NCBI RefSeq assembly: GCF_014201655.1
Contig: NZ_JACHEX010000001.1
Location: 248,001 to 312,000, forward strand
Reading direction: 5' to 3'
Length of the DNA: 64,000 nucleotides
Origin: Thermosipho japonicus
GTDB lineage: Bacteria; Thermotogota; Thermotogae; Thermotogales; Fervidobacteriaceae
Part shown: in pieces, positions 1 through 64,000 of the stretch
Position numbering within the stretch: position 1 is the first letter of the stretch
Layout: each line of letters begins with the position of its first letter
Translations under genes and position numbers: made by a program
Notes under the pieces: model-generated
Database searches by the model: none
The model's input: the letters and a program-made list of their open reading frames with translations, nothing else
What the model was told of the DNA's origin: nothing

Positions 1-932
1 GGATGAACACCAGTTAAAACCATTGGAGTTCCAATAACAACTGTCGATGCTTCTACTAAATCAATTGCTATTTCTCCTATATCTGCATTTACAATGTTGT
101 GCAATTTTACTTTTACACCTTTGTCCATCAAACTTTCAGATAAATATTCCACCATCTTTTTTGTGCTCTCATGCATTGAAACATACAATATAACTACCTC
201 ATTTTCAACTTCATTACTTATCCACTTTTTATATGCCTCAATTATCAACTTAGGATTTTTATAGACAGGACCATGACTTGGTGCAATCTTTTCAATATCC
301 AGCATTTCAACCTTTTCAATGTTTTTTTTCATTGGAACTCTAAATGGCATCATAATTTCTGCATAATACCTCTTGGCCATCTCAAGTAATTTCTCATCAC
401 CCACTTGCTCAATTTCACTTGTTGCAAGGTGTGATCCAAATAAATCACAACTAAAAAGTATTTTATCCTCTTTTAAATAAGTAACCATAGTTTCAGGCCA
501 ATGAGTCCATGGTGTAAATATAAACTTTAAAGTTTTATCACCCAATGATAACTCCTGACCATCTTCAATAGTTATCACATCTTCACCTTTAATATGAATG
601 TGAGTTTTTAAAAAATCTGCACATTTTTTATTTGTAACAACCTTTGCACCAAATTTTTCCACAACTTTTCCAATTAATCCAGAATGATCTTGTTCTGCAT
701 GGTTTGAAATTACATAGTCTATCTTTTGAATATTCAATTTTTTTAGATTATTCATAAATTCTTCTTCTTTTCTTGGCTCAACTGTATCAATTAGTGCTAT
801 TTTTTCAGTCCCTTTTATTATGTAAGAATTATAAGTTGTCCCGTTAGGAAGAGGAACCAACTCATCAAAAAGCTCCCTGTCCCAATCAATTGCTCCAACA
901 AAGTACACATTTTCTACTATTTTTCTAACCAT
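1..932 (-). CDS. Flavodiiron protein (A-type flavoprotein), C-terminus cut by window edge
   Basis: The reading frame starts at ATG 932 and is still open at base 1, so the C-terminus is missing. The metallo-beta-lactamase-like domain carries the di-iron ligand motif H-x-E-x-D-H (HAEQDH, residues 78-83), then WTHWPE and CDLFGSH. A flavodoxin-like part follows (VVILYVSMHES, then the start of a GTPMVLTG segment). Family members reduce O2 to water (some reduce NO) in the cytoplasm, using electrons from rubredoxin. The rubredoxin gene lies 3 bases upstream on the same strand, which fits a rubredoxin:oxygen oxidoreductase in an oxygen-defence operon headed by perR. Nothing shows whether O2 or NO is preferred. 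The family call is secure. Confidence 0.93.
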   Translation of the reverse strand, partial: MVRKIVENVYFVGAIDWDRELFDELVPLPNGTTYNSYIIKGTEKIALIDTVEPRKEEEFMNNLKKLNIQKIDYVISNHAEQDHSGLIGKVVEKFGAKVVTNKKCADFLKTHIHIKGEDVITIEDGQELSLGDKTLKFIFTPWTHWPETMVTYLKEDKILFSCDLFGSHLATSEIEQVGDEKLLEMAKRYYAEIMMPFRVPMKKNIEKVEMLDIEKIAPSHGPVYKNPKLIIEAYKKWISNEVENEVVILYVSMHESTKKMVEYLSESLMDKGVKVKLHNIVNADIGEIAIDLVEASTVVIGTPMVLTGVH

Positions 933-935
933 AAC

Positions 936-1094
936 TTATTCCTCCTCAAATTGATCCTTTGGCACCCCGCAAACTGGACATACCCAATCTTCTGGTAATT
1001 CTTCAAATGGTGTTCCTGGTTCTATTCCATTATCGGGATCTCCAACCTCTGGATCATAAACATACCCACAAACTGTACAAACGTACCTTTTCAT
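936..1094 (-). CDS. Rubredoxin
   Basis: This 52-residue protein has the two knuckles of rubredoxin, CTVCGY near the N-terminus and CPVCGVPK near the C-terminus, whose four Cys bind one iron. It is the normal family length. It carries electrons in the cytoplasm, most likely to the flavodiiron protein encoded directly downstream, to keep this anaerobe free of O2. The start at ATG 1094 is chosen because GGAGGTGG lies just upstream; longer in-frame extensions have no such site and would read through an intercistronic hairpin. The acidic Asp/Glu-rich composition is typical of the family. Confidence 0.95.
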
Positions 1095-1126
1095 AAATAT
1101 CCACCTCCAAAAATTCTCTAATTTAT

Positions 1127-1147
1127 GGAGCGGGAGACTCCCGCTCC
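1127..1147 (-). terminator. Intercistronic stem-loop between peroxiredoxin and rubredoxin genes
   Basis: Two perfect 10-base arms (GGAGCGGGAG / CTCCCGCTCC) around one base form a strong hairpin about 30 bases downstream of the peroxiredoxin stop on the minus strand. It has no long T-run, so it is more likely an RNA processing or stability element, or a leaky terminator, than a full stop between the two genes. Confidence 0.5.
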
Positions 1148-1177
1148 TACAAGTCACACATATATTATACTATAATT

Positions 1178-1822
1178 TTACTTATTATTTAATTTTTTAT
1201 GACAGAACCACCAATCAAAACATTCGTACTCCTTTGTCCTTTGTTCTGCATCTTTAACTGTTGATGCTGGTGGCACAATAGCTTCATCATTAACCAATTC
1301 ATTATTTGGCCAATTTGCCGGTAAAGCTACTCCATTTTCGTCAATTACTTGGAAACCTTTCACCATTCTTAGTATTTCGTCCATATTTCTACCAAGTTCC
1401 TGAGGATAATATAAAACAGCTCTTAAAATACCTTTTGGATCAATTATAAAGACCGCTCTAACTGTATTAGTACCTTTTGCAGGATGAATCATACCAAGCA
1501 TTTCCGCAATCTTTCCTCTATCATCAGCAATAACAGGGAATTTAATTTCAACACCTAGCTTATCTTTTATCCATTCAACCCATTTGATATGAGAAAACAC
1601 CTGATCAATACTTAACCCGACCAATTCAGTATTTAATTTTTGAAATTCATCAAATCTTTTTTGAAATGCCACAAATTCAGTTGTACAAACAGGCGTAAAA
1701 TCTGCAGGATGGCTGAACAAAACAACCCATTTTCCCTTAAAATCATCTGGAAATTTAATAACTCCTTTCGTAGTAACTGCCTCAAATTCTGGAATCCTCT
1801 CACCAATCAATGGTATACCCAT
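1178..1822 (-). CDS. Peroxiredoxin (AhpC/TSA, Prx6-type)
   Basis: This 214-residue thioredoxin-fold peroxidase reduces H2O2 and organic peroxides in the cytoplasm. The peroxidatic Cys sits in the conserved P-x-x-x-T-x-x-C block ([10 protein letters not shown], near residue 47). The C-terminal arm with the CFDWWFCHK signature matches the longer Prx6-type enzymes of thermophiles and archaea, where these Cys can form disulfides. The ATG at 1822 follows GGAGGTGAG, which lies inside the last codons of perR, so the two genes are translationally coupled. Its place between perR and rubredoxin/flavodiiron genes marks it as part of a peroxide and oxygen stress operon. Confidence 0.95.
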
Positions 1823-1824
1823 AA

Positions 1825-2250
1825 CTACTCACCTCCATTTAAACAATTTTTACATATTCCAACTAAACAATACTGAATATTCATTACTTTATGGCCCTCA
1901 ACTGAATCAATTTTCGGGACTTCTGGAAGAGCTTCAAAAACATCATAAACCTTCTTGCATTTGGTGCAATAAAAATGATGATGTTCTACAAATTCAAAAT
2001 CATATCTTATAGATGAAGGAGTAATTATCTCTTTAATAACTTTCTTCTCGCTCAACAGAGAAACAGTATTATAAACCGTAGCTCTTGAGATCGCATGAAT
2101 CTTTCCTTTCAAATGTTCATATATTTCATCTGCAGACGGATGCTTTTTACTTTCAACAATAAATTTTAAAATTTCTATTCTTTGAACTGTTGGGCGAATA
2201 TTTCTTTCCTTAAGCATTTCAGCATATCTTTTCAATGAACTCACTCCCAT
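1825..2250 (-). CDS. perR: Fur-family peroxide regulator, PerR-like
   Basis: This 141-residue Fur-family repressor has an N-terminal winged helix ([27 protein letters not shown]), then a metal-binding domain with [11 protein letters not shown] and a second pair CLVGICKNC. The four Cys are the structural zinc site, and the His cluster fits the sensory metal site. The first position in an operon with peroxiredoxin, rubredoxin and flavodiiron genes argues for peroxide sensing (PerR) rather than iron uptake control (Fur), but the sequence alone does not prove this. It probably represses its own operon from the promoter at 2270-2298. Confidence 0.88.
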
Positions 2251-2269
2251 CTATACTAAGTACATTTTT

Positions 2270-2298
2270 ATTATAAATCCATTTTTAGACATTGTCAA
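2270..2298 (-). promoter_or_regulatory. Consensus sigma-A promoter of the perR operon
   Basis: On the minus strand a perfect TTGACA (2298-2293) and a perfect TATAAT (2275-2270) are separated by 17 bases, about 20-25 bases upstream of the perR start. A match this complete in the only gap upstream of perR makes it the operon promoter. A PerR operator probably overlaps it, but no clear dyad could be assigned. Confidence 0.85.
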
Positions 2299-2491
2299 GT
2301 ATTTAACAGTTTTTTATTAATATTTTGATTTAAATTCCAAACATCCCATTAAAACTGTTTTTTTTGACATCAAAAAAATTAATTAAAATTTATGTAATAA
2401 AAATTTGAAAAAAACGTTCCCCAACTTTTAGCCAATTTATCTTTTGTAATCTTAACTTTAGTGTAAAATATTCATCGAAAGGGGGAAAATT

Positions 2492-3523
2492 GTGGTAATT
2501 ATTTTAACCATTGTTTCAATTTACGCTGTAGTAATAACAGCACTTTTTCTAAAAAAGTCTTTATCTTCTAGTCGCTACAATATAAAAAGCTTAATCTATG
2601 ATTTTAATGATTCATTATCTGATAGTAGTAATGATTTTTCAAACAAAGTCTTATCTTACATTTCAAAAAATTTTTCTAAAATTGATTCTGGAGCAATTTT
2701 TCTTAAAAACGGCAACTCATTTATTGAACTTAACTCATTTGGTAATAAAATAGAAAATAATGACAAGATTTTCTTTTTTAAAGACTATTATGTTAAGGAA
2801 TTTTTTATAGACGAATCATATGCACTTAGAACCGTATTTCACACAATCAAGAATCTTTCAAAAGAAGAAAAAGAAAAGATTGAAATTTTAACAGGATTAA
2901 TTTCTTCGTCTGAGATTATCAAAAATTTAATCAAAAAGAATGGAAAGTTCCAAATTGATCTTATGCTTTCAATGATAAAAATATTAGAATATTATGACAG
3001 ATACACCCAAGGACATTCTCTAAGGGTTGCAGAGCTCTCGAAAAAAATCGCAAAAAAAATGAAACTTTCTCACAAAGAAATTTCTGACGCTTACTGGACA
3101 GGGCTTGTTCATGATATCGGAAAAATAGCCATACCAACAGGTATTCTAAACAAAGAAGGAAAATTAACTGACGAAGAATTTTCAATAATAAAAAAACACC
3201 CAATATATGGTTATGAATTTCTATCAACATCTGAAACCCTTAAGGATATAGCAACTTATGTTTTTCATCATCATGAGAGATGGGATGGAAATGGTTATCC
3301 TACAGGTTTGAAAGGAGAGATGATTCCTATTATTTCAAGAATAATCGCGGTTGCTGATAGCTGGGATGCAATGATAAGTAAAAGAGCGTATAGAAATGCT
3401 TTATCTAAAGATTATGCATTACAAGAGATCATCAATAACTCTGGGAAGCAGTTTGATCCTAGAGTGGTTAAGGCTTTTCTGGAAGTTATTGAGGAAGAAG
3501 AAGATAATATTTCCATTGCATAA
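2492..3523 (+). CDS. Membrane-anchored HD-GYP domain protein, putative cyclic dinucleotide phosphodiesterase
   Basis: This protein has 343 residues. Residues 2-20 form one hydrophobic helix. A middle region (about 40-145) is not recognised and may be a small sensory domain. The C-terminal half (about 155-335) is an HD-GYP domain with H175, HDIGK (207-211) and HHERWDGNGYP (260-270). Such proteins usually hydrolyse cyclic di-GMP and control motility or surface life. The start is GTG 2492, preceded by AAAGGGGG. The gene stands alone between the divergent perR operon and a strong terminator. The metal ligands appear complete, so it is probably active; substrate is inferred from the family. Confidence 0.9.
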   Translation: MVIILTIVSIYAVVITALFLKKSLSSSRYNIKSLIYDFNDSLSDSSNDFSNKVLSYISKNFSKIDSGAIFLKNGNSFIELNSFGNKIENNDKIFFFKDYYVKEFFIDESYALRTVFHTIKNLSKEEKEKIEILTGLISSSEIIKNLIKKNGKFQIDLMLSMIKILEYYDRYTQGHSLRVAELSKKIAKKMKLSHKEISDAYWTGLVHDIGKIAIPTGILNKEGKLTDEEFSIIKKHPIYGYEFLSTSETLKDIATYVFHHHERWDGNGYPTGLKGEMIPIISRIIAVADSWDAMISKRAYRNALSKDYALQEIINNSGKQFDPRVVKAFLEVIEEEEDNISIA

Positions 3524-3555
3524 AGAGCCAACTTTAAAAAGTTGGCTCTTTTTTT
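3523..3555 (+). terminator. Rho-independent terminator after the HD-GYP gene
   Basis: Arms AAGAGCCAACT / AGTTGGCTCTT form an 11-bp stem directly after the stop codon, followed by a run of T. Confidence 0.92.
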
Positions 3556-3588
3556 ATATCATTATACATCAGGAGGTGTGGGGGGAAG

Positions 3589-5166
3589 ATGAAAAACGAC
3601 TTTCTTGGAAGAAGTCTTACAGTGATTGAAGATTTTTCAGTTGATGAACAAATGTTTTTGTACACTCAAACAAGAAAACTCAAAAAACTTTGGAAAGAAA
3701 AAAGTAACATTTCCGAATTTCAAATCAAAAAGAACGTAGGAATTTACATCGTCTTTGTAGAACCTAGCACAAGGACCAAAGAATCTTTCATCAACGCAGC
3801 AAGATTTCACAAAAATGCAAAAGTAAATATTTTTGATTCAGAGCATTCATCATTTAACAAAAAAGAAAGCTACTTAGACACCTTTAACATGCTAACGGGA
3901 TATAGTGACTACTCAATTTTTGTTCTAAGAACAAGACTTGAGGGAACATGTAAGTATTTAGACGAGAAAGTATCAGAATTTGCTGAAAGACACGGTATAG
4001 AAAAACCTGCATTTATTAACGCCGGTGATGGCAAGCACGAACATCCAACTCAAGAATTATTAGATGAATACACTTTTCTTGAACAAATGGATTTTGACAA
4101 TTCTTTTATTCACATCGCTCTAGTTGGAGATTTACTTCATGGAAGAACTGTTCACTCAAAAGTTAATGGCCTAAAAATTTTTAAAAATGTTTTAGTTGAC
4201 CTGATTGCACCTGAAGAAATATCAATGCCATCTCATTATATCAAAAAGATGAAAGAAAATGGTTTTGAAGTTAGAATCTTCGATTCCATTGAATCATATC
4301 TTAAATCTACCGATAAGGTAGCAAAAATATGGTACTTTACACGGCTCCAGCTTGAAAGAATGGGAGAAGATATTTTAGAAAAAGAACATGTGCTAAGAAA
4401 AAGTGTCACCTTTAGAAAAGAATTTCTAGAAAATATACCACAAGATGTTAAATTTTATCATCCTCTTCCAAGGCATAAAATATACCCAACTATACCCACT
4501 TTTTTAGATAACTTACCTCTCAATGGTTGGGAACAACAAGCAATAAATGGATATTGGACTAGAACAGTTCTACTATCAATGCTTGGCGGAGCATTAAAAG
4601 CAAATTTTGATACGTCTTTTAGAACTCAAGAAAATGATGATGATTTTATAATTCCTGCACCAATTGTAAATGGTACCAAAGGAGTTTTAAAAGAAGGAAA
4701 AAGAGGAATAAAGCCAATTGAAAACGGAACAGTAATCGACCACATAGCAAAAGGAAAAGATAAAGATAAGATTTTTGAAACTATAATAAAAATAAGAAAA
4801 ATATTAAAATTATTTGATCTTGATAGCGCAGATGGAATATTCAAATCGGAAAATGGCGAATTTAAAGGTTACATAAGTCTTCCAAATAGATATCTTTCAA
4901 AAAAAGAAATAAAAATGTTGTCCGCAATCTCTCCAAATACTACTGTAAATATAATCAAAAACTCTAGAGTGGTTGAAAAATACAGAATATTCTTACCACC
5001 TTTTATCTACGGATTTTCAGAATTAAGATGTAAAAATGAAAATTGTATCACAAATCCTGTAAATGGAGAAAATGCTGAAGCATTTTTTATAAGAAATAAC
5101 GAGGGAGAGCTTGTATGTAAGTACTGTGAAACGCCTCATTCGTTCGAAGAAATTTGGAATATCTAA
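3589..5166 (+). CDS. pyrBI: Aspartate carbamoyltransferase, fused catalytic and regulatory chains (PyrB-PyrI)
   Basis: This 525-residue protein catalyses the committed step of pyrimidine synthesis, carbamoyl phosphate plus aspartate to carbamoyl aspartate. The catalytic part (about 1-345) carries the carbamoyl-phosphate loop STRTKES (60-66), HPTQELLDEYT and HPLPRH. The C-terminal part (about 370-525) is a PyrI regulatory chain ending in a four-Cys zinc domain (CKNENC and CKYC pairs). The two chains are separate in most bacteria; the fusion is known from Thermotoga. It should still bind nucleotide effectors through the PyrI part. AGGAGG precedes ATG 3589. It is monocistronic between two terminators. 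Confidence 0.95.
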   Translation: MKNDFLGRSLTVIEDFSVDEQMFLYTQTRKLKKLWKEKSNISEFQIKKNVGIYIVFVEPSTRTKESFINAARFHKNAKVNIFDSEHSSFNKKESYLDTFNMLTGYSDYSIFVLRTRLEGTCKYLDEKVSEFAERHGIEKPAFINAGDGKHEHPTQELLDEYTFLEQMDFDNSFIHIALVGDLLHGRTVHSKVNGLKIFKNVLVDLIAPEEISMPSHYIKKMKENGFEVRIFDSIESYLKSTDKVAKIWYFTRLQLERMGEDILEKEHVLRKSVTFRKEFLENIPQDVKFYHPLPRHKIYPTIPTFLDNLPLNGWEQQAINGYWTRTVLLSMLGGALKANFDTSFRTQENDDDFIIPAPIVNGTKGVLKEGKRGIKPIENGTVIDHIAKGKDKDKIFETIIKIRKILKLFDLDSADGIFKSENGEFKGYISLPNRYLSKKEIKMLSAISPNTTVNIIKNSRVVEKYRIFLPPFIYGFSELRCKNENCITNPVNGENAEAFFIRNNEGELVCKYCETPHSFEEIWNI

Positions 5167-5171
5167 TTAAT

Positions 5172-5197
5172 AAAGTGCCTGGATATCCAGGCACTTT
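5172..5197. terminator. Bidirectional terminator between pyrBI and galK
   Basis: The 11-bp stem AAAGTGCCTGG / CCAGGCACTTT with loop ATAT has A- and T-rich flanks on both sides. It serves pyrBI on the plus strand and the gal operon on the minus strand. Confidence 0.9.
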
Positions 5198-6251
5198 ATC
5201 TAATCTCTGCAACACCATTTGATGAATTTAATTTATAAAAGGTAGGCCTTATACTAAATCTTGAATAATATTCATTTTCCAATAACTTTTCAATACTTTC
5301 AAATGCCCCTTCTCTTGAAATAACAATAACTCCTCCGCCAAAACCTCCTCCAACCATTCTTGCACCAATAAACCCTTCTTTCCCCTTTAAAAAGTCAACT
5401 ATAAAATCTGTTTCATCGCAAGAAACTTCATATAAATATCTCAAACTTTCATGAGATTGATATAGATATTCCCCTATCTTTTCAATTTGATCTTCTTTTA
5501 AGGCTTTTACTGTCCTTAAAACCCTTTCATTTTCCTCCAATATATGTTGAACTCTTTTCAAAAGAGTACCATTCAACAATTTGAGATCTTCTCTTGTTAC
5601 CTTTCGAAAACTATCTTTGCCAATTATTTCAAGAGCACTTTCACATTCTTTCCTTCTAAGGTTATATTCAGAGGTTGAAAGTTCATGTTTTACATTAGAA
5701 TCAATCACAAATATCTCATACCCTTTTAAATTAAGCGGAACAAATTGAAAATCTAAAGTCATTGTATCAAGAAATATTGCGTAATCTTTTTTTGAAAATG
5801 CTGATGCAAATTGATCCATTATTCCACAATTTACTCCAACAAAATTTGCTTCTGCCTCTCTTGAAATTTTAACAATGTCCATTTTTGGCAAATTCAAACC
5901 AAAAAATTCAGATATAGCATAAGCAGATGCTACTTCAAGAGCAGCTGAACTTGAAAGGCCAGCACCAATAGGTATATTAGAATCCACCTTTATTTTAACA
6001 GGTTGAATTTTATAACCTCTTTTTTCAATTTCTTTAATAACTCCGATAACATAATCTGCCCAACTATTTGTTTTTTGTAAGGTTGAAACTATAACTTCTT
6101 TATTCAAATTATTTGAGTAAAAGCAAAACTTATCTGATTCTTCAATCTCAAGTTGTACATACCTATCAATAGCAAAAGGCAATACAAACCCATCATTGTA
6201 ATCTGTGTGTTCGCCTATAAGATTAACTCTGCCGGGTGCTTTTACTTTCAA
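5196..6251 (-). CDS. galK: Galactokinase
   Basis: This 351-residue GHMP-family kinase phosphorylates galactose with ATP at the entry to the Leloir pathway. The N-terminal galactokinase signature GRVNLIGEHTDY is followed by the ATP loop PIGAGLSSSAALEVA and by the C-terminal motif GARMVGGGFGGG. The start is placed at TTG 6251 because GGAGGTG lies 4 bases upstream and the length then matches Thermotoga GalK (about 350). A longer reading would begin inside galT without a ribosome site. The TTG overlaps the galT stop (TTGA), so translation is coupled. It is the last gene of the gal operon. Confidence 0.94.
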   Translation of the reverse strand: MKVKAPGRVNLIGEHTDYNDGFVLPFAIDRYVQLEIEESDKFCFYSNNLNKEVIVSTLQKTNSWADYVIGVIKEIEKRGYKIQPVKIKVDSNIPIGAGLSSSAALEVASAYAISEFFGLNLPKMDIVKISREAEANFVGVNCGIMDQFASAFSKKDYAIFLDTMTLDFQFVPLNLKGYEIFVIDSNVKHELSTSEYNLRRKECESALEIIGKDSFRKVTREDLKLLNGTLLKRVQHILEENERVLRTVKALKEDQIEKIGEYLYQSHESLRYLYEVSCDETDFIVDFLKGKEGFIGARMVGGGFGGGVIVISREGAFESIEKLLENEYYSRFSIRPTFYKLNSSNGVAEIR

Positions 6252-7204
6252 AACTTCACCTCCACTTCTCTCAACATTTTTGCAGCTTGTTCTGGCACTA
6301 TTGGATTTATAAAGCTCCATGTTCCTGTTTCCACACTTGCCATCCACTTTAATTTATTCTTATCTCTCTTTGGTGGGTTAAATTCAACGTGAAAATGAAA
6401 AATATCAGAATAATCTTTTGTATTAAATGGAGCCTGGAAAAACATCATCATATAAGGAAATTCTTGATCAAATAATTTGTCATATTTTTTTGTAACAACT
6501 TTTAATATTCTTGCAAAATCTTTTTTCTCGTTCTCAGTGAATTGTAGCAAATTTGAAATATGCCTTTTTGGATATATATGAACTTCGAATGGAAATCTTG
6601 CATAAAATGGAACTAATGCAACAAAAGTTTCGTTTTCATATATTAATCTTTCATTTGTTTCATTTTCTAAAATTTCACAAATTACACATTTTCCATTTTC
6701 ATCAAACCATTTTTCCATTGCATTTAATTTAGCTTCTATTCTTTTTGGTATAAATGGAAAAGCATATATCTGCCCATGAGGATGCGGAAGTGACGCCCCA
6801 ACTTCTTTACCTCGATTCTCAAATATGAAAATATTTTTTACAAAATCATTTTTTGACAGTTCATAGGTTCTATCAACCCACATATCAACCAATTTTTCTA
6901 TCTGTAATATAGGCATCTGCGGAAATGATGACTCATGTTTTGAAGTATACACTACAACCTCACACACACCATATGATTTCATTCGCTTAAAAAGCTTATT
7001 ACTTTCTTTTACTTCTGGTGGATTCTTTCTTAACGAAGGATATCTATTTTCAAAAGCTACTAGATCATACGTTTCTTCTCTAAATTCAACTCCTCCAGGA
7101 CAAATAGGACAATTATTTTTTGCAGGTTGAACCGGCCTTTTTTGTGTCTCAGCAGATATAATTACCCATTCGTCGGTAAGTGGGTTATATCTAATTTCCA
7201 TCAT
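6248..7204 (-). CDS. galT: Galactose-1-phosphate uridylyltransferase
   Basis: This 318-residue HIT-superfamily enzyme transfers UMP between UDP-glucose and galactose 1-phosphate. The active-site motif HPHGQ (in SLPHPHGQIYAFPF) contains the nucleophilic His, and NNCPICPGG and CVICE give Cys pairs likely to bind zinc. The ATG at 7204 overlaps the stop of the upstream gene (TAATG) behind GGAGGCGAT. It lies between galK and the degenerate alpha-galactosidase-like gene. No galE is present nearby, so UDP-galactose epimerisation must be encoded elsewhere. Confidence 0.94.
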   Translation of the reverse strand: MMEIRYNPLTDEWVIISAETQKRPVQPAKNNCPICPGGVEFREETYDLVAFENRYPSLRKNPPEVKESNKLFKRMKSYGVCEVVVYTSKHESSFPQMPILQIEKLVDMWVDRTYELSKNDFVKNIFIFENRGKEVGASLPHPHGQIYAFPFIPKRIEAKLNAMEKWFDENGKCVICEILENETNERLIYENETFVALVPFYARFPFEVHIYPKRHISNLLQFTENEKKDFARILKVVTKKYDKLFDQEFPYMMMFFQAPFNTKDYSDIFHFHVEFNPPKRDKNKLKWMASVETGTWSFINPIVPEQAAKMLREVEVKF

Positions 7205-8127
7205 TATAAATCGCCTCCATAAAAATTAAATATTCTTCCATCTTCTCTTATTAATTTTCTAGATTTTAAATTAATAAAATCTTCTTCTACAAATTTAGAT
7301 ACCTTTCTATCAAAATCTAAATAAATTTTTACTTTTCTTTTTTCCTTATTAATAGCTTCAAGAATATATATACCGTTATCGTAAGAAAAACTAACTATTT
7401 TTTCATTCTTTTTAACAGTATCAAACAAAATTTTCCATTCTCTTTCAAATTCTTTCCTTGCATCAAGAACAATAAAATTTCCAATATTACTGAAAATATA
7501 ATTTTCTTCGAATGAGCCTGTTACCACAAAACCATCCAAATACTCAAAATCTTGAAGATAATTTTTTGCTCTTGCAAATATTTTACAATTTAAATATTTT
7601 AAATTATCAATCAAGTTTTTATCTATACCTTCAATATTTCTATTAAATACAATCACTTTTTCTTTTAAATTTTCCAATTTTAAACCTTCATTAAAAATTA
7701 CAACATCATTCATATTAAATTGACCTTTTTTACCTTTAAATTTACTTTCAATTAAATTTTTATATGTTTTAAGCAAATAGCCTCTATTAGTATGTTTTAA
7801 AATAACAAAAGAATTTTCACAAGAAAAATCTTTAAATAATCTATGCTTATAATTAACAGCAAAAGAAATATTTTCATCATCTTCCATTATTTCAATGCCT
7901 CCTTCTTTAGCATCTAAAAATCCAAACAGACCTTCGCTGTTAATAGCAAAAAATGAAAAAAGCTTTAAATCCTGTGTTTTTTTTATTTTAAAAACTTCAA
8001 AAAGATCTGTTTTTCCCTTAATACTCCAAGAAAATTTCCATCCAATACTAAAATTTTCTATTTTCCATTTTATTTCATAGCCCTCTTTCTTTTCATAAAA
8101 ATAACCATTTGAAAAGTTCGAAAACAT
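7204..8127 (-). CDS. GH36 alpha-galactosidase-like protein lacking the catalytic barrel
   Basis: This 307-residue protein is upstream of galT, the position held by the alpha-galactosidase galA in Thermotoga. From memory of T. maritima GalA (552 residues), both ends match. The first 60 residues share the pattern GWKxSxxxKG followed by LEVxxxK. The last 40 share a K-I-x-x-D-x start and the stretch REDGRxFxFY at the extreme C-terminus. The central catalytic (beta/alpha)8 region, with the nucleophile and acid/base Asp, is reduced to a short unrelated stretch. The reading frame is intact with no stop, so it may have kept a non-catalytic role such as sugar binding. Alternatively it is a decaying gene. 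Hydrolysis is unlikely. Confidence 0.6.
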   Translation of the reverse strand: MFSNFSNGYFYEKKEGYEIKWKIENFSIGWKFSWSIKGKTDLFEVFKIKKTQDLKLFSFFAINSEGLFGFLDAKEGGIEIMEDDENISFAVNYKHRLFKDFSCENSFVILKHTNRGYLLKTYKNLIESKFKGKKGQFNMNDVVIFNEGLKLENLKEKVIVFNRNIEGIDKNLIDNLKYLNCKIFARAKNYLQDFEYLDGFVVTGSFEENYIFSNIGNFIVLDARKEFEREWKILFDTVKKNEKIVSFSYDNGIYILEAINKEKRKVKIYLDFDRKVSKFVEEDFINLKSRKLIREDGRIFNFYGGDL

Positions 8128-8644
8128 TTAGAATCACTCCCTGAATATGATTATATAAAACCTTAAAAGTTTTTATCGTTTTTATCACTTTATTTCCCAA
8201 AATAAAACCTGAAAATACGGTGAACTTACAGCAAAAAGCAAATCACATATGTGAAAATTTTTTAGTCTTCTAACAATTCTTAATTTGATAAATCGCCTAT
8301 TTTCCTCTTAACAATCAAATTTTTAAATCATTAAAGAATAAAATAAACAATACCTTTTTATATATATTCTCCATCAGCTTAAAATAACTTCACCATTATC
8401 TATCGGTAATGCTTTCGGTAGTTTTATTATAACAATTTTATATTCCAAAAAAAGGAGCCACTTATAAAAATTTACAGCTAAATATTAACAATGAGAAATG
8501 ATTCTCGTTATTTCACACTTAAAATCTCAAAATACTATAAACATGCCAAAAAATTACTATACAAATGTTACAGAACAATTAAGCTAAGCCTTTGTATGGT
8601 ATAATATTTAAGAATGAAATGAGAACTTTTTTGGAGGTGAAGAA
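8128..8644. other. Long AT-rich intergenic region with two short palindromes
   Basis: No gene was found in these 517 bases between the divergent gal operon and metG. Two dyads stand out. TCACATATGTGA is at 8243-8254. AATGAGAA-N4-TTCTCGTT is at 8490-8509 and resembles a Fur-type box with one extra base between its arms. A minus-strand TATAAT-like box near 8150 may serve the gal operon. No riboswitch or T-box structure was recognised. Confidence 0.4.
8597..8605 (+). promoter_or_regulatory. Extended -10 promoter upstream of metG
   Basis: TGGTATAAT is an extended -10 element (TG-N-TATAAT) 39 bases upstream of the metG start. No good -35 box lies at 17 bases, which is acceptable for extended -10 promoters. 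Confidence 0.65.
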
Positions 8645-10561
8645 GTGAAAAAATTCTATATAACAACGCCTATATACTATGTAAATTCCGAACCACATAT
8701 TGGAAGTGCATATACAACAATTATTGGAGACATTATAGCAAGATACAAAAGATTAATGGGATATGATGTATTCTATCTAACTGGTACTGATGAGCATGGT
8801 CAAAAAATAATGCAAGCCGCTAAAAAACAAGGGAAAACTCCTCAGCAACTTTGTGATGAACTTTCTGGAAAATTTGAGCAACTTTGGAAAGATTTAAAAA
8901 TTACAAATGATTATTTTATAAGAACTACAGATGAAGATCACATAAAAACCGTACAATTTTTTGTTTCAAAAATGCTCGAAAATGGTGATATTTACAAAGG
9001 AAAATATAAGGGGTGGTATTGTGTACCTTGTGAAACATATTGGAGCGAAGATGAAATAGAAAAAGATGAAAATAACAATCCAATTTGTCCATCTTGTCAT
9101 CGACCGTTAAATTTTGTTGAAGAAGAAAACTACTTTTTCAGACTTTCAAAATATACTGAACCTCTTTTAAAGCATTTTAAAGAAAATCCAGATTTTGTTG
9201 AACCAGAATTTAGAAAAAATGAAATGTTAAAAATTCTAGAAGAAGGATTAAAAGATCTTTCTATAACAAGAACAACATTCGACTGGGGTATTCCAATGCC
9301 AAATGATCCCAAACATGTTATTTATGTTTGGGTTGATGCACTTATAAATTATATTTCAGCAATAGGTTACGGTAGAGACGAAGAAATTTTCAAAAAATGG
9401 TGGCCTGCTGATTTACACCTCATCGGTAAAGAAATTAATAGATTCCATAGCCTTATATGGCCAGCAATGCTAATGTCCGTTGGACTTCCTTTACCAAAAA
9501 AGATATTTGCTCATGGTTGGTTAACAGTTAATGGTCAGAAAATAAGCAAATCACTTGGCAATGCCATAGACCCGAGGGAATTTGTCAAAAAATATGGAAA
9601 TGATGTAATAAGATATTACCTTGCAAGAGATATTGTCTTTGGAAAAGATGGAGATTTTTCTGAAGAAAACCTAGTTAATAGATTAAACTCAGATCTTGCA
9701 AATGACTATGGTAATCTACTCCATAGAACACTTGCAATGGTAGTTAAAAACTTCGACTCAAAAACTCCAACTCCTTCTTCTTTAAATGATTCAGATAAAG
9801 AGCTGATTGAAAAATTTAAGAACCTAAAAAAAGAATATACTGAACATATGGAAAGTTACAAATTAACAAATGCCCTGGAAAATGTTTGGAGCTATATAAG
9901 AGATGTAAATAAATATTTCGATGAAAACAAACCTTGGGTACTTGCAAAAGAAGGAAATAAAGAAAGATTAGGAACCATTTTATATAATACTCTAGAAGCA
10001 TTTATTAAAATCGCTTCTTTATTACTTCCATTTATGCCTGATTCCTCAGCAGAAGTTTTTAGAAGGTTAGGACAAGAGTTTAATCCTGAATTTGTACTAA
10101 ACACAGAATGGAACTCTCTTAAATCTGGAGCAAATGTAATACATGAAAAGCCACTATTTCAAAAGATAGATATAAAAAACATTCAAAAAGTTGGAGAAAA
10201 AAAGACCAAGCAGGAAATGCCTGAAAATACAATAGAACTTATTTCAATTGAAGATTTTAAAAAGGTAGATTTGCGTGTTGCTAAAGTTGTAGAAGCCGAA
10301 AAAGTTAAAAAATCAGAAAAGTTATTAAGATTAATTGTCGATCTTGGAGGGCTTGGTAAAAGACAAATAGTAGCAGGCATTTCAAAATTTTATACACCAG
10401 AACAGTTAATTGGCAAAAAAATAATAGTTGTTGCAAATTTAAAACCTGCTAAACTAATGGGAATAGAATCTCAAGGAATGTTACTCGCCGCAAAAATAAA
10501 TGATAACTTAACTGTTTTAACAGTCGACAAAGACATAGACGAAGGCGCGAAAATTTCTTAG
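8645..10561 (+). CDS. metG: Methionyl-tRNA synthetase
   Basis: This 638-residue class I aminoacyl-tRNA synthetase charges tRNA-Met. It has the HIGH-type motif PHIGSAYT (residues 17-24), a zinc knuckle region with Cys pairs CVPC and CPSC, and the KMSKS-type loop KISKS. The C-terminal domain (about 535-638) is an EMAP/Trbp111-type tRNA-binding module (DLRVAKVVEAE, MGIESQGMLLAA), as in the longer dimeric bacterial enzymes. The start is GTG 8645 behind TTGGAGGTGAAGAA. It heads a long plus-strand run and is followed after 13 bases by gyrA. Confidence 0.97.
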   Translation: MKKFYITTPIYYVNSEPHIGSAYTTIIGDIIARYKRLMGYDVFYLTGTDEHGQKIMQAAKKQGKTPQQLCDELSGKFEQLWKDLKITNDYFIRTTDEDHIKTVQFFVSKMLENGDIYKGKYKGWYCVPCETYWSEDEIEKDENNNPICPSCHRPLNFVEEENYFFRLSKYTEPLLKHFKENPDFVEPEFRKNEMLKILEEGLKDLSITRTTFDWGIPMPNDPKHVIYVWVDALINYISAIGYGRDEEIFKKWWPADLHLIGKEINRFHSLIWPAMLMSVGLPLPKKIFAHGWLTVNGQKISKSLGNAIDPREFVKKYGNDVIRYYLARDIVFGKDGDFSEENLVNRLNSDLANDYGNLLHRTLAMVVKNFDSKTPTPSSLNDSDKELIEKFKNLKKEYTEHMESYKLTNALENVWSYIRDVNKYFDENKPWVLAKEGNKERLGTILYNTLEAFIKIASLLLPFMPDSSAEVFRRLGQEFNPEFVLNTEWNSLKSGANVIHEKPLFQKIDIKNIQKVGEKKTKQEMPENTIELISIEDFKKVDLRVAKVVEAEKVKKSEKLLRLIVDLGGLGKRQIVAGISKFYTPEQLIGKKIIVVANLKPAKLMGIESQGMLLAAKINDNLTVLTVDKDIDEGAKIS

Positions 10562-10574
10562 TGGAGGGACTTAA

Positions 10575-12995
10575 ATGGAAATATACAGACCTATAGAAGA
10601 GGAATTAAAAGAATCCTATTTAAGCTATTCAATGAGCGTAATTATAGGAAGGGCTATTCCGGATGTACGCGACGGGTTGAAACCCGTTCAAAGAAGAATT
10701 TTATATAGTATGTACGAACTTGGAGTGACTCATAATAAACCATTTAAAAAATCCGCACGTATTGTCGGTGAAGTAATGGGTAAATATCATCCTCATGGTG
10801 ATGCTGCAATCTACGATACAATAGTTAGAATGGCACAAGATTGGACGATGCGATATAAACTTATTGATGGTCAGGGGAATTTTGGCTCCATTGATAGGGA
10901 CCCTCCAGCTGCAATGAGGTACACCGAAGCAAGACTTGCAAAGATTGCAGAAGAATTGCTTGAAGATATTGATAAAGAAACTGTTAATATGACTGATAAT
11001 TTTGATGGGAGTTTAAAAGAGCCCGAAGTATTACCATCAAAATTCCCGAATTTACTTGCAAATGGGTCAACGGGAATTGCAGTTGGAATGACAACAAATA
11101 TTCCACCTCATAATATAACAGAACTTGTAAATGGGTTAATCACGTTAATAAAGAATCCTGAAATTTCTATTGAAGAACTTATGAACTTTATACCTGGACC
11201 TGATTTTCCAACCGGTGGAGAAATTATCGGAAAAGCTGGAATCAGGGAAATGTACACCACCGGAAAAGGTAGTTTTACAATCCGTGGAAAGGTACATGTA
11301 GAAGAAAAAAAGAAAAAGAAAAATATTGTTATAACGGAGATTCCTTTCAACATAAGCAAAGCTGATTTAATAAAGAAAATAGTTGAGTATGCGGAAAAAT
11401 CAAGTCTTCCAATTAAAGATATTAGAGATGAATCCGATAAGGAAGGACTTAGAATAGTTATTGAAATACCGAATGATACTAACGAAGAAATTATAATCAA
11501 CAATTTGTATAAACATACCCAACTACAAAGTTCATTTCATTCACAACTCTTAGTTATAGACAAAGAGAAAAAACCTGTTCTGATGAATCTAAAAGAATTA
11601 ATGTGGGCTTTTGTAGAACATAGATTTGAGGTTGTAAGAAGAAGAGCTCAATATTATTACAAACAATACTCCAAAAAAGCCCATATTTTAGAAGGACTAA
11701 TTAAAGCTTCAAGATCAATTGACACTATTATTTCAGTGATTAGAAATAGTGAAGATCAAAACAGTGCTATACATGAATTAATAGATATGTTTAACTTTAC
11801 TGAAACACAAGCAAAAGCAATCGTCGATCTAAGACTTGGAAGATTAACTAAACTTGAAATCTCAAAATTAATAGACGATTACAACGATCTTGTAAATAAG
11901 ATGAAAGTCGAAAAAGAATTAATAGAAAACGATCAAAAAGTATATGAGAAAATAATCGAAGAACTTGAAACGATTAAAAGTGAATATGGTGACAGCAGAA
12001 AAAGTATAATATTAGATCACGAAGAAAGAAAAATAGAATTCAATGAATTAGAGCTTATTCCAGATAAAGAAGTAGTTTTATCGCTAACAAAAAAAGGTTA
12101 CTTGAAAATGATGAGCCTTGACACATTTAAAACACAAAGACGTGGTGGAAAGGGCGTTGCAGGATCAAATTTAATGGCTGATGATGCTATAATGGAGATT
12201 ATTTATACTCATCTGCATGGAAAAACCTTATTCTTTACATCATATGGAAAGGTATATATTTTAAACAACTATCAAATAGAGGAAAACTCAAGAACAAGCC
12301 GTGGAAGACAAATAGCAAAATATTTAAATATTGGGCAAGATGAAAAAATTCTCACAATGCTTCCTGTAGATAACTTTGAAGGTGAATTATTCTTTGTAAC
12401 AAAAAATGGTAAAGTCAAACGAACTTCGCTTAAAGAGTTTGAAAATATAAACTCAAGAGGAATGAAAGCAATAACATTTGATGGTGATGATTTACTTGTT
12501 TCTGTACAAAAAATTGACAATCCAGACCAAACTATATTAATTGCAACAAAAAATGGATTGTGTATTAGATTTCCAATTTCTGAAGTCAGAACAATGGGAA
12601 GAAGCGCAATGGGTGTTATTGGAATAAGGCTTTCAAATGATGATGCTGTGGTAAGTTCTTCTCTTTTAATGGATGATGAACATTATCTTTTGACTGTAAC
12701 AAGTAAAGGATATGGAAAATTAACAGAAACTTCTCAGTATAGAATACAAAAACGTGGTGGCCTTGGTATAAAAAATATTTCGGACGTTTCTAAAGCCGGA
12801 CATATTGTAGGGGTAACCCATGTTTTAGGAAACGAAAATATGATGATCTTTACAAAAAACGGTATGACTTTGAAAATTAACTTAAATAGTTTAAGACCTC
12901 TTGGAAGAGTCACAAAGGGAGTAAAATTAGTTAATCTATCCGAAGGTGATGAAATAGCAGACTTTGCTGTTATAAGAGGCGAAGATGATGTATAG
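10575..12995 (+). CDS. gyrA: DNA gyrase subunit A
   Basis: This 806-residue type IIA topoisomerase subunit breaks and rejoins DNA; with GyrB it introduces negative supercoils. The catalytic Tyr is Y116 (AAMRYTEAR), and the quinolone-region motif [10 protein letters not shown] is present. The GyrA box (QRRGGKG) near residue 520, which separates gyrase from topoisomerase IV, is present at the start of the C-terminal DNA-wrapping beta-pinwheel. Its last 11 bases overlap the archease start. The order gyrA-archease-lexA is shared with Thermotoga. Confidence 0.97.
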
Positions 12996-13365
12996 GGAAA
13001 TCGACCATACAGCGGATATTGCATTTGAAATAGTGAATGATACATTTTTAGGCCTGCTGGAGGATATCTTAAGAATAATCCATGCTACATACAAGGTAGA
13101 AAATATAAATTGTAACATAACTAAAGTTCAGGAATATGATATAAAAGAAAATGAAGATGGCGTATTTGATATTGTAAACGACTGGATTGCAGCTATAGAA
13201 TTAGGATATTTTCCAGTAAAGATTGAAAAAGATAAAAAATACAAAACTACTTTTTGCTCATTTAGTAAGATAGAAGGTGAAACTTTTAAAGCACTTACGT
13301 ATCACAATCTAAAAATCGAAAAAAAAGATAATAAGCTCTCAATAAAGGTGGTGTTTGATATATGA
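12985..13365 (+). CDS. Archease
   Basis: This small 126-residue protein has the archease N-terminal signature ([12 protein letters not shown], with acidic metal-binding residues) and the C-terminal ALTYHNLKI segment. Archease is a partner that activates RtcB RNA ligases and assists some tRNA-modifying enzymes; no rtcB is visible here. The gene begins inside the end of gyrA and its stop overlaps lexA, so the three are co-translated. Function in this organism is inferred from the family. Confidence 0.85.
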
Positions 13366-13958
13366 AAGAACTAACAAATCGTCAAAAAATGGTTTTAGAT
13401 TTTATCACAAGCTACATTCAACAAAATGGTTATTCACCATCAATTAGAGATATTGCTAAACATTTTAAATTAACCCCTAGAGGTGCACATATACATGTTT
13501 TAGCCTTAGAAAAAAAAGGCTATATAACAAGGAACCCCAAAAATTCAAGGTCAATTTCTCTTGTTAAAAGACCAGAAACCGTGTCAATACCTGTTAAAGG
13601 AAAGATTTCAGCAGGGCAAGGAATTGAAATGTTTGAACTAGTAGATGAAGAAATAGAAATACCAGTTAGAATGATTAAAGGATATGGAAATTATTTTGCG
13701 CTAAGAGTTGAAGGAACGAGTATGATAGATGCACACATAATTGATGGAGATTATGTTATCCTTAAAAAACAATATAGGATACCAAATGGTCAAATAGCAG
13801 CTGTAGTTTTCGACAACAAAGTCACTTTAAAAAAGTTTTATCATAAAAATGATAAGGTAGAACTTGTGCCGGAAAACAGCAGCATGTCACCTATAATTTG
13901 TGATGCAAAAGATGTTAAAGTAATAGGCAAACTTGTTGGGGTTATAAGAATATATTAA
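13362..13958 (+). CDS. lexA: LexA repressor
   Basis: This 198-residue SOS repressor has an N-terminal winged helix (about 1-65, with TNRQKMVLDFI and SPSIRDIA) and a C-terminal S24 self-cleaving peptidase. The cleavage site is A84-G85 (ISAGQG), the Ser is S120 (EGTSM), and the Lys is near K157 (VTLKKF). RecA-stimulated autocleavage would derepress damage genes. All catalytic elements are present. Its ATG overlaps the archease stop by 4 bases. No SOS box could be assigned in the window. Confidence 0.94.
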   Translation: MKELTNRQKMVLDFITSYIQQNGYSPSIRDIAKHFKLTPRGAHIHVLALEKKGYITRNPKNSRSISLVKRPETVSIPVKGKISAGQGIEMFELVDEEIEIPVRMIKGYGNYFALRVEGTSMIDAHIIDGDYVILKKQYRIPNGQIAAVVFDNKVTLKKFYHKNDKVELVPENSSMSPIICDAKDVKVIGKLVGVIRIY

Positions 13959-13971
13959 GGGGGTGAAATTC

Positions 13972-14310
13972 ATGTATGAAGTTACTAAGTTAGAAAATAT
14001 TCCAGTTATCAAAATAACAGGAGAAATTGATATATCAAATGCTTACAAAATGAAACAATTTATCCATGAAAATATCTTAAATAACGGAGAAAAGTATTGT
14101 ATTTTGGATCTTTCACACTTAAAATACATTGATAGTTCTGGACTTGGAATTCTAGTAGGTCTTCACAAGAGCTTCAAACTTCAAGGTGGGGAAATTGTAC
14201 TTGTTAATATGAATGAAAATATTAAAAATCTTTTAAAACTCACTAGCCTAGATAGAGTATTAAATCTAAAAGAAACAACAAAAGCCGCTATAGATTTTCT
14301 AAAAAATTAA
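13972..14310 (+). CDS. STAS-domain protein, anti-sigma factor antagonist type
   Basis: This is a single STAS domain of 112 residues. The loop LKYIDSSGLGILVGLH carries the Ser normally phosphorylated by an anti-sigma kinase in SpoIIAA/RsbV proteins. It probably works in a partner-switching pathway, but no RsbW-like kinase is encoded nearby. The ATG at 13972 is preferred over GTG 13963, because AAGGGGGTG forms the ribosome site and covers the GTG. It lies 13 bases after lexA and 14 bases before rpiB. Confidence 0.88.
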   Translation: MYEVTKLENIPVIKITGEIDISNAYKMKQFIHENILNNGEKYCILDLSHLKYIDSSGLGILVGLHKSFKLQGGEIVLVNMNENIKNLLKLTSLDRVLNLKETTKAAIDFLKN

Positions 14311-14324
14311 TAGGAGGGGAAAAA

Positions 14325-14762
14325 ATGAAAATTGCAATAGGTTCGGATCACGCAGGTTTTGAGCTAAAAAACAGACTTGTAGATTATTTATCTAAAAAAG
14401 GAATTGAGATTATAGATGTAGGAACAAATAGTACCGAAAGTGTGGATTATCCTGATTATGCAAAAGAAGTTGGAAAATTTGTTGTAAATAAAGATGCTGA
14501 TTTTGGAATACTCATATGTGGTACAGGCATTGGAATGTCAATTGCTGCAAACAAAATTAAGGGAATAAGAGCTGCTCTTTGTATGATACCTGAAATGGGA
14601 AAACTTGCAAGAAATCATAATAATGCAAACATATTGGTCCTTCCTGGAAGATTAATAGGATTCGAACTTGCAACATGGATTGTGGAAGAATTTTTAAATG
14701 CAGATTTTGAAGGTGGAAGACACGAACGAAGAATAAATAAAATAGCAGAACTTGAAGAATAA
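14325..14762 (+). CDS. rpiB: Ribose-5-phosphate isomerase B
   Basis: This 145-residue RpiB/LacAB-family enzyme interconverts ribose 5-phosphate and ribulose 5-phosphate in the non-oxidative pentose phosphate pathway. The N-terminal GSDHAGFELK, the catalytic loop ILICGTGIGMSIAANK with its Cys, and the C-terminal GGRHERRI are all present, and length is typical. AGGAGGGG precedes the ATG. It is embedded in the long plus-strand run and has no obvious regulatory site of its own. Confidence 0.94.
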   Translation: MKIAIGSDHAGFELKNRLVDYLSKKGIEIIDVGTNSTESVDYPDYAKEVGKFVVNKDADFGILICGTGIGMSIAANKIKGIRAALCMIPEMGKLARNHNNANILVLPGRLIGFELATWIVEEFLNADFEGGRHERRINKIAELEE

Positions 14763-14774
14763 GGAGGTATTTTA

Positions 14775-15212
14775 ATGCTAAAAGAAAAGATAATGCAAGA
14801 TCTAAAACAAGCTATGAAAGAAAAAAACGAGATTAAAGTTAGAGTACTTAGGCTTTTAAATTCCGCTATAAAAAATTTTGAAGTAGAAAAAATAGGAGAA
14901 GCAAGTGACGAAGAAATCGAAAAATTAGTCTTAAAAGAAATGAAAAAAAGACAAGAATCAATTGAAGCGTATAAAAAAGCCGGAAGGGAAGATTTAGCAA
15001 AAGAAGAAGAACAAGAATTAGAAGTTTTAAAAGAATATGCTCCAGAAATGTTAAGTGAAGATGAAATTAGAAAAATGGCAAAAGAAATCATTGAAGAATT
15101 AAACGCTACTCAAAAAGAGTTTGGCCTTGTTATGAAAAACTTAATGGCAAAAGTAAAAGGAAAAGCTGATGGTTCAATTGTAAGTAAAATTGTAAAGGAA
15201 CTTCTTCAATGA
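14775..15212 (+). CDS. GatB/YqeY domain protein
   Basis: This 145-residue, highly charged helical protein matches YqeY, a free-standing relative of the C-terminal tRNA-binding domain of GatB. Marks are LKQAMKEKNEIKVRVLRLLNS near the N-terminus (family start), the YKKAGREDLAKEEEQE stretch and a C-terminal KADGSIVSKIVKELL. Its exact role is not known; a link to tRNA metabolism is inferred. Ribosome site AGGAGG. The stop overlaps the next start by 4 bases. Confidence 0.88.
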   Translation: MLKEKIMQDLKQAMKEKNEIKVRVLRLLNSAIKNFEVEKIGEASDEEIEKLVLKEMKKRQESIEAYKKAGREDLAKEEEQELEVLKEYAPEMLSEDEIRKMAKEIIEELNATQKEFGLVMKNLMAKVKGKADGSIVSKIVKELLQ

Positions 15213-16168
15213 TACTTTCAATTTTTTTACCAAACTTTGGTTGTAAAAGCAGATGCATTTTTTGTAATCAATATGCAATGACGGGCGAAAAAATGCCAAC
15301 AAAAAAAGAGTTAATTAATACTCTTTCTTTTTTTCTTAACAAATCACCTGAAGAAATTGCCTTTTATGGGGGAACATTTACCGCAATCCCCCTTGAAAAA
15401 CAAAAAGAACTAATTGCTCTTGTAAGAAAATTTTATCCTGACACTCCTATACGAATTTCTACTAGACCTGATGAACTAGATTATGAAAATTTAAAATTTT
15501 TAAAGCAAAATAATGTTAAAACAGTAGAAATTGGTATACAAAGCATGTTTGACGATGTTCTTTCTACCGCAAATAGAGGACATAGTAGAAAAGACAACTT
15601 AAACGCAGTAAATTTGCTAAAAGAATTTGGTTTTGAAATTTCTGCACACTTAATGATTGGACTTTTAAATGACAATATAACAAAAGATCTCCTATCAATG
15701 CAAGAACTTTTAAATCTTGGAGTAAAGTTGTTTAGAATTCATCCTACAATTATATTCAAAAATACCGAACTTGAAAAACTTTATTTAGAAGGAAAATACA
15801 ATCCATTATCATTAGATGAAGCAGTAAACATTGCATCAGAAATGTTATTGTTAATTTATCAGTATAAGGCTAAAGTAATTAGACTTGGATATTTTGTACC
15901 AGAAAACCAAAAAAATCAAATAGTAGCAGGACCATATCATCCATCTTTTGGAGATATGACAAAATCAAAAGCAATGAATAAAATTATTACAAGATTAAAT
16001 ATTAAAAAAGTCAAATATCCTAAAAAGTTTGAAAGTTGGTTTAATTCATACGACAATAAACAATTAGAAATTGAAAAATATTTATCTGAATCTAATGAAA
16101 TTTTTTTTGATAATCTCTCTCTAAAAGAAGCTTCTAAACGCAGCTTTAGAAGGGAGTTATTGGATTGA
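15209..16168 (+). CDS. Radical SAM protein, Elp3/coproporphyrinogen-oxidase-like subgroup
   Basis: This 319-residue protein has an N-terminal cluster motif C-x3-C-x2-C (CKSRCIFCNQ) that binds the [4Fe-4S]/SAM pair. YGGTFTAIP, RISTRPD and VEIGIQSM follow, typical of the Elp3/HemN-like barrel. The C-terminal 100 residues (from about 220) are not a known accessory domain and contain no acetyltransferase. The substrate cannot be told; family members modify tRNA or act in cofactor synthesis. It overlaps yqeY upstream and the eIF2B-like gene downstream, so it is co-expressed with them. Confidence 0.85.
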   Translation: MILSIFLPNFGCKSRCIFCNQYAMTGEKMPTKKELINTLSFFLNKSPEEIAFYGGTFTAIPLEKQKELIALVRKFYPDTPIRISTRPDELDYENLKFLKQNNVKTVEIGIQSMFDDVLSTANRGHSRKDNLNAVNLLKEFGFEISAHLMIGLLNDNITKDLLSMQELLNLGVKLFRIHPTIIFKNTELEKLYLEGKYNPLSLDEAVNIASEMLLLIYQYKAKVIRLGYFVPENQKNQIVAGPYHPSFGDMTKSKAMNKIITRLNIKKVKYPKKFESWFNSYDNKQLEIEKYLSESNEIFFDNLSLKEASKRSFRRELLD

Positions 16169-16824
16169 TCGAAAAGTTCAAAAAATTAACAATTCAAGGT
16201 TCACACGAAATTGCCGAATGGATACTTGAAAATATTAAAAATATTGATGATAAAGAGTCCATCTTAAAGGATATGATAGAATTAAAACCTGAAATGCAGG
16301 TTATTAAGTGGATATACAAAATGATCAAAGAAAATAAAGATATAAATAATATAAAAGAAATACTCGATACAACTTTTGAAAATACTATTAAAAGCGCTCA
16401 AAAATTTTTAAATTTCGACGCAAAAGTAATGACTATAAGTAATAGCAGAACTTTAGAATACTTTTTCAAAACTCATAACAAAAAATTAGAAATCTATATC
16501 CCTGAATCAAATCCAGGTGGAGAAGGAAAAATACTATACAAGAATCTATTAAACTACAAGAAAAAAGTGTATCTTATTAACGATTTTGAAGTTCACAGGT
16601 ATATAGTAAATTGTGATTATGTAATAATTGGTGCCGACAGTATAGGAGCCAATGGAATCATAAATAAAGTGGGATCAAAACTTTTAGCTATGCTTTCAAA
16701 AAATTTTAATATTCCATTTTTTGTAATTGCTGATCAAACAAAATTTACTGAATTTGTTGCGGAAAAAGATAGAATGTTTGAAATTGTTCCAAATAATTTA
16801 ATAACTGCGATTTTAAGTGGGTGA
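16165..16824 (+). CDS. eIF2B alpha/beta/delta-like protein (MtnA/ribose-1,5-bisphosphate isomerase superfamily)
   Basis: This 219-residue protein has the Rossmann half of the eIF2B/MtnA superfamily. The signature VIIGADSIGANGIINKVGS carries the conserved Asp, followed by IPFFVIADQTKF. The N-terminal half is helical and shorter than in MtnA (about 350), so it is not an ordinary methylthioribose-phosphate isomerase. A sugar-phosphate isomerase is plausible but unproven. The start is TTG 16165 behind AGAAGGGAG and overlaps the preceding stop (TTGA). Confidence 0.75.
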   Translation: MIEKFKKLTIQGSHEIAEWILENIKNIDDKESILKDMIELKPEMQVIKWIYKMIKENKDINNIKEILDTTFENTIKSAQKFLNFDAKVMTISNSRTLEYFFKTHNKKLEIYIPESNPGGEGKILYKNLLNYKKKVYLINDFEVHRYIVNCDYVIIGADSIGANGIINKVGSKLLAMLSKNFNIPFFVIADQTKFTEFVAEKDRMFEIVPNNLITAILSG

Positions 16825-16827
16825 AAT

Positions 16828-17337
16828 ATGTTTTTCTTAAAAAAGAAGAAAAAAGACAAATTAAGTTTTTCAATTGCTTTTGTGAAAAATTTTGAAAATT
16901 TAAAGACAATCATAAAATCTCTTAAAAAGCAAAAAATTGATGAAGTTTTTTTTATAATAGATAAAAATATAGAAAAGGATCATATAAAAACTATTAAAAA
17001 AATAATAAAAGCTAATTTCAAAAATTATTCTATCCTCTCAAAAAACTTTCAAAAATTCTCAAAAAATGTTGCAAAAGTTGAAAGGCTAAACGTTTTTGAG
17101 TTAAGAAGATTGCAAAATAAAAAGAAGATACTTTATTCTCAGCAATCGATACTATCTTGGAAAATTCCTCAAATGTTTCCATTTTATACTATAGCTTTTG
17201 AAGATAATACTTTGTGCTTTTGTGCTCCTATTCCATTAACAAAAGATTCAAGTGGCTTTTTGTTAAAAAAGAAAATGGTAAGTGATTTTATATTTAATAT
17301 TACCCTGGACTTAAAAATATTAGATGAAATATTTTAG
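16828..17337 (+). CDS. Conserved-looking protein of unknown function
   Basis: This 169-residue, very Lys/Phe-rich protein was not recognised. It begins with a basic stretch (FFLKKKKKDK), has alternating beta/alpha segments, and lacks signal peptide, membrane helix or metal-binding motifs. It sits 3 bases after the eIF2B-like gene and 12 bases before gltX with good coding bias, so it is likely real and co-transcribed. No function is proposed. Confidence 0.7.
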   Translation: MFFLKKKKKDKLSFSIAFVKNFENLKTIIKSLKKQKIDEVFFIIDKNIEKDHIKTIKKIIKANFKNYSILSKNFQKFSKNVAKVERLNVFELRRLQNKKKILYSQQSILSWKIPQMFPFYTIAFEDNTLCFCAPIPLTKDSSGFLLKKKMVSDFIFNITLDLKILDEIF

Positions 17338-20342
<3,005 letters not shown>

Positions 20343-20350
<8 letters not shown>

Positions 20351-21110
20351 GCTTGATTTGGCTATTAATATAGCTAAAAGTGCTGGATATTATATATTTC
20401 AATACTGGGGAAATGTAGATAATGTATATGAAAAAGAAAATTTTCAGGATCTTGTTACTGACTATGATAAAAACGCTCAGAATATGATTGTTTCAAAAAT
20501 AAAAAAGTTTTTTCCAGAAGATGGGGTTATAGCAGAAGAAGGCAACCTTTATGAAAAAAGTAAAAATCTTTGGATAATAGATCCAATAGATGGAACTATA
20601 AATTACATACACGGCTTACCAAATTTTGGTGTATCCATAGCATATTTTGAAAATGAAAAGCCAATTTTTGGAGTAGTTTTTAATCCATTTACTGAAGAGC
20701 TATTTGTTGGAATAAAAAGTGAAGGTTCATTTTTAAATCATTCAAGACTAAAAATTACAAAAAATATAACTTTAAAAGAAAGTATTGGAAGTACAGGATT
20801 TCACAAAAACTTTACCGGTAAATTTATTTCAAATGTTGAAAACAAGGTTCAAAGAATAAGGATAATAGGAAGTGCGGCTCTCTCTGCTTGTTATGTTGCT
20901 GCAAATAAATTTGATTTTTTTGTTGCAAAAAGGGCAAATTCATGGGATATAGCAGCTGCTTATATAATTGTCAAAGAAGCTGGTGGAAAAATAATCAATT
21001 TCGATGGAAATTCTCCAAAATTATTTTCTAAAGATAGTTATATCTTTTCAAATCCAAGCATATCTGACAAAATTCTAGAATTAATTAAAAAACAGGAGGG
21101 GGATCTATGA
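20343..21110 (+). CDS. Inositol monophosphatase family protein (SuhB-like)
   Basis: This 255-residue, Mg-dependent phosphatase has the family metal-binding motifs: DLVTDYDKNA, a GVIAEEG stretch, LWIIDPIDGTINYIHG and, near the C-terminus, SWDIAAAYIIVKEAGG. In hyperthermophilic Thermotogales the enzyme can hydrolyse myo-inositol phosphate and feed the solute di-myo-inositol phosphate; whether this strain makes it is not shown. Some members also act on fructose 1,6-bisphosphate. It overlaps the PBP gene by 8 bases and ftcD by 4. Confidence 0.9.
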
Positions 21111-22012
21111 AATTAATCGAATCTGTTCCAAATTTTAGCGAGGGAAGAAGAGAAGAAGTTGTTAGGCAAATAATTGAACAAGCTCAAAAGTACGAAAGAG
21201 TAAAGATCCTAGATTGGTCAATGGACTTTGATCACAACAGATCGGTTGTAACTCTCGTAGGAGAACCAGAAGAAATTGAAAATGCAATTTTTGACATGGT
21301 AAAAAAGGCAACTGAACTTATTGATTTAAGAAGTCACAGCGGAGAACATCCAAGAATGGGGGCAACTGATGTTATACCTTTTATTCCAGTAATGAATACA
21401 ACCATGGAAGAATGTATAGAACTTTCTAAAAGAGTAGGTGAAAGAATAGGAAAAGAATTGAATATTCCAGTTTATTTATATGAAAAATCTGCAACTTCAA
21501 CTGATAGAGAAAACCTTGCAAAAATAAGAAAAGGAGAATTTGAAGGATTTTTCGAAAAAATAAAGGATCCAAAATGGAAGCCTGATTTCGGACCAAATCA
21601 AGTTCATCCATCGGCTGGTGTTGTAGCAGTCGGTGCTAGGGAATATCTAATTGCCTTTAATGTAAATCTTGGCACAAACGATATAAAAATTGCAGACAAA
21701 ATTGCAAAAGCAGTGAGACATATAAGTGGCGGATTTAGATATGTAAAAGCTATAGGAATTGAACTAAAAGAAAAAGGTATTGTACAAGTTTCTATGAATC
21801 TTACCAATTACAAAAAATCGCCAATATTTAGAGTGTTTGAAACAATAAAAAGAGAGGCACAAAGATACGGCGTGCCAGTTTTAAACTCCGAAATAATTGG
21901 AATGATACCTTTAAAAGCTGCTATTGAGACAATGAAATGGTATCTTCAACTTGACGATTTCGACGAAGAAAGAGTCATAGAAAACAAAATTTTAAATACA
22001 TTTTTTGAATAA
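21107..22012 (+). CDS. ftcD: Glutamate formimidoyltransferase
   Basis: This 301-residue protein matches the formiminotransferase domain of FTCD: LIESVPNFSEGRR at the N-terminus, MDFDHNRSVVTLVG, SGEHPRMGATDVIPF and the later FNVNLGTNDI. It transfers the formimino group of N-formimino-glutamate to tetrahydrofolate in histidine breakdown. The cyclodeaminase half of the animal enzyme is absent, as usual for short bacterial forms. GGAGGGGGATCT precedes ATG 21107. It is the last gene of the long plus-strand run and is followed by a terminator. Confidence 0.92.
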   Translation: MKLIESVPNFSEGRREEVVRQIIEQAQKYERVKILDWSMDFDHNRSVVTLVGEPEEIENAIFDMVKKATELIDLRSHSGEHPRMGATDVIPFIPVMNTTMEECIELSKRVGERIGKELNIPVYLYEKSATSTDRENLAKIRKGEFEGFFEKIKDPKWKPDFGPNQVHPSAGVVAVGAREYLIAFNVNLGTNDIKIADKIAKAVRHISGGFRYVKAIGIELKEKGIVQVSMNLTNYKKSPIFRVFETIKREAQRYGVPVLNSEIIGMIPLKAAIETMKWYLQLDDFDEERVIENKILNTFFE

Positions 22013-22017
22013 GCCCA

Positions 22018-22046
22018 AAATCCCCCGAATTTCACGGGGGATTTTT
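22018..22046 (+). terminator. Rho-independent terminator after ftcD
   Basis: Stem AAATCCCCC / GGGGGATTT with a 9-base loop and trailing T-run just after the ftcD stop. Confidence 0.93.
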
Positions 22047-22112
22047 AATATGTTCAATAAATATGAAAAAATAGCAAATAATTAAAAAATTGTTATTCTA
22101 AATATAACATTT

Positions 22113-22146
22113 TAAAAGTGAAATTTTTTACTTTTAGTGATATAAT
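22113..22146 (+). promoter_or_regulatory. 24-bp palindrome and -10 box of the hydrogenase diaphorase operon
   Basis: TAAAAGT-N10-ACTTTTA (22113-22136) extends inward to a palindrome matching at 20 of 24 bases, and TATAAT follows at 22141-22146, 36 bases before the hydC start. The palindrome covers the -35 region, so a bound protein would block the promoter. The core GTGAA-N4-TTTAC is one change from the redox repressor Rex consensus GTGAA-N4-TTCAC, although the outer bases differ. Confidence 0.6.
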
Positions 22147-22181
22147 AATGTTGGGATGGTATTATAAAATAGGAGGTGGCC

Positions 22182-22673
22182 ATGTTGGCAGTTTGTGAAA
22201 AACATGTCGAGCTCTACAAAGAGCTAGATGCTTATATTGAAGAGCTAAAAGGAAAAAAAGGTATTTTAATTAATGTTCTCCACAAAGCACAGGAACTTTT
22301 CGGTTGGCTTCCCCAAGAAGTTCAAGACCATGTTGCTAAAAAACTAAACATTCCTCCTTCGGTAGTCTACGGTGTTGTAACATTCTATAATTTCTTTTCC
22401 ACAAAACCAAAAGGAAAACACCAAATAAAAATTTGTCTTGGAACGGCCTGTTACGTCAAAGGTGGTGACAGAGTCATGGAAAGGTTCTTAAGTGAACTTG
22501 GTGTTGAAGAATCAGAAGTTACAAAAGATGGTAAATTTTCAGTTCATGGTGTAAGATGTCTTGGTGCATGTAGTATGGCACCTGTTGTACTTGTTGGCGA
22601 AAAAGATTTCTATGGAAAAGTTACACCTGACATGGTTCCAGGGATAATTAAAAAGTACAAAGGGGAGGGGTAA
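22182..22673 (+). CDS. hydC: NuoE-like [2Fe-2S] subunit of electron-bifurcating hydrogenase (HydC)
   Basis: This 163-residue thioredoxin-like ferredoxin has cluster ligands C-x4-C (CLGTAC) and C-x3-C (CLGAC) and the NuoE helical N-terminus with ELFGWLPQEVQ. In the trimeric Thermotoga hydrogenase, HydC works with HydB to pass electrons between NADH, ferredoxin and the H-cluster subunit HydA. ATG 22182 is chosen; GTG 22176 lies inside the ribosome site AGGAGGTG. It is first in a five-gene operon. HydA itself is not in the window. Confidence 0.88.
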   Translation: MLAVCEKHVELYKELDAYIEELKGKKGILINVLHKAQELFGWLPQEVQDHVAKKLNIPPSVVYGVVTFYNFFSTKPKGKHQIKICLGTACYVKGGDRVMERFLSELGVEESEVTKDGKFSVHGVRCLGACSMAPVVLVGEKDFYGKVTPDMVPGIIKKYKGEG

Positions 22674-22675
22674 TA

Positions 22676-23053
22676 ATGGGTAAAATAAAAAGTTTAGAAG
22701 AACTTATGAAAATCAAAGAAAATACATTAAAAAATGTAAAAATGCGTGAAGAAGGAAAAAGAGGAAGAATAATAGTTGCAATGGGGACTTGTGGAATTGC
22801 TGCCGGTGCTAAAGATACTTTAAAAGCAATTGTTGAAACATTAAGTGAGCTAAATATAGACGACATATCAGTTGTTCAATCTGGTTGTATGGGACTTTGT
22901 GAAGTTGAACCAACAATAAAGGTTGAACTTGACGGTGAAGTTCCAGTAATATATGGGCACGTTACCCCAGAAAATGCAAAGAGGATTATTAAATCACATA
23001 TTGTTGCTGGAGAACAAGTTGGAGAATTAATAGTAAAAAGAGGAGAAGAATAA
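22676..23053 (+). CDS. Small thioredoxin-like [2Fe-2S] ferredoxin
   Basis: This 125-residue protein has a thioredoxin-like [2Fe-2S] fold. Three Cys are plain, one in MGTCGIAAGA and two in SGCMGLCE. The fourth position of the usual C-x4-C is Ala, so ligation differs from HydC. It resembles the N-terminal domain of HydB and probably relays electrons or scaffolds the complex. It starts 3 bases after hydC, behind GGGGAGGGG, and ends just before hydB. The cluster type is inferred. Confidence 0.75.
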   Translation: MGKIKSLEELMKIKENTLKNVKMREEGKRGRIIVAMGTCGIAAGAKDTLKAIVETLSELNIDDISVVQSGCMGLCEVEPTIKVELDGEVPVIYGHVTPENAKRIIKSHIVAGEQVGELIVKRGEE

Positions 23054-23068
23054 GGAGGTTTGAAAATA

Positions 23069-24877
23069 ATGCCTTTAACTACCAATACAATACTTATTTG
23101 TGCTGGTGGTGCTTGTATTTCCGCTGGTGAAGAAAGCGTAAAAGATGTCCTCGAAAGAAAAATAAAAGAATACAATCTTCAAGATACAATAAACATTGTT
23201 GAAACTGGATGTATGGGTGCATGTAGTTTAGGTCCAATTATGGTAATTCATCCAGAAGGCGTTTACTACCAAAAATTAACTCCTGAAGCAGCTGAAAAAA
23301 TTGTTGAAGAACACCTACTTAAAGGAAGAGTAGTAGAAGAATATTTATACAAAGGTGATAAGGGAAAAATAGTTCCACAGCCACAAAAAGAAATCCCATT
23401 CTTTTCAAGACAGGTTAAAGTTGCTACTAGAAATGTCGGTATTATTGATCCTTTAAATATAGATGAATACATTGCACGCGATGGTTATTTTGCACTTCAC
23501 AAAGCCTTAAAAGAAATGACTCCTGAACAAGTAATCGAAGTTGTAAAGGAAAGTGGCCTTAGAGGCAGAGGCGGAGCTGGATTTCCAACAGGACTAAAAT
23601 GGGAATTTGCAAGAAAATCACCAGGTGATGAAAAATATATGATCTGTAATGCCGATGAAGGTGACCCAGGCGCATTCATGGATAGGTCAATCCTTGAAGG
23701 AGATCCTCATTCAATAATTGAAGCAATGACAATCGCTGCATATGCAATTGGTGCTACAAAAGGATTTGTTTACGTTAGAGCTGAATACCCAATTGCAATT
23801 GAAAGACTTACAGTAGCATTAAATCAAGCTAGAGAATATGGCTTTTTAGGTGAAAATATTCTTGGAACAGATTTCTCATTTGATATAGAAATTAGAATTG
23901 GTGCTGGGGCTTTTGTATGTGGTGAAGAAACAGCTTTAATGCATTCAATTGAAGGAAAAAGAGGTCAACCAAGAGTTAAACCACCATTCCCAGCACAAAA
24001 AGGGCTTTGGGGAAAACCAAGTAACATAAACAACGTTGAAACACTTGCTTGTGTTCCACCAATCATATATCATGGCCCTCAATGGTTTAGACAATGGGGA
24101 ACTGAAAAATCTCCAGGAACTAAAGTTTTTGCATTAGCAGGTAAGGTTAAAAATACTGGACTTGTCGAAGTTCCAATGGGGATCACTTTAAGAGAATTAA
24201 TATATGAAATTGGTGGTGGATCACCAACTGGTAAAAAAATTAAAGCAGTTCAAACTGGTGGACCAAGCGGTGGAGTTATTCCTGAAGAATATTTTGACAC
24301 TCCAGTAGATTATGAATCATTACAACAACTTGGTGCAATAGTTGGTTCAGGTGGTATGATTGTTCTTGATGAAGACGACTGTATGGTTGACGTTGCAAAA
24401 TTTTTCCTCGAATTTACTGTTGATGAATCATGCGGAAAATGTACACCTTGTAGAGAAGGAACAAAGAAAATGTATGAAATCTTGGACAAAATTACAAAAG
24501 GTGAAGGAACTGAAGAAGACATAGATATATTAGAAAATCTTGCCAATGTAATTAAAGATTCATCACTCTGTGGTCTTGGACAAACTGCACCAAATCCAGT
24601 TCTATCAACTCTTAGGTATTATAGAGATGAATATCTTGCACATGTTAGAGACAAAACTTGTCCAGCAAAGAAATGTAAAGATTTAATTAGCTATGTCATT
24701 AACCCTGAAAAATGTGTTGGTTGTACAGCATGTGCTAGAGTATGTCCAGTAAATGCTATCAACGGAGAAGTCAAAAAAGTTCACGAAATTGATCAGGATG
24801 CTTGTGTAAAATGTGGAAGCTGTATTGAAGTATGTAGATTTGGAGCAATTAGTAAAGTAACTCCTGCTGTACAATAA
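23069..24877 (+). CDS. hydB: NuoF-like NADH/FMN subunit of electron-bifurcating hydrogenase (HydB)
   Basis: This protein has about 602 residues and the modular layout of HydB. An N-terminal thioredoxin-like [2Fe-2S] domain carries C-x4-C (CAGGAC) and C-x3-C (CMGAC). The NuoF core follows with the NADH/FMN motif GLRGRGGAGFPTG and NADEGDPGAF, then a [4Fe-4S] motif CGKCTPC, and last a two-cluster ferredoxin domain with CVGCTACARVC and CVKCGSCIEVC. It is the bifurcation core that couples ferredoxin and NADH to H2 formation. The start could be TTG 23060 instead; ATG 23069 gives better spacing from AAGGAGG. Confidence 0.9.
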   Translation: MPLTTNTILICAGGACISAGEESVKDVLERKIKEYNLQDTINIVETGCMGACSLGPIMVIHPEGVYYQKLTPEAAEKIVEEHLLKGRVVEEYLYKGDKGKIVPQPQKEIPFFSRQVKVATRNVGIIDPLNIDEYIARDGYFALHKALKEMTPEQVIEVVKESGLRGRGGAGFPTGLKWEFARKSPGDEKYMICNADEGDPGAFMDRSILEGDPHSIIEAMTIAAYAIGATKGFVYVRAEYPIAIERLTVALNQAREYGFLGENILGTDFSFDIEIRIGAGAFVCGEETALMHSIEGKRGQPRVKPPFPAQKGLWGKPSNINNVETLACVPPIIYHGPQWFRQWGTEKSPGTKVFALAGKVKNTGLVEVPMGITLRELIYEIGGGSPTGKKIKAVQTGGPSGGVIPEEYFDTPVDYESLQQLGAIVGSGGMIVLDEDDCMVDVAKFFLEFTVDESCGKCTPCREGTKKMYEILDKITKGEGTEEDIDILENLANVIKDSSLCGLGQTAPNPVLSTLRYYRDEYLAHVRDKTCPAKKCKDLISYVINPEKCVGCTACARVCPVNAINGEVKKVHEIDQDACVKCGSCIEVCRFGAISKVTPAVQ

Positions 24878-24905
24878 AATCTTTGGATAAAGGGGGTCGC
24901 GCTTT

Positions 24906-25394
24906 ATGCTCGCAAAGGAAGAAATTAAAAAAATAGTTCAGGAAGCCAAAAATGAACGTTTGGAAGAACAAGATATTCTGATATATATTTTGCACAAAAT
25001 CCAAGAAAAGATTGAAAATAATTATATACCAGAATATGCTGCTGAAATTGTCAGTGAAGAATTAAAAATACCAACTTCAAAAATATATGAGGTATTAACC
25101 TTTTATTCAATGTTTTCAACCAAAAAAAGGGGGAAATATGTAATAAGAGTATGCACAAGTCTACCGTGCCATGTTGCAAACGGAAGAGAAATTATAAACA
25201 CATTAAAAGAAGAATTAAAAATTGATTTTAATCAAACAACAAGTGATGGCCTTTTTACACTAGAAGAATCTGGGTGTTTGGGACTGTGCGGTGTTTCCCC
25301 AGTTATTATGATTAACAATGAATATTATGGTGATCTCACCCCCCAAAAAGTCAGAGAAATTATTAACAATCTCAAAGGGGGTGAATCTTTATGA
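24906..25394 (+). CDS. Second NuoE-like [2Fe-2S] subunit
   Basis: This 162-residue paralogue of HydC keeps all four cluster Cys in CTSLPC and CLGLC and the helical N-terminal region (PEYAAEIVSEELKI). AAGGGGG lies about 10 bases before ATG 24906, within a 28-base gap after hydB with no terminator, so it is in the same operon. It overlaps the following NuoF paralogue by 4 bases, and the two probably form a second diaphorase unit. Partner and direction of electron flow are unknown. Confidence 0.85.
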   Translation: MLAKEEIKKIVQEAKNERLEEQDILIYILHKIQEKIENNYIPEYAAEIVSEELKIPTSKIYEVLTFYSMFSTKKRGKYVIRVCTSLPCHVANGREIINTLKEELKIDFNQTTSDGLFTLEESGCLGLCGVSPVIMINNEYYGDLTPQKVREIINNLKGGESL

Positions 25395-27004
25395 AGCCTA
25401 TAACAATCCTTGTATCGGTTGATAGTAATAGTATTCTGTTAGGAGCAAAAGAATTTGTTAAAGTTTTTAAAAATCTAATCGAAGAATTTAATCTATCTAA
25501 TTTGGTTGAAGTTTTAGAAACAGGAACTATGGGAAATTATTCTGGAGTTACAGTTGCAATCATGCCAGATAATGTTTATTACAGTGTTAGTTCGGTATCC
25601 GATGTAAAGAAAGTATTTGAAGAACACATATTAAAGGGTAGAAAAGTTCTTGATCTTGAAATATCACCAAATGAACTAATATCTAAAAAGGAAAGTATTA
25701 CAAAAGAATATAAGATAGTCACTAGAAATATTGGAAAAATTGATCCAAAAAACATTGATGAATATATTGCAAATGATGGGTATTTTGCACTCGCAAAGGC
25801 ATTATCAATGAAACCTGAGGAAATAATCAATGAAATTAAAGAAAGCGGACTTAGAGGAAGAGGAGGAGCAGGTTTTCCAACTGGATTAAAGTGGGAATTT
25901 GCATATAAAACAGATTCAGATCAAAAGTACATTGTTTGTAATGCCGATGAAGGTGAACCAGGAACGTATAAAGATAGATTAATAATGGAAGGTGACCCTC
26001 ATAGCATTATTGAAGCTATGGTAATCACTGGCTATGCTGTTGGCGCAACAAAAGGTTATATTTACATTAGAGGAGAATACTATGGCTCCATTGAAAATGT
26101 TAAAAAGGCTATAAATGATGCATACGAATATGGATTTTTAGGTGAAAATATACTCAATAGCGGTTTTAATTTTGATCTTTCAATACGTTTAGGTGCTGGG
26201 GCATACATTTGCGGAGAAGAAACTGCATTGCTTGAATCAATTGAAGGGCATGCTGGAAGACCTAGGTTAAAACCCCCATTTCCACCTCAAAAGGGGTTAT
26301 TTGGAAAACCAACGGTTATTAATAATGTAGAAACTCTTGCCAATGTACCACAAATAATTCTAAATGGCGCTGAATGGTTCAAGCAAATTGGAACAGAAAA
26401 TTCACCTGGAACTAAGGTATTCTGTTTCGCAGGTAATTTAAATAATAGAGGAATTGTTGAACTACCAATGGGTGTTACTGTAAAAGAACTTTTAATATAT
26501 GCTGGCGGAATTTCTGGTGGAAAACTTAAAATGGTTCAAACTGGTGGAATTGCCGGTACCTTCATAGATGAAAGTAAATTAAATGTTCCACTTGATTATG
26601 ATTCATTCTCAAAATACGGTGTAAGCCTTGGTTCTGGAGTCATACTAGGTGTTAATGATTCACATTGTGTTGTTGATATTGCTAAAAACGTAATGGAATT
26701 TTTCAGGCATGAATCATGTGGGAAATGTACACCTTGTAGAGAAGGAACAAAAATTGCAGTAGAAATTCTTGAAAAAATGTCAAAATTTGAAGCAACTATG
26801 GATGATCTAGAACACTTGATTGAAATATCAAATGTAGCAAAAGAAGCAGCTTTGTGCGGTTTAGGCCAAAGCTTCCCTGTGCCATTACTTTCATTAATAA
26901 ATAACTTTAAAGAAGAGTTTGAAATGCACATAATTGATAATGTCTGTCCAGCAAACCTATGTAAAAAAGTTGAAAAGAAAAAATCAAGAAAATTAACTAT
27001 CTAA
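25391..27004 (+). CDS. Second NuoF-like subunit, without N-terminal Fe-S ligands and C-terminal ferredoxin domain
   Basis: This 537-residue paralogue of HydB keeps the NADH/FMN core (GLRGRGGAGFPTG, NADEGEPGTY) and the [4Fe-4S] motif CGKCTPC. The N-terminal thioredoxin-like domain is recognisable by alignment, but all four [2Fe-2S] Cys are gone. The HydB segment CAGGAC corresponds to SVDSNS, and CMGAC to TMGNY. The C-terminal two-cluster ferredoxin domain is absent after CPANLCKK. The protein thus retains flavin and one cluster only. It may be a simpler NADH dehydrogenase module working with the second NuoE. The frame is intact and coding bias is normal. Confidence 0.88.
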   Translation: MKPITILVSVDSNSILLGAKEFVKVFKNLIEEFNLSNLVEVLETGTMGNYSGVTVAIMPDNVYYSVSSVSDVKKVFEEHILKGRKVLDLEISPNELISKKESITKEYKIVTRNIGKIDPKNIDEYIANDGYFALAKALSMKPEEIINEIKESGLRGRGGAGFPTGLKWEFAYKTDSDQKYIVCNADEGEPGTYKDRLIMEGDPHSIIEAMVITGYAVGATKGYIYIRGEYYGSIENVKKAINDAYEYGFLGENILNSGFNFDLSIRLGAGAYICGEETALLESIEGHAGRPRLKPPFPPQKGLFGKPTVINNVETLANVPQIILNGAEWFKQIGTENSPGTKVFCFAGNLNNRGIVELPMGVTVKELLIYAGGISGGKLKMVQTGGIAGTFIDESKLNVPLDYDSFSKYGVSLGSGVILGVNDSHCVVDIAKNVMEFFRHESCGKCTPCREGTKIAVEILEKMSKFEATMDDLEHLIEISNVAKEAALCGLGQSFPVPLLSLINNFKEEFEMHIIDNVCPANLCKKVEKKKSRKLTI

Positions 27005-27028
27005 AATAAGATTCATTTCAAAATAATG

Positions 27029-27054
27029 CATGGCTTCGAGTATTCGAAGCCATG
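27029..27054 (+). terminator. Hairpin after the diaphorase operon
   Basis: Arms CATGGCTTCGA / TCGAAGCCATG around 4 bases lie 25 bases after the last stop of the operon, followed by a short T/A-rich tail. The T-run is weak, but placement fits a terminator. Confidence 0.7.
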
Positions 27055-27127
27055 TTATTAAAAAAATAAGATTAAAAATTGTTTTTACACATATCATACA
27101 AAAAGTTTTAATTTTTAAAAAAAACAA

Positions 27128-27152
27128 AACGCCCACTATAAGTGGGCGTTTT
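27128..27152 (-). terminator. Terminator of the S1-domain gene, probably bidirectional
   Basis: Arms AACGCCCACT / AGTGGGCGTT with an A-run on one side and a T-run on the other, just beyond the stop of the minus-strand S1 gene. It can also back up termination of the diaphorase operon. Confidence 0.88.
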
Positions 27153-27155
27153 TGA

Positions 27156-27530
27156 TTATCTTCTTTCTTTTTTTCCTCTTTTTTTATCAAGTCTTCTTCT
27201 GTATTCAGAAAGCTTTCTATCACTATCTTTCATAAACTTTGCAAGCTTTTTTTCAAAATCATTGTTTACTTTCTTTTCTTCACTTTTTCCTTCACTGCTG
27301 TTAGCTGAAGTATCTTTTAGAGTTAATTCCCATTTCCCATCTCTAGTTTTTCCTACAATTTTACCTTCAACCTCTTGCCCTACTGATAAGTGATCGCTCA
27401 CTGCCTTAACATATGTAGGTGCAATCTTTGAAATATGTACAAACGCCTTTTCTCCATCCTTTAGCTCAACGTTAGCTCCAAACTTTAGTATCTCCACTAC
27501 TTTTCCCTTTACTACTTGCCCAACTTCCAT
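27156..27530 (-). CDS. S1 RNA-binding domain protein (YabR-like)
   Basis: In this 124-residue protein, residues 1-72 are one S1 beta-barrel (GQVVKGKVVEILKFGANVEL; AFVHISKIA; KWELTLKD). The tail of about 50 residues is very basic and charged and ends in KKRGKKERR. Single-S1 proteins like this bind RNA or ribosomes; the precise role is unknown. The start ATG 27530 lies 6 bases after AGGGAGG. It is downstream of rpmE on the same strand, with a hairpin between them. Confidence 0.85.
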   Translation of the reverse strand: MEVGQVVKGKVVEILKFGANVELKDGEKAFVHISKIAPTYVKAVSDHLSVGQEVEGKIVGKTRDGKWELTLKDTSANSSEGKSEEKKVNNDFEKKLAKFMKDSDRKLSEYRRRLDKKRGKKERR

Positions 27531-27553
27531 ACACGCAAAACCTCCCTATGGTT

Positions 27554-27584
27554 TAAAAAAATAATTTGGGAGCTAATGCTCCCC
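27554..27584 (-). terminator. Hairpin with T-run after rpmE
   Basis: GGGAGC / GCTCCC arms (27568-27583) with loop TAAT are followed on the minus strand by AAATTATTTTTTT. This could terminate or attenuate transcription between rpmE and the S1-domain gene. The same stem recurs in the prophage at 42573-42588. Confidence 0.65.
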
Positions 27585-27601
27585 GCATTATAGTCATCAC
27601 A

Positions 27602-27811
27602 TTAATCTAAATTATATTTTTTCTTGAACTTTTCAATTCTTCCTTCTGTATCAACTATCATTCCTGCTGCGCCTGCACCTTTGTAGAATGGGTGGCAACT
27701 CGAACAAACGTCAATTCTTACATTTTCTTTTGCACTGTAAAATTTGTGTTCTGCTCCACAAGCACATTTTACTGTTATCAATTTCATCTCTGGGTGAATT
27801 CCCTTTTTCAA
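27602..27811 (-). CDS. rpmE: 50S ribosomal protein L31, zinc-binding form
   Basis: This 69-residue protein has the canonical L31 start MKKGIHPEM and two Cys pairs (CACG and CSSC) that bind zinc. It sits on the central protuberance of the 50S subunit. The TTG at 27811 is chosen because the mature family begins exactly there and AGGAGAGGTG lies upstream; GTG 27820 would overlap that site. It is transcribed after the TetR gene, with its own gap. Confidence 0.95.
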
Positions 27812-27884
27812 TTTACTCACCTCTCCTAGTTATTTTATCATTTTTATCATTAGTATTATACCACATAAATCATTTATGTAAAGT

Positions 27885-28439
27885 TTACGTATTATCTTTA
27901 AGTAAAATTTTTATTAACATATTCTCCACTGATTTTAACAATCCTTTTCTTGGCAACGAATCAACACTTGCAATCATATCTGTAGCAACTTTTGGATCTA
28001 CTTCTTCATTAATTATTTTCTTTTTTTTGCCTTCAACTATCAAATTTTCAATCTTTCCCAAAAAACTTTCATATTTTTCCCTAGCATTTTTCCAATTTTC
28101 TTGATCAATAACCTTTGTCTTCTCACGTCGTAAAAGATCAGAAATTGCCTTTTTACTTGTCAAAAAATCAATATATCTTTTCAAGAAATTTTTTATCCTT
28201 GCAACATATGAAGAATCATTCTCTTCCACTCCAAATAATTCGTTTTCCAACTCTTCAATAGATTTAATCCACACTTCTTCAAAAAGTGCTTCTTTACTTG
28301 GGAAATAATAATAAATTAAAGATTTTCGCACACCTGCAAGCTGTGCGATTTCATCAATGCTTACAGCATCATATCCTTTTTCTGAAAACGCTTTTTTAGC
28401 AGCTTCTAAAATCAATCCCTTTGTATTTTTCCTTGCCAT
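27885..28439 (-). CDS. TetR-family transcriptional regulator
   Basis: This 184-residue protein has an N-terminal TetR helix-turn-helix (ILEAAKKAFSEKGYDAVSIDEIA, then LIYYYFPSKEALF) and a variable all-helical ligand-binding part. It is downstream of a radical SAM gene on the same strand, and a TetR-type palindrome (29949-29964) lies in front of that gene, so it most likely represses both genes. The inducer is unknown. AGAGGTG lies upstream of ATG 28439. Confidence 0.9.
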   Translation of the reverse strand: MARKNTKGLILEAAKKAFSEKGYDAVSIDEIAQLAGVRKSLIYYYFPSKEALFEEVWIKSIEELENELFGVEENDSSYVARIKNFLKRYIDFLTSKKAISDLLRREKTKVIDQENWKNAREKYESFLGKIENLIVEGKKKKIINEEVDPKVATDMIASVDSLPRKGLLKSVENMLIKILLKDNT

Positions 28440-28454
28440 TAATACACCTCTTAA

Positions 28455-28476
28455 ATGCGGGGAACATTCCCCGCAT
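28455..28476 (-). terminator. Strong hairpin between the radical SAM and TetR genes
   Basis: Arms ATGCGGGGAA / TTCCCCGCAT with a 2-base centre fill the 40-base gap between the two genes. There is no T-run, so this may be an mRNA processing or stability element that sets the regulator level below the enzyme, rather than a terminator. Confidence 0.5.
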
Positions 28477-28479
28477 GAA

Positions 28480-29928
28480 TTATAATTCTAACTTTTTATC
28501 AACTTTGAGAGCTTCTTCTTTATTTGCATATCTCTTCATTCTTGTCTCATAGTTGTAAATTCCTCTATTTACAGGGTATCTTTCGACATAACCATGTTCG
28601 TACCACAGTTTATCTGCATATTGTTTCCATTCTTCGGCAAGTTTATCTATCTCAGGTGCTAATTCAGTAATTACTTTTTCTGATCCTTCATGTTGTGGAA
28701 TTGCATCAAAATGTTTTACCATTGCTCTAAATACTTTTGGATTATCAATAATTGGACATGGTCTGAAAAGATTATTCGAGAATGGAATCATCCTTTTATA
28801 TGCTTCAAAGAATGGAGATTTAAATATTTCAAGCAATGTTTTTTCTCTTATACTATCTTTTGCAAATTGTTGGAAAACACATGGTTCAACATAACCCTTT
28901 GCATTCACGTGGAAGTATTTTGAACCAGCTGATAAACATCCATGTGTTAAGAAACCGTGATTCCAAAAATCTGCAACAAATGCAAATCTTCCACTTAATC
29001 TTACTTCATCTGTTTTAAAGAATCTCTCGTATCTTTGTTTTGGAGTTGGTACAAGATCCATAGTTGGATTCATACCAACTGGCATGAATTGGAATACCCA
29101 AGCATATGCTACACCATTTTCAGCAAGAAAATCCCAGAATTCATCTTTCATTATAACATCGTGATTCTTCTTTGTAGCAGTAACACTTGCTCCAAATGGA
29201 ACACCATATCTTCTAAGTCTTTCCCATGTATTTTGAATTGCATTGAATACACCTTTCCCTCTTCTCCAATCTGTTTCTTCCTCAAACCCTTCAACTGAAA
29301 TTGCTATAGTAGCATTTCCAAGTTCTGATAATTTTTTAGCTTTTTCTTCATTAATCAAAATTCCATTGGAGTAAATCATAAAGTAGTGTTGATCAAATTC
29401 TTCTAAAATTTCAAGAAGGTGTGGCCAATAGAAAGGTTCTCCACCAGTAATAATCCAGAAGAAAATTCCAAGCTCTTCACCTTGTTTTAAAATGCTTCTT
29501 ACTTCTTCTTTTGAAAGTTCATATTTTCTTCCGTAAAGACCAGCATAACATCCAATACAATTCAAATTACATGCATATGTAGGACTTATAACTCCAAGCT
29601 TTGGAAGAACAACTTTTTCCTTTTCCATGTTTTTTTGTCTCAAAGGTTCACCAATTGCCCACTCGTTAATAATAAGGTTGTTGATAATCTTTTCAGTACA
29701 TTTTGGACTTGACTTTTGGAAAATCTCTATCCACTTTTTGATCATAGGATGTTCTTCTTGAGCCATTAACCCTAACTTCTTCAAACCACTTTTTGCAGGT
29801 TCTTTACTCAAAGCTCCTACTGTAAACAATAACTTTGCAAAAGATTGAGTATCTGCTTTTCTCACAAATGAGTTAATCATCTTCCCCGCTTGCCTATAAA
29901 TCATACCTTTTATTCCGCCTACAGCCAT
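28480..29928 (-). CDS. Radical SAM protein with SPASM-like C-terminal Cys
   Basis: This 482-residue protein has about 120 helical residues before the radical SAM barrel. The cluster motif is C-x3-C-x2-C (CNLNCIGCY), followed by WIITGGEPFYWPHLLE and IYSNGILI. A second Cys group (THGCLSAGSKYF, then GYVEPCVFQQ and a later CPII) resembles SPASM-type auxiliary cluster binding. Substrate is unknown; relatives modify peptides or lipids. ATG 29928 is chosen because GGAGGTG precedes it; further upstream the frame runs into the TetR operator. The operon is radical SAM enzyme then TetR regulator. Confidence 0.85.
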   Translation of the reverse strand: MAVGGIKGMIYRQAGKMINSFVRKADTQSFAKLLFTVGALSKEPAKSGLKKLGLMAQEEHPMIKKWIEIFQKSSPKCTEKIINNLIINEWAIGEPLRQKNMEKEKVVLPKLGVISPTYACNLNCIGCYAGLYGRKYELSKEEVRSILKQGEELGIFFWIITGGEPFYWPHLLEILEEFDQHYFMIYSNGILINEEKAKKLSELGNATIAISVEGFEEETDWRRGKGVFNAIQNTWERLRRYGVPFGASVTATKKNHDVIMKDEFWDFLAENGVAYAWVFQFMPVGMNPTMDLVPTPKQRYERFFKTDEVRLSGRFAFVADFWNHGFLTHGCLSAGSKYFHVNAKGYVEPCVFQQFAKDSIREKTLLEIFKSPFFEAYKRMIPFSNNLFRPCPIIDNPKVFRAMVKHFDAIPQHEGSEKVITELAPEIDKLAEEWKQYADKLWYEHGYVERYPVNRGIYNYETRMKRYANKEEALKVDKKLEL

Positions 29929-29948
29929 CCTAACACCTCCAATTTTTA

Positions 29949-29964
29949 TTGACCGTTCAGTCAA
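29949..29964 (-). promoter_or_regulatory. TetR-type operator in front of the radical SAM/TetR operon
   Basis: TTGACCGTTCAGTCAA is a near-perfect palindrome (outer arms TTGAC / GTCAA) of the kind bound by TetR regulators. It lies 20 bases before the radical SAM start, where a repressor would block transcription or elongation. The TetR protein of the same operon is the obvious binder. Confidence 0.75.
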
Positions 29965-30040
29965 ATTTTACACCTATTTTCTTAATTTTTTGTTGCAGTA
30001 ATGTAACTTTTTGGTTCAATATGTTTCCTTTCAAAAAAAA

Positions 30041-30058
30041 TGACTATAATTATAGTCA
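30041..30058 (+). promoter_or_regulatory. Perfect 18-bp palindrome overlapping a -10 box, upstream of the antitoxin-like gene
   Basis: TGACTATAATTATAGTCA is its own reverse complement and contains TATAAT, 13 bases before the start of the Phd/YefM-like gene. Antitoxins of that family repress their own promoter by binding such palindromes, so this is a likely autoregulatory operator. Confidence 0.75.
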
Positions 30059-30071
30059 AGGAGGGGTAATT

Positions 30072-30332
30072 TTGAATTTAAAAAACAAAAATGTTTACTA
30101 TAGCATCGCTGAAGCAAAAGCAAAATTTTCAAAAGTAATAGATGAATCTCGTGAAAATAATGTAATTATAACTAAAAATGGAAAACCTGTTTCTGTAATC
30201 ATAGACTTTGATAAATTTGAAAAGATAGTAAATTTCTTAGAAAATGTATGGGAATTATACTTACTTGAAATAGGTGATCCCTCAAAATTTAAAGATTTAA
30301 ATATAAATGATCTTTTTTCTGATAATGATTAG
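30072..30332 (+). CDS. Phd/YefM-family antitoxin-like protein without adjacent toxin
   Basis: This 86-residue protein has the Phd/YefM N-terminal fold: YSIAEAKAKFSKVIDES, then VIITKNGKPVSVIIDFDKFEKI. The C-terminal part that normally wraps a toxin is short and acidic. The start is TTG 30072, 6 bases after AGGAGGGG; earlier in-frame starts lie in the operator region of the neighbouring operon. No toxin (YoeB, Doc or PIN type) is encoded next to it; the next gene is an ABC ATPase 12 bases downstream. It may be an orphan antitoxin now acting as a regulator of itself and the ATPase gene. Confidence 0.8.
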   Translation: MNLKNKNVYYSIAEAKAKFSKVIDESRENNVIITKNGKPVSVIIDFDKFEKIVNFLENVWELYLLEIGDPSKFKDLNINDLFSDND

Positions 30333-30344
30333 GAGGTGTAAAAG

Positions 30345-31448
30345 ATGGCAAAAGTTGAGTTAGAACACGTATGGAAGATCTATGATGGCAAGGTAGAAGC
30401 TGTAAAGGATGCAACATTCACAATAGAAGACAAGGAATTTGTAGTGCTTCTAGGTCCATCTGGTTGTGGAAAAACTACCACTTTGAGAATGATTGCAGGG
30501 CTTGAAGAAATTACAAAAGGTACATTAAAAATTGATGGTAAAGTTATGAATGATGTCGAACCAAAAGACAGAGATATTGCTATGGTTTTCCAAAATTATG
30601 CACTTTACCCACACATGACAGTATATGACAATATGGCATTTGGTTTAAAGCTAAGAAAAGTTCCTAAAGATGAAATTGATAGAAGAGTAAAAGAAGCTGC
30701 AAAAATTTTGGGAATTGAAGAATATCTTGATAGGAAACCAAGGCAACTTTCTGGTGGTCAAAGACAAAGAGTTGCTGTTGGTAGGGCTATAGTAAGAAAT
30801 CCAAAAGTTTTCTTATTTGACGAACCTCTATCTAACCTTGATGCAAAATTGAGAACTCAAATGAGATCCGAATTAAAAAAACTGCACCATAGACTCGAAG
30901 CAACTATTGTTTACGTTACTCACGACCAAATTGAAGCTATGACAATGGCTGACAAAATTATAGTTATGAAAGATGGAGTAATTCAACAAATAGGCTCACC
31001 ACACGAAATTTACAACAAGCCAGCAAACACATTTGTCGCTGGATTTATCGGTAGCCCTGCTATGAATTTTGTTAATGCAAAAATTATTAGAGAAAATGGC
31101 CTATGGATTAAATCAAGCGGATTAAAACTCAAAGTACCATCTCAATTTGAAGAAACACTTGAAAAATATATCGATAAAGACATTATCTTTGGAATTAGAC
31201 CTGAAAATATTTATGATAAGATGTTTGCTATGCTACCAAAAGAAGGAGAAAATACTGCACGGGCAAAAGTTGACGTAGTAGAACCACTTGGTAGTGAAAC
31301 CATACTCCATGTTGTAGTAGGGGAAGATAAGTTGGTTGCAGTTGTTGATCCTAAAACTGAGGCAAAAGAAGAACAAGAAATTGACTTGGTATTTGACATG
31401 AATACAATGCATTTATTTGATAAAGAAACAGGTAAAGCAATATTATAA
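30345..31448 (+). CDS. Sugar ABC transporter ATPase, MsmK/UgpC/MalK type
   Basis: This 367-residue protein has Walker A GPSGCGKTT (near 38-46), Q-loop FQNYALYPHMTV, signature LSGGQRQRVA, Walker B VFLFDEP and the switch His in THDQ. The C-terminal OB-type regulatory domain (about 240-367) is of the MalK class. Such ATPases energise uptake of sugars or oligosaccharides. No permease or binding protein is adjacent, so it is probably a shared ATPase serving several transporters, as MsmK does elsewhere. AGGAGGTG precedes ATG 30345. Confidence 0.93.
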   Translation: MAKVELEHVWKIYDGKVEAVKDATFTIEDKEFVVLLGPSGCGKTTTLRMIAGLEEITKGTLKIDGKVMNDVEPKDRDIAMVFQNYALYPHMTVYDNMAFGLKLRKVPKDEIDRRVKEAAKILGIEEYLDRKPRQLSGGQRQRVAVGRAIVRNPKVFLFDEPLSNLDAKLRTQMRSELKKLHHRLEATIVYVTHDQIEAMTMADKIIVMKDGVIQQIGSPHEIYNKPANTFVAGFIGSPAMNFVNAKIIRENGLWIKSSGLKLKVPSQFEETLEKYIDKDIIFGIRPENIYDKMFAMLPKEGENTARAKVDVVEPLGSETILHVVVGEDKLVAVVDPKTEAKEEQEIDLVFDMNTMHLFDKETGKAIL

Positions 31449-31465
31449 TAACTAATCAACCATAA

Positions 31466-31496
31466 AAATCCCCGGTGTTAAAACCGGGGATTTTGT
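31466..31496. terminator. Terminator between the ABC ATPase gene and purB
   Basis: Arms AAAATCCCCGG / CCGGGGATTTT with an 8-base loop lie between two converging genes and can act in both directions. Confidence 0.92.
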
Positions 31497-32773
31497 TATT
31501 TAAATCTTTCATAAATTACATCTATATTCCTCAAATAATACTCAGGATTAAATATTTCATTAATTTCTTCCTGGGAAAATTTAAAATAGTTTTTTACTTC
31601 ATCTTTAAATGAACTTTTATTTTCCCAACATTTTAATGCTATTTTTTGCACCTCTTTATATGCTTCTTCTCTTGTATAACCCTTTTCTACTAATTTCAAA
31701 AGAACTCTCTGTGAATAAACTAATCCTTTTGTCTTATCTATATTCCTAACTACATTGTCTTCAAAAACTGTTAAATTTTCAATTAGATAAGTTGCCTTTT
31801 TTATCATATAAAACAAGGTCATTGTAATATCTGGAAACATGTATCTTTCAACAGATGAGTGAGAAATATCTCTCTCATGCCATAGCACAATATTTTCCAA
31901 TGCACTATTTACATAACTTCTAATCACCCTTGACATCCCCGTAAGCCTTTCACAGAGTATTGGATTCTTCTTATGCGGCATAGCTGATGAGCCTCTCTGA
32001 CCTTTTTTGAACGGTTCTTGTACCTCCAATGTTTCTGTCTTTTGTAAATGTCTAATTTCCACCGCTATTCTTTCTATAGCACTCGCAATTAATGCAAATA
32101 CATTTATTAAATTTGCATGAATATCTCTTGGAATTACTTGAGTTGCTACTTTAACAGGCTTTAGAGAAAGATAAGAAAGTGCAAGTTTTTCAACCTGTGG
32201 ATCAATATTTGCATAATTTCCTACAGCACCTGATAATTTACCTACGGAAATTTCATCCATAGCACTTTTTAGTCTTTCTATATTTCTTTCAATCTCTGCT
32301 GCCCAGGTGAGATATTTTAAACCAAAAGAAGTTGGTTCAGCATGAACTCCATGAGTTCTTCCTATTGTTGGCAACTTTTTATATTCAAATGCTTTCTTTA
32401 ATAAAACTTCACGCAGTTTTTCAAGTTCATCGTATATATATCTTGTAGCCCTTAAAAGTGCTAAACTATTTGCAGTATCCACTACATCTGACGATGTAAG
32501 TCCAAAATGAAAATACCTTGATTCATCCCCCATTTTTGATGTTGCAACTTTAATAAAAGCTATTACATCATGATCAACTACCTTTTCAGTTTCAAGTATT
32601 TCTTCTACATTTAGATATGAATTTTTTTTTGCTCTTTCATATGTTCCTTTTGGTGCTACCTCAAGCTCCTCATATGCTCTAATAACAGCAAGTTCAACCT
32701 CGAGCCATCTTTTATACTGACTTTCCAACGTCCAATGACTTTTAAGTGGCTCTAGCGCGTATCTTTCAACCAT
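31496..32773 (-). CDS. purB: Adenylosuccinate lyase
   Basis: This 425-residue member of the fumarase/aspartase superfamily has the signature SSAMPHKKNPILCE, the TSSDVVDTA region and the GRTHGVHAEP motif. It splits fumarate from SAICAR and adenylosuccinate in purine synthesis. ATG 32773 is chosen since GGGGGTG lies 5 bases upstream and the length matches Thermotoga PurB; an upstream extension lacks a ribosome site. It is a single gene ending at the shared terminator. Confidence 0.95.
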   Translation of the reverse strand: MVERYALEPLKSHWTLESQYKRWLEVELAVIRAYEELEVAPKGTYERAKKNSYLNVEEILETEKVVDHDVIAFIKVATSKMGDESRYFHFGLTSSDVVDTANSLALLRATRYIYDELEKLREVLLKKAFEYKKLPTIGRTHGVHAEPTSFGLKYLTWAAEIERNIERLKSAMDEISVGKLSGAVGNYANIDPQVEKLALSYLSLKPVKVATQVIPRDIHANLINVFALIASAIERIAVEIRHLQKTETLEVQEPFKKGQRGSSAMPHKKNPILCERLTGMSRVIRSYVNSALENIVLWHERDISHSSVERYMFPDITMTLFYMIKKATYLIENLTVFEDNVVRNIDKTKGLVYSQRVLLKLVEKGYTREEAYKEVQKIALKCWENKSSFKDEVKNYFKFSQEEINEIFNPEYYLRNIDVIYERFK

Positions 32774-32850
32774 TTTTTCACCCCCACACAGCATTTTACA
32801 CCTAAAGTATACCATTCAAATTCAAAAAAAATGAAAAATGGAAGTTAACC

Positions 32851-32906
32851 TTTACAAAAATTATTGTTTAGTATATAATATATATGCACAATTATACATA
32901 TATACA
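32851..32906 (+). promoter_or_regulatory. Promoter and probable metal-responsive operator of the arsR-cdf operon
   Basis: TTTACA (32851-32856), 17 bases, then TATAAT (32874-32879) form a good promoter. An imperfect dyad with arms of the type ATATATG / CATATAT (about 32879-32903) begins at the -10 box and covers the likely transcription start, the usual site for an ArsR/SmtB operator. Confidence 0.7.
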
Positions 32907-32933
32907 ATTAATTATAACTAAAGGAGGAGTTCT

Positions 32934-33236
32934 ATGGATGAATCTATATACCAACTTTCTGAGTTTTTTAAAATTTTATCTGACCAAACAAGATTAAAAA
33001 TCTTGATTGCGCTTTCAAAAAAAGAATGTAGTGTTTCAGAACTTCAAGAACTTTTGAACACTACACAATCTACAGTTTCTCATCAATTACGTATTTTAAG
33101 ACAAACCAACCTAATAAAATATTCTAAAGTCGGAAGAAGAGTATACTACAAACTTTATGATGAGCATGTAAAAACAATCATAAATTTTGCACTTGAACAT
33201 CTTGAAGAATTTAGAGGAGGTAGCAAGAATGCATAG
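32934..33236 (+). CDS. ArsR/SmtB-family metal sensor, CzrA-like
   Basis: This 100-residue winged-helix repressor has CSVSELQELLNTTQSTVSHQLRILR as recognition region (described in two parts: CSVSELQELL, then TQSTVSHQL). The last helix carries D-x-H-V-(x)10-H (DEHVKTIIN then FALEH), the alpha-5 zinc site of CzrA/SmtB. It should release its operator when Zn or Co binds and so switch on the exporter gene that overlaps its last 8 bases. GGAGGAG precedes ATG 32934. The lone Cys (C32) is not a full ArsR arsenic site. Confidence 0.9.
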   Translation: MDESIYQLSEFFKILSDQTRLKILIALSKKECSVSELQELLNTTQSTVSHQLRILRQTNLIKYSKVGRRVYYKLYDEHVKTIINFALEHLEEFRGGSKNA

Positions 33237-34119
33237 TCATGACCATCATGAAAATTCAGACATTGTTGGAGTAAAATTACTATTTTCCGTTTTCTTTAAT
33301 CTTGCAATTACACTATCGGAAATAATAGGAGGAATAATCTCAGGAAGTCTTGCTCTTGTTTCAGATGCATTACATAATTTAAGTGATACAGGCGCGCTTT
33401 TAACAAGTTACTTTGCAAGGAAAATTTCTAAAAAACCAAGAGATTTAAAATTTACATATGGTTATAAACGTGCTGAAACTATCGCAGCAATAATTAATAC
33501 AACTGTGCTTCTTGCCATTTCCTTTTCATTGATTGTCGAAGGTATTAGAAAAATTATTCAACCTACTGAAATTAATACTGGCATAATGCTTATTATTGCA
33601 TACATTGGGCTTGTCGGAAACTTGCTTACTGCGATCTTACTCTTTTCACATAGTAAAGAAAACCTAAATTTAAAATCTTCTTTTCTCCATATTTTAAGTG
33701 ATCTATTATCATCAATTGCCATAATAATAACTGGTCATATAATGCAATTTTACAATTTATACATTTTAGATCCTATAATAACTTTCTTAATCTCTGCTTA
33801 TATAATTATTGAATCAATTCACATTTTAAAAGATGCTATAACAATAACTATGCAGGCTGTGCCTGATGGTGTTAACCTTGAAAATATTAAAGATAAAATT
33901 GAATCTTTGCCATTCGTCAAAGATATGCATCATACTCATATATGGTCTCTTGACGGTAATAATCTTTTTATTGAATCTCACATAAAAGTTGTAGGAAAAG
34001 ACTATGATAAATACTTAAAAGAGGTTAAAGATATTCTAAATAAAAATGGGATTTCACATTCTACAATACAAATAGAATCTGAATATTGTGACGATATCTG
34101 TATTGAAGAAAAAGATTAA
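33229..34119 (+). CDS. Cation diffusion facilitator metal exporter (ZitB/CzcD-like)
   Basis: This 296-residue protein has a His-rich N-terminus (HSHDHHEN), six hydrophobic helices with the paired metal-site motifs SDALHNLSD (helix 2) and LHILSD (helix 5), and a cytoplasmic C-terminal domain (MHHTHIWSLDGNN). It exports zinc or similar divalent ions in exchange for protons. ATG 33229 follows GGAGG, and the gene is co-translated with the sensor. The next feature is the tRNA-Pro promoter inside its 3' end. Confidence 0.93.
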   Translation: MHSHDHHENSDIVGVKLLFSVFFNLAITLSEIIGGIISGSLALVSDALHNLSDTGALLTSYFARKISKKPRDLKFTYGYKRAETIAAIINTTVLLAISFSLIVEGIRKIIQPTEINTGIMLIIAYIGLVGNLLTAILLFSHSKENLNLKSSFLHILSDLLSSIAIIITGHIMQFYNLYILDPIITFLISAYIIIESIHILKDAITITMQAVPDGVNLENIKDKIESLPFVKDMHHTHIWSLDGNNLFIESHIKVVGKDYDKYLKEVKDILNKNGISHSTIQIESEYCDDICIEEKD

Positions 34120-34131
34120 CTATGTTAAAAT
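34103..34131 (+). promoter_or_regulatory. Promoter of the tRNA-Pro gene
   Basis: TTGAAG (34103-34108) and TAAAAT (34126-34131) are 17 bases apart, and the tRNA begins 12 bases after the -10. The -35 lies inside the end of the metal exporter gene. Confidence 0.7.
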
Positions 34132-34143
34132 ATCAAATAGAAT

Positions 34144-34220
34144 CTGGGCGTAGTTCAGTTGGCTAGAACGCCAGAATCGGGATCTGGAGGTCGTGGGTTC
34201 AAGTCCCACCGCCCAGACCA
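34144..34220 (+). tRNA. tRNA-Pro (anticodon CGG), CCA encoded
   Basis: All parts of a cloverleaf can be drawn. The acceptor stem is CTGGGCG / CGCCCAG, the D-stem GTTC / GAAC, the anticodon stem CCAGA / TCTGG with loop ATCGGGA, and the T-stem GTGGG / CCCAC with loop TTCAAGT. Discriminator A and CCA follow. Position 33 is T and the anticodon is CGG, reading CCG proline codons. The prophage begins immediately downstream, so the 3' half is the likely attachment site. Confidence 0.96.
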
Positions 34221-34308
34221 TCATTGTAAACCACGGGGTTGCAAGAAAACACGTTTTTATGGTACTTTAAGTACGTTACGATTGTGTAAATTAAGGCAGA
34301 CCAAAAAA
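34185..34308. other. Probable prophage left attachment region (attL)
   Basis: Host genes end at the tRNA, and the first minus-strand phage terminator lies 90 bases further on. Phage integrases commonly use tRNA 3' ends and restore them. The gap holds no gene; it contains the dyad GTAC-N5-GTAC and short repeats that could be integrase arm sites. The matching right copy and the integrase gene must lie beyond the window, so the core cannot be delimited. Confidence 0.55.
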
Positions 34309-34332
34309 TGCCCCCTTTTATAGGGGGCTAAT
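34306..34332 (-). terminator. Terminator at the end of the phage late operon
   Basis: On the minus strand GCCCCCT-ATAA-AGGGGGC is followed by ATTTTTTGG. It ends transcription after the lysis genes, before the tRNA. Confidence 0.9.
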
Positions 34333-34354
34333 GTTTTATCTATTTAGAGAGGGG

Positions 34355-34831
34355 TTATTTGTCAATTTTTCTATTCCTAAAATACGTATACCACCACATA
34401 ACATCCAGAAGGTGATCTCTTGTTTCTTTTGGAATATATTCATCTATGAACCTATTATCAGGTTTTGTATTTCTCAACCATTGATTGACCATTCCAATAC
34501 CAAAGTTGTATGCCATGATTGCAAAGTTAACAGAAAACGGATTGTAAGGATATTTGGTTATGAAGTAGTCAATTAATCTTTTTAAATACAACACACCAAT
34601 TGATATGTTGTGGTATGGATTAAACATATCATCCCAAGTTAAATTTAATCTATATAAATCGTTTATTTCCTTCAGAGCAATTTTAGAAATTTGCATAAGT
34701 CCGCGTGCATAATAACTTTCTGCGTCTGTATTTCCTCCGCTTTCAGTCATGATAATGGCTTTTACTAAATCTGGATCTACATTATTTGCTATACATGTTT
34801 CTTCAATATACTCTTCAATTTTTTCATCCAC
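34355..34831 (-). CDS. Phage lytic transglycosylase (endolysin)
   Basis: This 158-residue protein has an SLT/lysozyme-like domain with the catalytic Glu in IMTESGGN (near residue 30), then ARGLMQIS and the C-terminal IMAYNFGIG. These are the hallmarks of soluble lytic transglycosylases, which cleave peptidoglycan. It lacks a signal peptide, so it needs a holin for release; two candidates are encoded just upstream. It is the last gene of the late operon. Confidence 0.9.
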   Translation of the reverse strand: MDEKIEEYIEETCIANNVDPDLVKAIIMTESGGNTDAESYYARGLMQISKIALKEINDLYRLNLTWDDMFNPYHNISIGVLYLKRLIDYFITKYPYNPFSVNFAIMAYNFGIGMVNQWLRNTKPDNRFIDEYIPKETRDHLLDVMWWYTYFRNRKIDK

Positions 34832-34835
34832 TATT

Positions 34836-35117
34836 TCACCTCCAGAAAAAACGGCCAGCTAAAGCACCAGTAACCAAAGATAATATTACAGAGACAGCAA
34901 ATGCGAGAGCCCTTTTCCCTGCAAGTTTTGCGTATGCGTCTATTGCTATTTCTTCAATATAGCCGGACATTGTTTTAATTTTGTTTTCTATGCGTTTATC
35001 TAAATATCCATTTAGCATTTTCTTTATATCTTTAATATCACTTTTCATTTCCTGAATATCTTCTTTAACACCTTTTATTTCAACGTCATGTTCAATTATT
35101 TTTTCTTCAATTCCCAT
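34836..35117 (-). CDS. Putative holin-associated membrane protein, XhlA-like
   Basis: This 93-residue protein has an N-terminal coiled coil (EEKIIEHDVEIKGVKEDIQ), a basic middle and one C-terminal membrane helix (ALAFAVSVILSLVTGALAG). The layout resembles XhlA-type hemolysin/holin partners. The start at ATG 35117 uses GGTGAT as ribosome site. It overlaps the upstream holin candidate by 11 bases and is 4 bases from the endolysin. A lysis role is inferred from position and topology. Confidence 0.65.
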   Translation of the reverse strand: MGIEEKIIEHDVEIKGVKEDIQEMKSDIKDIKKMLNGYLDKRIENKIKTMSGYIEEIAIDAYAKLAGKRALAFAVSVILSLVTGALAGRFFWR

Positions 35118-35298
35118 TGTTATCACCACTTTTGTTTACAAATTTTGTTAAAACATTAGCACTTGAGTAGATCCCAAATAAGGTTAAAACAGATTGTGTA
35201 TAATTGTCAGTATCTAATTTTCCAAACCAAAGCAATACAGTAAATACTAATATTAATGCTAAGGCAAGCCAAAGTTTTCTGCTGGATAGTTTATTCAC
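35107..35298 (-). CDS. Putative small holin
   Basis: This 63-residue protein starts at GTG 35298 behind AAGGGAGGGAG. It has one clear membrane helix (LWLALALILVFTVLLWF), a second weaker hydrophobic stretch (SVLTLFGIYSSANVL) and a charged tail. The size, hairpin topology and position directly before endolysin genes fit a holin that opens the membrane for the transglycosylase. There is no sequence signature for a named family. Confidence 0.6.
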   Translation of the reverse strand: MNKLSSRKLWLALALILVFTVLLWFGKLDTDNYTQSVLTLFGIYSSANVLTKFVNKSGDNNGN

Positions 35299-35314
35299 AA
35301 TGCTCCCTCCCTTC

Positions 35315-35704
35315 TTACTTGATAAATAGATAGATAGTTGAGCCGATTGCAATTGTTGCAACGACCGTCCACACAAGTTTTTTAGCTTTTTCTGTTTCTA
35401 ATTCTTTCTGAAGTTTGTTATTTTCTTCTTCTAAAGTTTTTACTTGTTGCTCTAAATTGAGTATTTGCTTTTCTAAATTTGCTATTTGTGCCTTAAGATT
35501 TTCAATTTGTTTTAAGTAATTTGCATTTAATTCTTGTAGCTGTTTTATGTAGTTTGCTAATTCAATTACAGAGTCTTCGGTTAAATAAAATTTCCCATCA
35601 GGAGATTGTTGAATAAAGTTATAATTATTTGTTTCGTTTGCGAAAAGTATCATTGAGAAACCTAACAGCGTCATCAGGATTATCAAAATACTTTTTCTTC
35701 TCAA
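35315..35704 (-). CDS. Secreted/anchored coiled-coil lysis-cassette protein, possible spanin partner
   Basis: This 129-residue protein starts at TTG 35704. An N-terminal signal-like helix (ILIILMTLLGFSMILFA) is followed by a long coiled coil (about 45-105, Leu/Glu/Lys heptads), and a C-terminal helix (LVWTVVATIAIGSTIYLFI) would anchor it in a membrane. Its start lies 80 bases inside the preceding gene in another frame, as in nested Rz/Rz1 spanin pairs. There is no lipobox Cys. A role in disrupting the outer layer during lysis is only an inference. Confidence 0.55.
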   Translation of the reverse strand: MRRKSILIILMTLLGFSMILFANETNNYNFIQQSPDGKFYLTEDSVIELANYIKQLQELNANYLKQIENLKAQIANLEKQILNLEQQVKTLEEENNKLQKELETEKAKKLVWTVVATIAIGSTIYLFIK

Positions 35705-35903
35705 TTTCTTCCGCCTCCCTTTCTAACCTTTTCTGCTCTTTCTTAAGCTTTTCTTCTTCCTTTTGTAAATCTTTGCGTTGCTTCTTCATGAGTTCAACAT
35801 CTGGATTTTTCTTTCCTTTTCTAAAAGAAAGTCCTGCAACAAATGCAAGGACTGCCAAGATTAACCACCAGAAATTCTTTAAGAATTTAAATATTTTCTT
35901 CAC
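35625..35903 (-). CDS. Membrane-anchored coiled-coil protein, possible inner-membrane spanin
   Basis: This 92-residue protein has a short basic N-terminus, one membrane helix (FWWLILAVLAFVAGLSF) and a highly charged coiled coil rich in Lys, Glu and Arg (about 35-70). This is the shape of an i-spanin. Its 3' end overlaps the next lysis gene by 80 bases in a different frame. It follows the phosphoesterase gene by 4 bases. Confidence 0.6.
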   Translation of the reverse strand: MKKIFKFLKNFWWLILAVLAFVAGLSFRKGKKNPDVELMKKQRKDLQKEEEKLKKEQKRLEREAEEIEKKKYFDNPDDAVRFLNDTFRKRNK

Positions 35904-35907
35904 ATTC

Positions 35908-36687
35908 TCACCTCATTTCCACATGAATATCTTTAGAAATAGTTCCTCTATTTTTTACATGAAATCCAAGATTAAGTCTCATAATACCACCAGCACTGGG
36001 TTTCATAAACTTCCTACGTGCATATTTCTCAAAACCTAACCAGCTTGGAACCGTTATGATATAATAATCTTGCTCCAGAATTTTATTGTTTCTTGGATCT
36101 ATAAGCATTCTTTTTTGCTTAACTACAGATGGTTGATGAGTGTGTGCGGTAATATATATGTCAGCATTAGATATTACTTCAGAAATTCTTGCATTTGCTG
36201 TTATTTTTCCACCAATTGTTCGTGCAGATGAGTATCCGTGGCCTGCAACTATAAGAAATGGAACCCTTTTTTTAGAACCATAATTGACCTTTTTCAAAGC
36301 CACTTTGATTGTTGCCAGCTCTGATTCATAAGGAATTCCAAAGTCCTCACATAATAATTCAACAGGATCTAAACCAACAGCACGCTGAATTCTGGCCTCG
36401 TGATTTCCATTTACAACCACCAAAATTCTTTCCTTATACTTTCGTAGAAACTCGGCTAACAATCTTGTGGCACTCTGTGGATTTTCAATTTGTTCATATA
36501 CATTGCCTACGGAATCTTTTATTGCATAATCCAACATATCGCCTACTAAGATAAGTTTTGAATTTTTATCTATATCTAAGTATTCAACTAATTCATCAAA
36601 ACGACTTTCAGGACTACCAAGATGCAAATCAGCAATACCTACAATCGATACTGAATGTTCAAATTCATATTCAATAAGTTTTTGCAT
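35908..36687 (-). CDS. Phage calcineurin-like metallophosphoesterase
   Basis: This 259-residue protein has the five metal-site motifs of the calcineurin-like family in order: DLHLG (near 20), GDMLD, GNHE, a lone H in AGHG, and AHTH. It should bind two metal ions and hydrolyse phosphoesters, perhaps nucleic acid ends or nucleotides. Such genes are occasional in phage lysis/tail regions with no fixed role. It lies just after a terminator-like hairpin, behind AAAGGGGG, so its expression may depend on read-through. Confidence 0.85.
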   Translation of the reverse strand: MQKLIEYEFEHSVSIVGIADLHLGSPESRFDELVEYLDIDKNSKLILVGDMLDYAIKDSVGNVYEQIENPQSATRLLAEFLRKYKERILVVVNGNHEARIQRAVGLDPVELLCEDFGIPYESELATIKVALKKVNYGSKKRVPFLIVAGHGYSSARTIGGKITANARISEVISNADIYITAHTHQPSVVKQKRMLIDPRNNKILEQDYYIITVPSWLGFEKYARRKFMKPSAGGIMRLNLGFHVKNRGTISKDIHVEMR

Positions 36688-36705
36688 CTGAAACCCCCTT
36701 TCGGC

Positions 36706-36733
36706 ATAAAAAAAGCCCTCAAAAAGAGGGCTA
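36706..36733 (-). terminator. Terminator-like hairpin between tail tip and lysis modules
   Basis: On the minus strand GCCCTC / GAGGGC around AAAAA-type loop is followed by TTTTTTTATG. It lies directly upstream of the phosphoesterase gene with no room for a full promoter after it, so it may attenuate rather than end transcription. Confidence 0.75.
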
Positions 36734-36801
36734 AACTTCGCCGTTATGATAGGTTTTACCTATTCAGATATATAATTACATCTTGCCTTATGAAACATGC
36801 C

Positions 36802-36957
36802 TTAAAATCGATTTAAAAAGGACAATGTTATTCTATTTCTTTGGGAATCTCTATTCGAGATAGCTTTAAGTTTTGCTCCAACGGTGGTATCTCTGCTTGA
36901 TAGTAAAGTTCTAATATTTGTGGAATTATAGGTTTGTGCAACAGTGGAAAATATCAT
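36802..36957 (-). CDS. Small phage protein, unknown
   Basis: This 51-residue reading frame runs from ATG 36957 to TAA 36802. GGAGGTG lies 6 bases upstream of the start, an excellent ribosome site. The product is basic, rich in Ser, Thr, Asn and Arg, and has no membrane helix or recognised motif. It lies between the lipoprotein-like gene and the module-boundary hairpin. It is probably real; function unknown. Confidence 0.6.
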   Translation of the reverse strand: MIFSTVAQTYNSTNIRTLLSSRDTTVGAKLKAISNRDSQRNRITLSFLNRF

Positions 36958-36986
36958 TAATAACACCTCCGTTTTTTTATATAAAC

Positions 36987-37285
36987 TTACTTATTATAAA
37001 TCTTGTGGTCACCGTTTTTAAACCAGACTTCTATAAACCATTCGTTTTTTAGGTTTAGCAACGTTGCCGAATATATATTGTTAGCCCCTTGTATCATTTC
37101 TACACGTTCGCCTGTGGCAGCATCAACTAACATAACTATTTGTGGTTGGGCAGTTAAAGAAAATTGTATTTTCACAACGTTATCTTCAACAACGATACCA
37201 AAGGCTCTGTTGTCTTCTATTGTTGTGCAACCCACAAACATTAAAAAACTAATACAATACTCAACGCAATCATCAAATACTTCAT
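36987..37285 (-). pseudogene. Lipoprotein-like phage gene with a frame break at a T6 run
   Basis: The best start is ATG 37285, preceded by AGGGGTGAT. It encodes KYLMIALSIVLVF and then hits TAA directly after a run of six T. With one extra T (or a -1 slip) the frame continues as LMFVGCTTIEDN, giving a complete lipoprotein signal with lipobox FVGC. About 80 residues of beta-rich sequence follow, ending at 36987. The internal ATG 37241 has no ribosome site and would lose the signal. This could be a sequencing error, a real mutation, or slippage. An outer-membrane lipoprotein near the tail and lysis genes could be a superinfection or lysis factor. Confidence 0.65.
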
Positions 37286-37299
37286 AACATCACCCCTTT

Positions 37300-40200
37300 T
37301 TAAGTTATTTTAATTGTAAATACATAAATTAAAAACTTATATGTTCCACTTTGATAATTAACTAAATCTACAACCCAATTTGTACCATTAGAAAAATAAC
37401 TATAACGAAGACTTGCTTGATAGTTTACGTTAGAGTCAGCAATCATATAACAACCATTTGTTTTTCCGTTCAAGGCATATGCTTGTATTATTAAAAGTGG
37501 CGGATTATCAGATTCTGGTATTCCTAAGTCAATTCTTTGTACACTGGAAGGCTCAACATCAACTGTAATCAACGAATTTAATTGCATCGTTTTGAACGAA
37601 CCATCAAAAGTAATACTACCAGACGAATCTTCCAATTTTAATTTACCATTCTTAATAAGAATACCATCTTGCCCTGTCCCTAATGCATCTTCCCCAATTT
37701 TCACAATGTCCACACCGCCACTATTAACCCTTATTCGCCCTTTGTCTTCGGGAGTATTCTCTATAAAAACTTTGTTTCCAACTTGTATGCTTTTCCCAGC
37801 ATATATTTTGTTTCCTGCCAGCAAATCCCCTACAACACTACCTTCTGGTGCGTTATCCGATGTTAATGTAATATATGGAGCGAGATTTGTTTCTGTATAA
37901 CCGTCTGGTACTATTCCGTTTACAACGTCCACCAACGAATCAACCCAGTATGCTATTGTCCCTTCTGGCAGAGAATTTGCTGGCTGAACAACAAGTTTGT
38001 CTGAAGTTAAACTGCCAGCTTGTATTCTATCGGCACTTAAGTATCCAGTCGTTATCTTGCCTGCGTCCATATTTGCTATTTTTGCGTTATCAACTGCTAA
38101 ATTAGCTATTTTAGCATTTGTTATTGCACCGTCTTTAATTTTGGCTGTGCTTATTGCAGCATCGCTGATATGTGTTTCTTGTATTGCTGCGTTACCTATT
38201 TTAGCAGAAGTAATGGCTGCGTCTTTTATGTATACACTATCCATTACCAACCTTATTCGTGGTTGCTGCACTTGCATTTTTCTATTTCTACCATTATAAT
38301 TCAAAATAAATCCAACAGACATATATCGTGCATTTGATGGAAACGGCTTGCTGGTTCCAGCGCCAAACAAACCGATGTATCTTGTCCAATTTGAAGGTGG
38401 AACAACTGCTTTTGCTGGATAATACCACCAAGTACCATCCCCAGAAATATTATTACCATTTTTATCAAACAAAACAACCGCCAAATAGAATACACCATTA
38501 CTTCCACTAAGAGTTCTTGCATAACATTCTACAATATATGTATTATTAGGGTCTATTGGCACTCTGCTTGAATATGCCCACCACACTTGACCGTCGTTGT
38601 TTGTGGCAGCGTGTTTCCCGCCGACACCGTCTGATACTTCTACGACTGTTCCACCACCAGCCCACGTATGCCATCCATCAAGAGAGCCTTGCCCTTTTGC
38701 ATCTTCAAAGTTGCTATTTAAAACGAACGTGACTTGCCTTGCATAATTTTCTACGTTATCCACAGTTTCGGACAATGCATTTAATTCGTCGACAGTATCA
38801 TTTAAAGTTTGGCTTTCTAAGTCCTCATCATATACTTTGGTTGTAGTGGCACTCACAGATGAACTCCAACCACTTTTATTGCCACTCTTATCAACCGCTC
38901 TAAGCCTAAAGTAATAAGTCGTATTCGAATTCCCTGCAAAAGTATATGTTGTAGCATTCATTTTAAACGTTTTTATATTCTGTGTAAATACCGAATCGGT
39001 CGCAACTTGAACTTCATAACTATCTAAATCAGGTTCTGTGTTTTCGTTCCATTCAAGAAGTACTTTTTGGAATAGCCCTGTAGCGGTTAATCCCGTTGGG
39101 GTTGCAGGTGGCGTTGTGTCTTTTGCGCTTGTTATGCTCTGTGTTGTGGCCCAATTTGATTTCTTGCTTTCTGCATCATAAGCTCTTACTTTTACATAAA
39201 TTTTAATATTGCCTGGCACTTCAAATTTTACTAACGTATCAGAAGTAGTAATATAATTCCAGTTGATGCCATCATAACTCCAAGCAAGTTCGTATCCTAG
39301 TAAATCGCTTTCGGTGTTTGCGTTCCAGGAAGCTGTCACAAAACTTAATCCATTTTCATTTATTGTTGCAAGAGCAAGTCCTGTTGGTGTAGCTGGTGCT
39401 AAACCATCTATGTAGTCTGTTCTATTGTCTATTGTATTAACCTGTGTTTGTAAATCTTGCACATCCCCATTAACTGTTTGTATTTGTTGTTCTAAGTCTG
39501 TTATATCTTGTGGTACTTGCACATCGGAAGTAGCTTTAATGATTGTTTTGTCATCTATACTGAACACTACATCAGACCATTCAACTATGTTTATAGTTGT
39601 AGTAAATTTTCTTGCTTCAAGTGCATGCTCTATGCTGTAAACTAAGAACTTACCTGTAGAAATGCCTTTTGGTGGTAGTTGTAATTCGATAAGATTTCCT
39701 GCAAATATATCTGGATAAAATTCGTTTAACTGAAGTTCAAATTTTATATTCTTTGTGGTTTCTTCGTACACGGCATCTGCTACATTAGAGAGCATAGCTT
39801 CGGTTGAATAAAATGAAGTAAATGAACGTTCTGAATCTGGCTCCGTTGTTTGATTTGGTTTCGTTACAGTAAGTTCTGTTTTTTTCTTTATAGGTATTGC
39901 AGAAAACTTTATATGTTTTATAGTGTAATCTGATGTAGTTAAGTTTGTAATCTTTAAAACAAGCTTGTCGGGATATGCATTTAATTCATCTAATCTGATA
40001 TTTCCGTCATCACTTCCAGCAGTGAATGCAACATCAGTTCCTACTGGGGTATCGTTCAAATAGTAAGTTATATATACCGTTGTATCAGGGTCTTTTATAT
40101 ATTCGCTTGTGTATTCAAGTTCGAATGTACCTTGGGTTCCAGCCTTGATTATACTTGCATCACCTTGTAATTCGTGGTCTATAACATACTCTGGAGCTGA

Positions 40201-41022
40201 ACCTATCTCATATCCTTCAGATTGCACCTTTATTTGGTTATACTGCCTTTTGTTATTTATACTATAGTTCTTTATATTATCAGCTGTGATAGTAACCGCT
40301 GTTGCTGGCTCTGTATAGTTTTCAATTCGTGTTCTAAATGCTATTTTTCCATTTGGAGTGCATGTAAGCTTTCCGCCTGTAGCCTCTGCTATTTCCTGAA
40401 GTATCTGCCACCATGTTTTGTTATTATCTGCGATAAATACTTCCCAAGTGGTTGTAAGGGACTGTAAATCTAAATAACTAGCATCTAAACCTATCCGATT
40501 AACTAAAATATCGTTTATTATTTGGTCTGGAGTATAGCTTGTATATAACAAAGGATTTGTCGGTTTCTTTTGTGTTGTAATCCAAAGTAAGTCTTTTAGC
40601 TCAATATCCGCAGTTTTATGTTTTTCCGTTATAGCATTTGCAGGCTTCCAGCCATAGAATATAGGTACTTGTGTGTTTGTTGTGCCATTATCAACTTCAA
40701 CTAATAATTTAACTTCCCAAGTTTTGTTTAGATAATCATTATCTGGTGTCCCGTTAAGTTTCCCATTTGCAGGGTCAAAAATATCATTGTATTGTGTAGG
40801 GGTAAACGCATTATTCTCATTTTTTACAGTAATTACCGCTGAATCGATTGCAGGAGATTCAAGAAGTTCAATTCTATTGCTTGTTTGTACCTTTAATACA
40901 TAATCACTTAAGTCATACCAGTTAGTCCCATCTATCTTTGCGTAAAACAATATTTTCTTATATTTTGTAAGATGTCTTACATAAGGAATAAATTCAGAAC
41001 TTACATTTATTGGTGCGAACAC
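37300..41022 (-). CDS. Tail tip/host-specificity protein with fibronectin type III domains
   Basis: This is the largest phage protein, 1240 residues. The N-terminal half resembles a baseplate/tip component. Two adjacent fibronectin type III domains follow (about 545-735, each starting PATPTGL). A carbohydrate-binding-like segment then leads to a run of short repeats of the form AxxTAKIxxAAI / AKIANL (about 915-1000), typical of trimeric tail-fibre stalks, and a C-terminal head. It probably contacts the cell surface. It is the most downstream structural gene, after tape measure and a lectin-like protein, as expected for a receptor-binding device. Confidence 0.82.
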   Translation of the reverse strand: MFAPINVSSEFIPYVRHLTKYKKILFYAKIDGTNWYDLSDYVLKVQTSNRIELLESPAIDSAVITVKNENNAFTPTQYNDIFDPANGKLNGTPDNDYLNKTWEVKLLVEVDNGTTNTQVPIFYGWKPANAITEKHKTADIELKDLLWITTQKKPTNPLLYTSYTPDQIINDILVNRIGLDASYLDLQSLTTTWEVFIADNNKTWWQILQEIAEATGGKLTCTPNGKIAFRTRIENYTEPATAVTITADNIKNYSINNKRQYNQIKVQSEGYEIGSAPEYVIDHELQGDASIIKAGTQGTFELEYTSEYIKDPDTTVYITYYLNDTPVGTDVAFTAGSDDGNIRLDELNAYPDKLVLKITNLTTSDYTIKHIKFSAIPIKKKTELTVTKPNQTTEPDSERSFTSFYSTEAMLSNVADAVYEETTKNIKFELQLNEFYPDIFAGNLIELQLPPKGISTGKFLVYSIEHALEARKFTTTINIVEWSDVVFSIDDKTIIKATSDVQVPQDITDLEQQIQTVNGDVQDLQTQVNTIDNRTDYIDGLAPATPTGLALATINENGLSFVTASWNANTESDLLGYELAWSYDGINWNYITTSDTLVKFEVPGNIKIYVKVRAYDAESKKSNWATTQSITSAKDTTPPATPTGLTATGLFQKVLLEWNENTEPDLDSYEVQVATDSVFTQNIKTFKMNATTYTFAGNSNTTYYFRLRAVDKSGNKSGWSSSVSATTTKVYDEDLESQTLNDTVDELNALSETVDNVENYARQVTFVLNSNFEDAKGQGSLDGWHTWAGGGTVVEVSDGVGGKHAATNNDGQVWWAYSSRVPIDPNNTYIVECYARTLSGSNGVFYLAVVLFDKNGNNISGDGTWWYYPAKAVVPPSNWTRYIGLFGAGTSKPFPSNARYMSVGFILNYNGRNRKMQVQQPRIRLVMDSVYIKDAAITSAKIGNAAIQETHISDAAISTAKIKDGAITNAKIANLAVDNAKIANMDAGKITTGYLSADRIQAGSLTSDKLVVQPANSLPEGTIAYWVDSLVDVVNGIVPDGYTETNLAPYITLTSDNAPEGSVVGDLLAGNKIYAGKSIQVGNKVFIENTPEDKGRIRVNSGGVDIVKIGEDALGTGQDGILIKNGKLKLEDSSGSITFDGSFKTMQLNSLITVDVEPSSVQRIDLGIPESDNPPLLIIQAYALNGKTNGCYMIADSNVNYQASLRYSYFSNGTNWVVDLVNYQSGTYKFLIYVFTIKIT

Positions 41023-41037
41023 TTATATCACCGTCCT

Positions 41038-42207
41038 TTATACAATTGGCATTCTTGGTGGTAATGTAAATGTTTTTTTAATGTTGTAAAGCTCTTGTAT
41101 GTATGCGTCGGTCCATTTGTTCGGGTTATATGGGGCTATATGAAAATTAGCTATCATACCATTAAACCAATTCCCGGAAGGATATTCATGCCCTATTGCT
41201 AATTTATATTCAATGTCATTTTTAAAGTAAAGCCCGCTTGATAATGACGCTGAAACATCTAAAACACCATCTATATATACTTTAGCAATTTTGCTTGTAG
41301 CATCGTATGCTAAAACAACAAAATGCCAATCTAAGTCGTTGAGAAAAGACTGGTTATTTAGGTACACAAGTTTATAACTGCCCCCATCGTTTATCGCCAA
41401 TCGAATATCGTCGTTTGGGTATTTTTCAATATTGAATCCGCCACCTTCAGTGCATGAAAACAAACGAAACGATTCTGAACTTTCTACTACCTTGTTACGC
41501 TCAAAATACCCATCCACAACAAAACCTGTTTGAGAAAAGTTTTTAATGATTGTGTCATTTAATACTAACAATTTGCCATCATTCCTTGCCCCGTCAACAA
41601 AGCTGGTTGCGAAGGGCTTCTTTTCAAACTGAGGTGCTGAAATAATTGCATATTTTCCTGTACCATCACCATACCTTTCATAAAAAGCTCCAACTCTAAC
41701 TTTTGTAGAGGTTACACTAGATGCTATTGTTATAGTAATAGAAGCTCGCCAATGAGTGCCTAAATCTGTTAAAGTATACATACCATTAGCAGGAGTTTTA
41801 GATATTGTACCAGTTGATGGGTCAAAAACAAGAGTTTGATTAACACTTCCATCATTGGCTTCTATCCAGGCACGTGTAGTGCCAGCATCTTTTCTAAAAT
41901 AACAAGAAAATGTGTATTGTTGATTTTCTATAACAGATACCTGATAATATATATACTGCCAGCTATGCGCGGAATTTTCTAATTTATACTCTTCTATGCC
42001 TATAGGATTTATTGTATCATTTAATGTGACTTGCGGAGTAGAGTTTAGGCTCCACAAAGTAAAGTCTTTTGGTACTAAATTCTCCGTCCCCTCTTCCACC
42101 GCAAAACTTTTTACACCCTCAAACGGCTTGTCGTCATCACGCACGGTAACACAAAGCGAGCTGTCTTCGTTGTAGATTAAGCCGTAATTTGTTTTAACAA
42201 GTGCCAT
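41038..42207 (-). CDS. Phage structural protein with concanavalin A-like (LamG) domain
   Basis: In this 389-residue protein the C-terminal half (about 220-375) has a laminin-G/concanavalin-like jelly roll, with DLDWHFVVLAYDATSKIAKVY-type strands (given here as DWHFVVLAYD and KVYIDGVLD) and GMIANFHI. A first beta-sandwich (about 40-200, with TFSCYFRKDAG) looks like a carbohydrate-binding module. It probably lies on the tail tip and binds surface glycans. It sits 15 bases before the tip gene. The start is ATG 42207. Confidence 0.75.
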   Translation of the reverse strand: MALVKTNYGLIYNEDSSLCVTVRDDDKPFEGVKSFAVEEGTENLVPKDFTLWSLNSTPQVTLNDTINPIGIEEYKLENSAHSWQYIYYQVSVIENQQYTFSCYFRKDAGTTRAWIEANDGSVNQTLVFDPSTGTISKTPANGMYTLTDLGTHWRASITITIASSVTSTKVRVGAFYERYGDGTGKYAIISAPQFEKKPFATSFVDGARNDGKLLVLNDTIIKNFSQTGFVVDGYFERNKVVESSESFRLFSCTEGGGFNIEKYPNDDIRLAINDGGSYKLVYLNNQSFLNDLDWHFVVLAYDATSKIAKVYIDGVLDVSASLSSGLYFKNDIEYKLAIGHEYPSGNWFNGMIANFHIAPYNPNKWTDAYIQELYNIKKTFTLPPRMPIV

Positions 42208-42211
42208 ATTC

Positions 42212-42550
42212 TCACTCCTCGAGCGTTATTTCTTTTGGTAATTCGCTTTGCGCGTCCGCAAGTCGGGTTAATATTGTCATTTCAAGTTTTTTATACATTT
42301 GTTTCAATAACTCAGCAATAAACGGTTTTAACATTAAATCAAATTCTGCTTCTGAGATGTATTGGTAGTATTCATAAACAGTGCGTATTTCAGTATCTAC
42401 TGTTCCATCTTCTCTCACAACTTGTTCTTCAATTTGTTTTTCTTGTATACCATAATTAAAAGCATATGTAATCTTTACCTTGCCTTGTTTCAGGTCATCT
42501 ATTACTTTTATTATTTGAATTTCAGATGGTTTTTCCGTGCTTTGAACCAT
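42212..42550 (-). CDS. Small tail-region protein, unknown
   Basis: This 112-residue acidic protein, mostly helical in its C-terminal half, was not recognised. It has an internal segment (IRTVYEYYQYISEAEFD) followed by an amphipathic helix. It lies between tape measure and lectin-like genes just after a terminator-like hairpin, with GGAGGG before the start. It might be a tip assembly factor, by position only. Confidence 0.6.
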   Translation of the reverse strand: MVQSTEKPSEIQIIKVIDDLKQGKVKITYAFNYGIQEKQIEEQVVREDGTVDTEIRTVYEYYQYISEAEFDLMLKPFIAELLKQMYKKLEMTILTRLADAQSELPKEITLEE

Positions 42551-42557
42551 TTTATCC

Positions 42558-42588
42558 CTCCTTAGAAAAAATGGGAGCTTACGCTCCC
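42558..42588 (-). terminator. Terminator-like hairpin after the tape measure gene
   Basis: GGGAGC / GCTCCC arms (42573-42588) followed on the minus strand by ATTTTTTC sit between the tape measure stop and the ribosome site of the next gene. Confidence 0.75.
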
Positions 42589-42589
42589 G

Positions 42590-45500
42590 TTATGCAAACT
42601 TTACCTGTCCCGTGTCTATTAACTCCTGAACAGCTTCAGCTAAGAAATCGTAGAACTTGCTTTTGCTATCTAATATAAAGCTTTCATCTGCGTAGAGATT
42701 TATTATGTTATATACAGTCTCCGGACCTGAGCGTGTTACATTTGCGGTGTATTCTTGTGTTAGATTACTTGTTTCCATTGTGTTTAAATCAATATTTGGG
42801 ATTTTTTCCTGTGCCTCTTTCCAAATTTGGTCCATAGATTTTTCAGCCATCTTTTGTAAACCAAGTAATTTACCAAGCCAACTACCAGCTATCCAGTTGT
42901 AAAGTCTTACGAATCCTTCTCTTACAAGTCCAAAAATAAAGTAAATGCCTCTTGCTATTGGCACAAGTACTGTGTTATACACCCACGCAATGGATTGGGC
43001 AATTATAATTAGAAGCGGTTGAATTATTTGTAAAACAGGCATTAACAATGTGCCTAATAGGTTTCCAAGCGACATTAAAATAGTTACAAATGGTTTTAAT
43101 GCACCGTCTATTAATGGGGTAAGTACATTAAACAAGCCTTGAGCAAGTGTACCGATTGGGTCTAATAATGCTTGAACGTTTTGTAAAGTACCAACCAAAT
43201 TTAAAAAATTCTCCCCAAATTGTTGTAAAACGGCTAATCCTGTTTCTTTTAAAGTTTCCCATATTGATTTTTCTTTTTTTTCAGTTCCTGCTTTGTCTTC
43301 AGCACCCATTTGTTTAGCAATTAATTCCAATTGTTCTGCCATTTCTGGATTGCTTTCTTTTACAAGTTCTGCAATTGTTTGAACTGCATTTGCTATTGTT
43401 TTAATGTCATTTGCCACTCCACCACCAAATACATAATTCATAACTAAATCTACAAGACCGCCTTCTGCATATCCTTTCAATCTTAATTTTTCTAACATTG
43501 CAACTAATTCTGGATATCTTGAAACTATATTTGCAGGTATTACATATTCACCTTTATGTACAATTCCAGCCGGTTCATATTTGCCACCAGATCCTGTATA
43601 TCCACCTTCTGCAAATCCTGGCTCGTAATAAAGCCCCATCCATGCAAGTATTTTCATCCACCATGGGGTTGATTTATCATCCATAATTTCTTTTGCCATT
43701 TCTTCTTTCTTTACTGCAATTTCACCAGTTTTTTCAAAGCCTTTTTTAAAGAAATCAACCACATCACCAACCAGTTTTACTGTAATCTCCCAAGTTGTTT
43801 TAACAACATTTCCGAAGTATTTCATAACCTCTTTTATAAATCCCAATCCTGATATAACCCAATTCCATGTAGTAGTTATTGCATTCCAAGTAGCTTCACT
43901 TATTGGTTTTAGGACATTATTCCAAAGCCAAGTTAATCCATTCACAATCCATTCCCATGTAGTTTTAAGACCCCTCCAAATTCCTTCACCTAAGGGTTGT
44001 AAAATATTATTCCAAAGCCAGTCTAATCCATTAACAGCCCATTCCCAAGTTGTCTTTATACCTTGCCAAATTCCTTCACCAATTGGTTGTAATATGTTTT
44101 CCCATAACCAAGTAAGACCTGATACAACCCAATCCCATGCTGTTTTAATCCCAGTCCAGATCTTATCGCCAAGCCATTTCATTATCTCCCACAATTTTTC
44201 TAAACCAGTTACAGCCCAATTCCATACCGTTTTAAATCCTGATTTCATACCTTGCCAAAGCCAGCCAAAAAAACTAGTAAAGTTTCCCCAAACCTCTCCC
44301 CAGTTAACGCTTTTAATCCAATTAATTATGTTGGTAAATATTTCCACTAATCCTTGCCATAACCATTGCAAGAAATCCGCAAAGCTCTTTCCTTCGTTCT
44401 TTGATTGCCATAACTTGTATAACGCAGTCACTACACCAAGAACTGCTAATGTAAATGGATTAAGTAAGAATGTTCCTATTTGGGCAAGTTGCGTAAATAA
44501 TTTTAAAGCAAATAACACCCCAAGAATTGTCACGCCTAATCTCAGCAAAGCCCATACAACTTTGCCAACTGTTTCACGGTTTTTATCAATCCATCTGGTT
44601 AATTGAATTACACCTGCTATCATTTTTTGTAGTAAATCAACCACACCCGTTCTTATTGCATTAAAGAACGCTATGTTTAATGCTCCAATACTGGCTTTTA
44701 ATCTATCGAGTAGGTACGAAACGGATTGTGTTTGCAATTTATATGCTTCCATTAATGCTGTAGTATCGCCTTTTATGCCTTGTAATACCTCTTGATACTT
44801 TTCGTAGTTATTTACCCAAGTTAAAAGAGCCCTTGTGCCTGTTTCTGATAAATTAAGTTGTTGAAGTAATGCACGTTTTTCATCGTCTGTTAAACCTTGC
44901 ATGGTTTTTCGCAATTGTTCTACAACTTTGGTTAATCCAACAAATTGTCCGTTAGCATCATATATATCAACGCCAAGCTTCTTGAATTTATCTGCTTGTT
45001 GCATTAAATCCTGGAAAGCTCCTTCAGCTGCATTTGCTGCTTCAGATGATCTAAATCCTGCGGTTGTTAAAGCGGTATATCCTGTTAATGCTTCTTGCAA
45101 ACTAACACCTAAATTTCTTGCTGATGGTATGAGTTGTCCAAAATCTCTTGCTAATTCTTCATATGTAACTAATCCTTGTTTAACTGCTTCAAACTGCATT
45201 GCATACACTGTGGTAAGTTTATCCATACTTAATCCATAAGCATTGATGATAGAAATAGCACTTTGAAATGTAGTTGTTAAATCTGTTGCACCAGCAATTG
45301 ATGAAATTGTAGTAGCTTTTAAAACGTTTAGAGCATTATCAGCACTTACACCAGCTGAACCAAGCATATATAATGCATTATTTAACTCATCCAATGATTT
45401 TCCACTTTGAATTGAAAGTTGAGATAAAGCTTTTTGCATTGAATGAGCCTGTTCTTGTGTCATTTTCATCATTGTGCGTGCATTCTGGAAGGATTTTTCA

Positions 45501-45739
45501 ACTTTAGCGGCAAAATAAGTAGACGCACTTACTGCACCAGCTAAAGCTCCTGTAAACGCTGCTGTGTATTTTATTGCAGTATTAATTGCTGTTGAGAATT
45601 GTTGAAGTTTTTGCCTTGCGTATTCTATTTTCTTTTGAAATGAATCAAGGTTTTGTGAAATACTTTTTAATACTGGACTTGCTGAATCTGATGCTTTGAT
45701 TGTTACACTTAATGTTTCACTGGCTGGCATATATCTCAC
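42590..45739 (-). CDS. Tail tape measure protein
   Basis: This protein has about 1049 residues. The N-terminal 370 residues form a TP901-type tape-measure core ([30 protein letters not shown], split by helices). Hydrophobic segments follow, then a run of about five Trp-rich repeats of 30 residues (about 510-655), and a membrane-like stretch near 905-960. It sets tail length and helps DNA ejection. The start may be GTG 45739, which overlaps the preceding stop (GTGA), or ATG 45730, which is better spaced from AGGTAGGTGAG. It lies between the assembly chaperones and the tip module, as in long-tailed phages. Confidence 0.92.
43860..44240 (-). repeat. Tandem 90-bp repeats in the tape measure gene
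   Basis: The encoded protein repeats a 30-residue unit with pattern (E/D/N)W-x-V-x-G-L-x-W-L-W, a PLGEGIW-like block and G-x-K-T-x-W, in four full copies and at least one partial. The copies are well conserved in both DNA and protein. Recombination between them could change tail length by fixed steps. Confidence 0.85.
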
Positions 45740-46230
45740 CTACCTTTATTGTTATTTGCAAGTTCCTCTACAAAAGATGTTTTGAAAGCTAATAAGAAAA
45801 ACATCCAGTCTACTGGCTGATCTAAAATTCCGCCTTGTTCTGGAAGATTGATTATATTTCCCTTATGATCTGTGTATAACAATGCATATTGAAAATAATT
45901 TTGCTGTATTTCTAGAAAAATTTCTCTATCTGAAGTTCTTATTGTTTGCCCTTTTAGCATCAACGTAAGCCATCTTTTTAAAATTTGTTTATCGAGGGAT
46001 AATATTGGCTCAGCGCTTTCAAGTAATTTCCTTCTCAGTTCTTCAACTACTTTTGGATCAAGCATTCCGCATGTTTTTACATTAATTGGCACGTCTTCAC
46101 TCCACCTAATAATATGAAAAGGGAGAGCCTCAATAACTCTCCCTTTCCTTAGTAATTCAAGTCCTCTTACAGTTAGTTTTTTATATTCAATCCAGCTTCC
46201 ATCTTCAAACTCCAAAAGCATTGCTACCAC
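45736..46230 (-). CDS. Putative tail assembly chaperone, second frame
   Basis: This protein has up to 164 residues. It lies between the small chaperone-like gene and the tape measure, the usual place of the gpT-like part of the tail assembly chaperone. It starts inside the previous gene (overlap 26 bases, +1 frame). ATG 46221 with GGTGGT upstream is the likelier start than GTG 46230. It shares the pattern RWSEDVPIN with SWSESVPVN of the upstream protein, hinting at a duplicated module. Whether it is made separately or by frameshifting is unresolved. Confidence 0.6.
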
Positions 46231-46570
46231 CGAGATTGTACATCTCTTGTAACTTTATCCAGATATTTAAAAGAGTAGTTGCCTCTACTTTCTTTATGTT
46301 TTCCAGATTCACAGGAACACTTTCACTCCAGGATTTTATTACTTTTGTTAAAAATTTGTATGGAACAGCATTTACTGCAGCTAAATCCAGTATTGCATTC
46401 CCATCTCTTGTTACTTCTACCTTTGAGTTTTGGAAAATAGTTACTGCTTCTTCTCTTAGTTCTGCAGTTAATTCCTTGGGTACCTCAATCCAGGTATCCG
46501 ATTCTTTGTTTACAACTTTCTTGTCCTTAATATAAAGTTTTACTGTTTCATTACTTGCAAAAAGACTCAT
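46205..46570 (-). CDS. Putative tail assembly chaperone, first frame
   Basis: This 121-residue protein is encoded directly after the major tail protein and before the tape measure, as gpG-like chaperones are. It is mixed beta then helical, with no named domain. AGGAGGGGAT precedes ATG 46570. It should bind the tape measure during tail tube assembly. The call rests on gene order. Confidence 0.6.
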   Translation of the reverse strand: MSLFASNETVKLYIKDKKVVNKESDTWIEVPKELTAELREEAVTIFQNSKVEVTRDGNAILDLAAVNAVPYKFLTKVIKSWSESVPVNLENIKKVEATTLLNIWIKLQEMYNLGGSNAFGV

Positions 46571-46582
46571 TTAATCCCCTCC

Positions 46583-47551
46583 TTAATATAATCCCGTAGT
46601 GTTGGTAAAGTCTGACACTTCAATTATGTCGCCGCTTCCAGGAATTAAAGTCGTGAAGTTTGCTTTTAGCATAATCTTTCCAGAATCAGAAATATCATGT
46701 GTCATTTCGCTAAATCTAATCCTTGGTAAGTAGATTTTCAATGTATGGGTTGCATCTTTAGCAAGTTCGATTCCTATTGCTGAGTCTGAAAAAGATTTGA
46801 ATGCTGCATATTCGTTCGTAACCGAAGAAGCATCAAAAATGATATCAATCGATCCAGAAATTTCAAGGTTTCCTGCCTCTACAGTTTTACGCTTACCTGT
46901 TCCATCGAGTCGGTAATCATCATTGTCAAGATTATTGTTTATTGTTAATTCAATACTTGAGTACAGATCAGTAACTGTAGAAAATTTATCAGTATAAAGT
47001 TTTAATTCTTTAAAATAATATGGTTCGTTATCAGGATTTATAATTGTTGTCTCCTGAGTCAAAGAACCGCTTTTTTCTTCAACCCCTACAAAATCTGCTG
47101 TTAATTTTGGAATGGCACCAACTGCTCCACTGAATTTCAATTGATTAATTTTCATACCAAGGTATTTAAAACTTTGCCCTGAATGATTAACTTCTATGCT
47201 TGCGCTTGGGAGTTCATCGAATAAGCTAATTGGAGTGATTTTAGTATATTCATCCCCAGAACTAGGAGTAGCATCTGGGTCTTCTAAAACAGCGTTACCT
47301 AATGCAAGGTAAAAGAGTATTCCGGATGTTAATGGATACATTTCAAGTTCCAGGGAACCTTCTGCTCCTTCTTTGCCTGGTGCAAGTGCTTTTATACCAC
47401 GGGAACCTAAAAAAGCTTCACTTTTTACTGCTTCAATTTTGTGATTTAATGATTCACTTGTGAAAGGTATTTTATATTTTGCTTTTGCTTCACTTCCAAA
47501 TGTATTTTCAATCCCTAGTAACACACTGGATTTTGCTCCTGTATAAGCCAT
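46583..47551 (-). CDS. Major tail tube protein
   Basis: This 322-residue beta-rich protein has features of siphophage tube proteins: an N-terminal AYTGAKSSVLLGIE, a long loop region, and regular strands ending in a TTLIPGSGDIIEVS-like C-terminus. It follows the tail terminator-like gene and precedes the chaperones, so the assignment is well supported by order. GGAGGTG lies before ATG 47551. It should polymerise into the flexible tail tube. Confidence 0.8.
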   Translation of the reverse strand: MAYTGAKSSVLLGIENTFGSEAKAKYKIPFTSESLNHKIEAVKSEAFLGSRGIKALAPGKEGAEGSLELEMYPLTSGILFYLALGNAVLEDPDATPSSGDEYTKITPISLFDELPSASIEVNHSGQSFKYLGMKINQLKFSGAVGAIPKLTADFVGVEEKSGSLTQETTIINPDNEPYYFKELKLYTDKFSTVTDLYSSIELTINNNLDNDDYRLDGTGKRKTVEAGNLEISGSIDIIFDASSVTNEYAAFKSFSDSAIGIELAKDATHTLKIYLPRIRFSEMTHDISDSGKIMLKANFTTLIPGSGDIIEVSDFTNTTGLY

Positions 47552-47565
47552 TATTTACACCTCCA

Positions 47566-47925
47566 TTACTCTTCCCATTGTATGGTAAACTGTACAAACA
47601 CAAATAATCTGTGCAGATTGTTTACATAGCTGTATTGAATTTCCTGAATCTCATAATAACTAAATGTACTTTCTAGAACGCTTTCAATATCTGCAATCTT
47701 CGTATCAGATGTTTGATATGCAGTGTCAGCTGTTCCATCAATTGAAAACATAATTGCTAATTCGCACGTCTTTCTTATCCTAGATGAGGTCAAATATTCG
47801 GGCACAACTCTATCAATAAAAATAACTGCGTTATTTGGTTTCTGAAGTGCTTTATCGTTTGTCAATGTAACATTATCAAAATATGCTTGTAATCCTGTTA
47901 TTAATGGCTGAATCTGACTAAACAT
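47566..47925 (-). CDS. Putative tail terminator/head-tail joining protein
   Basis: This 119-residue protein of alternating strands and helices resembles gpU/gp17-like tail terminators in size and position between the HK97 gp10-like protein and the tube protein. It has the shape expected for a ring former (AVIFIDRVVPEYL; LFVFVQFTIQW). Its ATG overlaps the TAG stop of the preceding gene by 8 bases. The function is inferred from order. Confidence 0.65.
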   Translation of the reverse strand: MFSQIQPLITGLQAYFDNVTLTNDKALQKPNNAVIFIDRVVPEYLTSSRIRKTCELAIMFSIDGTADTAYQTSDTKIADIESVLESTFSYYEIQEIQYSYVNNLHRLFVFVQFTIQWEE

Positions 47926-48388
47926 TTTCCCACGTCCTTATAAGTTCATCTATCCATTTATTCAAATTAAAATCTTCTAAAGCATCACACAAATATCTTT
48001 TTTCCGGGGTTCCTTGTTTGGCTATTTTTTGCCATACAGCCCATGCTACACCTTTACTTTTCTTTCCTCTTATCCGCAATTGTTGCTGTACCCACTTTAA
48101 AATTGGTTCAAATGGTGCTCTATGTGGTTTTGTGCCATACTCTACAAACGGAGCATATTGCATGTTAGTAAACACTTTGACTTTGTCATAACTCAAGTCT
48201 TTAACCGTCCAATGTTGAGCTAAAGCACCTGTGTTAGTTGCTCTTTCTTTTATGTTTTCAACAATTATATCTTCAAGTTCCATCCCTGCTGCCAATAGAA
48301 CTTTACGTAAAACCTCACGAAATCTGTCGTCTGATACATACTTTCTGATTTTAACCAACTGTTTTTTGTCAACACTTATGTCAATCAT
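47918..48388 (-). CDS. HK97 gp10-like head-tail connector protein
   Basis: This 156-residue protein has the family signature MQYAPFVEYGTKPH near the middle, an N-terminal alpha-helical VDKKQLVKIRKYV, and a C-terminal helix. HK97 gp10-like proteins sit at the neck between head and tail. ATG 48388 is preferred over GTG 48397, which lies in the ribosome site. It ends with TAG, one of the phage genes showing that TAG is a normal stop here. Confidence 0.82.
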   Translation of the reverse strand: MIDISVDKKQLVKIRKYVSDDRFREVLRKVLLAAGMELEDIIVENIKERATNTGALAQHWTVKDLSYDKVKVFTNMQYAPFVEYGTKPHRAPFEPILKWVQQQLRIRGKKSKGVAWAVWQKIAKQGTPEKRYLCDALEDFNLNKWIDELIRTWENV

Positions 48389-48855
48389 AAATCCCACCCG
48401 CGTGCTGATCTGTAATAATTTGCTAAGTATCTAAGATGTGGTTTAGTGTTGTCATATTGCTGTGAAGCATTCTGTATTGAGTAGGAATTAAGCTTCTGAA
48501 AATCTCCCATGATCATTTCATAACAATCGGCAAGAACATTATTCCAATCTATTACCTTTGCCTGAACTACTACAATTCCATTAACAGCATTTGTAAATGT
48601 AATTTCGCCCGTTTCTTTGTCTAGTGTAAAATCTGTTGTTTCAACGCTGTCTATAAACACTCTTTCTGTGTAGGTTTCATCTAAATGTCTGTACGGTATC
48701 TGGTATATCTTTCCTTCAAAGTCCTTTGGTTCTGCAACTATCAACCTGATTTCTGAATTATCCTTAATAATCTGCTGTAATTCTGCATCTGTAAAAATCT
48801 GGTTGTTAGTATCTTTATCAGGAATTTTCATTCTGATGTATTCTAGATTAGTCAT
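48385..48855 (-). CDS. Head-tail adaptor protein
   Basis: This 156-residue protein starts MTNLEYIRMKIPD and has a C-terminal helical part (DWNNVLADCYEMIMGD) typical of gp6/gp15-like adaptors that bind below the portal. It has a beta insertion (VFIDSVETTDFTLDKETG). It overlaps the next gene by 4 bases. The role is inferred from order and helical pattern. Confidence 0.7.
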   Translation of the reverse strand: MTNLEYIRMKIPDKDTNNQIFTDAELQQIIKDNSEIRLIVAEPKDFEGKIYQIPYRHLDETYTERVFIDSVETTDFTLDKETGEITFTNAVNGIVVVQAKVIDWNNVLADCYEMIMGDFQKLNSYSIQNASQQYDNTKPHLRYLANYYRSARGWDL

Positions 48856-48860
48856 TCACA

Positions 48861-49019
48861 TCACTTCCTTTTGCGTTTCTTTGGTTTAGCTTGTTTTTTA
48901 ACTTCTTCTACCTCCCTTTCAACCTCTGGTTCTTTTTCTAGCTCGTGTTTAAGCTCAACTTCCTTTGATTCAGGTTTATTATTCTGTTCATAATGTCTGC
49001 GAAGTGCTCCGATACCCAT
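48861..49019 (-). CDS. Small basic/acidic phage protein between capsid and connector genes
   Basis: This 52-residue reading frame runs from ATG 49019 to TGA 48861, with GAGGTGA before the start. The N-terminus MGIGALRRHY is followed by an almost purely charged stretch of Glu and Lys, ending in KPKKRKRK. Similar short charged proteins occur between capsid and adaptor genes in SPP1-like and other phages, some involved in DNA packaging end or capsid stabilisation. No specific function can be shown. Confidence 0.65.
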   Translation of the reverse strand: MGIGALRRHYEQNNKPESKEVELKHELEKEPEVEREVEEVKKQAKPKKRKRK

Positions 49020-49035
49020 TCTTTCACCTCACTAA

Positions 49036-49062
49036 AAAAGAGAGCGGGATTAACCCGCCCTC
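49036..49062 (-). terminator. Terminator-like hairpin after the major capsid gene
   Basis: GCGGG / CCCGC arms (49044-49058) with loop ATTAA and outer pairs are followed on the minus strand by CTCTTTTTT. It lies between the capsid stop and the ribosome site of the next small gene, leaving no space for a new promoter. Confidence 0.78.
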
Positions 49063-49064
49063 AA

Positions 49065-49898
49065 TTATTGTGTGATTATCTTAACTACTCTGTTTTCGTC
49101 CAAGAGTTTGACTGCATAGTGCATTGTTCCAGCAATTACTGTTGTTCTTTTTAAGATGTCCCTATCTTGTTCAATCTTGAGTTGTCTCTTGTATGCAAGT
49201 GCAACTGCGTTCTTTCTTAATAACAATGCAGTGTATGTATCTGGTGTTCCAGCTGTTTTGGTTATTCTATCGGAAATCACAACAGGAATTCCTGCGACTT
49301 TTCCAATTGCTGCATAGCCGTTTACCATAACTGGTTGTCCGAATGCTGCTGCATTAATGAAATTGCTATCTTTTAACAAGTCAGCTGCTTGTTTTGAGTG
49401 AACTACAAGTGCAAGAATGTCATCATAGTTTTCACCAAATTTTGCAAGTGCTTGAACTATTGCATTATAATCAATTACTCCAGTTGCTGAATAATCAACG
49501 GCAAGTGTAGTGCTTTCAAGTTCGGCTTTAATATCGCTATCAACTTTGTTAGCAATAACAATTCCAAGTTGTCTTGCAGCTTCGCTTATTGGATCTCCAA
49601 TTGCAGTTAAAACAGCTGTATCGGAAATTTCAACTGCTTTACCTATTTCTTTGATTACTGCTGATACGTCAGATGTTCCAAGTACTTCAGTTCCCATTGC
49701 TGTTGCTTCTGTTAAATCAGTTGCTTCGCTTAATGTTCCCCATTTTGGAAAGTGAATTGTATCGCCAGGTTTTCCAACCAAATTATTGTAAACAGTAGCA
49801 AATTTTAAAAGTTTGGCTTTTGATGTAAATTCACCTTCAACAATATTTGAAAATACTTCTGGAACTACCATGTTAGTTTTTAATGTTTCGTTTGCCAT
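49065..49898 (-). CDS. Major capsid protein, HK97 fold
   Basis: This 277-residue protein has the typical N-terminus MANETLKTNMVVPEVFSNIV, a GDTIHFPKWG strand, a spine-helix region with EAARQLGIVIANKVDSDI, and an A-domain with AIGKVAGIPVVISD. It resembles SPP1 gp13/N4-gp56-type capsid proteins. It follows the scaffold gene by 5 bases. No prohead protease domain is seen nearby. GGAGGTTGAT precedes the ATG. Confidence 0.88.
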   Translation of the reverse strand: MANETLKTNMVVPEVFSNIVEGEFTSKAKLLKFATVYNNLVGKPGDTIHFPKWGTLSEATDLTEATAMGTEVLGTSDVSAVIKEIGKAVEISDTAVLTAIGDPISEAARQLGIVIANKVDSDIKAELESTTLAVDYSATGVIDYNAIVQALAKFGENYDDILALVVHSKQAADLLKDSNFINAAAFGQPVMVNGYAAIGKVAGIPVVISDRITKTAGTPDTYTALLLRKNAVALAYKRQLKIEQDRDILKRTTVIAGTMHYAVKLLDENRVVKIITQ

Positions 49899-49903
49899 TT
49901 AAA

Positions 49904-50590
49904 TCAACCTCCTTGCATTAATTTATTGTATAGGTCAGGATATTTTGTGAATATCTCTACCTGTTTTTCATACGGTAAGCTTAAAAGTTCATCGCGTGTT
50001 TTTGGTAATGCTTCTGGTATGTTTGAAGATTGCGTAAATGATCCAGCTTCTAGACTTTTCAACTTCTCATTTACTTTGGCTTCTACCAATTCGTTTATCT
50101 TCTGTGCTACTGAATCAAGTGTGGAAACTAATTGCTCTTTAGCTTCAGTTAGTGACAAATCTGCTAACGGATCTACGTTGATTAATACTCCAAATTCATT
50201 TGGTAAACCTTTTGCCTGTAAGTATGTGTTTTTAAGATCTTCAAGTGCTTCTTTTCTTTCCTGCCTCAAGAGTTGTTCATATTGCCCTTTTTCCTTCATC
50301 TTCTCTATTTCTGCCTGTTTCTTCAATTTCTCCTCCCTTGTTTTTATTGCTCTAGTAACTGCACTATCAATCTGACTTTGTAATTCTTTTTTTGTCATAA
50401 TCGCAACATCTTCAGGATTGAGCCCCAGCTGTATAGCTGTTGCTCTTAATACTTCAATAGGATCTCCATCGTCTTTTATTGCTTCTTCTTGGTTTGTGTT
50501 TTCTACTGGCTTTTGTTCCTGTTGAGTTGCATTTTCATCCCCCTCTGCAAAGAGTTGGATGTCAATGCCCCTCTTTTCCAATTCACTCAT
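49904..50590 (-). CDS. Capsid scaffolding protein
   Basis: This 228-residue, highly charged, mostly helical coiled-coil protein (about 65-175, with KKQAEIEKMKEKGQYEQLL-like heptads) lies directly upstream of the capsid gene. The start has an LFAEG-like phage scaffold signature (IQLFAEGDE). It should guide procapsid assembly and leave afterwards. It resembles DUF4355-type scaffolds, a judgement from pattern not from a search. GGGAGG precedes ATG 50590. Confidence 0.82.
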   Translation of the reverse strand: MSELEKRGIDIQLFAEGDENATQQEQKPVENTNQEEAIKDDGDPIEVLRATAIQLGLNPEDVAIMTKKELQSQIDSAVTRAIKTREEKLKKQAEIEKMKEKGQYEQLLRQERKEALEDLKNTYLQAKGLPNEFGVLINVDPLADLSLTEAKEQLVSTLDSVAQKINELVEAKVNEKLKSLEAGSFTQSSNIPEALPKTRDELLSLPYEKQVEIFTKYPDLYNKLMQGG

Positions 50591-50611
50591 GCTAATACCT
50601 CCCTTTTATTT

Positions 50612-50878
50612 TTATTCTTTACTTGCCCAAGGACATTTGTACTGAATTGCAAGGCTTTTTGCCTTGCTTGCTATCTCTGCATCTTTATTCATCATGGCTC
50701 TTCTATATGCTGCAAGTAGTCCAGCACATGAAGGCTTCCATTGCCCGTTTACTTTTTTCTTATATGGATATCTTCTTTTTTTTGGATCCAGAAATACATG
50801 TGCTGGCATATCTTCACGCTTTGAAGAGCCTACTGGTGGTACATTACCCCAAGTCCTGTCTTTTAAAACATCAGCCAT
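50612..50878 (-). CDS. Small phage head-region protein
   Basis: This 88-residue basic protein has a central MPAHVFLDPKKRRYPYK and an AAYRRAMMNKD helix, ending in CPWASKE. Similar short proteins with a 'P-x-x-x-F-x-D-P-x-x-R-R-x-P' core occur near phage prohead genes (a DUF6582-like pattern, uncertain). It sits between minor head and scaffold genes. The function is unknown. AGGTGGTGATTC lies before the ATG. Confidence 0.65.
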   Translation of the reverse strand: MADVLKDRTWGNVPPVGSSKREDMPAHVFLDPKKRRYPYKKKVNGQWKPSCAGLLAAYRRAMMNKDAEIASKAKSLAIQYKCPWASKE

Positions 50879-50892
50879 GAATCACCACCTCA

Positions 50893-51696
50893 CTACTGAT
50901 TTAGAAATTGGTTTCCAATTAACTTAGCAGGCTTTGGTAAAGCTAACAGTCTGTGCCTACATTGAATATGTGGATGTAAAAACGTTCCATGGTCTGCTCG
51001 GATTTCTAGACCTTTTAATTTACGTGGATTTGTTTCAATATATCGTTCAATTTCGTTTTTAGTCCATGGTTCTTCCTGCGTTAGTTTTTTTCTGTTTGCA
51101 CACCACGCCGTGGTTCTTGAATCACTCGGCCCAGACCATTTGAATTTGTCAATTACTTCTTCGTATTCTACATACGTTCTCCAAATTCCTTGTTGCATTG
51201 CATGACCAACTTGATCTCTTACCATTACAGTTATACGCCGTTTTGCCGTTGGTGGAATTTGTTTGATAAGAATTTTTGCTAGTACATCGTTAGGTGTTCC
51301 AGATATTATTCCTGCTGTAAGTGTGTTTTCAATTATTCGCATTAAATCGCCTGCGTAGTTCTTCATAACAGTGTGTTCAAAACTCATAAAATTTTCGTTA
51401 AACCACAGCATGGCATTTGAAGGGACACCCGAAAATGGTTGATTAATTGTTGAATGAGCTAATTTACTAGACAACTTAAATGTATTCAGCAGCTCCTTGT
51501 TTAAATATTTTTCAAATTCTGATATGTAGCTTTCTGTTTGTTGCTGAATTTGAATTTTTAACCACTCTAAAGTTCTTGTACCAATTTCGTTTGTCATTAA
51601 CAATCCAATCAATCTTTCAAGTAGTTGCTTTAAGAGTGATAAATTACGTTGTATCAGTCTTCGTTCAATCCTATTTAGGTTTTTGTCCAGGTTCAT
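50893..51696 (-). CDS. Minor head protein, SPP1 gp7/Mu gpF-like
   Basis: This 267-residue, mostly helical protein has a C-terminal domain with SGPSDSRTTAWC, a DHGTFLHPHIQCRHRLL-like motif and basic residues, as in the SPP1 gp7/Mu gpF family. These proteins enter the procapsid with the portal and help DNA exit. Its start overlaps the portal stop by 26 bases, the usual portal-minor head coupling. Confidence 0.82.
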   Translation of the reverse strand: MNLDKNLNRIERRLIQRNLSLLKQLLERLIGLLMTNEIGTRTLEWLKIQIQQQTESYISEFEKYLNKELLNTFKLSSKLAHSTINQPFSGVPSNAMLWFNENFMSFEHTVMKNYAGDLMRIIENTLTAGIISGTPNDVLAKILIKQIPPTAKRRITVMVRDQVGHAMQQGIWRTYVEYEEVIDKFKWSGPSDSRTTAWCANRKKLTQEEPWTKNEIERYIETNPRKLKGLEIRADHGTFLHPHIQCRHRLLALPKPAKLIGNQFLNQ

Positions 51697-52903
51697 TGTC
51701 CATCATCTCCATATACCAGCTGTTTTCTTCCTCAATTTTTTTCTGTTCGCTTTCGTAGTCAAAACCTAATGCTTCAGCAACCGTTTTTTTGCTGACTAAT
51801 CCCATGCTGATTAAATTAATCCATTTATTCAAATCTTCTACTTCATCTGCTGGAATTACAGGATCTACATTTACCTGTACCTCGTTAACAACAACCCCGT
51901 CCATTGCGAGTGCAAGCTTTGCAAGCTTTTTAATGCCTTCAAAATAAACAGATCTATAGTTTTTAATCTTCTTGATTAGTTTGGAAAGTTTAAGTTTTAA
52001 AGCATATCCAGAAATATTGCCAAGGTCGTTAAGAATAAGCTCTGGACATTTATTGCGTAAATAGTTCTCTAACATTTCGTACTTCTTTAACATCGAAGGA
52101 ATTACGTTTCCGTTGTATTCCAAGATCTTAAGTTCTGCATTATCTGGCGTGGACCATACATTGTGTTCTTGCTTTAAGTTTGAAGCATCTCTAATTCCAC
52201 TTGCTATGATTCTTGGCTTTGCATATATATCTTCAATTGCAGATATTCTGGATAAAGTAGAATTCATCTCGTCTATGGTATCCCCTATCCTCTCGAGTTC
52301 ACTTTCACCCCACACAGGATCCTTTAAACTCGGCGTATTTGCTACATGTATAAGCCAAAATTCACCGTATCTGTTTGGTATGTCCTTTACTAACTTGTCA
52401 CCTATGTAAATCTGCACTCTATCTTTTGTATAAACTTCTTTTACATTTAACGTACTTTCCTTGTGCTTCATGCTGTATTCATACACCCAAGCTACAACCT
52501 GCCCATATTCCATAACATAATCGAGTGTTCCATTCAAAAGTTTTACAATCCCTATTCGTATCTGTCCGTTATCATCACGCCCAATCTTTAAAGCACTATC
52601 TCCTAAAATCAAGCCCTGGATAACAAACAATCTTGCAGTCTTGTCAAAGTTGTTTTGTTTTAATATTTCATTTAGTTTGTTTGTTGCATTTTCGTTATCT
52701 GGTACTACAAGTTCAAAATTGTCGCCAAATATAAGCGAATAATCAGTTGATATAATCTCGTATGCATAGTCGACAAGGCTTTTTGTAATATGTTTTAAGT
52801 TTCCTTTTGAGTCGTAATCTATAAACAATCCTTTTTGTTTGCAATAGTTTTCGGTATATTCACCGTAAAAAAGGACAAATAATTCGTAATAGTTTTTCGC
52901 CAT
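51671..52903 (-). CDS. Portal protein, SPP1 gp6-like
   Basis: This 410-residue protein has the portal pattern: clip and wing regions with YEIISTDYSLIFGD, GLILGDSALKIGRD, an IPNRYGEFWLIHVANTP strand, and helical stem with ISGYALKLKLSKL. It forms the dodecameric channel for DNA entry. It lies 13 bases after TerL and overlaps the minor head gene. It ends with TAG, which shows that amber stops function in the late genes. Confidence 0.88.
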   Translation of the reverse strand: MAKNYYELFVLFYGEYTENYCKQKGLFIDYDSKGNLKHITKSLVDYAYEIISTDYSLIFGDNFELVVPDNENATNKLNEILKQNNFDKTARLFVIQGLILGDSALKIGRDDNGQIRIGIVKLLNGTLDYVMEYGQVVAWVYEYSMKHKESTLNVKEVYTKDRVQIYIGDKLVKDIPNRYGEFWLIHVANTPSLKDPVWGESELERIGDTIDEMNSTLSRISAIEDIYAKPRIIASGIRDASNLKQEHNVWSTPDNAELKILEYNGNVIPSMLKKYEMLENYLRNKCPELILNDLGNISGYALKLKLSKLIKKIKNYRSVYFEGIKKLAKLALAMDGVVVNEVQVNVDPVIPADEVEDLNKWINLISMGLVSKKTVAEALGFDYESEQKKIEEENSWYMEMMDNEPGQKPK

Positions 52904-52916
52904 CTATTTCACCACC

Positions 52917-54185
52917 TTACACAATGTCCAGATTAAAGCTCTTTGCTTCTTGTTTGTTCGTGGCACCGTAAACAGCAAGCGCTAAAGCCATTACACAGTC
53001 ATCGTGGTAACCGTACCTTGCTTCTAATTTCATAGTTCCTGTTGGCCTCATTTCGTATTCAAAATATCTCAACTCATCGATTAATTCTGGGATCCTTGGA
53101 ATAACAATTTCTTTATTTTCCATTTTTCCACGCAGAGTATCAATAATTTGTTGTTTACTCTGTGAAGTAAATTTAAACGGTTCTAAATAAACGCCTTTTT
53201 CAGTTAATGCTTCCCAAATTGGATCTCCAACGCCTGTAGCATCTATATAACCGTGTGCATTATATTCTTTTTGCACATCAGCAATTCTATTCACCACATA
53301 ACTCCATGGCTTACGATTAAAGCGTTCAAAATACACTAATTTACCATCTTGGTTTAAAACAATAATCACGGTCCAGTCTTCATACTTTGCAACGTCAACT
53401 CCCATGTAGTAAACGCTATTATCTTCCTTAGAAACAGGGATTTGATAATCTTCAACAACCGAATCAATTAAATGCCATGGAAATACCAGATCTTGCTCAT
53501 CAACAAATTCAGCAAGATATTCAATTCTCCAACGCAAGGAACTTTCACCATATTCACTTTTCTTGGCTTCTAGAAATTCGTGTGATATGTATGGATTAGC
53601 AGATGATGGGAATTGGAATGATACATATCCTGGAACTCCTTCTAATCCTTTCATGTATGTTTCCCAGAAATGATTCTTGCCATATGGAGTAGATATTTTT
53701 ATCATTTGCCCGTTGTAGTCAGCTAACATCGGTTCTATAACTTCATAAACCGCTTCATCTTTAATAAATGCTGCTTCGTCTAGTATTACTCTGTGTGCTT
53801 TTCTACCTCTCAAGTTGTGATATTTATCAGCAGATCTTGCGTGTATTTCTGAATTATGTAAAAACTTTAAAATTGGATACGGTGAGTATTTAATCTTTTC
53901 AATTAACCCTTGCCATGGAGATTTTGAAAGAAATTTCAGTATTGTTTCAAAAATAACTGTAGATTGATCATAAGTTGGTGCAATGATAAATTGGATTGTT
54001 TGTGGATGTTTGAATGAATAAAACAAAGAATCTATTGCCATTGCTTCTGATTTCCCAAATCTTCTTCCAGCTGCTATTGTTATAACCTGTCCCTTTGCTC
54101 GTAAAATAGTTTTTTGTGCTTCATGCGCAGTCCAGTTAAAAAATTTCTCTGCAAATAAGACAGGATCATTCTTCCACGTTCTCAT
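52917..54185 (-). CDS. Terminase large subunit (TerL)
   Basis: This 422-residue packaging motor has an N-terminal ATPase with Walker A AAGRRFGKSE (near 40) and Walker B RVILDEAAF, and a C-terminal RNase H-like nuclease with MGVDVAKYEDWT, GYIDATGVGD and YHDDCVMALALA carrying the acidic metal ligands. It cuts and pumps phage DNA. All motifs are intact. It overlaps terS by 20 bases. The type resembles headful-packaging SPP1/T4-like terminases more than cos ones. Confidence 0.94.
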   Translation of the reverse strand: MRTWKNDPVLFAEKFFNWTAHEAQKTILRAKGQVITIAAGRRFGKSEAMAIDSLFYSFKHPQTIQFIIAPTYDQSTVIFETILKFLSKSPWQGLIEKIKYSPYPILKFLHNSEIHARSADKYHNLRGRKAHRVILDEAAFIKDEAVYEVIEPMLADYNGQMIKISTPYGKNHFWETYMKGLEGVPGYVSFQFPSSANPYISHEFLEAKKSEYGESSLRWRIEYLAEFVDEQDLVFPWHLIDSVVEDYQIPVSKEDNSVYYMGVDVAKYEDWTVIIVLNQDGKLVYFERFNRKPWSYVVNRIADVQKEYNAHGYIDATGVGDPIWEALTEKGVYLEPFKFTSQSKQQIIDTLRGKMENKEIVIPRIPELIDELRYFEYEMRPTGTMKLEARYGYHDDCVMALALAVYGATNKQEAKSFNLDIV

Positions 54186-54666
54186 CCTCCCACATCTCCT
54201 TGAGTAGTTTCACCAAATCATCTTTTGCTGTGGTACCAAGCTTTTCCATTTTCATTTTCATTGCTCTAATTGCCTCTCTTGATGCATTGCTCCATGTAGA
54301 ATTCCATACTTCTACAGATCTCGGACGTGTAGCTTCTTTTATCCTTTCAAACGCAATTTTGCGCAGTTCTTTTGATTCCCGCATAATAGAATCAAGCTCT
54401 TCTATCTCATCCAGCTCTTCCTCAACAAATTTTTTCATCCGCTTTTCTGGATTGTCCGATTTCTTTTTAATATATTCTTTCTGGACAACTTCTTTTACAT
54501 TGAAGTGTTTTGACATGTGGTTTTTAATTGCAACATGGCTTATTTTTTCATTAAAGCTTTCTTCCAACCATCTACTTATGGCAGACGCACTCATTCCATT
54601 TTGATACCTTTCTTCTATTTCTTCACGATGTGTTGAATTACATACTTTACAACGTGCCTGATACAT
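54166..54666 (-). CDS. Terminase small subunit (TerS)
   Basis: This 166-residue protein has an N-terminal CKVC pair and a helix-turn-helix (GMSASAISRWLEESFNEKIS), a charged helical oligomerisation region (EELDEIEELDSIMRESK) and a C-terminal helix that would contact TerL. It recognises the packaging site. GGTGGTGAT lies before ATG 54666, and the iterated repeats directly upstream (54683-54742) are a good candidate for its binding site. Confidence 0.8.
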   Translation of the reverse strand: MYQARCKVCNSTHREEIEERYQNGMSASAISRWLEESFNEKISHVAIKNHMSKHFNVKEVVQKEYIKKKSDNPEKRMKKFVEEELDEIEELDSIMRESKELRKIAFERIKEATRPRSVEVWNSTWSNASREAIRAMKMKMEKLGTTAKDDLVKLLKEMWEDENVEE

Positions 54667-54682
54667 GTTTTATCACCACCTT

Positions 54683-54742
54683 AAAGGTTGAAAGGTTTCT
54701 TGTAAGGTTGAAAGGTTGAAAGGATACCACTTCTCCCCTTTC
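54683..54742. repeat. Iterated AAGGTTGAAAGG repeats upstream of terS, candidate packaging site
   Basis: The motif AAGGTTGAAAGGTT is present at 54684-54697 and again, partly doubled, at 54704-54723. An inverted partial copy (CCTTTCAAG) is at 54737-54745. The repeats lie between the zinc-knuckle gene and terS. In SPP1-like phages the pac site lies at terS. The spacing near one helical turn fits an oligomeric TerS ring. Confidence 0.5.
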
Positions 54743-54776
54743 AAGATCTCTTTCAGCGCCCTATTCTGTCGGTTAG

Positions 54777-54950
54777 TCAGTTTTTATCTTTTTGTTCTTT
54801 CCCTTTTTTCTCAACTTTATTTTCTTTCATCTCAAACTTTTTACAAGCTGCCGTTTTTTCCCAAGCAATTTTACCTGTACGAGTACACAAACCATCCCAA
54901 AAATTAGGAATCATTGCAAAATACTTGCAATTCTTACAAGTATGCTTCAT
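54777..54950 (-). CDS. Small zinc-knuckle phage protein
   Basis: This 57-residue reading frame runs from ATG 54950 to TGA 54777, with AAAGGTGAG before the start. The N-terminal half has CKNCKYF, then C in GLCTRTG and C in TAACKKF, a four-Cys arrangement like small zinc fingers of phage packaging regions. The C-terminal third is a Lys/Glu-rich tail. It precedes terS. Function is unknown; nucleic acid binding is plausible. Confidence 0.65.
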   Translation of the reverse strand: MKHTCKNCKYFAMIPNFWDGLCTRTGKIAWEKTAACKKFEMKENKVEKKGKEQKDKN

Positions 54951-54960
54951 TTTCTCACCT

Positions 54961-55221
54961 TTAACTATTTTTGATAGCTTTTACCAGTTCAGGATTGTCT
55001 TTTATCAAGGTATAAATTCCATGTGCAAGTGCTTGAGCTGAGAAAAGTATTCCGTGAATAGCTTCATGGAGTAGAGTAAGTAGCATTCCTTTTTTGGAGT
55101 GTTTTTCTACGTTGATGATTCCTTCTACATAGTCAATATTTCCTACCATATCCCCGCCTAAATCATCGTGAAACTGCACTTCATATTCAAAACCGTTAAT
55201 CTTAAGTGTTTTAATATTCAT
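54961..55221 (-). CDS. Small putative metallopeptidase-like protein with HExxH motif
   Basis: This protein has 86 residues if started at ATG 55221 (longer from TTG 55251). The middle has LLHEAIHGILF, an H-E-x-x-H zinc motif in a helix, preceded by VEGIINVEKHSKKG. The shape recalls a minimal ImmA/IrrE- or SprT-like peptidase of the kind found in phages. The C-terminal ligand cannot be assigned with confidence. It lies at the head of the late genes, next to the cargo terminator. Proteolytic activity is inferred only. Confidence 0.6.
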   Translation of the reverse strand: MNIKTLKINGFEYEVQFHDDLGGDMVGNIDYVEGIINVEKHSKKGMLLTLLHEAIHGILFSAQALAHGIYTLIKDNPELVKAIKNS

Positions 55222-55333
55222 TAACCCACGCCCCTTTCCCACAGCGGGCAAGCTCTTTATCTAAATTCCCGCTACCATTTTGTTTGAAACTATTTTGGCT
55301 ATTTGCGCTTTAAAATTAACAATTTGGCAACAA

Positions 55334-55360
55334 AAAAGGGACCTGTGATAGGTCCCTTTT
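55334..55360. terminator. Bidirectional terminator closing the cargo segment
   Basis: Arms AAAAGGGACC / GGTCCCTTTT with a 7-base loop lie 30 bases after the stop of the nuclease-like gene. They separate the cargo operon from the late phage genes. Confidence 0.9.
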
Positions 55361-55390
55361 AGTTAGCAATTGACAAATTTTTTAAGGATT

Positions 55391-56470
55391 TTATTCTACT
55401 TCTTCGTCTTCTAAATTTACATCGTATTTAAATAAAGGCAATTCATATTGTTTTCTATAATTGTATATTTCTGAGGAAAGATTTTTCTTAATTAATCTTT
55501 CCAAGGTTTTTCTAGTTCGTGATTTTAATAAATCTTTTTCTTTATTAACTTTGTAAACTTTTAATTTGAGATTTGAATCACCTATTTTCTCTTCACGAAC
55601 TTCATTTAAATCAGTTAAGTATTTATTTTTACACAATAACTTATCTACTACATATTGAAACAATTTAATTATCCTTTGAGGTTCATGTAATTTTGATATT
55701 ATCTCGTAATCTAAGTTATTTGATGTTTGCTTCAAGACATCTAAGACAGTAAATGATTCATCTTTCCAATGATTTCTTATAATATACCCCATTAACAGAG
55801 CGAGGAAAACACTGCAATTTATTCTTTCTAATTCATTTAATTCATTTATCTTCCTTTTGTAAACATTTTTATGAATATTATAAGTTCGAAAATCGAATAA
55901 ACATATATTCTTTTTTGATAATCGTTTTATGTTAGCTAAAAGTTCAAAATCTTTTCCTGCAATTTTTTCTATGCTTAAATATATATTTTCGGTTTTTATT
56001 TTTATTACGGAAAAATCAAATTTTATTTCTGGTAACAAATTACTTAGACTTTTTAGGATTTCATTAGCGAGATTTTCTCTGTTTTCAACAAATGATAAAG
56101 TTAAGCCTTTAAATGTGGCATTTTTTAAAATTTTTAAACCACTTCCAACAAGAGAATTATCATCAATGTTATTGTATGATAATATTTGCTCTCTTTTTAT
56201 TATATTGTCTACTTTGGAACTGTCTTTATATTCGAACATTATTAATTTATATTTATCGGAAGAATAATTATCTTTATATTTTATTACAGCATCAGGATTT
56301 ATTCTTTGCCGTTTGGCAGAGAATGAAACCTCATAACGAATATAAATATTTCCGTTTAAATAATTAGTTTTAAATTCTTTTTCAATTTTTTTAATTACAC
56401 TAAAAAAAATATTCATAGATTCGATATTTTCTAGATATTTAGTTTTTTCACATTCATCATGTTGTCCCAA
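55391..56470 (-). CDS. Unrecognised cargo protein with PD-(D/E)XK nuclease signature
   Basis: This 359-residue protein matches no family I know. Residues 59-60 (PD in INPDAVIKY), 80-82 (ExK in FEYKDSS) and Q95 (REQILSY) have the order and spacing of a PD-(D/E)XK nuclease core, with E47 in a preceding strand as a possible further ligand. The C-terminal 200 residues are helical and charged. The start is TTG 56470, 8 bases after GGAGG, 14 bases inside the preceding gene. It forms a two-gene operon with that gene, is AT-rich, and is followed by a strong terminator. Likely a DNA-cutting defence or exclusion factor, but this is inference. Confidence 0.7.
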   Translation of the reverse strand: MGQHDECEKTKYLENIESMNIFFSVIKKIEKEFKTNYLNGNIYIRYEVSFSAKRQRINPDAVIKYKDNYSSDKYKLIMFEYKDSSKVDNIIKREQILSYNNIDDNSLVGSGLKILKNATFKGLTLSFVENRENLANEILKSLSNLLPEIKFDFSVIKIKTENIYLSIEKIAGKDFELLANIKRLSKKNICLFDFRTYNIHKNVYKRKINELNELERINCSVFLALLMGYIIRNHWKDESFTVLDVLKQTSNNLDYEIISKLHEPQRIIKLFQYVVDKLLCKNKYLTDLNEVREEKIGDSNLKLKVYKVNKEKDLLKSRTRKTLERLIKKNLSSEIYNYRKQYELPLFKYDVNLEDEEVE

Positions 56471-57566
56471 TTTCTAGTTCCTCCAATTTATCAAGAATCT
56501 CTTCTTCTTTGATGTAAATTTTTATATTAGGATTAAATGATTTTCTTAGAAAATTTTCAATACGTTTGATTGAATTTGCACAACTTCCATTTAATAGAGT
56601 TATAAAAAGTCCGTAAGAATATAAATCTAAAACAAGATTACCACCAACGTGGAAATCAGCAGCAATTGTTTTGACATAATTTTTTCCCTTAAAAATGTCA
56701 AACGCCATAAGTTTTAATTCGTCGTTAGCCAAAATGGTTTTCATTGTTTTTTCCAACTTTTCGGGATCAATATTTTGGTTTGAAAACTCAATAAATACCA
56801 TTTCACGCCATTCTTGAAGTTTTTCAATTTTGATTAATTCATTTCCATAAGATGAGGTGATATTAAAAATTGTGTCCCTGACTATATCAAAATCATAACC
56901 ATAAAATGTGACTTTACCATTGTTATAAATATAAAGATAAACTACATCTTCATTATTATCATCAATTCTGAATTTACCTTTTACGAAATTCATGGGAATA
57001 CCATATTGTTTTAGTTCATTAGTTTTCTTGGCTAAATATGAAGGTGATTTTGAACTAAATGCAATATCAAAATTTTCTTCATCATCTAAAAGATCCGCAC
57101 TAAATTCACTTGATACTTCAATTCTATAAGCTTCATATTCATCAGCTATTTTGTTTACATTTAGCCATTGAAAATCAAAAAAAGAAGAAGAATTAACTAA
57201 TTTTTTAATAGCAGAATCACTTTCTTGTGATTGCGAAAAAGTAAAAACAGGAATAAATCTAAATCTTATATCACTATTTTCATAGAAAAGATAAGGATCA
57301 ACAAACAATTCCACTTTACCATCATTTATAATCAAAATCTCTTTGCTATTGTCAAAATGAATATCTGCTTTGTAGAATGTACGTTTTATTTCTTTTATAA
57401 TCAAATCAAACAGTTCATTTTCAGATAATCCGGGATAAGTTTCTAATATATATGATTTCGGAATTCCCGATTCATATTCTAATTTATGAATTTTTTTTCC
57501 ATGTATAGACTCTTCCATATACATATCAATAGTTTTATATAAATTTTCCCTGTTAGTAATTTTCAT
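56457..57566 (-). CDS. Unrecognised cargo protein, partner of the nuclease-like protein
   Basis: This 369-residue acidic protein has no recognised domain. It contains strand-rich stretches (KEILIINDGKVELFVDPYL; VVYLYIYNNGKVTFYGYD) suggesting repeated beta units, and a C-terminal helical region (SIKRIENFLRKSF). ATG 57566 follows AGAGGGTGAT. It is first in the operon and overlaps the nuclease-like gene by 14 bases, so both are made together. A sensor or specificity role is possible. Base composition is more AT-rich than the structural genes, which suggests separate origin. Confidence 0.65.
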   Translation of the reverse strand: MKITNRENLYKTIDMYMEESIHGKKIHKLEYESGIPKSYILETYPGLSENELFDLIIKEIKRTFYKADIHFDNSKEILIINDGKVELFVDPYLFYENSDIRFRFIPVFTFSQSQESDSAIKKLVNSSSFFDFQWLNVNKIADEYEAYRIEVSSEFSADLLDDEENFDIAFSSKSPSYLAKKTNELKQYGIPMNFVKGKFRIDDNNEDVVYLYIYNNGKVTFYGYDFDIVRDTIFNITSSYGNELIKIEKLQEWREMVFIEFSNQNIDPEKLEKTMKTILANDELKLMAFDIFKGKNYVKTIAADFHVGGNLVLDLYSYGLFITLLNGSCANSIKRIENFLRKSFNPNIKIYIKEEEILDKLEELEIGTT

Positions 57567-57583
57567 ACAAATCACCCTCTAAA

Positions 57584-57612
57584 AAATTATACCAAAAAAA
57601 TTTCAGATTTTA
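57584..57612 (-). promoter_or_regulatory. Promoter of the two-gene cargo operon
   Basis: A minus-strand TATAAT lies 18-24 bases before the start of the first cargo gene, with TTAAAA about 16 bases further upstream. This gives the operon its own transcription start, independent of early and late phage promoters. Confidence 0.6.
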
Positions 57613-57758
57613 ACATAAATTTATAAAGATAAAATTTGGTTTTCACCCAACTATAAAAAAGAGTAAACAATGCAGTTATTAAATTGCAAAAAAGACTTTT
57701 CGCCCCTTATAGTGCTTTTTTGTAATATGTAATATTCGAATATTTGTTTTATGTTAAT

Positions 57759-57787
57759 TTAACAATAGAGCATCTATATTGTATAAT
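57759..57787 (+). promoter_or_regulatory. Near-consensus promoter of the TAG-interrupted small gene
   Basis: TTAACA (57759-57764), 17 bases, TATAAT (57782-57787): five of six and six of six matches to sigma-A boxes. It lies 21 bases before the ATG at 57809. Such a promoter would be active in the lysogen without phage factors. Confidence 0.8.
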
Positions 57788-57808
57788 AATAAATTGGAGG
57801 TGATAAAA

Positions 57809-58080
57809 ATGTATAAAAAAACTGTAATTATTGTGATTTTATAGGTTCTGATAATAATCAAACCACTAATTGTAACACTTATTAACGGTAACAACATATT
57901 AAAAGATATCGAATGTGTTACAGCATAGGTTAGTGAACTCATTTCTACAACTGACATCATAGAGAACATCTATTCATAGATAGAAGAATTGTAGAAAATT
58001 ATATACCAACAAACAAAAAAAGAATTACTGCAACAATCTAAAAACAAACGTAAAAAGCGATTAATCAAAAAAAGGTCACC
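57809..58080 (+). pseudogene. Small membrane/coiled-coil gene interrupted by four in-frame TAG codons
   Basis: A near-consensus promoter, GGAGGTG 6 bases before ATG 57809, and a terminator at 58084-58106 frame a reading frame without TAA or TGA. It contains TAG at 57842, 57926, 57977 and 57992. If TAG is read as Gln, the product (about 90 residues) has a hydrophobic N-terminus (KKTVIIVIL, then VLIIIKPLIVTLI), a coiled coil (VSELIST...IEEL.KIIYQQ) and a basic tail (KNKRKKRLIKK). Four CAA codons are intact; no CAG is present. The frame runs into the terminator without a stop. TAG ends other genes in this phage, so the strict reading is an 11-residue peptide. Decayed gene or amber read-through are both open. 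Confidence 0.6.
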
Positions 58081-58083
58081 TCC

Positions 58084-58106
58084 CCCGGCTTTGCCCGGGT
58101 TTTTAT
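58084..58106 (+). terminator. Terminator of the TAG-interrupted gene
   Basis: CCCGG / CCGGG arms with a short loop are followed by TTTTTATT on the plus strand. It ends the short transcript from the promoter at 57759. Confidence 0.85.
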
Positions 58107-58107
58107 T

Positions 58108-58138
58108 CCAAAAAAACAAAACCGGGCCATGCCCGGCA
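58108..58138 (-). terminator. Terminator of the early phage operon
   Basis: CCGGGC / GCCCGG arms around CAT, followed on the minus strand by TTTTGTTTTTTT, lie about 35 bases after the stop of the regulator gene. It isolates the early operon from the cargo segment. Confidence 0.9.
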
Positions 58139-58172
58139 TTTTCGCATACTTATAGATTCTATGGAAATTATA

Positions 58173-58652
58173 TCATTTTTGTGGGGGTTTGTCAATATAA
58201 GACACTTTCTCAGCCAATTTTTCCACACCTTCTTGCACATATGTCCAAACTGTTTTTTCATTAAGATTCATCTTTTGTGCAATTTCCCTATATGACAATG
58301 TTTTATATTTTAGGCCTGAGCACTCTACAGAATTACAAAGTTCAAAATCGTGATTTATAATTCTCCAGAATATTGCTTCTCGTTGCCTTAATGGAAGCAA
58401 CTGAAGCCAATACTCAATCCGCCTGATTTTGTTCCACATTCTACGCTTCTTTTCTATCGTGAGTTCATCTAGAATTTCTGGAGAATGCATTGAATTTTTA
58501 TTAAATATTACTACTGCTCCATTTTTAAGTGTAAATTGTATAATAATTTCGCCATTTACAAAATCTAAATGAATTTTCCTTTTTAAAATTTCCTGCCAAT
58601 AACTTTTGTACCTTTGAAGTTCTTTAATGATATAATCCGAAGTAGAAACCAT
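58173..58652 (-). CDS. Sigma-region-4-like phage regulator (ArpU-like)
   Basis: In this 159-residue protein the C-terminal 70 residues form a sigma-70 region 4-like helix-turn-helix (LLPLRQREAIFWRI, then LSYREIAQKMNLNEKTVW). Position at the end of the early operon fits the late transcription regulators called ArpU-like in many firmicute phages. It probably turns on the late genes starting near 55,250. GGGGGG before ATG 58652 is the ribosome site. Confidence 0.78.
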   Translation of the reverse strand: MVSTSDYIIKELQRYKSYWQEILKRKIHLDFVNGEIIIQFTLKNGAVVIFNKNSMHSPEILDELTIEKKRRMWNKIRRIEYWLQLLPLRQREAIFWRIINHDFELCNSVECSGLKYKTLSYREIAQKMNLNEKTVWTYVQEGVEKLAEKVSYIDKPPQK

Positions 58653-58673
58653 GAACCCCCCCCTTTCGGCTGG

Positions 58674-58904
58674 CTAATAAGCCAGTTTTTCTTTTAGCTT
58701 TACCTTCTGAATATCACCTTCCAACTGTATTGTTATTATTACGTTTCTAATTGATCTAATATCTATAGCATTTTCATCATCTAAATTAATTAATGTTGGA
58801 ACAAGTAGCTTATTTAAGAGTTTTGTTGCTGTGTCTATATCTTCCGTGTGAATAACAAGTTTGTTTGTTGTTATTCCTACTGAGTATTTTCTTGAACTGC
58901 CCAT
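58674..58904 (-). CDS. Small early phage protein, unknown
   Basis: This 76-residue protein has regular beta/alpha pattern (VGITTNKLVIHTEDIDTATKLL; IRNVIITIQLEGD) and no known motif. Its ATG 58904 follows AAGGGGGGAAGG. It starts inside the preceding reading frame, 95 bases before that frame ends, in the +1 frame. The better codon pattern in the overlap belongs to this gene. Confidence 0.65.
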   Translation of the reverse strand: MGSSRKYSVGITTNKLVIHTEDIDTATKLLNKLLVPTLINLDDENAIDIRSIRNVIITIQLEGDIQKVKLKEKLAY

Positions 58905-59019
58905 AATTTCCTTCCCCCCTTACAATTATAGTCACATCTTCAAAATCTATTTTCATTAGTTCATTCATAAATTGTAGTAACTTACTTTTTCTTTTAAAAC
59001 TTACGCCCTCAACCCACAT
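58810..59019 (-). CDS. Small early phage reading frame overlapping the next gene
   Basis: This 69-residue frame has a convincing start (AAAGGAGGG, ATG 59019, overlapping the previous stop as TAATG). Residues 1-38 look protein-like (FKRKSKLLQFMNELMKIDFED, VTIIVRG). The last 30 residues overlap the following gene and look like a shadow. A one-base change in the G6 run at about 58914 would join it in frame to that gene. It may be a natural overlapping gene or a broken fusion. Confidence 0.5.
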   Translation of the reverse strand: MWVEGVSFKRKSKLLQFMNELMKIDFEDVTIIVRGEGNYGQFKKILSRNNNKQTCYSHGRYRHSNKTLK

Positions 59020-59177
59020 TATTTCCCTCCTTTCTTTATTTTTTCTGCAAGAACTCCGTTGATAATTTGTTGAGCTATTTCTAATTTTACTTTTGTTACT
59101 TTGTCAAAACCTTTCTTTGCTTTTAACAACTTCGCTAATGCATTCGCTATTTTTCCCAACTCCATTACTAAATTCAT
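59019..59177 (-). CDS. Small helical early phage protein
   Basis: This 52-residue reading frame runs from ATG 59177 to TAA 59019, with GAGGAGA before the start. It is rich in Lys, Leu and Ala and would form one or two amphipathic helices (ELGKIANALAKLLKAKK). No known function. It lies between ssb and the overlapping pair, in the early operon. Confidence 0.6.
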   Translation of the reverse strand: MNLVMELGKIANALAKLLKAKKGFDKVTKVKLEIAQQIINGVLAEKIKKGGK

Positions 59178-59214
59178 GCTTTCTCCTCACTTTAATTTAT
59201 AATTTTTTAACTTA

Positions 59215-59541
59215 TCAAAATGGTGGTGCATCAACTAATTCTTCCTCTTTCTGCTTCTTTGTTAGCTGTTTGATGGTATTTGCCCAGATATCCCAATATG
59301 TTTTGCCATTGTAAAGTCTTGATTGTGGCTCACCAATTACCATTACAAGATCTCCTTTTTCAATCCCTTTATCTACCCATTCCATTGTTGTCTTGACATT
59401 GAACCAGTCTGTTTCTTCATTGTTACCCCTTTTTCTGTTAACTGCTACGGTAAAATTAGTTATCTTCTTCCCGGTTTTAGTGTAATTACTTACTATACTT
59501 CCAACGTGCCCAAGTATGGTAATTTGTGCATAGCTAGGCAT
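59215..59541 (-). CDS. ssb: Phage single-stranded DNA-binding protein
   Basis: This 108-residue protein has one OB fold (QITILGHVGSIVSNYT; ITNFTVAVNRK; DWFNVKTTMEW; DLVMVIGEPQSRLYNGKTYW) and the acidic C-terminal tip EEELVDAPPF used to bind partner proteins. It is shorter than host SSB, as usual in phages. It follows the helicase loader gene and coats ssDNA at the phage replication fork. Its start ATG 59541 overlaps the previous stop. Confidence 0.93.
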   Translation of the reverse strand: MPSYAQITILGHVGSIVSNYTKTGKKITNFTVAVNRKRGNNEETDWFNVKTTMEWVDKGIEKGDLVMVIGEPQSRLYNGKTYWDIWANTIKQLTKKQKEEELVDAPPF

Positions 59542-60125
59542 TATTTTTCACCCCTTTCTAATTCTTTCTTTTCTTCAGGTACAAATAACGCAGGAGCGGA
59601 AGATTTTGGAGCAAAAGATGCTGCAAGTGCTTGCACTAACGCAGCAAGTTGTGGATTTTGTATTGCTTCTGCAGTTTTTTCGCGATTCTTGAAATTCTCG
59701 TAAATTCTCATAAAGTGCGCCCTTACCACCCCTTTTGTTTCTTCAGTCATATCGCATAGTGTATGCCAACCTATCGCATTTTTGGCAGCTTCCACTTTCC
59801 AATCGTCATAGTGTGGTTCGTTGTAATATCCTCTTGAATGAATGTCCAGATATACCATGGTCCAGGCTTCTTCTGGAGTAAGATCATCTTGGTGAAAAAA
59901 CTCTGTGGCTTTTTCCCGGATTTCAGAAATAGTTGGAGCAAATTTCTGGGTCTTAACCAAAACTTCTATGGCATACTTAAATTGTTCATCAGTTAAATCA
60001 GCTAGCATTTTGTACCATTGTTCGCTTAAAAATTTATCTGTGGTAATTCTTTCAAGTTTTTCATACACGCTTGCAAGTAATGCTATACCAGCGGCAAAAG
60101 TCTTTTTACTAAGCACTTTCTTCAC
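59541..60125 (-). CDS. Putative replicative helicase loader (SPP1 G39P-like)
   Basis: In this 194-residue protein, residues 1-75 (FAAGIALLASVYEKLERI, WYKMLADLTDEQFKYAIEVLV, FAPTISEIREKA) match the helical fold pattern of the phage loader/inhibitor family typified by SPP1 G39P. The rest is a helical extension and flexible tail. It would bring the host replicative helicase to the phage origin; no phage helicase is encoded in the window. It overlaps the initiator gene by 17 bases and ssb by 1. Confidence 0.75.
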   Translation of the reverse strand: MKKVLSKKTFAAGIALLASVYEKLERITTDKFLSEQWYKMLADLTDEQFKYAIEVLVKTQKFAPTISEIREKATEFFHQDDLTPEEAWTMVYLDIHSRGYYNEPHYDDWKVEAAKNAIGWHTLCDMTEETKGVVRAHFMRIYENFKNREKTAEAIQNPQLAALVQALAASFAPKSSAPALFVPEEKKELERGEK

Positions 60126-60957
60126 CTTCTTCCAGGAATTGTTTTAATCCCGTAAGTTTACTTGCAAAACCAGCGGGCTGTTTTCTCTTTTTGGAGCGTT
60201 TACCAAACACCCCTTTTAGCAAGGGCTCAACTACATACTCAAAACCCTGCTCTTTCATCACTTCCGCTTTTGTTTTTGCAAGGGTTACTATTGCGTTTTT
60301 TATTTGCGCTGGATAACAGTCGTGCAAGACTTGCGATACTAATGGAAGCCATTTAGGATCAAATGGACCTATTAATGTACGCCAAGTATCTACTATGTCT
60401 TTTTTTCTTTCGTCTAGGTTGAGATACCACTTTGGTGGATTGTCCGCGACAGGTGTCGCAGAAACTACGTTAGTAGTTTCTATATTATTATTAATATCTA
60501 TACTCTCTTCTCTATATTCTTTATTCTTATTACGTGTCTCACTTACCGTCTCACTTAGTGTCTCATTTAGTGTCTCACTTACCGTCTCATTTACCGTCTC
60601 TGTGAGAGACACTTTATTAACCGTCTCATTTAGTGTCTCTGTCTGAGACAGTTTCCTGAATATTTTTCCTAAAGAGTACGTTGCATAATTCCTTTTTCCT
60701 TTCCCATTTTCAAAATCAATTAGTCCTATTTGTTTTAATCTGTTTCTTATACGGTATATTTCTGCACGTGAGATGCCTGATAATATTTCCAGTTTGCGGC
60801 TTCCGATTTGGACGGACGAACTGAGTAAATCGTTATTCTCCACCCTTGTCCTGTTAATTTCGGACAAGATGGCAAAGAATAAACCAATCTCAGTTGCGTT
60901 TAGGTCCAAATCCTGACGAAGCCTCCAAAACTGGTTAAAAACTGTGGCTAATTGCAT
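60109..60957 (-). CDS. Phage replication initiator, winged-helix, with iterons inside the gene
   Basis: In this 282-residue protein, residues 1-95 form a winged helix (ATEIGLFFAILSEINR; LEILSGISRAEIYRIRNRLKQIGLI). A low-complexity linker of Thr-Glu-Thr-Val-type units (about 105-140) is encoded by 12-bp iterons. The C-terminal domain (about 175-270) is helical. The arrangement parallels SPP1 G38P and lambda O, whose origins lie inside their own genes. It should bind its iterons, open DNA and recruit the loader encoded next. GGTGATACC precedes ATG 60957. Confidence 0.8.
   Translation of the reverse strand: MQLATVFNQFWRLRQDLDLNATEIGLFFAILSEINRTRVENNDLLSSSVQIGSRKLEILSGISRAEIYRIRNRLKQIGLIDFENGKGKRNYATYSLGKIFRKLSQTETLNETVNKVSLTETVNETVSETLNETLSETVSETRNKNKEYREESIDINNNIETTNVVSATPVADNPPKWYLNLDERKKDIVDTWRTLIGPFDPKWLPLVSQVLHDCYPAQIKNAIVTLAKTKAEVMKEQGFEYVVEPLLKGVFGKRSKKRKQPAGFASKLTGLKQFLEEGEESA
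60470..60650. repeat. Candidate phage replication origin: 12-bp iterons beside an AT-rich stretch
   Basis: Five head-to-tail 12-bp repeats of type GTCTCAYTTASY (where the last bases are CC or GT) occupy 60536-60595. A sixth unit forms an inverted repeat (GTCTC-N5-GAGAC, 60596-60610). One more copy lies at 60623-60634, followed by a second inverted unit (60635-60649). A strongly AT-rich stretch with TATTATTATTAATAT lies alongside at 60480-60500. The repeats are in frame, each adding four residues to the initiator. This is the classic make-up of an in-gene theta origin. Confidence 0.78.
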
Positions 60958-60981
60958 TCGGTATCACCTCTTTTTAAATAA

Positions 60982-61005
60982 TCCCCACCCCAATATGGGG
61001 TAGGG
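60982..61005 (-). terminator. Hairpin between the recombination-type gene and the initiator gene
   Basis: Arms of type CCCTACCCC / GGGGTGGGG with a 5-base loop lie just after the stop of the upstream gene. They are followed by only a weak T/A tail, so read-through into the initiator gene is expected. Confidence 0.5.
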
Positions 61006-61007
61006 AT

Positions 61008-61844
61008 TTAAAATGGTGCATCACTTAGCTCTTCATCAATTTCAGCAAACAAATTATCTTTTATATTCTTAACAGCGTCGTATTCTATAACGTTCTCTTC
61101 TTCATAGGGTTTGTATGCTTCTACATAATTTTTAGCCGTACGAATGCCGCTTAACGTATTAAGATCAAATTTTTCTTTCACATCATTCAATACGTCTTCA
61201 GGCTCCAAATGTAATTCCTTTGCACGTTTTTTCATAAGTTGCCATAATTCTGTTTTTTCTTTATAAAGTTGCTTTTCAGCCATATCTTTAACAATGTAAT
61301 ATGTGTTTTGTTGTTGGGGTTTTCCAGGCTGCTTAGGATGTTCTTCTGCAATTTCCATATCCTCTAAGTCTTGTGTAAATACATTAGAAGCCCCAAGACC
61401 AGTAAGTACTGCATCAACTAAACTTCGTTTTTTAGCAATCTTAAGGATTGAATTTTGGAAAACCCAAGGATTTTGATCCCAACCTTTTTTCTCCTTAGAG
61501 TTACAAGCACCATATCCTACTCCGATAATTTTTCCATCTTGTGCCTTTAACCTGCAAACAAATTTGTACATTATAAAAGATTCATTTTCGATTTCTTTTA
61601 TAATCTCAAACTCTGGAGTTAAATTAAACAGTCTTACAAGCTTTTCTGCACCTGATTTGTAAAGTGATGGTTTTTGGGATTCAGAATGTTGTTTTATTGG
61701 AAAACCATAGTCTACATTTTCTTCGAGTACTTCTTTTTGGAGCTTTCTAAATAGGTCATACTGATGTTTAATCTCTTTAATTGCACCTTCGTCAATTTGT
61801 AGCATAGAGCCTGTTTCTTTTTTTACTTCTAATTCTTTACTCAT
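61008..61844 (-). CDS. Conserved phage DNA-metabolism protein with SSB-like C-terminal tip
   Basis: This 278-residue protein resembles a widespread phage family: KPSLYKSGAEKLVRLF, VCRLKAQDGKIIGVGYGACNS, NSILKIAKKRSLVDAVLTGLGASNVFTQDLED. Its members lie in recombination/replication blocks; the exact activity is not established to my knowledge. The extreme C-terminus (ELSDAPF) mimics the acidic tip of SSB, which suggests docking to the same partners. ATG 61844 follows AAGGTGGAG. It overlaps the upstream gene by 8 bases. Confidence 0.7.
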   Translation of the reverse strand: MSKELEVKKETGSMLQIDEGAIKEIKHQYDLFRKLQKEVLEENVDYGFPIKQHSESQKPSLYKSGAEKLVRLFNLTPEFEIIKEIENESFIMYKFVCRLKAQDGKIIGVGYGACNSKEKKGWDQNPWVFQNSILKIAKKRSLVDAVLTGLGASNVFTQDLEDMEIAEEHPKQPGKPQQQNTYYIVKDMAEKQLYKEKTELWQLMKKRAKELHLEPEDVLNDVKEKFDLNTLSGIRTAKNYVEAYKPYEEENVIEYDAVKNIKDNLFAEIDEELSDAPF

Positions 61845-62250
61845 TATCTCCACCTTCTTCAAAAGATATGCTCATTCTTTCTTCTAGCTCAATGTGCTTT
61901 AAAACTTCCTCGACTGCTTCTTCTGGTATATCCTTCGGTAATTTTCCTTTAGATTTTGCAAACTGTATCCTGTTTAACGCTGAGAGTTTTGGTTTGTAGG
62001 TAACTGAGAAGACGTGGTTAACAAGTCCAGGATATTTTTCTGCAAGTTCCCTTGCTTTTGTGTTAGAAATCTTTGCAGAAGTAATCCACTTGATTTTTGC
62101 CCCCTCTAAGTTCAATGTGTTCTTATCTACTGGACGTTCTATATTTTCTTCAAGTATTGCTATTAATTCCTTTTTTCTGTCTTGTAGTTTCTTCATGTAT
62201 TCATTTACTTTTTTTAGTTCTGTTAAAACATTCTCAACCGTAATGGTCAT
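61837..62250 (-). CDS. Early phage protein, unknown
   Basis: This 137-residue, Lys/Glu-rich protein has an N-terminal coiled coil (LTELKKVNEYMKKLQDRKKEL), a small beta part (LNLEGAKIKWITSAK) and a helical end. It is probably involved with the recombination-type protein encoded next, since they overlap. GGAGGTGAGGGT precedes ATG 62250. No family could be named. Confidence 0.6.
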   Translation of the reverse strand: MTITVENVLTELKKVNEYMKKLQDRKKELIAILEENIERPVDKNTLNLEGAKIKWITSAKISNTKARELAEKYPGLVNHVFSVTYKPKLSALNRIQFAKSKGKLPKDIPEEAVEEVLKHIELEERMSISFEEGGDNE

Positions 62251-62498
62251 ACCCTCACCTCCACACTAACTTTTCTTAATGCTCTTCCAGAAGCCAACGC
62301 TGCTTCGTATCTAATTTCTCTTGAAAACTTATATCGAATATGTTTGAAATTCTCCATGAATTGTGCTATACTATTCTTTAGAAATGTGTTATACCATACT
62401 TTAAGGAAAAGAATTTTTACTTGCTCCCTGTGTTTTGGGGAGCTTTTTTCTATCTCTTCATCCAAGGTTCTTAAAAAATCCTCGTAAAGTTTACTCAT
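62247..62498 (-). CDS. Early phage protein, unknown
   Basis: This 83-residue basic helical protein (YEDFLRTLDEEIEKSS; AQFMENFKHIRYKFS) has no known motif. AGGAGGCGAG precedes ATG 62498, and its stop overlaps the next start (ATGA). It is a member of the early operon. Confidence 0.6.
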   Translation of the reverse strand: MSKLYEDFLRTLDEEIEKSSPKHREQVKILFLKVWYNTFLKNSIAQFMENFKHIRYKFSREIRYEAALASGRALRKVSVEVRV

Positions 62499-62509
62499 AA
62501 GCTCGCCTC

Positions 62510-62899
62510 CTATTTGTCAAACAATGGCATTCTACAAGCTGCCTTTCTGGTGTAATATCCGCCTTTTGGTTCGTACTGTTTCCATAAGCCATTTGCTTCA
62601 CGATTCATAAGAAGTGTTCTGACTATCTTTTCAGTAATTTTTTCAATGATTTGGTCCTGTATTTTGTCAATTTTTTCGATTTTCGAGAGTATATATCTGA
62701 GTTTTGTGCGATCCGTTGTAGTAGGATCTTCCAGCCAGGACTTAATGGTTTCTTTGAGTACATCTTCTTCATCCTCCTGTTGTAAAAATTCTTTTAGTAG
62801 TTCGTTTTTTATAACTGTCATCATTGCTATGGTTTCTGTGTTTTCTGTTACCTGTTTGCTTATTCTCTTGTGCTCCACCAGAACCTTCTGTTTTAACAT
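62510..62899 (-). CDS. Early phage protein, helical, unknown
   Basis: This 129-residue charged helical protein (ETIKSWLEDPTTTDRTKLRY; KIDKIQDQIIEKITEKIV) has a basic Cys-containing tail (TRKAACRMPLFDK). AAGGGGGCGAAG lies before ATG 62899, inside the preceding reading frame. It was not recognised. Confidence 0.6.
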   Translation of the reverse strand: MLKQKVLVEHKRISKQVTENTETIAMMTVIKNELLKEFLQQEDEEDVLKETIKSWLEDPTTTDRTKLRYILSKIEKIDKIQDQIIEKITEKIVRTLLMNREANGLWKQYEPKGGYYTRKAACRMPLFDK

Positions 62900-63011
62900 C
62901 TTCTTCGCCCCCTTTGTACAATGATGGAAAAACTAAGCGGTCAATTTCCATTCGATAACGGTCTAAAATATATTCCACAAGCACATCATAAATATCACCA
63001 AATTCACTCAT
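62769..63011 (-). CDS. Small early reading frame overlapping the next gene
   Basis: This 80-residue frame starts at ATG 63011 behind GAGGGGGCG. The first 36 residues look protein-like (FGDIYDVLVEYILDRYRMEID), but the last 43 overlap the following gene in the other frame and read as low-complexity. As with the pair at 58810-59019, a G-run (AAAGGGGGCG) sits where the next gene begins. It may be a true overlapping pair. Confidence 0.5.
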   Translation of the reverse strand: MSEFGDIYDVLVEYILDRYRMEIDRLVFPSLYKGGEEDVKTEGSGGAQENKQTGNRKHRNHSNDDSYKKRTTKRIFTTGG

Positions 63012-63217
63012 AATTTCGCCCCCTCTTTTTTAGGAAGTGCTTCGTATATTTCTTCAACTGAAACTCCGAGAACTTTTCCGAGTTTGATGATTACATCTAA
63101 AGATGGTCTTGCTCTTCCTGTTTCGTAGTGGGAAATAACTTGTTGAGAAACGCCAATTAATCTTGCAAGATCTATTTGAGATAAGTTTTTTCTTTCTCTT
63201 AATTCTTTTAAAGTCAA
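63008..63217 (-). CDS. Cro-like XRE-family regulator
   Basis: This 69-residue protein consists of one XRE helix-turn-helix (LSQIDLARLIGVSQQVISHYETG). It is first in the early operon, divergent from the CI-like repressor, so it is the Cro-like switch. The start is TTG 63217, 5 bases after AGGAGGTG; ATG 63238 would overlap that site and add residues outside the domain. It overlaps the next gene by 4 bases. Confidence 0.85.
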   Translation of the reverse strand: MTLKELRERKNLSQIDLARLIGVSQQVISHYETGRARPSLDVIIKLGKVLGVSVEEIYEALPKKEGAKL

Positions 63218-63287
63218 AGTATCACCTCCTAGTCGCATAATGCTTGGGTATTCAAAACTTTTATTCAGTTGTCAAAGACCATCACTA

Positions 63288-63324
63288 ACAATAGTTGTTA
63301 TTCAATTACTAATTTCATTAGTAA
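63288..63324. promoter_or_regulatory. Operator dyads between the Cro-like and CI-like genes
   Basis: The perfect inverted repeat TTACTAAT-TTC-ATTAGTAA (63306-63324) is the best operator. A weaker relative, CACTAAC/ATAGTTG (63288-63302), lies next to it. Further half-sites (CACTAATG near 63342 and an imperfect dyad near 63438-63456) extend toward the CI start. Three or more related sites in the divergent region fit a lambda-like switch. Confidence 0.75.
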
Positions 63325-63445
63325 GTATACAACTTTTTAATCACTAATGTCAAGATTAAAAAATTAATTTTAAGTAAAATTTAATTTAAGTTTAAGCAAA
63401 CTAATATCTTTTGTTGTCGAATGTTCTAATAAGCATATTACTAGT

Positions 63446-63451
63446 TATAAT
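63446..63451 (+). promoter_or_regulatory. -10 box of the CI-like repressor promoter
   Basis: TATAAT lies 26 bases before the repressor start, within an imperfect operator dyad (TTACTAGTTATAATAGTGG). The -35 is weak. Overlap with an operator suggests the repressor controls itself. Confidence 0.55.
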
Positions 63452-63476
63452 AGTGGTAGAACAAAGGAGGATTACC

Positions 63477-64000
63477 ATGGATGTTGGTGAGAAGATAAAA
63501 ATATTAAGACAGCAAAAAGGTATTTCACAAGCACGATTAGCTAAAGATTTAAATGTTGCACAACAAACGATTTCTCATTATGAAACAGGTAGAGTTGAAC
63601 CTTCATTAGAAATGTTAAAAACTCTTGCTGATTATTTTGGCGTATCACTTGACTATTTCTTTTCAGAACGCCCGGGTCAGTCAGAAGTTGAATTTGTTGA
63701 TGTTGAATTTAAAACTGTGCCTTTATATTCAGCTCCTGTTTCTGCTGGCAATGGTGCTTTCCCGGATGATATTTATGTTATTGGCGAAGTAACAGCCATC
63801 AGCAAAGATGTAGATTTTGCTGTTAGAGTTGTAGGGGATAGTATGCAGCCTGTCGCTCCAGATGGCTCTGTTTTGTTTGTAAAAAAACAACCTCATGCGT
63901 TTAACGGAGATATGATTGTTTGTACTTATGATGGCTGGATTTACGTGAAATGGTATATCAAAGAAGATGATAAAGTTATGCTGCTTTCTGAAAATCCTGT
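63477..64000 (+). CDS. CI-like phage repressor with S24 peptidase domain, 3' end beyond the window
   Basis: The frame is open to the window end, giving 174 residues. Residues 1-65 form an XRE helix-turn-helix (ISQARLAKDLNVAQQTISHYE). The C-terminal part is a LexA/CI-type S24 domain with cleavage site A-G (PVSAGNG), Ser in GDSMQP and the Lys in YVKWY. It keeps the prophage silent, and DNA damage through RecA would cleave it. AAAGGAGG precedes ATG 63477. It faces the Cro-like gene. Integrase and attR should follow to the right, outside the window. Confidence 0.9.
   Translation, partial: MDVGEKIKILRQQKGISQARLAKDLNVAQQTISHYETGRVEPSLEMLKTLADYFGVSLDYFFSERPGQSEVEFVDVEFKTVPLYSAPVSAGNGAFPDDIYVIGEVTAISKDVDFAVRVVGDSMQPVAPDGSVLFVKKQPHAFNGDMIVCTYDGWIYVKWYIKEDDKVMLLSENP

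Follow-up and report, generated by a model that had tools for sequence, protein, structure and literature searches.

The RecB-like nucleases are a subgroup of the PD-(D/E)XK superfamily that takes in the RecB and Cas4 types and region X of HsdR. Motifs I to III together with a QxxxY motif define this subgroup, to which HsdR and also enzymes of DNA repair and recombination belong (PMC2602864). Two described antiviral systems, Shedu (SduA) and Hachiman (HamAB), employ effectors of the same PD-(D/E)XK superfamily. In Hachiman, the nuclease HamA is restrained by its partner HamB (PMC12278908). Hotspots of ∼1 to 5 kb between conserved prophage genes are a known home of antiviral systems (PMC9122126). 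The 64,000-nucleotide stretch of Thermosipho japonicus DNA analyzed here (the window) includes a prophage with two overlapping genes, A and B, that combine several of these traits. Their most probable role, although well short of certain and read from genomic context, is that of an undescribed two-component nuclease-based antiviral module carried as prophage cargo.

The likeness to known systems is partial. Similarly to the RecB-like nucleases, B has the acidic-ExK-QxxxY order of motifs, and, with moderate support, the first 190 residues of a Bacillota homologue align with their fold; B differs from them by having no helicase or P-loop, by its association with A, and by not belonging to any Pfam family at the cut-off. 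B shares with the Shedu and Hachiman effectors the PD-(D/E)XK superfamily, and the SduA structure 8ps5 appears in the fold list of the homologue model with a Z score of 4.7. However, neither protein of the window pair is recognized by a PADLOC model, and HamB is a helicase whereas A has no P-loop. The features of the locus are as follows.

56457..57566, minus strand: gene A, the conserved partner of B (369 aa, ATG start; open reading frame with homologues in 16 further loci, model pLDDT 77.3)
55391..56470, minus strand: gene B, predicted RecB/HsdR-type PD-(D/E)XK nuclease (359 aa, TTG start; motif and conserved columns)
55331..55363, minus strand: intrinsic terminator 3′ of gene B (hairpin, position approximate)
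57586..57613, minus strand: possible promoter of the pair, TTAAAA-16-TATAAT with TG before the second hexamer (10 of 12 matches)
54969..58145, no strand assigned: variable stretch housing the pair and a 96-aa gene (54961-55251), from comparison with the G003 and G056 prophages

Both open reading frames are intact on the minus strand at this location in the prophage, and the two overlapping genes of 369 and 359 codons that had been described in an earlier note on this DNA are thus real, with reading frames that share 14 nt. Stretches resembling ribosome-binding sites precede both starts, AGAGGGTGA ahead of A and GGAGG ahead of B. The same note had credited the pair with its own promoter and terminator, of which the latter is the better supported. 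The hairpin after B has a folding energy of −21 kcal/mol (61-nt stretch; z −4.55), and none of 200 shuffles was equally stable; it is absent from the list produced by a simple terminator scan. The region contains 22 promoter-like sites compared to 23.8 expected by chance, so that the promoter upstream of A is plausible but weakly evidenced, its occurrence not being above chance. The GC content of the pair is 0.25, compared to 0.361 and 0.35 in the flanks, and the profile drops from ∼0.35 to 0.24 near position 55300 and rises again near 57900 to 58000.

The surrounding prophage is of the siphophage type, with terminase, portal, major head, tape measure, single-stranded DNA-binding, and DnaD-like genes recognized by PHROGs. 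Relatives of its portal protein are encoded in 7 of the 103 genomes of the phylum, including the T. japonicus genome itself, and those from genomes G003, G056, and G046 are 82%, 65%, and 45% identical to the portal of the window, respectively. The prophage of G003, a member of the same genus, is colinear with that of the window on both sides of the pair; the DNA similarity ends at position 54968 and restarts at 58146. At the position of the pair, it carries other genes, namely, an NYN-domain gene (PF01936, E value of 6.3e-17) and small open reading frames. The NYN-domain gene (L044:8815-9381) lies on the opposite strand. In the G056 prophage, only 142 bp lie between the small-terminase-like gene and an open reading frame that looks regulator-like by eye. 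Given the other genes in G003 and the 142-bp gap in G056, the pair has been inserted at a site whose content differs among related prophages. This variability, together with the low GC content and its steps, supports the view of the pair as inserted cargo, already taken when the sequence was first inspected.

In B of the window, the residues that had been singled out as a restriction-type nuclease core (Pro59-Asp60, Glu80-Tyr-Lys82, and Gln95) are all present, and Gln95 opens a QxxxY motif (QILSY, ending in Tyr99) that had been missed; Asn20 is a further conserved residue. The order of an acidic Asp or Glu, an [DE]xK 12 to 19 residues downstream, and a Gln 7 to 14 residues after that is found in all 17 members of the B family described below, 16 of which also retain the Tyr of QxxxY (the B protein from G046 has Leu). 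The columns conserved in at least 15 of the 17 sequences are the motif positions, Asn20, and Phe240, and no others. The pattern P[DE]-x8-24-[DE]xK-x6-20-QxxxY appeared in 11 of 5,000 shuffles of the window protein. The Pfam family HSDR_N_2 matched one Bacillota B protein with an E value of 0.0066, below the family cut-off. Such motif evidence argues strongly for B being a nuclease of the RecB/HsdR type.

A structural model of the B protein from Anoxybacillus (pLDDT 83.6, pTM 0.77) served as a stand-in for that of the window. Residues 1 to 190 gave 2vld as the best structural match (Z 7.2, 3.1 Å over 105 residues), with none reaching a Z score of 8, and most of the top structures have the PD-(D/E)XK fold; a Foldseek search alone yielded no significant match for this model. 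The fold list of the homologue is thus consistent with the proposed core and lends it moderate support. For residues ∼215 to 320 of the same model, the matches are small winged-helix domains from Cdt1, cohesin, and McbR (Z 4.3 to 5.3), so that the C-terminal domain of B looks like a winged helix with a possible DNA-binding function.

In A, 13 residues are invariant in all 17 sequences: Lys37, Glu42, Arg103, Asp131, Trp134, Gly217, Tyr240, Glu248, Asp304, His306, Cys329, Asn331, and Arg335. The last five fall within an invariant DxH and a C-x-N-[TS]-x-x-R motif that is likewise found in all 17, being common to hyperthermophilic archaea and Bacillota. A, the conserved partner of B, is probably a cytosolic control subunit with a putative conserved site formed by these two motifs. 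Its structural model is fair (pLDDT 77.3, pTM 0.80) and yields recurrent weak matches to the TATA-binding protein (TBP), RnlA, CENP-L/N, and RdgC; a TBP-like fold is probable, with weak support from the model. The RnlA structures of the RNase LS system are matched weakly (Foldseek probability of up to 0.96; Z 7.2 over 84 residues), and a viral model of the RNaseLS-like type is matched with a probability of 1.00 at a TM score of 0.18. The RnlA family of Pfam was not found in five A proteins (E-value limit of 1 for P0002 plus three relatives and of 0.1 for the one from Anoxybacillus), and A further differs from RnlA in having a nuclease as its partner, not an RnlB-like antitoxin. The best fold match of the C-terminal domain is the S-adenosylmethionine decarboxylase SpeH (2iii; Z 8.5, 2.9 Å over 93 residues). 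A relationship to SpeH found no support in a profile comparison with hhalign (probability of 1.1% against 23 SpeH rows, a narrow set drawn from 25 loci) and is kept as a lead; the self-processing Ser of SpeH is not retained in A, as judged by eye.

The statement that neither protein belongs to a known family stands, as the window A and B gave no convincing match to Pfam, PADLOC, PHROGs, or NCBIfam models. PADLOC models also matched none of nine homologues and operon neighbors, one of which is a PemK-like protein, and alignment profiles of A and B produced chance-level matches only when compared to solved structures. No publication tied to the pair was encountered in the literature searched on Thermosipho prophages, PemK in defense islands, and MazF in Tn7-like cargo, nor in that on two-gene defense systems and antiphage TBP-like nucleases. 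The Methanocaldococcus jannaschii plasmid tags MJECL21-25 and MJECL32-36, whose assignment to the genes is a guess, likewise led to no publication tied to the pair.

Looking for the pair in other genomes, a check proposed in the earlier note, revealed 16 further pairs, some of them beside known defense genes, in Thermotogota, Bacillota, and Archaea (Methanocaldococcus and Halobacterium). By source, the 17 different pairs comprise 4 from the plasmid collection (Metabacillus, M. jannaschii, Halobacterium hubeiense, and Lysinibacillus irui), 1 from the viral collection, 11 from the genome sets, and that of the window. A single-sequence A query found no match among the genome contigs; an alignment query was then used and recovered seven loci, one of them being G046 again. 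Homologues of A are encoded in 3 of the 103 Thermotogota genomes, T. japonicus included, and, within one Bacillales order, in 5 of 397 genomes, including two that had already been found. Scans of viral contigs retrieved the contig of the window prophage itself, one Bacillota-type contig, and the G387 prophage, whereas none of 50,697 phage records matched any of the three queries for A or the one for B. The pair is rare and sporadic, yet mobile. A short protein encoded on a Natronosalvus plasmid (L039:4959-5399) resembles the C-terminal part of A only; its gene belongs to a series of small hypothetical genes, has no recognized B-like neighbor, and was excluded from the 17 pairs.

The gene order is A-B in all 17 cases, with B directly after A at a spacing of −32 to +30 nt. 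Pairwise identities of A and B are correlated (r of 0.96; none of 2,000 permutations was as high), and B diverges faster, with a mean pairwise identity of 25% versus 34% for A. Across the family, B proteins are 12 to 30% identical to that of the window. BLAST found the B protein of G091 (E value of 9e-38) and did not find those of G046 and Metabacillus. Beyond the closest relative, homology of the B proteins rests on gene position, motifs, and codivergence and not on BLAST.

Mobile elements or defense genes surround most of the pairs. In 14 of the 17 cases, a count that the use of plasmid and viral collections as sources favors and that was made partly by eye, the pair resides on a prophage, a plasmid, or a Tn7-like element, next to a recombinase, or near defense genes. 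Such a context was seen for 8 of the 11 pairs from the genome sets (G091, G046, Planococcus, Oceanobacillus, P. zanthoxyli, Bacillus 522, G430, and G387), with the recombinases of G046 and G430 recognized by eye; the stretches read around the pairs of Anoxybacillus, Ectobacillus, and G471 contained no clear defense or mobile neighbor. TniQ or TnsD genes are found upstream of two pairs. In a PADLOC scan, all 10 neighbors submitted from 6 loci matched a defense model, which should not be taken as a rate because they had been picked by eye for their defense-like appearance. The matches were as follows.

G091: AbiLi, AbiLii, PDC-M26A, and, more weakly, PDC-M26B
M. jannaschii: AriA/GajA/Old, an OLD/GajA-like ATPase
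Planococcus: REase_I
Oceanobacillus: MTase_II/DrmMII and REase_II
Bacillus 522: MTase
G430: RT-Protease_XI (retron)

In G091, the PDC-M26 match corresponds to a two-gene unit of an AAA protein and an McrC-like protein (L011:11222-15818) that lies ∼0.5 kb upstream of the pair and in the same direction. In G046 (L012:3675-7216), the pair is located directly before a serine-recombinase-like gene, and the relative of the portal protein is on another contig; perhaps this is a prophage of the same family in which the pair occupies the integrase end.

Ten of the pairs, nine from Bacillota genomes or a plasmid and one from a viral contig, carry a third gene of ∼240 codons upstream of A, and they make up one side of a supported branch of the A tree (100/99). 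The products of these ten genes align throughout, and both of the two that were scanned matched the PemK family (PF02452) with E values of 6.2e-12 and 9.8e-10 (46.1 and 39.1 bits, versus a cut-off of 23.1). Although they share this domain with PemK and MazF, they are longer and have N- and C-terminal extensions. According to open reading frame lists and annotations, the other seven pairs have no PemK-like gene next to A, and PF02452 had no match in the entire genome from which the window comes. On the viral contig, a DDE transposase gene is found between the PemK-like gene and A (L035:3325-4893).

Several lines of evidence lead to the defense reading: the nuclease core of B is kept in 17 of 17 proteins across Bacteria and Archaea despite the low identity to the window protein; A and B are adjacent and codiverge; the window pair has a foreign composition and a variable position; the loci are predominantly mobile or defense-related; the occurrence is sporadic; and the proteins are soluble and have no P-loop. 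In the proposed mechanism, A would keep B inactive within a joint complex until another phage infects the cell or a plasmid enters it. Such an event would supply A with a signal, either a nucleic acid or a small molecule, upon which A would release B; by cutting DNA, B would then halt either the invader or the infected cell. In the Bacillota clade, the PemK/MazF-like protein would probably act as a second, RNA-directed effector. Sensors of defense systems usually vary more than the effectors, and the higher conservation of A than of B counts against this reading for that reason. A more specific proposal, which we offer tentatively and consider doubtful, is that A is a new TBP-like sensor or enzyme whose invariant DxH and CxN[TS]xxR site would either bind or modify a small molecule or a DNA base, which would turn on a RecB-like nuclease with no need for an NTPase; in the Bacillota clade, the same switch would also drive a MazF-like RNase, giving DNA and RNA effectors.

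Other accounts of the pair draw on the same observations. The faster divergence of B would be expected if B carried sequence specificity, as in a restriction-modification-like pair in which A either marks host DNA in some way or reads a mark and B, equipped with a DNA-binding domain of its own, cleaves either unmarked or marked DNA. The resemblance of B to HsdR-type domains (the subthreshold HSDR_N_2 match and the motifs), its possible DNA-binding C-terminal domain, and the potential of the invariant Asp, His, Cys, Asn, and Arg of A for catalysis fit this scheme as well. It is nevertheless rather unlikely: the genes adjoining the window pair include no methyltransferase, A has no methyltransferase match in Pfam, and no DNA-modifying enzyme is among the fold matches listed for A. 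Overlapping genes on plasmids and prophages, the extra PemK/MazF-domain gene of the Bacillota clade, and the weak structural similarity of A to RnlA/RNase LS would suit an addiction module that retains the mobile element, with B as a toxic nuclease and A as its antitoxin. Most antitoxins are not the more conserved partner; here A, the would-be antitoxin, is, and both proteins are large, which leaves this version little chance. It overlaps with the defense reading, since toxin-antitoxin pairs often act in defense.

The pair could also have a role like that of phage exonuclease-annealase pairs, serving mobile elements in recombination or repair. A is weakly similar in fold to the recombination-associated protein RdgC (Z 7.0; also to phage RdgC), and nucleases of the QxxxY type include repair and recombination enzymes (PMC2602864). 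Replication genes are present elsewhere in the prophage, related prophages do without the pair, and AbiL, restriction, and Tn7-like neighbors fit cargo better than they fit core recombination, which makes such a role improbable. Two further candidates were rejected. A motor-driven pair similar to McrBC, powered by GTP or ATP, would need a P-loop, and the G-x4-GK[ST] signature occurs in none of the 17 A and 17 B proteins. Superinfection exclusion at the envelope, one of the functions originally suggested for the pair, is not supported, given the lack of any strongly hydrophobic segment in A or B (maximal 19-residue mean hydropathy of 1.38 and 1.28, respectively; highest value in the family, 1.52). 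Absence of a nuclease core and homology to structural or replication proteins of phages, named in the earlier note as grounds for giving up its proposal, were both looked for, and neither overturned it.

If the defense reading is correct, the A-B pair represents an undescribed family of nuclease-based defense systems that is common to Bacteria and Archaea, rare but mobile, and found in two- and three-gene forms. A, with no known family or ATP motor, would then illustrate another means of restraining a nuclease before a virus arrives. In addition, the comparison points to a variable position in a family of Thermotogota prophages where more such systems may reside. At this position in the window, the low-GC stretch upstream of A (57567-58100) is without a clear gene and may be a remnant of inserted DNA. 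On the other side, the 96-aa gene at 54961-55251 (minus strand) adjoins the pair; its product contains an HEAIH motif, belongs to phrog_1233 (function unknown), and resembles a small metallopeptidase, and a relative is encoded elsewhere in the G056 prophage.

What the first reader, a model, noticed from the sequence alone, without database searches (positions are those of the whole stretch)
57759..58107. A strongly framed small gene whose only stops are four TAG codons
Seen: near-consensus promoter (TTAACA-17-TATAAT), GGAGGTG, ATG 57809, terminator at 58084-58106, and an open frame with no TAA or TGA but TAG at 57842, 57926, 57977 and 57992. Read with Gln at TAG, it is a membrane helix, coiled coil and basic tail. 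The four CAA codons are intact and CAG is absent. If stops came from random C-to-T decay of eight Gln codons, having all four at CAG has odds of 1 in 70. TAG is a normal stop in phage genes at 47918 and 51671, so global recoding is excluded. Options: amber suppression by a tRNA outside the window, a regulated read-through gene, selective decay, or an RNA. The frame also reaches the terminator without a stop (a non-stop message).
Basis: partly seen in the sequence, partly recalled or inferred. Interest (0 to 1): 0.8.

Follow-up and report, generated by a model that had tools for sequence, protein, structure and literature searches.

The report
Amber-broken small gene, self-locking mRNA
A tiny gene in a heat-loving bacterium's dormant virus looks like a membrane-peptide gene broken by ordinary stop codons, not one read with an altered genetic code; its predicted RNA folds so that its two ends lock together and hide the ribosome's landing site, as in the RNAs of some small bacterial toxins.

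Summary
The sequence observation is right: promoter, GGAGGTGA, ATG 57809, four in-frame TAGs, no TAA/TGA, terminator at 58084. Reading TAG as an amino acid is not supported: the host (Thermotogae, Thermosipho inferred) has RF1 and 46 tRNAs, none reading UAG; TAG ends 10 of 59 window genes; no relative exists in 103 genomes of the class, IMG/VR or phage records. The '1 in 70' argument fails: coding-like signal stops at the fourth TAG (57992), so the four CAAs lie in an A-rich 3' tail.

Two things look real. The frame keeps a membrane-helix signal across the first TAG (p about 5e-4, post hoc), so codon 12 was probably once sense. And the Shine-Dalgarno GGAGGTGA (57796) has a perfect complement, TCACCTCC (58076), abutting the terminator: predicted to close the RNA end to end even at 70 C, and unique among 383 strong starts in 1.1 Mb (partly redundant). 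Such locking is known from type I toxin mRNAs (aapA, hok). The unit lies in a variable cargo slot behind a conserved phage promoter; relatives carry toxin-antitoxin-like or NYN genes there, or nothing. Best reading: a decayed, type-I-toxin-like small membrane-peptide gene. No antisense antitoxin promoter was found, so membership is not claimed.

The parts
57759..57787 (+). promoter TTAACA-17-TATAAT of the small unit
   Evidence: 11 of 12 consensus matches
57796..57803 (+). Shine-Dalgarno GGAGGTGA, 5' arm of the end-to-end pairing
   Evidence: sequence; one of two GGAGGTGA in 64 kb on this strand; paired in MFE and centroid
57809..57844 (+). 11-codon ORF as read by the standard code, MYKKTVIIVIL, ended by TAG 57842
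   Evidence: translation
57821..57880 (+). codons 5-24: in-frame hydrophobic (T at codon position 2) stretch running across TAG 57842, predicted membrane helix if codon 12 were sense
   Evidence: 15 of 20 codons with T at position 2; dinucleotide shuffles 0.00055 for any frame; post-TAG part alone 0.0003 in frame
57809..57994 (+). extent of coding-like phase: codons 1-62, with TAG at codons 12, 40, 57 and the last TAG (57992) as the likeliest original stop
   Evidence: frame 0 beats the other frames by 14 log units for codons 1-62, not for 63-92
58076..58083 (+). anti-Shine-Dalgarno TCACCTCC, 3' arm, directly abutting the terminator stem
   Evidence: perfect 8-bp complement (I16); pairing probability 1.00 at 37 C, 0.97 at 70 C; unique combination in 1.1 Mb
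58084..58106 (+). intrinsic terminator of the unit
58109..58200 (-). conserved phage promoter (TTGACA-17-TATAAT) and immediate terminator at the right edge of the cargo slot
   Evidence: conserved in six related phages
55285..58110 (.). variable cargo segment: this unit plus the two-gene cassette 55391-57575 (-)
   Evidence: comparison with L126 (empty), L124, L125, L160, L045

Best explanation
A small independent transcription unit, inserted as cargo in a Thermosipho prophage behind a conserved phage promoter, that once encoded a short (about 39- or 61-residue) N-terminal membrane peptide and is now broken by amber codons, the first at codon 12. Its roughly 310-nt transcript is predicted to be locked: the 3' anti-Shine-Dalgarno at the foot of the terminator pairs with the 5' Shine-Dalgarno, so the full-length mRNA would be poorly translated, as in hok and aapA toxin mRNAs. 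Shown by sequence: promoter, SD, ATG, TAGs, complement, terminator, cargo slot. Inferred: transcription, locking in the cell, toxin-like ancestry, loss of the peptide.
For: Hydrophobic in-frame phase continues across TAG 57842; coding-like phase in codons 1-62 only; the SD/aSD pair dominates the predicted fold at 37-75 C; TCACCTCC arises in 0.08% of shuffles, any 8-nt complement of the 5' end in the last 60 nt in 1.4%; it is the only strong SD of 57 in the sampled genome with its complement within 400 nt and the only one of 383 with the complement abutting a terminator in 1.1 Mb, some of it redundant. RBS occlusion by a 5'-3' long-distance interaction is described for type I toxin mRNAs (PMC6733600). 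The slot holds other cargo in relatives, SocA/Panacea, MqsA-like and NYN genes, or nothing. RF1 and standard tRNAs make TAG a stop.
Against: Three or four ambers with no TAA, TGA or frameshift is odd for neutral decay: chance 0.6-36% for three, 0-1.6% for four, depending on the assumed ancestral codons and mutation bias. No homologue exists to show an intact gene. No antisense antitoxin promoter stands out from chance. Overall folding of the transcript is only at about the 10th percentile of genome background. The tests on the helix and the SD complement were chosen after seeing the sequence.
Confidence: 0.48

Rival explanations
1. A structured regulatory RNA: the end-locked transcript is the product, its UCACCUCC mimics the 3' end of 16S rRNA and could act on Shine-Dalgarno sequences; the reading frame is a by-product.
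For: SD/aSD closure and terminator; two internal perfect 8-9 bp hairpins (I11, I17); hairpin block z about -3.1.
Against: In-frame membrane-helix phase and good SD-ATG spacing; whole-RNA stability at the 10th percentile of background; no Rfam match in the unit; no homologue for covariation.
Confidence: 0.24
2. The 11-residue hydrophobic peptide MYKKTVIIVIL is itself the product (leader or mini-toxin), its translation held back by the end-to-end pairing.
For: Promoter, SD and ATG are intact.
Against: Shorter than any type I toxin known to me (memory: about 18-60 residues); the hydrophobic phase goes on beyond the stop; no relatives.
Confidence: 0.1
3. Chance: an AT-rich non-coding cargo remnant in which promoter, SD, open frame and complement are coincidences.
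For: Similar TAA-only and TGA-only non-coding frames occur in the same genome; the frame runs on past the terminator to 58262.
Against: Joint rarity of an 11/12 promoter, an 8-nt SD at the right spacing and an aSD abutting a terminator.
Confidence: 0.13
4. The TAGs are read as glutamine (or another residue) by suppression or programmed read-through, giving a 97-residue-or-longer membrane/coiled-coil protein.
For: Only TAG, never TAA/TGA, breaks the frame; every TAG is followed by a purine.
Against: No CTA-anticodon tRNA in host or prophage; RF1 present; TAG is a normal stop in phage and host genes; four ambers in series; no in-frame stop before the terminator; no coding signal after codon 62; no relative.
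Confidence: 0.05

Closest known systems
aapA/IsoA and hok/sok type I toxin mRNAs
   Same: Short membrane-peptide reading frame near the 5' end, strong SD, 3' anti-SD closing the full-length mRNA by a long-distance interaction (PMC6733600).
   Different: Reading frame broken by TAG at codon 12; no antisense RNA promoter or overlapping antitoxin found; no sequence relationship found; in a thermophile prophage.
Code-15 (TAG to Gln) crAss-like and other gut phages
   Same: Frame interrupted by TAG only.
   Different: Those phages have many TAG-containing genes or suppressor tRNAs (PMC10607447, PMC9523058, PMC10879173, abstracts); here one unit, no suppressor tRNA, TAG stops elsewhere, RF1 present.
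Phage morons (independently promoted cargo genes)
   Same: Own promoter and terminator, opposite strand to late genes, in a slot with different cargo in related phages.
   Different: Product broken, or not a protein.

Membership tests
Type I toxin-antitoxin system | small hydrophobic peptide ORF with strong SD | tested here: inconclusive
   helix phase across the TAG is significant but standard translation gives 11 residues
Type I toxin-antitoxin system | SD occluded in the full-length toxin mRNA | tested here: met
   P(SD paired with aSD) 0.97-1.00 at 37-70 C; prediction only
Type I toxin-antitoxin system | antisense RNA antitoxin from the opposite strand | tested here: inconclusive
   only 9-of-12 minus-strand promoter matches inside the unit, near chance; the strong minus promoter 58195-58167 is a conserved phage promoter present without this unit
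Type I toxin-antitoxin system | peptide is toxic and the RNA antitoxin protects | not testable with these tools
   needs expression
TAG-recoded gene (code 15) | suppressor tRNA with anticodon CTA | tested here: not met
TAG-recoded gene (code 15) | TAG avoided as stop in the phage | tested here: not met
   TAG ends 10 of 59 window genes, among them phage genes at 47918 and 51671
TAG-recoded gene (code 15) | homologues with sense codons at the TAG sites | tested here: not met
   no homologue
Phage moron | own promoter and terminator, sporadic presence at one site among relatives | tested here: met

The most novel reading that the evidence does not exclude
An RNA or mini-mRNA from a thermophile's phage whose ends lock through an SD / anti-SD helix stable at about 70 C: either a working type I toxin unit of Thermotogae with an amber-limited peptide, or a regulatory RNA mimicking the tail of 16S rRNA.
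Probability: 0.15. Interest if true: 0.65.

Novelty: new variant of a known kind. Interest (0 to 1): 0.36.

Why it matters
It removes a striking claim of codon reassignment outside the known recoded phages and replaces it with a testable one: that end-to-end locking of a small mRNA, known from hok and aapA, also occurs in thermophiles, at growth temperatures where most RNA structure melts. It also marks a cargo slot in Thermosipho-type phages that repeatedly captures toxin-antitoxin-like genes.

Tried and rejected
Homology searches of the TAG=Q protein and of the DNA in 60 relatives, 103 genomes of the class, IMG/VR, genome contigs, phages, plasmids (DNA only), Pfam, PHROGs, NCBIfam, PADLOC and PDB sequences: nothing but itself. 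The IMG/VR hit is the same sequence, 100% over 10.3 kb. A minus-strand 32-residue ORF with GGAGGTGA and a TTG start (about 58066-57970) was considered as a rival gene; its SD is the mirror of the + strand aSD and no promoter of its own was found, so it was set aside. Link to the neighbouring two-gene cassette: the only relative of its first gene, in another family (L106), has no such divergent small unit. Global RNA stability as evidence for an RNA gene was dropped after the genome background check. A first scan for SD/aSD/terminator combinations missed the target itself through too strict matching and was replaced.

Full report
Where it is. The window lies in a 1.92 Mb genome. A genome of the same genus held as G003 is one contig of 1,915,238 bases; that this is T. 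melanesiensis, and so that the genus is Thermosipho, is my inference from memory of that genome's length. A published survey reports prophages in this genus (PMC6211235). Genes around 37-63 kb on the minus strand are a prophage with a terminase gene.

Check of the observation. All stated elements are present. A fixed frame of this stretch lacks TAA and TGA in 0.1% of shuffles, but in 504 kb of this genome non-coding SD-led frames broken only by TAA (two) or only by TGA (two) also occur. The eight-glutamine argument needs codons 63-92 to be coding; they show no coding phase, while codons 1-62 do. The codon-usage score over 92 codons is the best of six frames but below the 5th percentile of real gene pieces.

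TAG as sense. All 46 tRNA genes of the host were read, with both Gln tRNAs (TTG, CTG) and no CTA anticodon; a loose pattern search for CTA tRNAs gave fewer matches than its control. The window, the next 40 kb and related phage stretches have none. RF1 is present. TAG ends 10 of 59 genes of the window and 75 of 469 in the sample. Cumulative read-through of four ambers without a suppressor would be negligible (general knowledge).

What the frame says. Codons 5-24 have T at position 2 in 15 of 20, the mark of a membrane helix; shuffles reach this in any frame 0.055% of the time, and the part after the first TAG alone gives 0.03-0.07%. So codon 12 was probably sense. These tests were chosen after seeing the sequence. 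Nothing requires the lost residue to have been glutamine; several sense codons lie one change from TAG.

What the RNA says. The SD GGAGGTGA at 57796 and TCACCTCC at 58076-58083 pair in the minimum-energy and centroid folds, with probability 0.97 at 70 C in the model, the helix standing directly on the terminator stem. Of 57 starts with an 8-nt SD in the sample only this one has its complement within 400 nt; of 383 such starts in 1.1 Mb of held sequence (partly redundant) only this one has it abutting a terminator. The overall fold is less exceptional: z -3.3 by the tool, -3.15 without the terminator, but a genome background puts it at about the 10th percentile. RBS occlusion by 5'-3' pairing is described as a feature of certain type I toxin mRNAs (PMC6733600).

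Where it sits. Six related phages share a near-identical promoter followed within about 30 nt by a terminator, at the end of or shortly after a sigma-region-4-like regulator. In five of them, all but G003, a conserved element follows later, before the late genes. Between the two lies nothing (L126), SocA/MqsA-like genes (L124), a SocA-like gene with a partner (L125, L160), or, in G003, an NYN gene on the opposite strand. In the window the slot holds this unit and two unknown genes. It is a cargo slot, and this unit runs opposite to the late genes.

Mechanism and verdict. Most likely the unit is a decayed small membrane-peptide gene whose mRNA is built like a locked type I toxin mRNA. The exclusive use of TAG among its breaks remains mildly unexplained. 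No antisense promoter beyond chance was found, so it is not filed as a type I system. Read-through is kept at 5%.

Noticed in passing
window 58652-58109 (-); L124:6001-6550, L125:308-862, L126:6001-6528, L045:7380-8760, L160:4905-5000: Layout like lambda Q-pR'-tR': a sigma-region-4-like regulator followed by a strong promoter and an immediate terminator, conserved in six phages; suggests late-gene control by antitermination, with the cargo slot just behind it.
   Followed up: partly
window 55276-55224 (-); L124:8060-8118, L125:2317-2376, L126:6585-6649, L160:6451-6520: Highly conserved non-coding element GGTAGCGGGnATTTAGAnAAAGAGCTTGCCCGCTGTGGGAAnGGGG upstream of the first late gene, no Rfam match; candidate antitermination or leader RNA.
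   Followed up: partly
L045:6738-6790 (+), L125:2206-2260, L160:6345-6400: Hairpin element TGCCGGTGTCCACTCCTTGGGGTTCCGTCCACCAAGGGAAAGTGCACCGGC with a paired G-C to A-T change between phages, beside cargo genes; no Rfam match; unknown.
   Followed up: partly
window 55391-57575 (-); L106:3675-5762: Two-gene cassette of unknown function; the first protein has a 27% relative in another family, followed there by a second gene without detectable similarity and a serine recombinase. Possibly a defence or toxin-antitoxin pair.
   Followed up: partly
window 58066-57970 (-): Minus-strand GGAGGTGACC with a TTG-started 32-residue hydrophobic ORF, mirror of the + strand anti-SD.
   Followed up: partly
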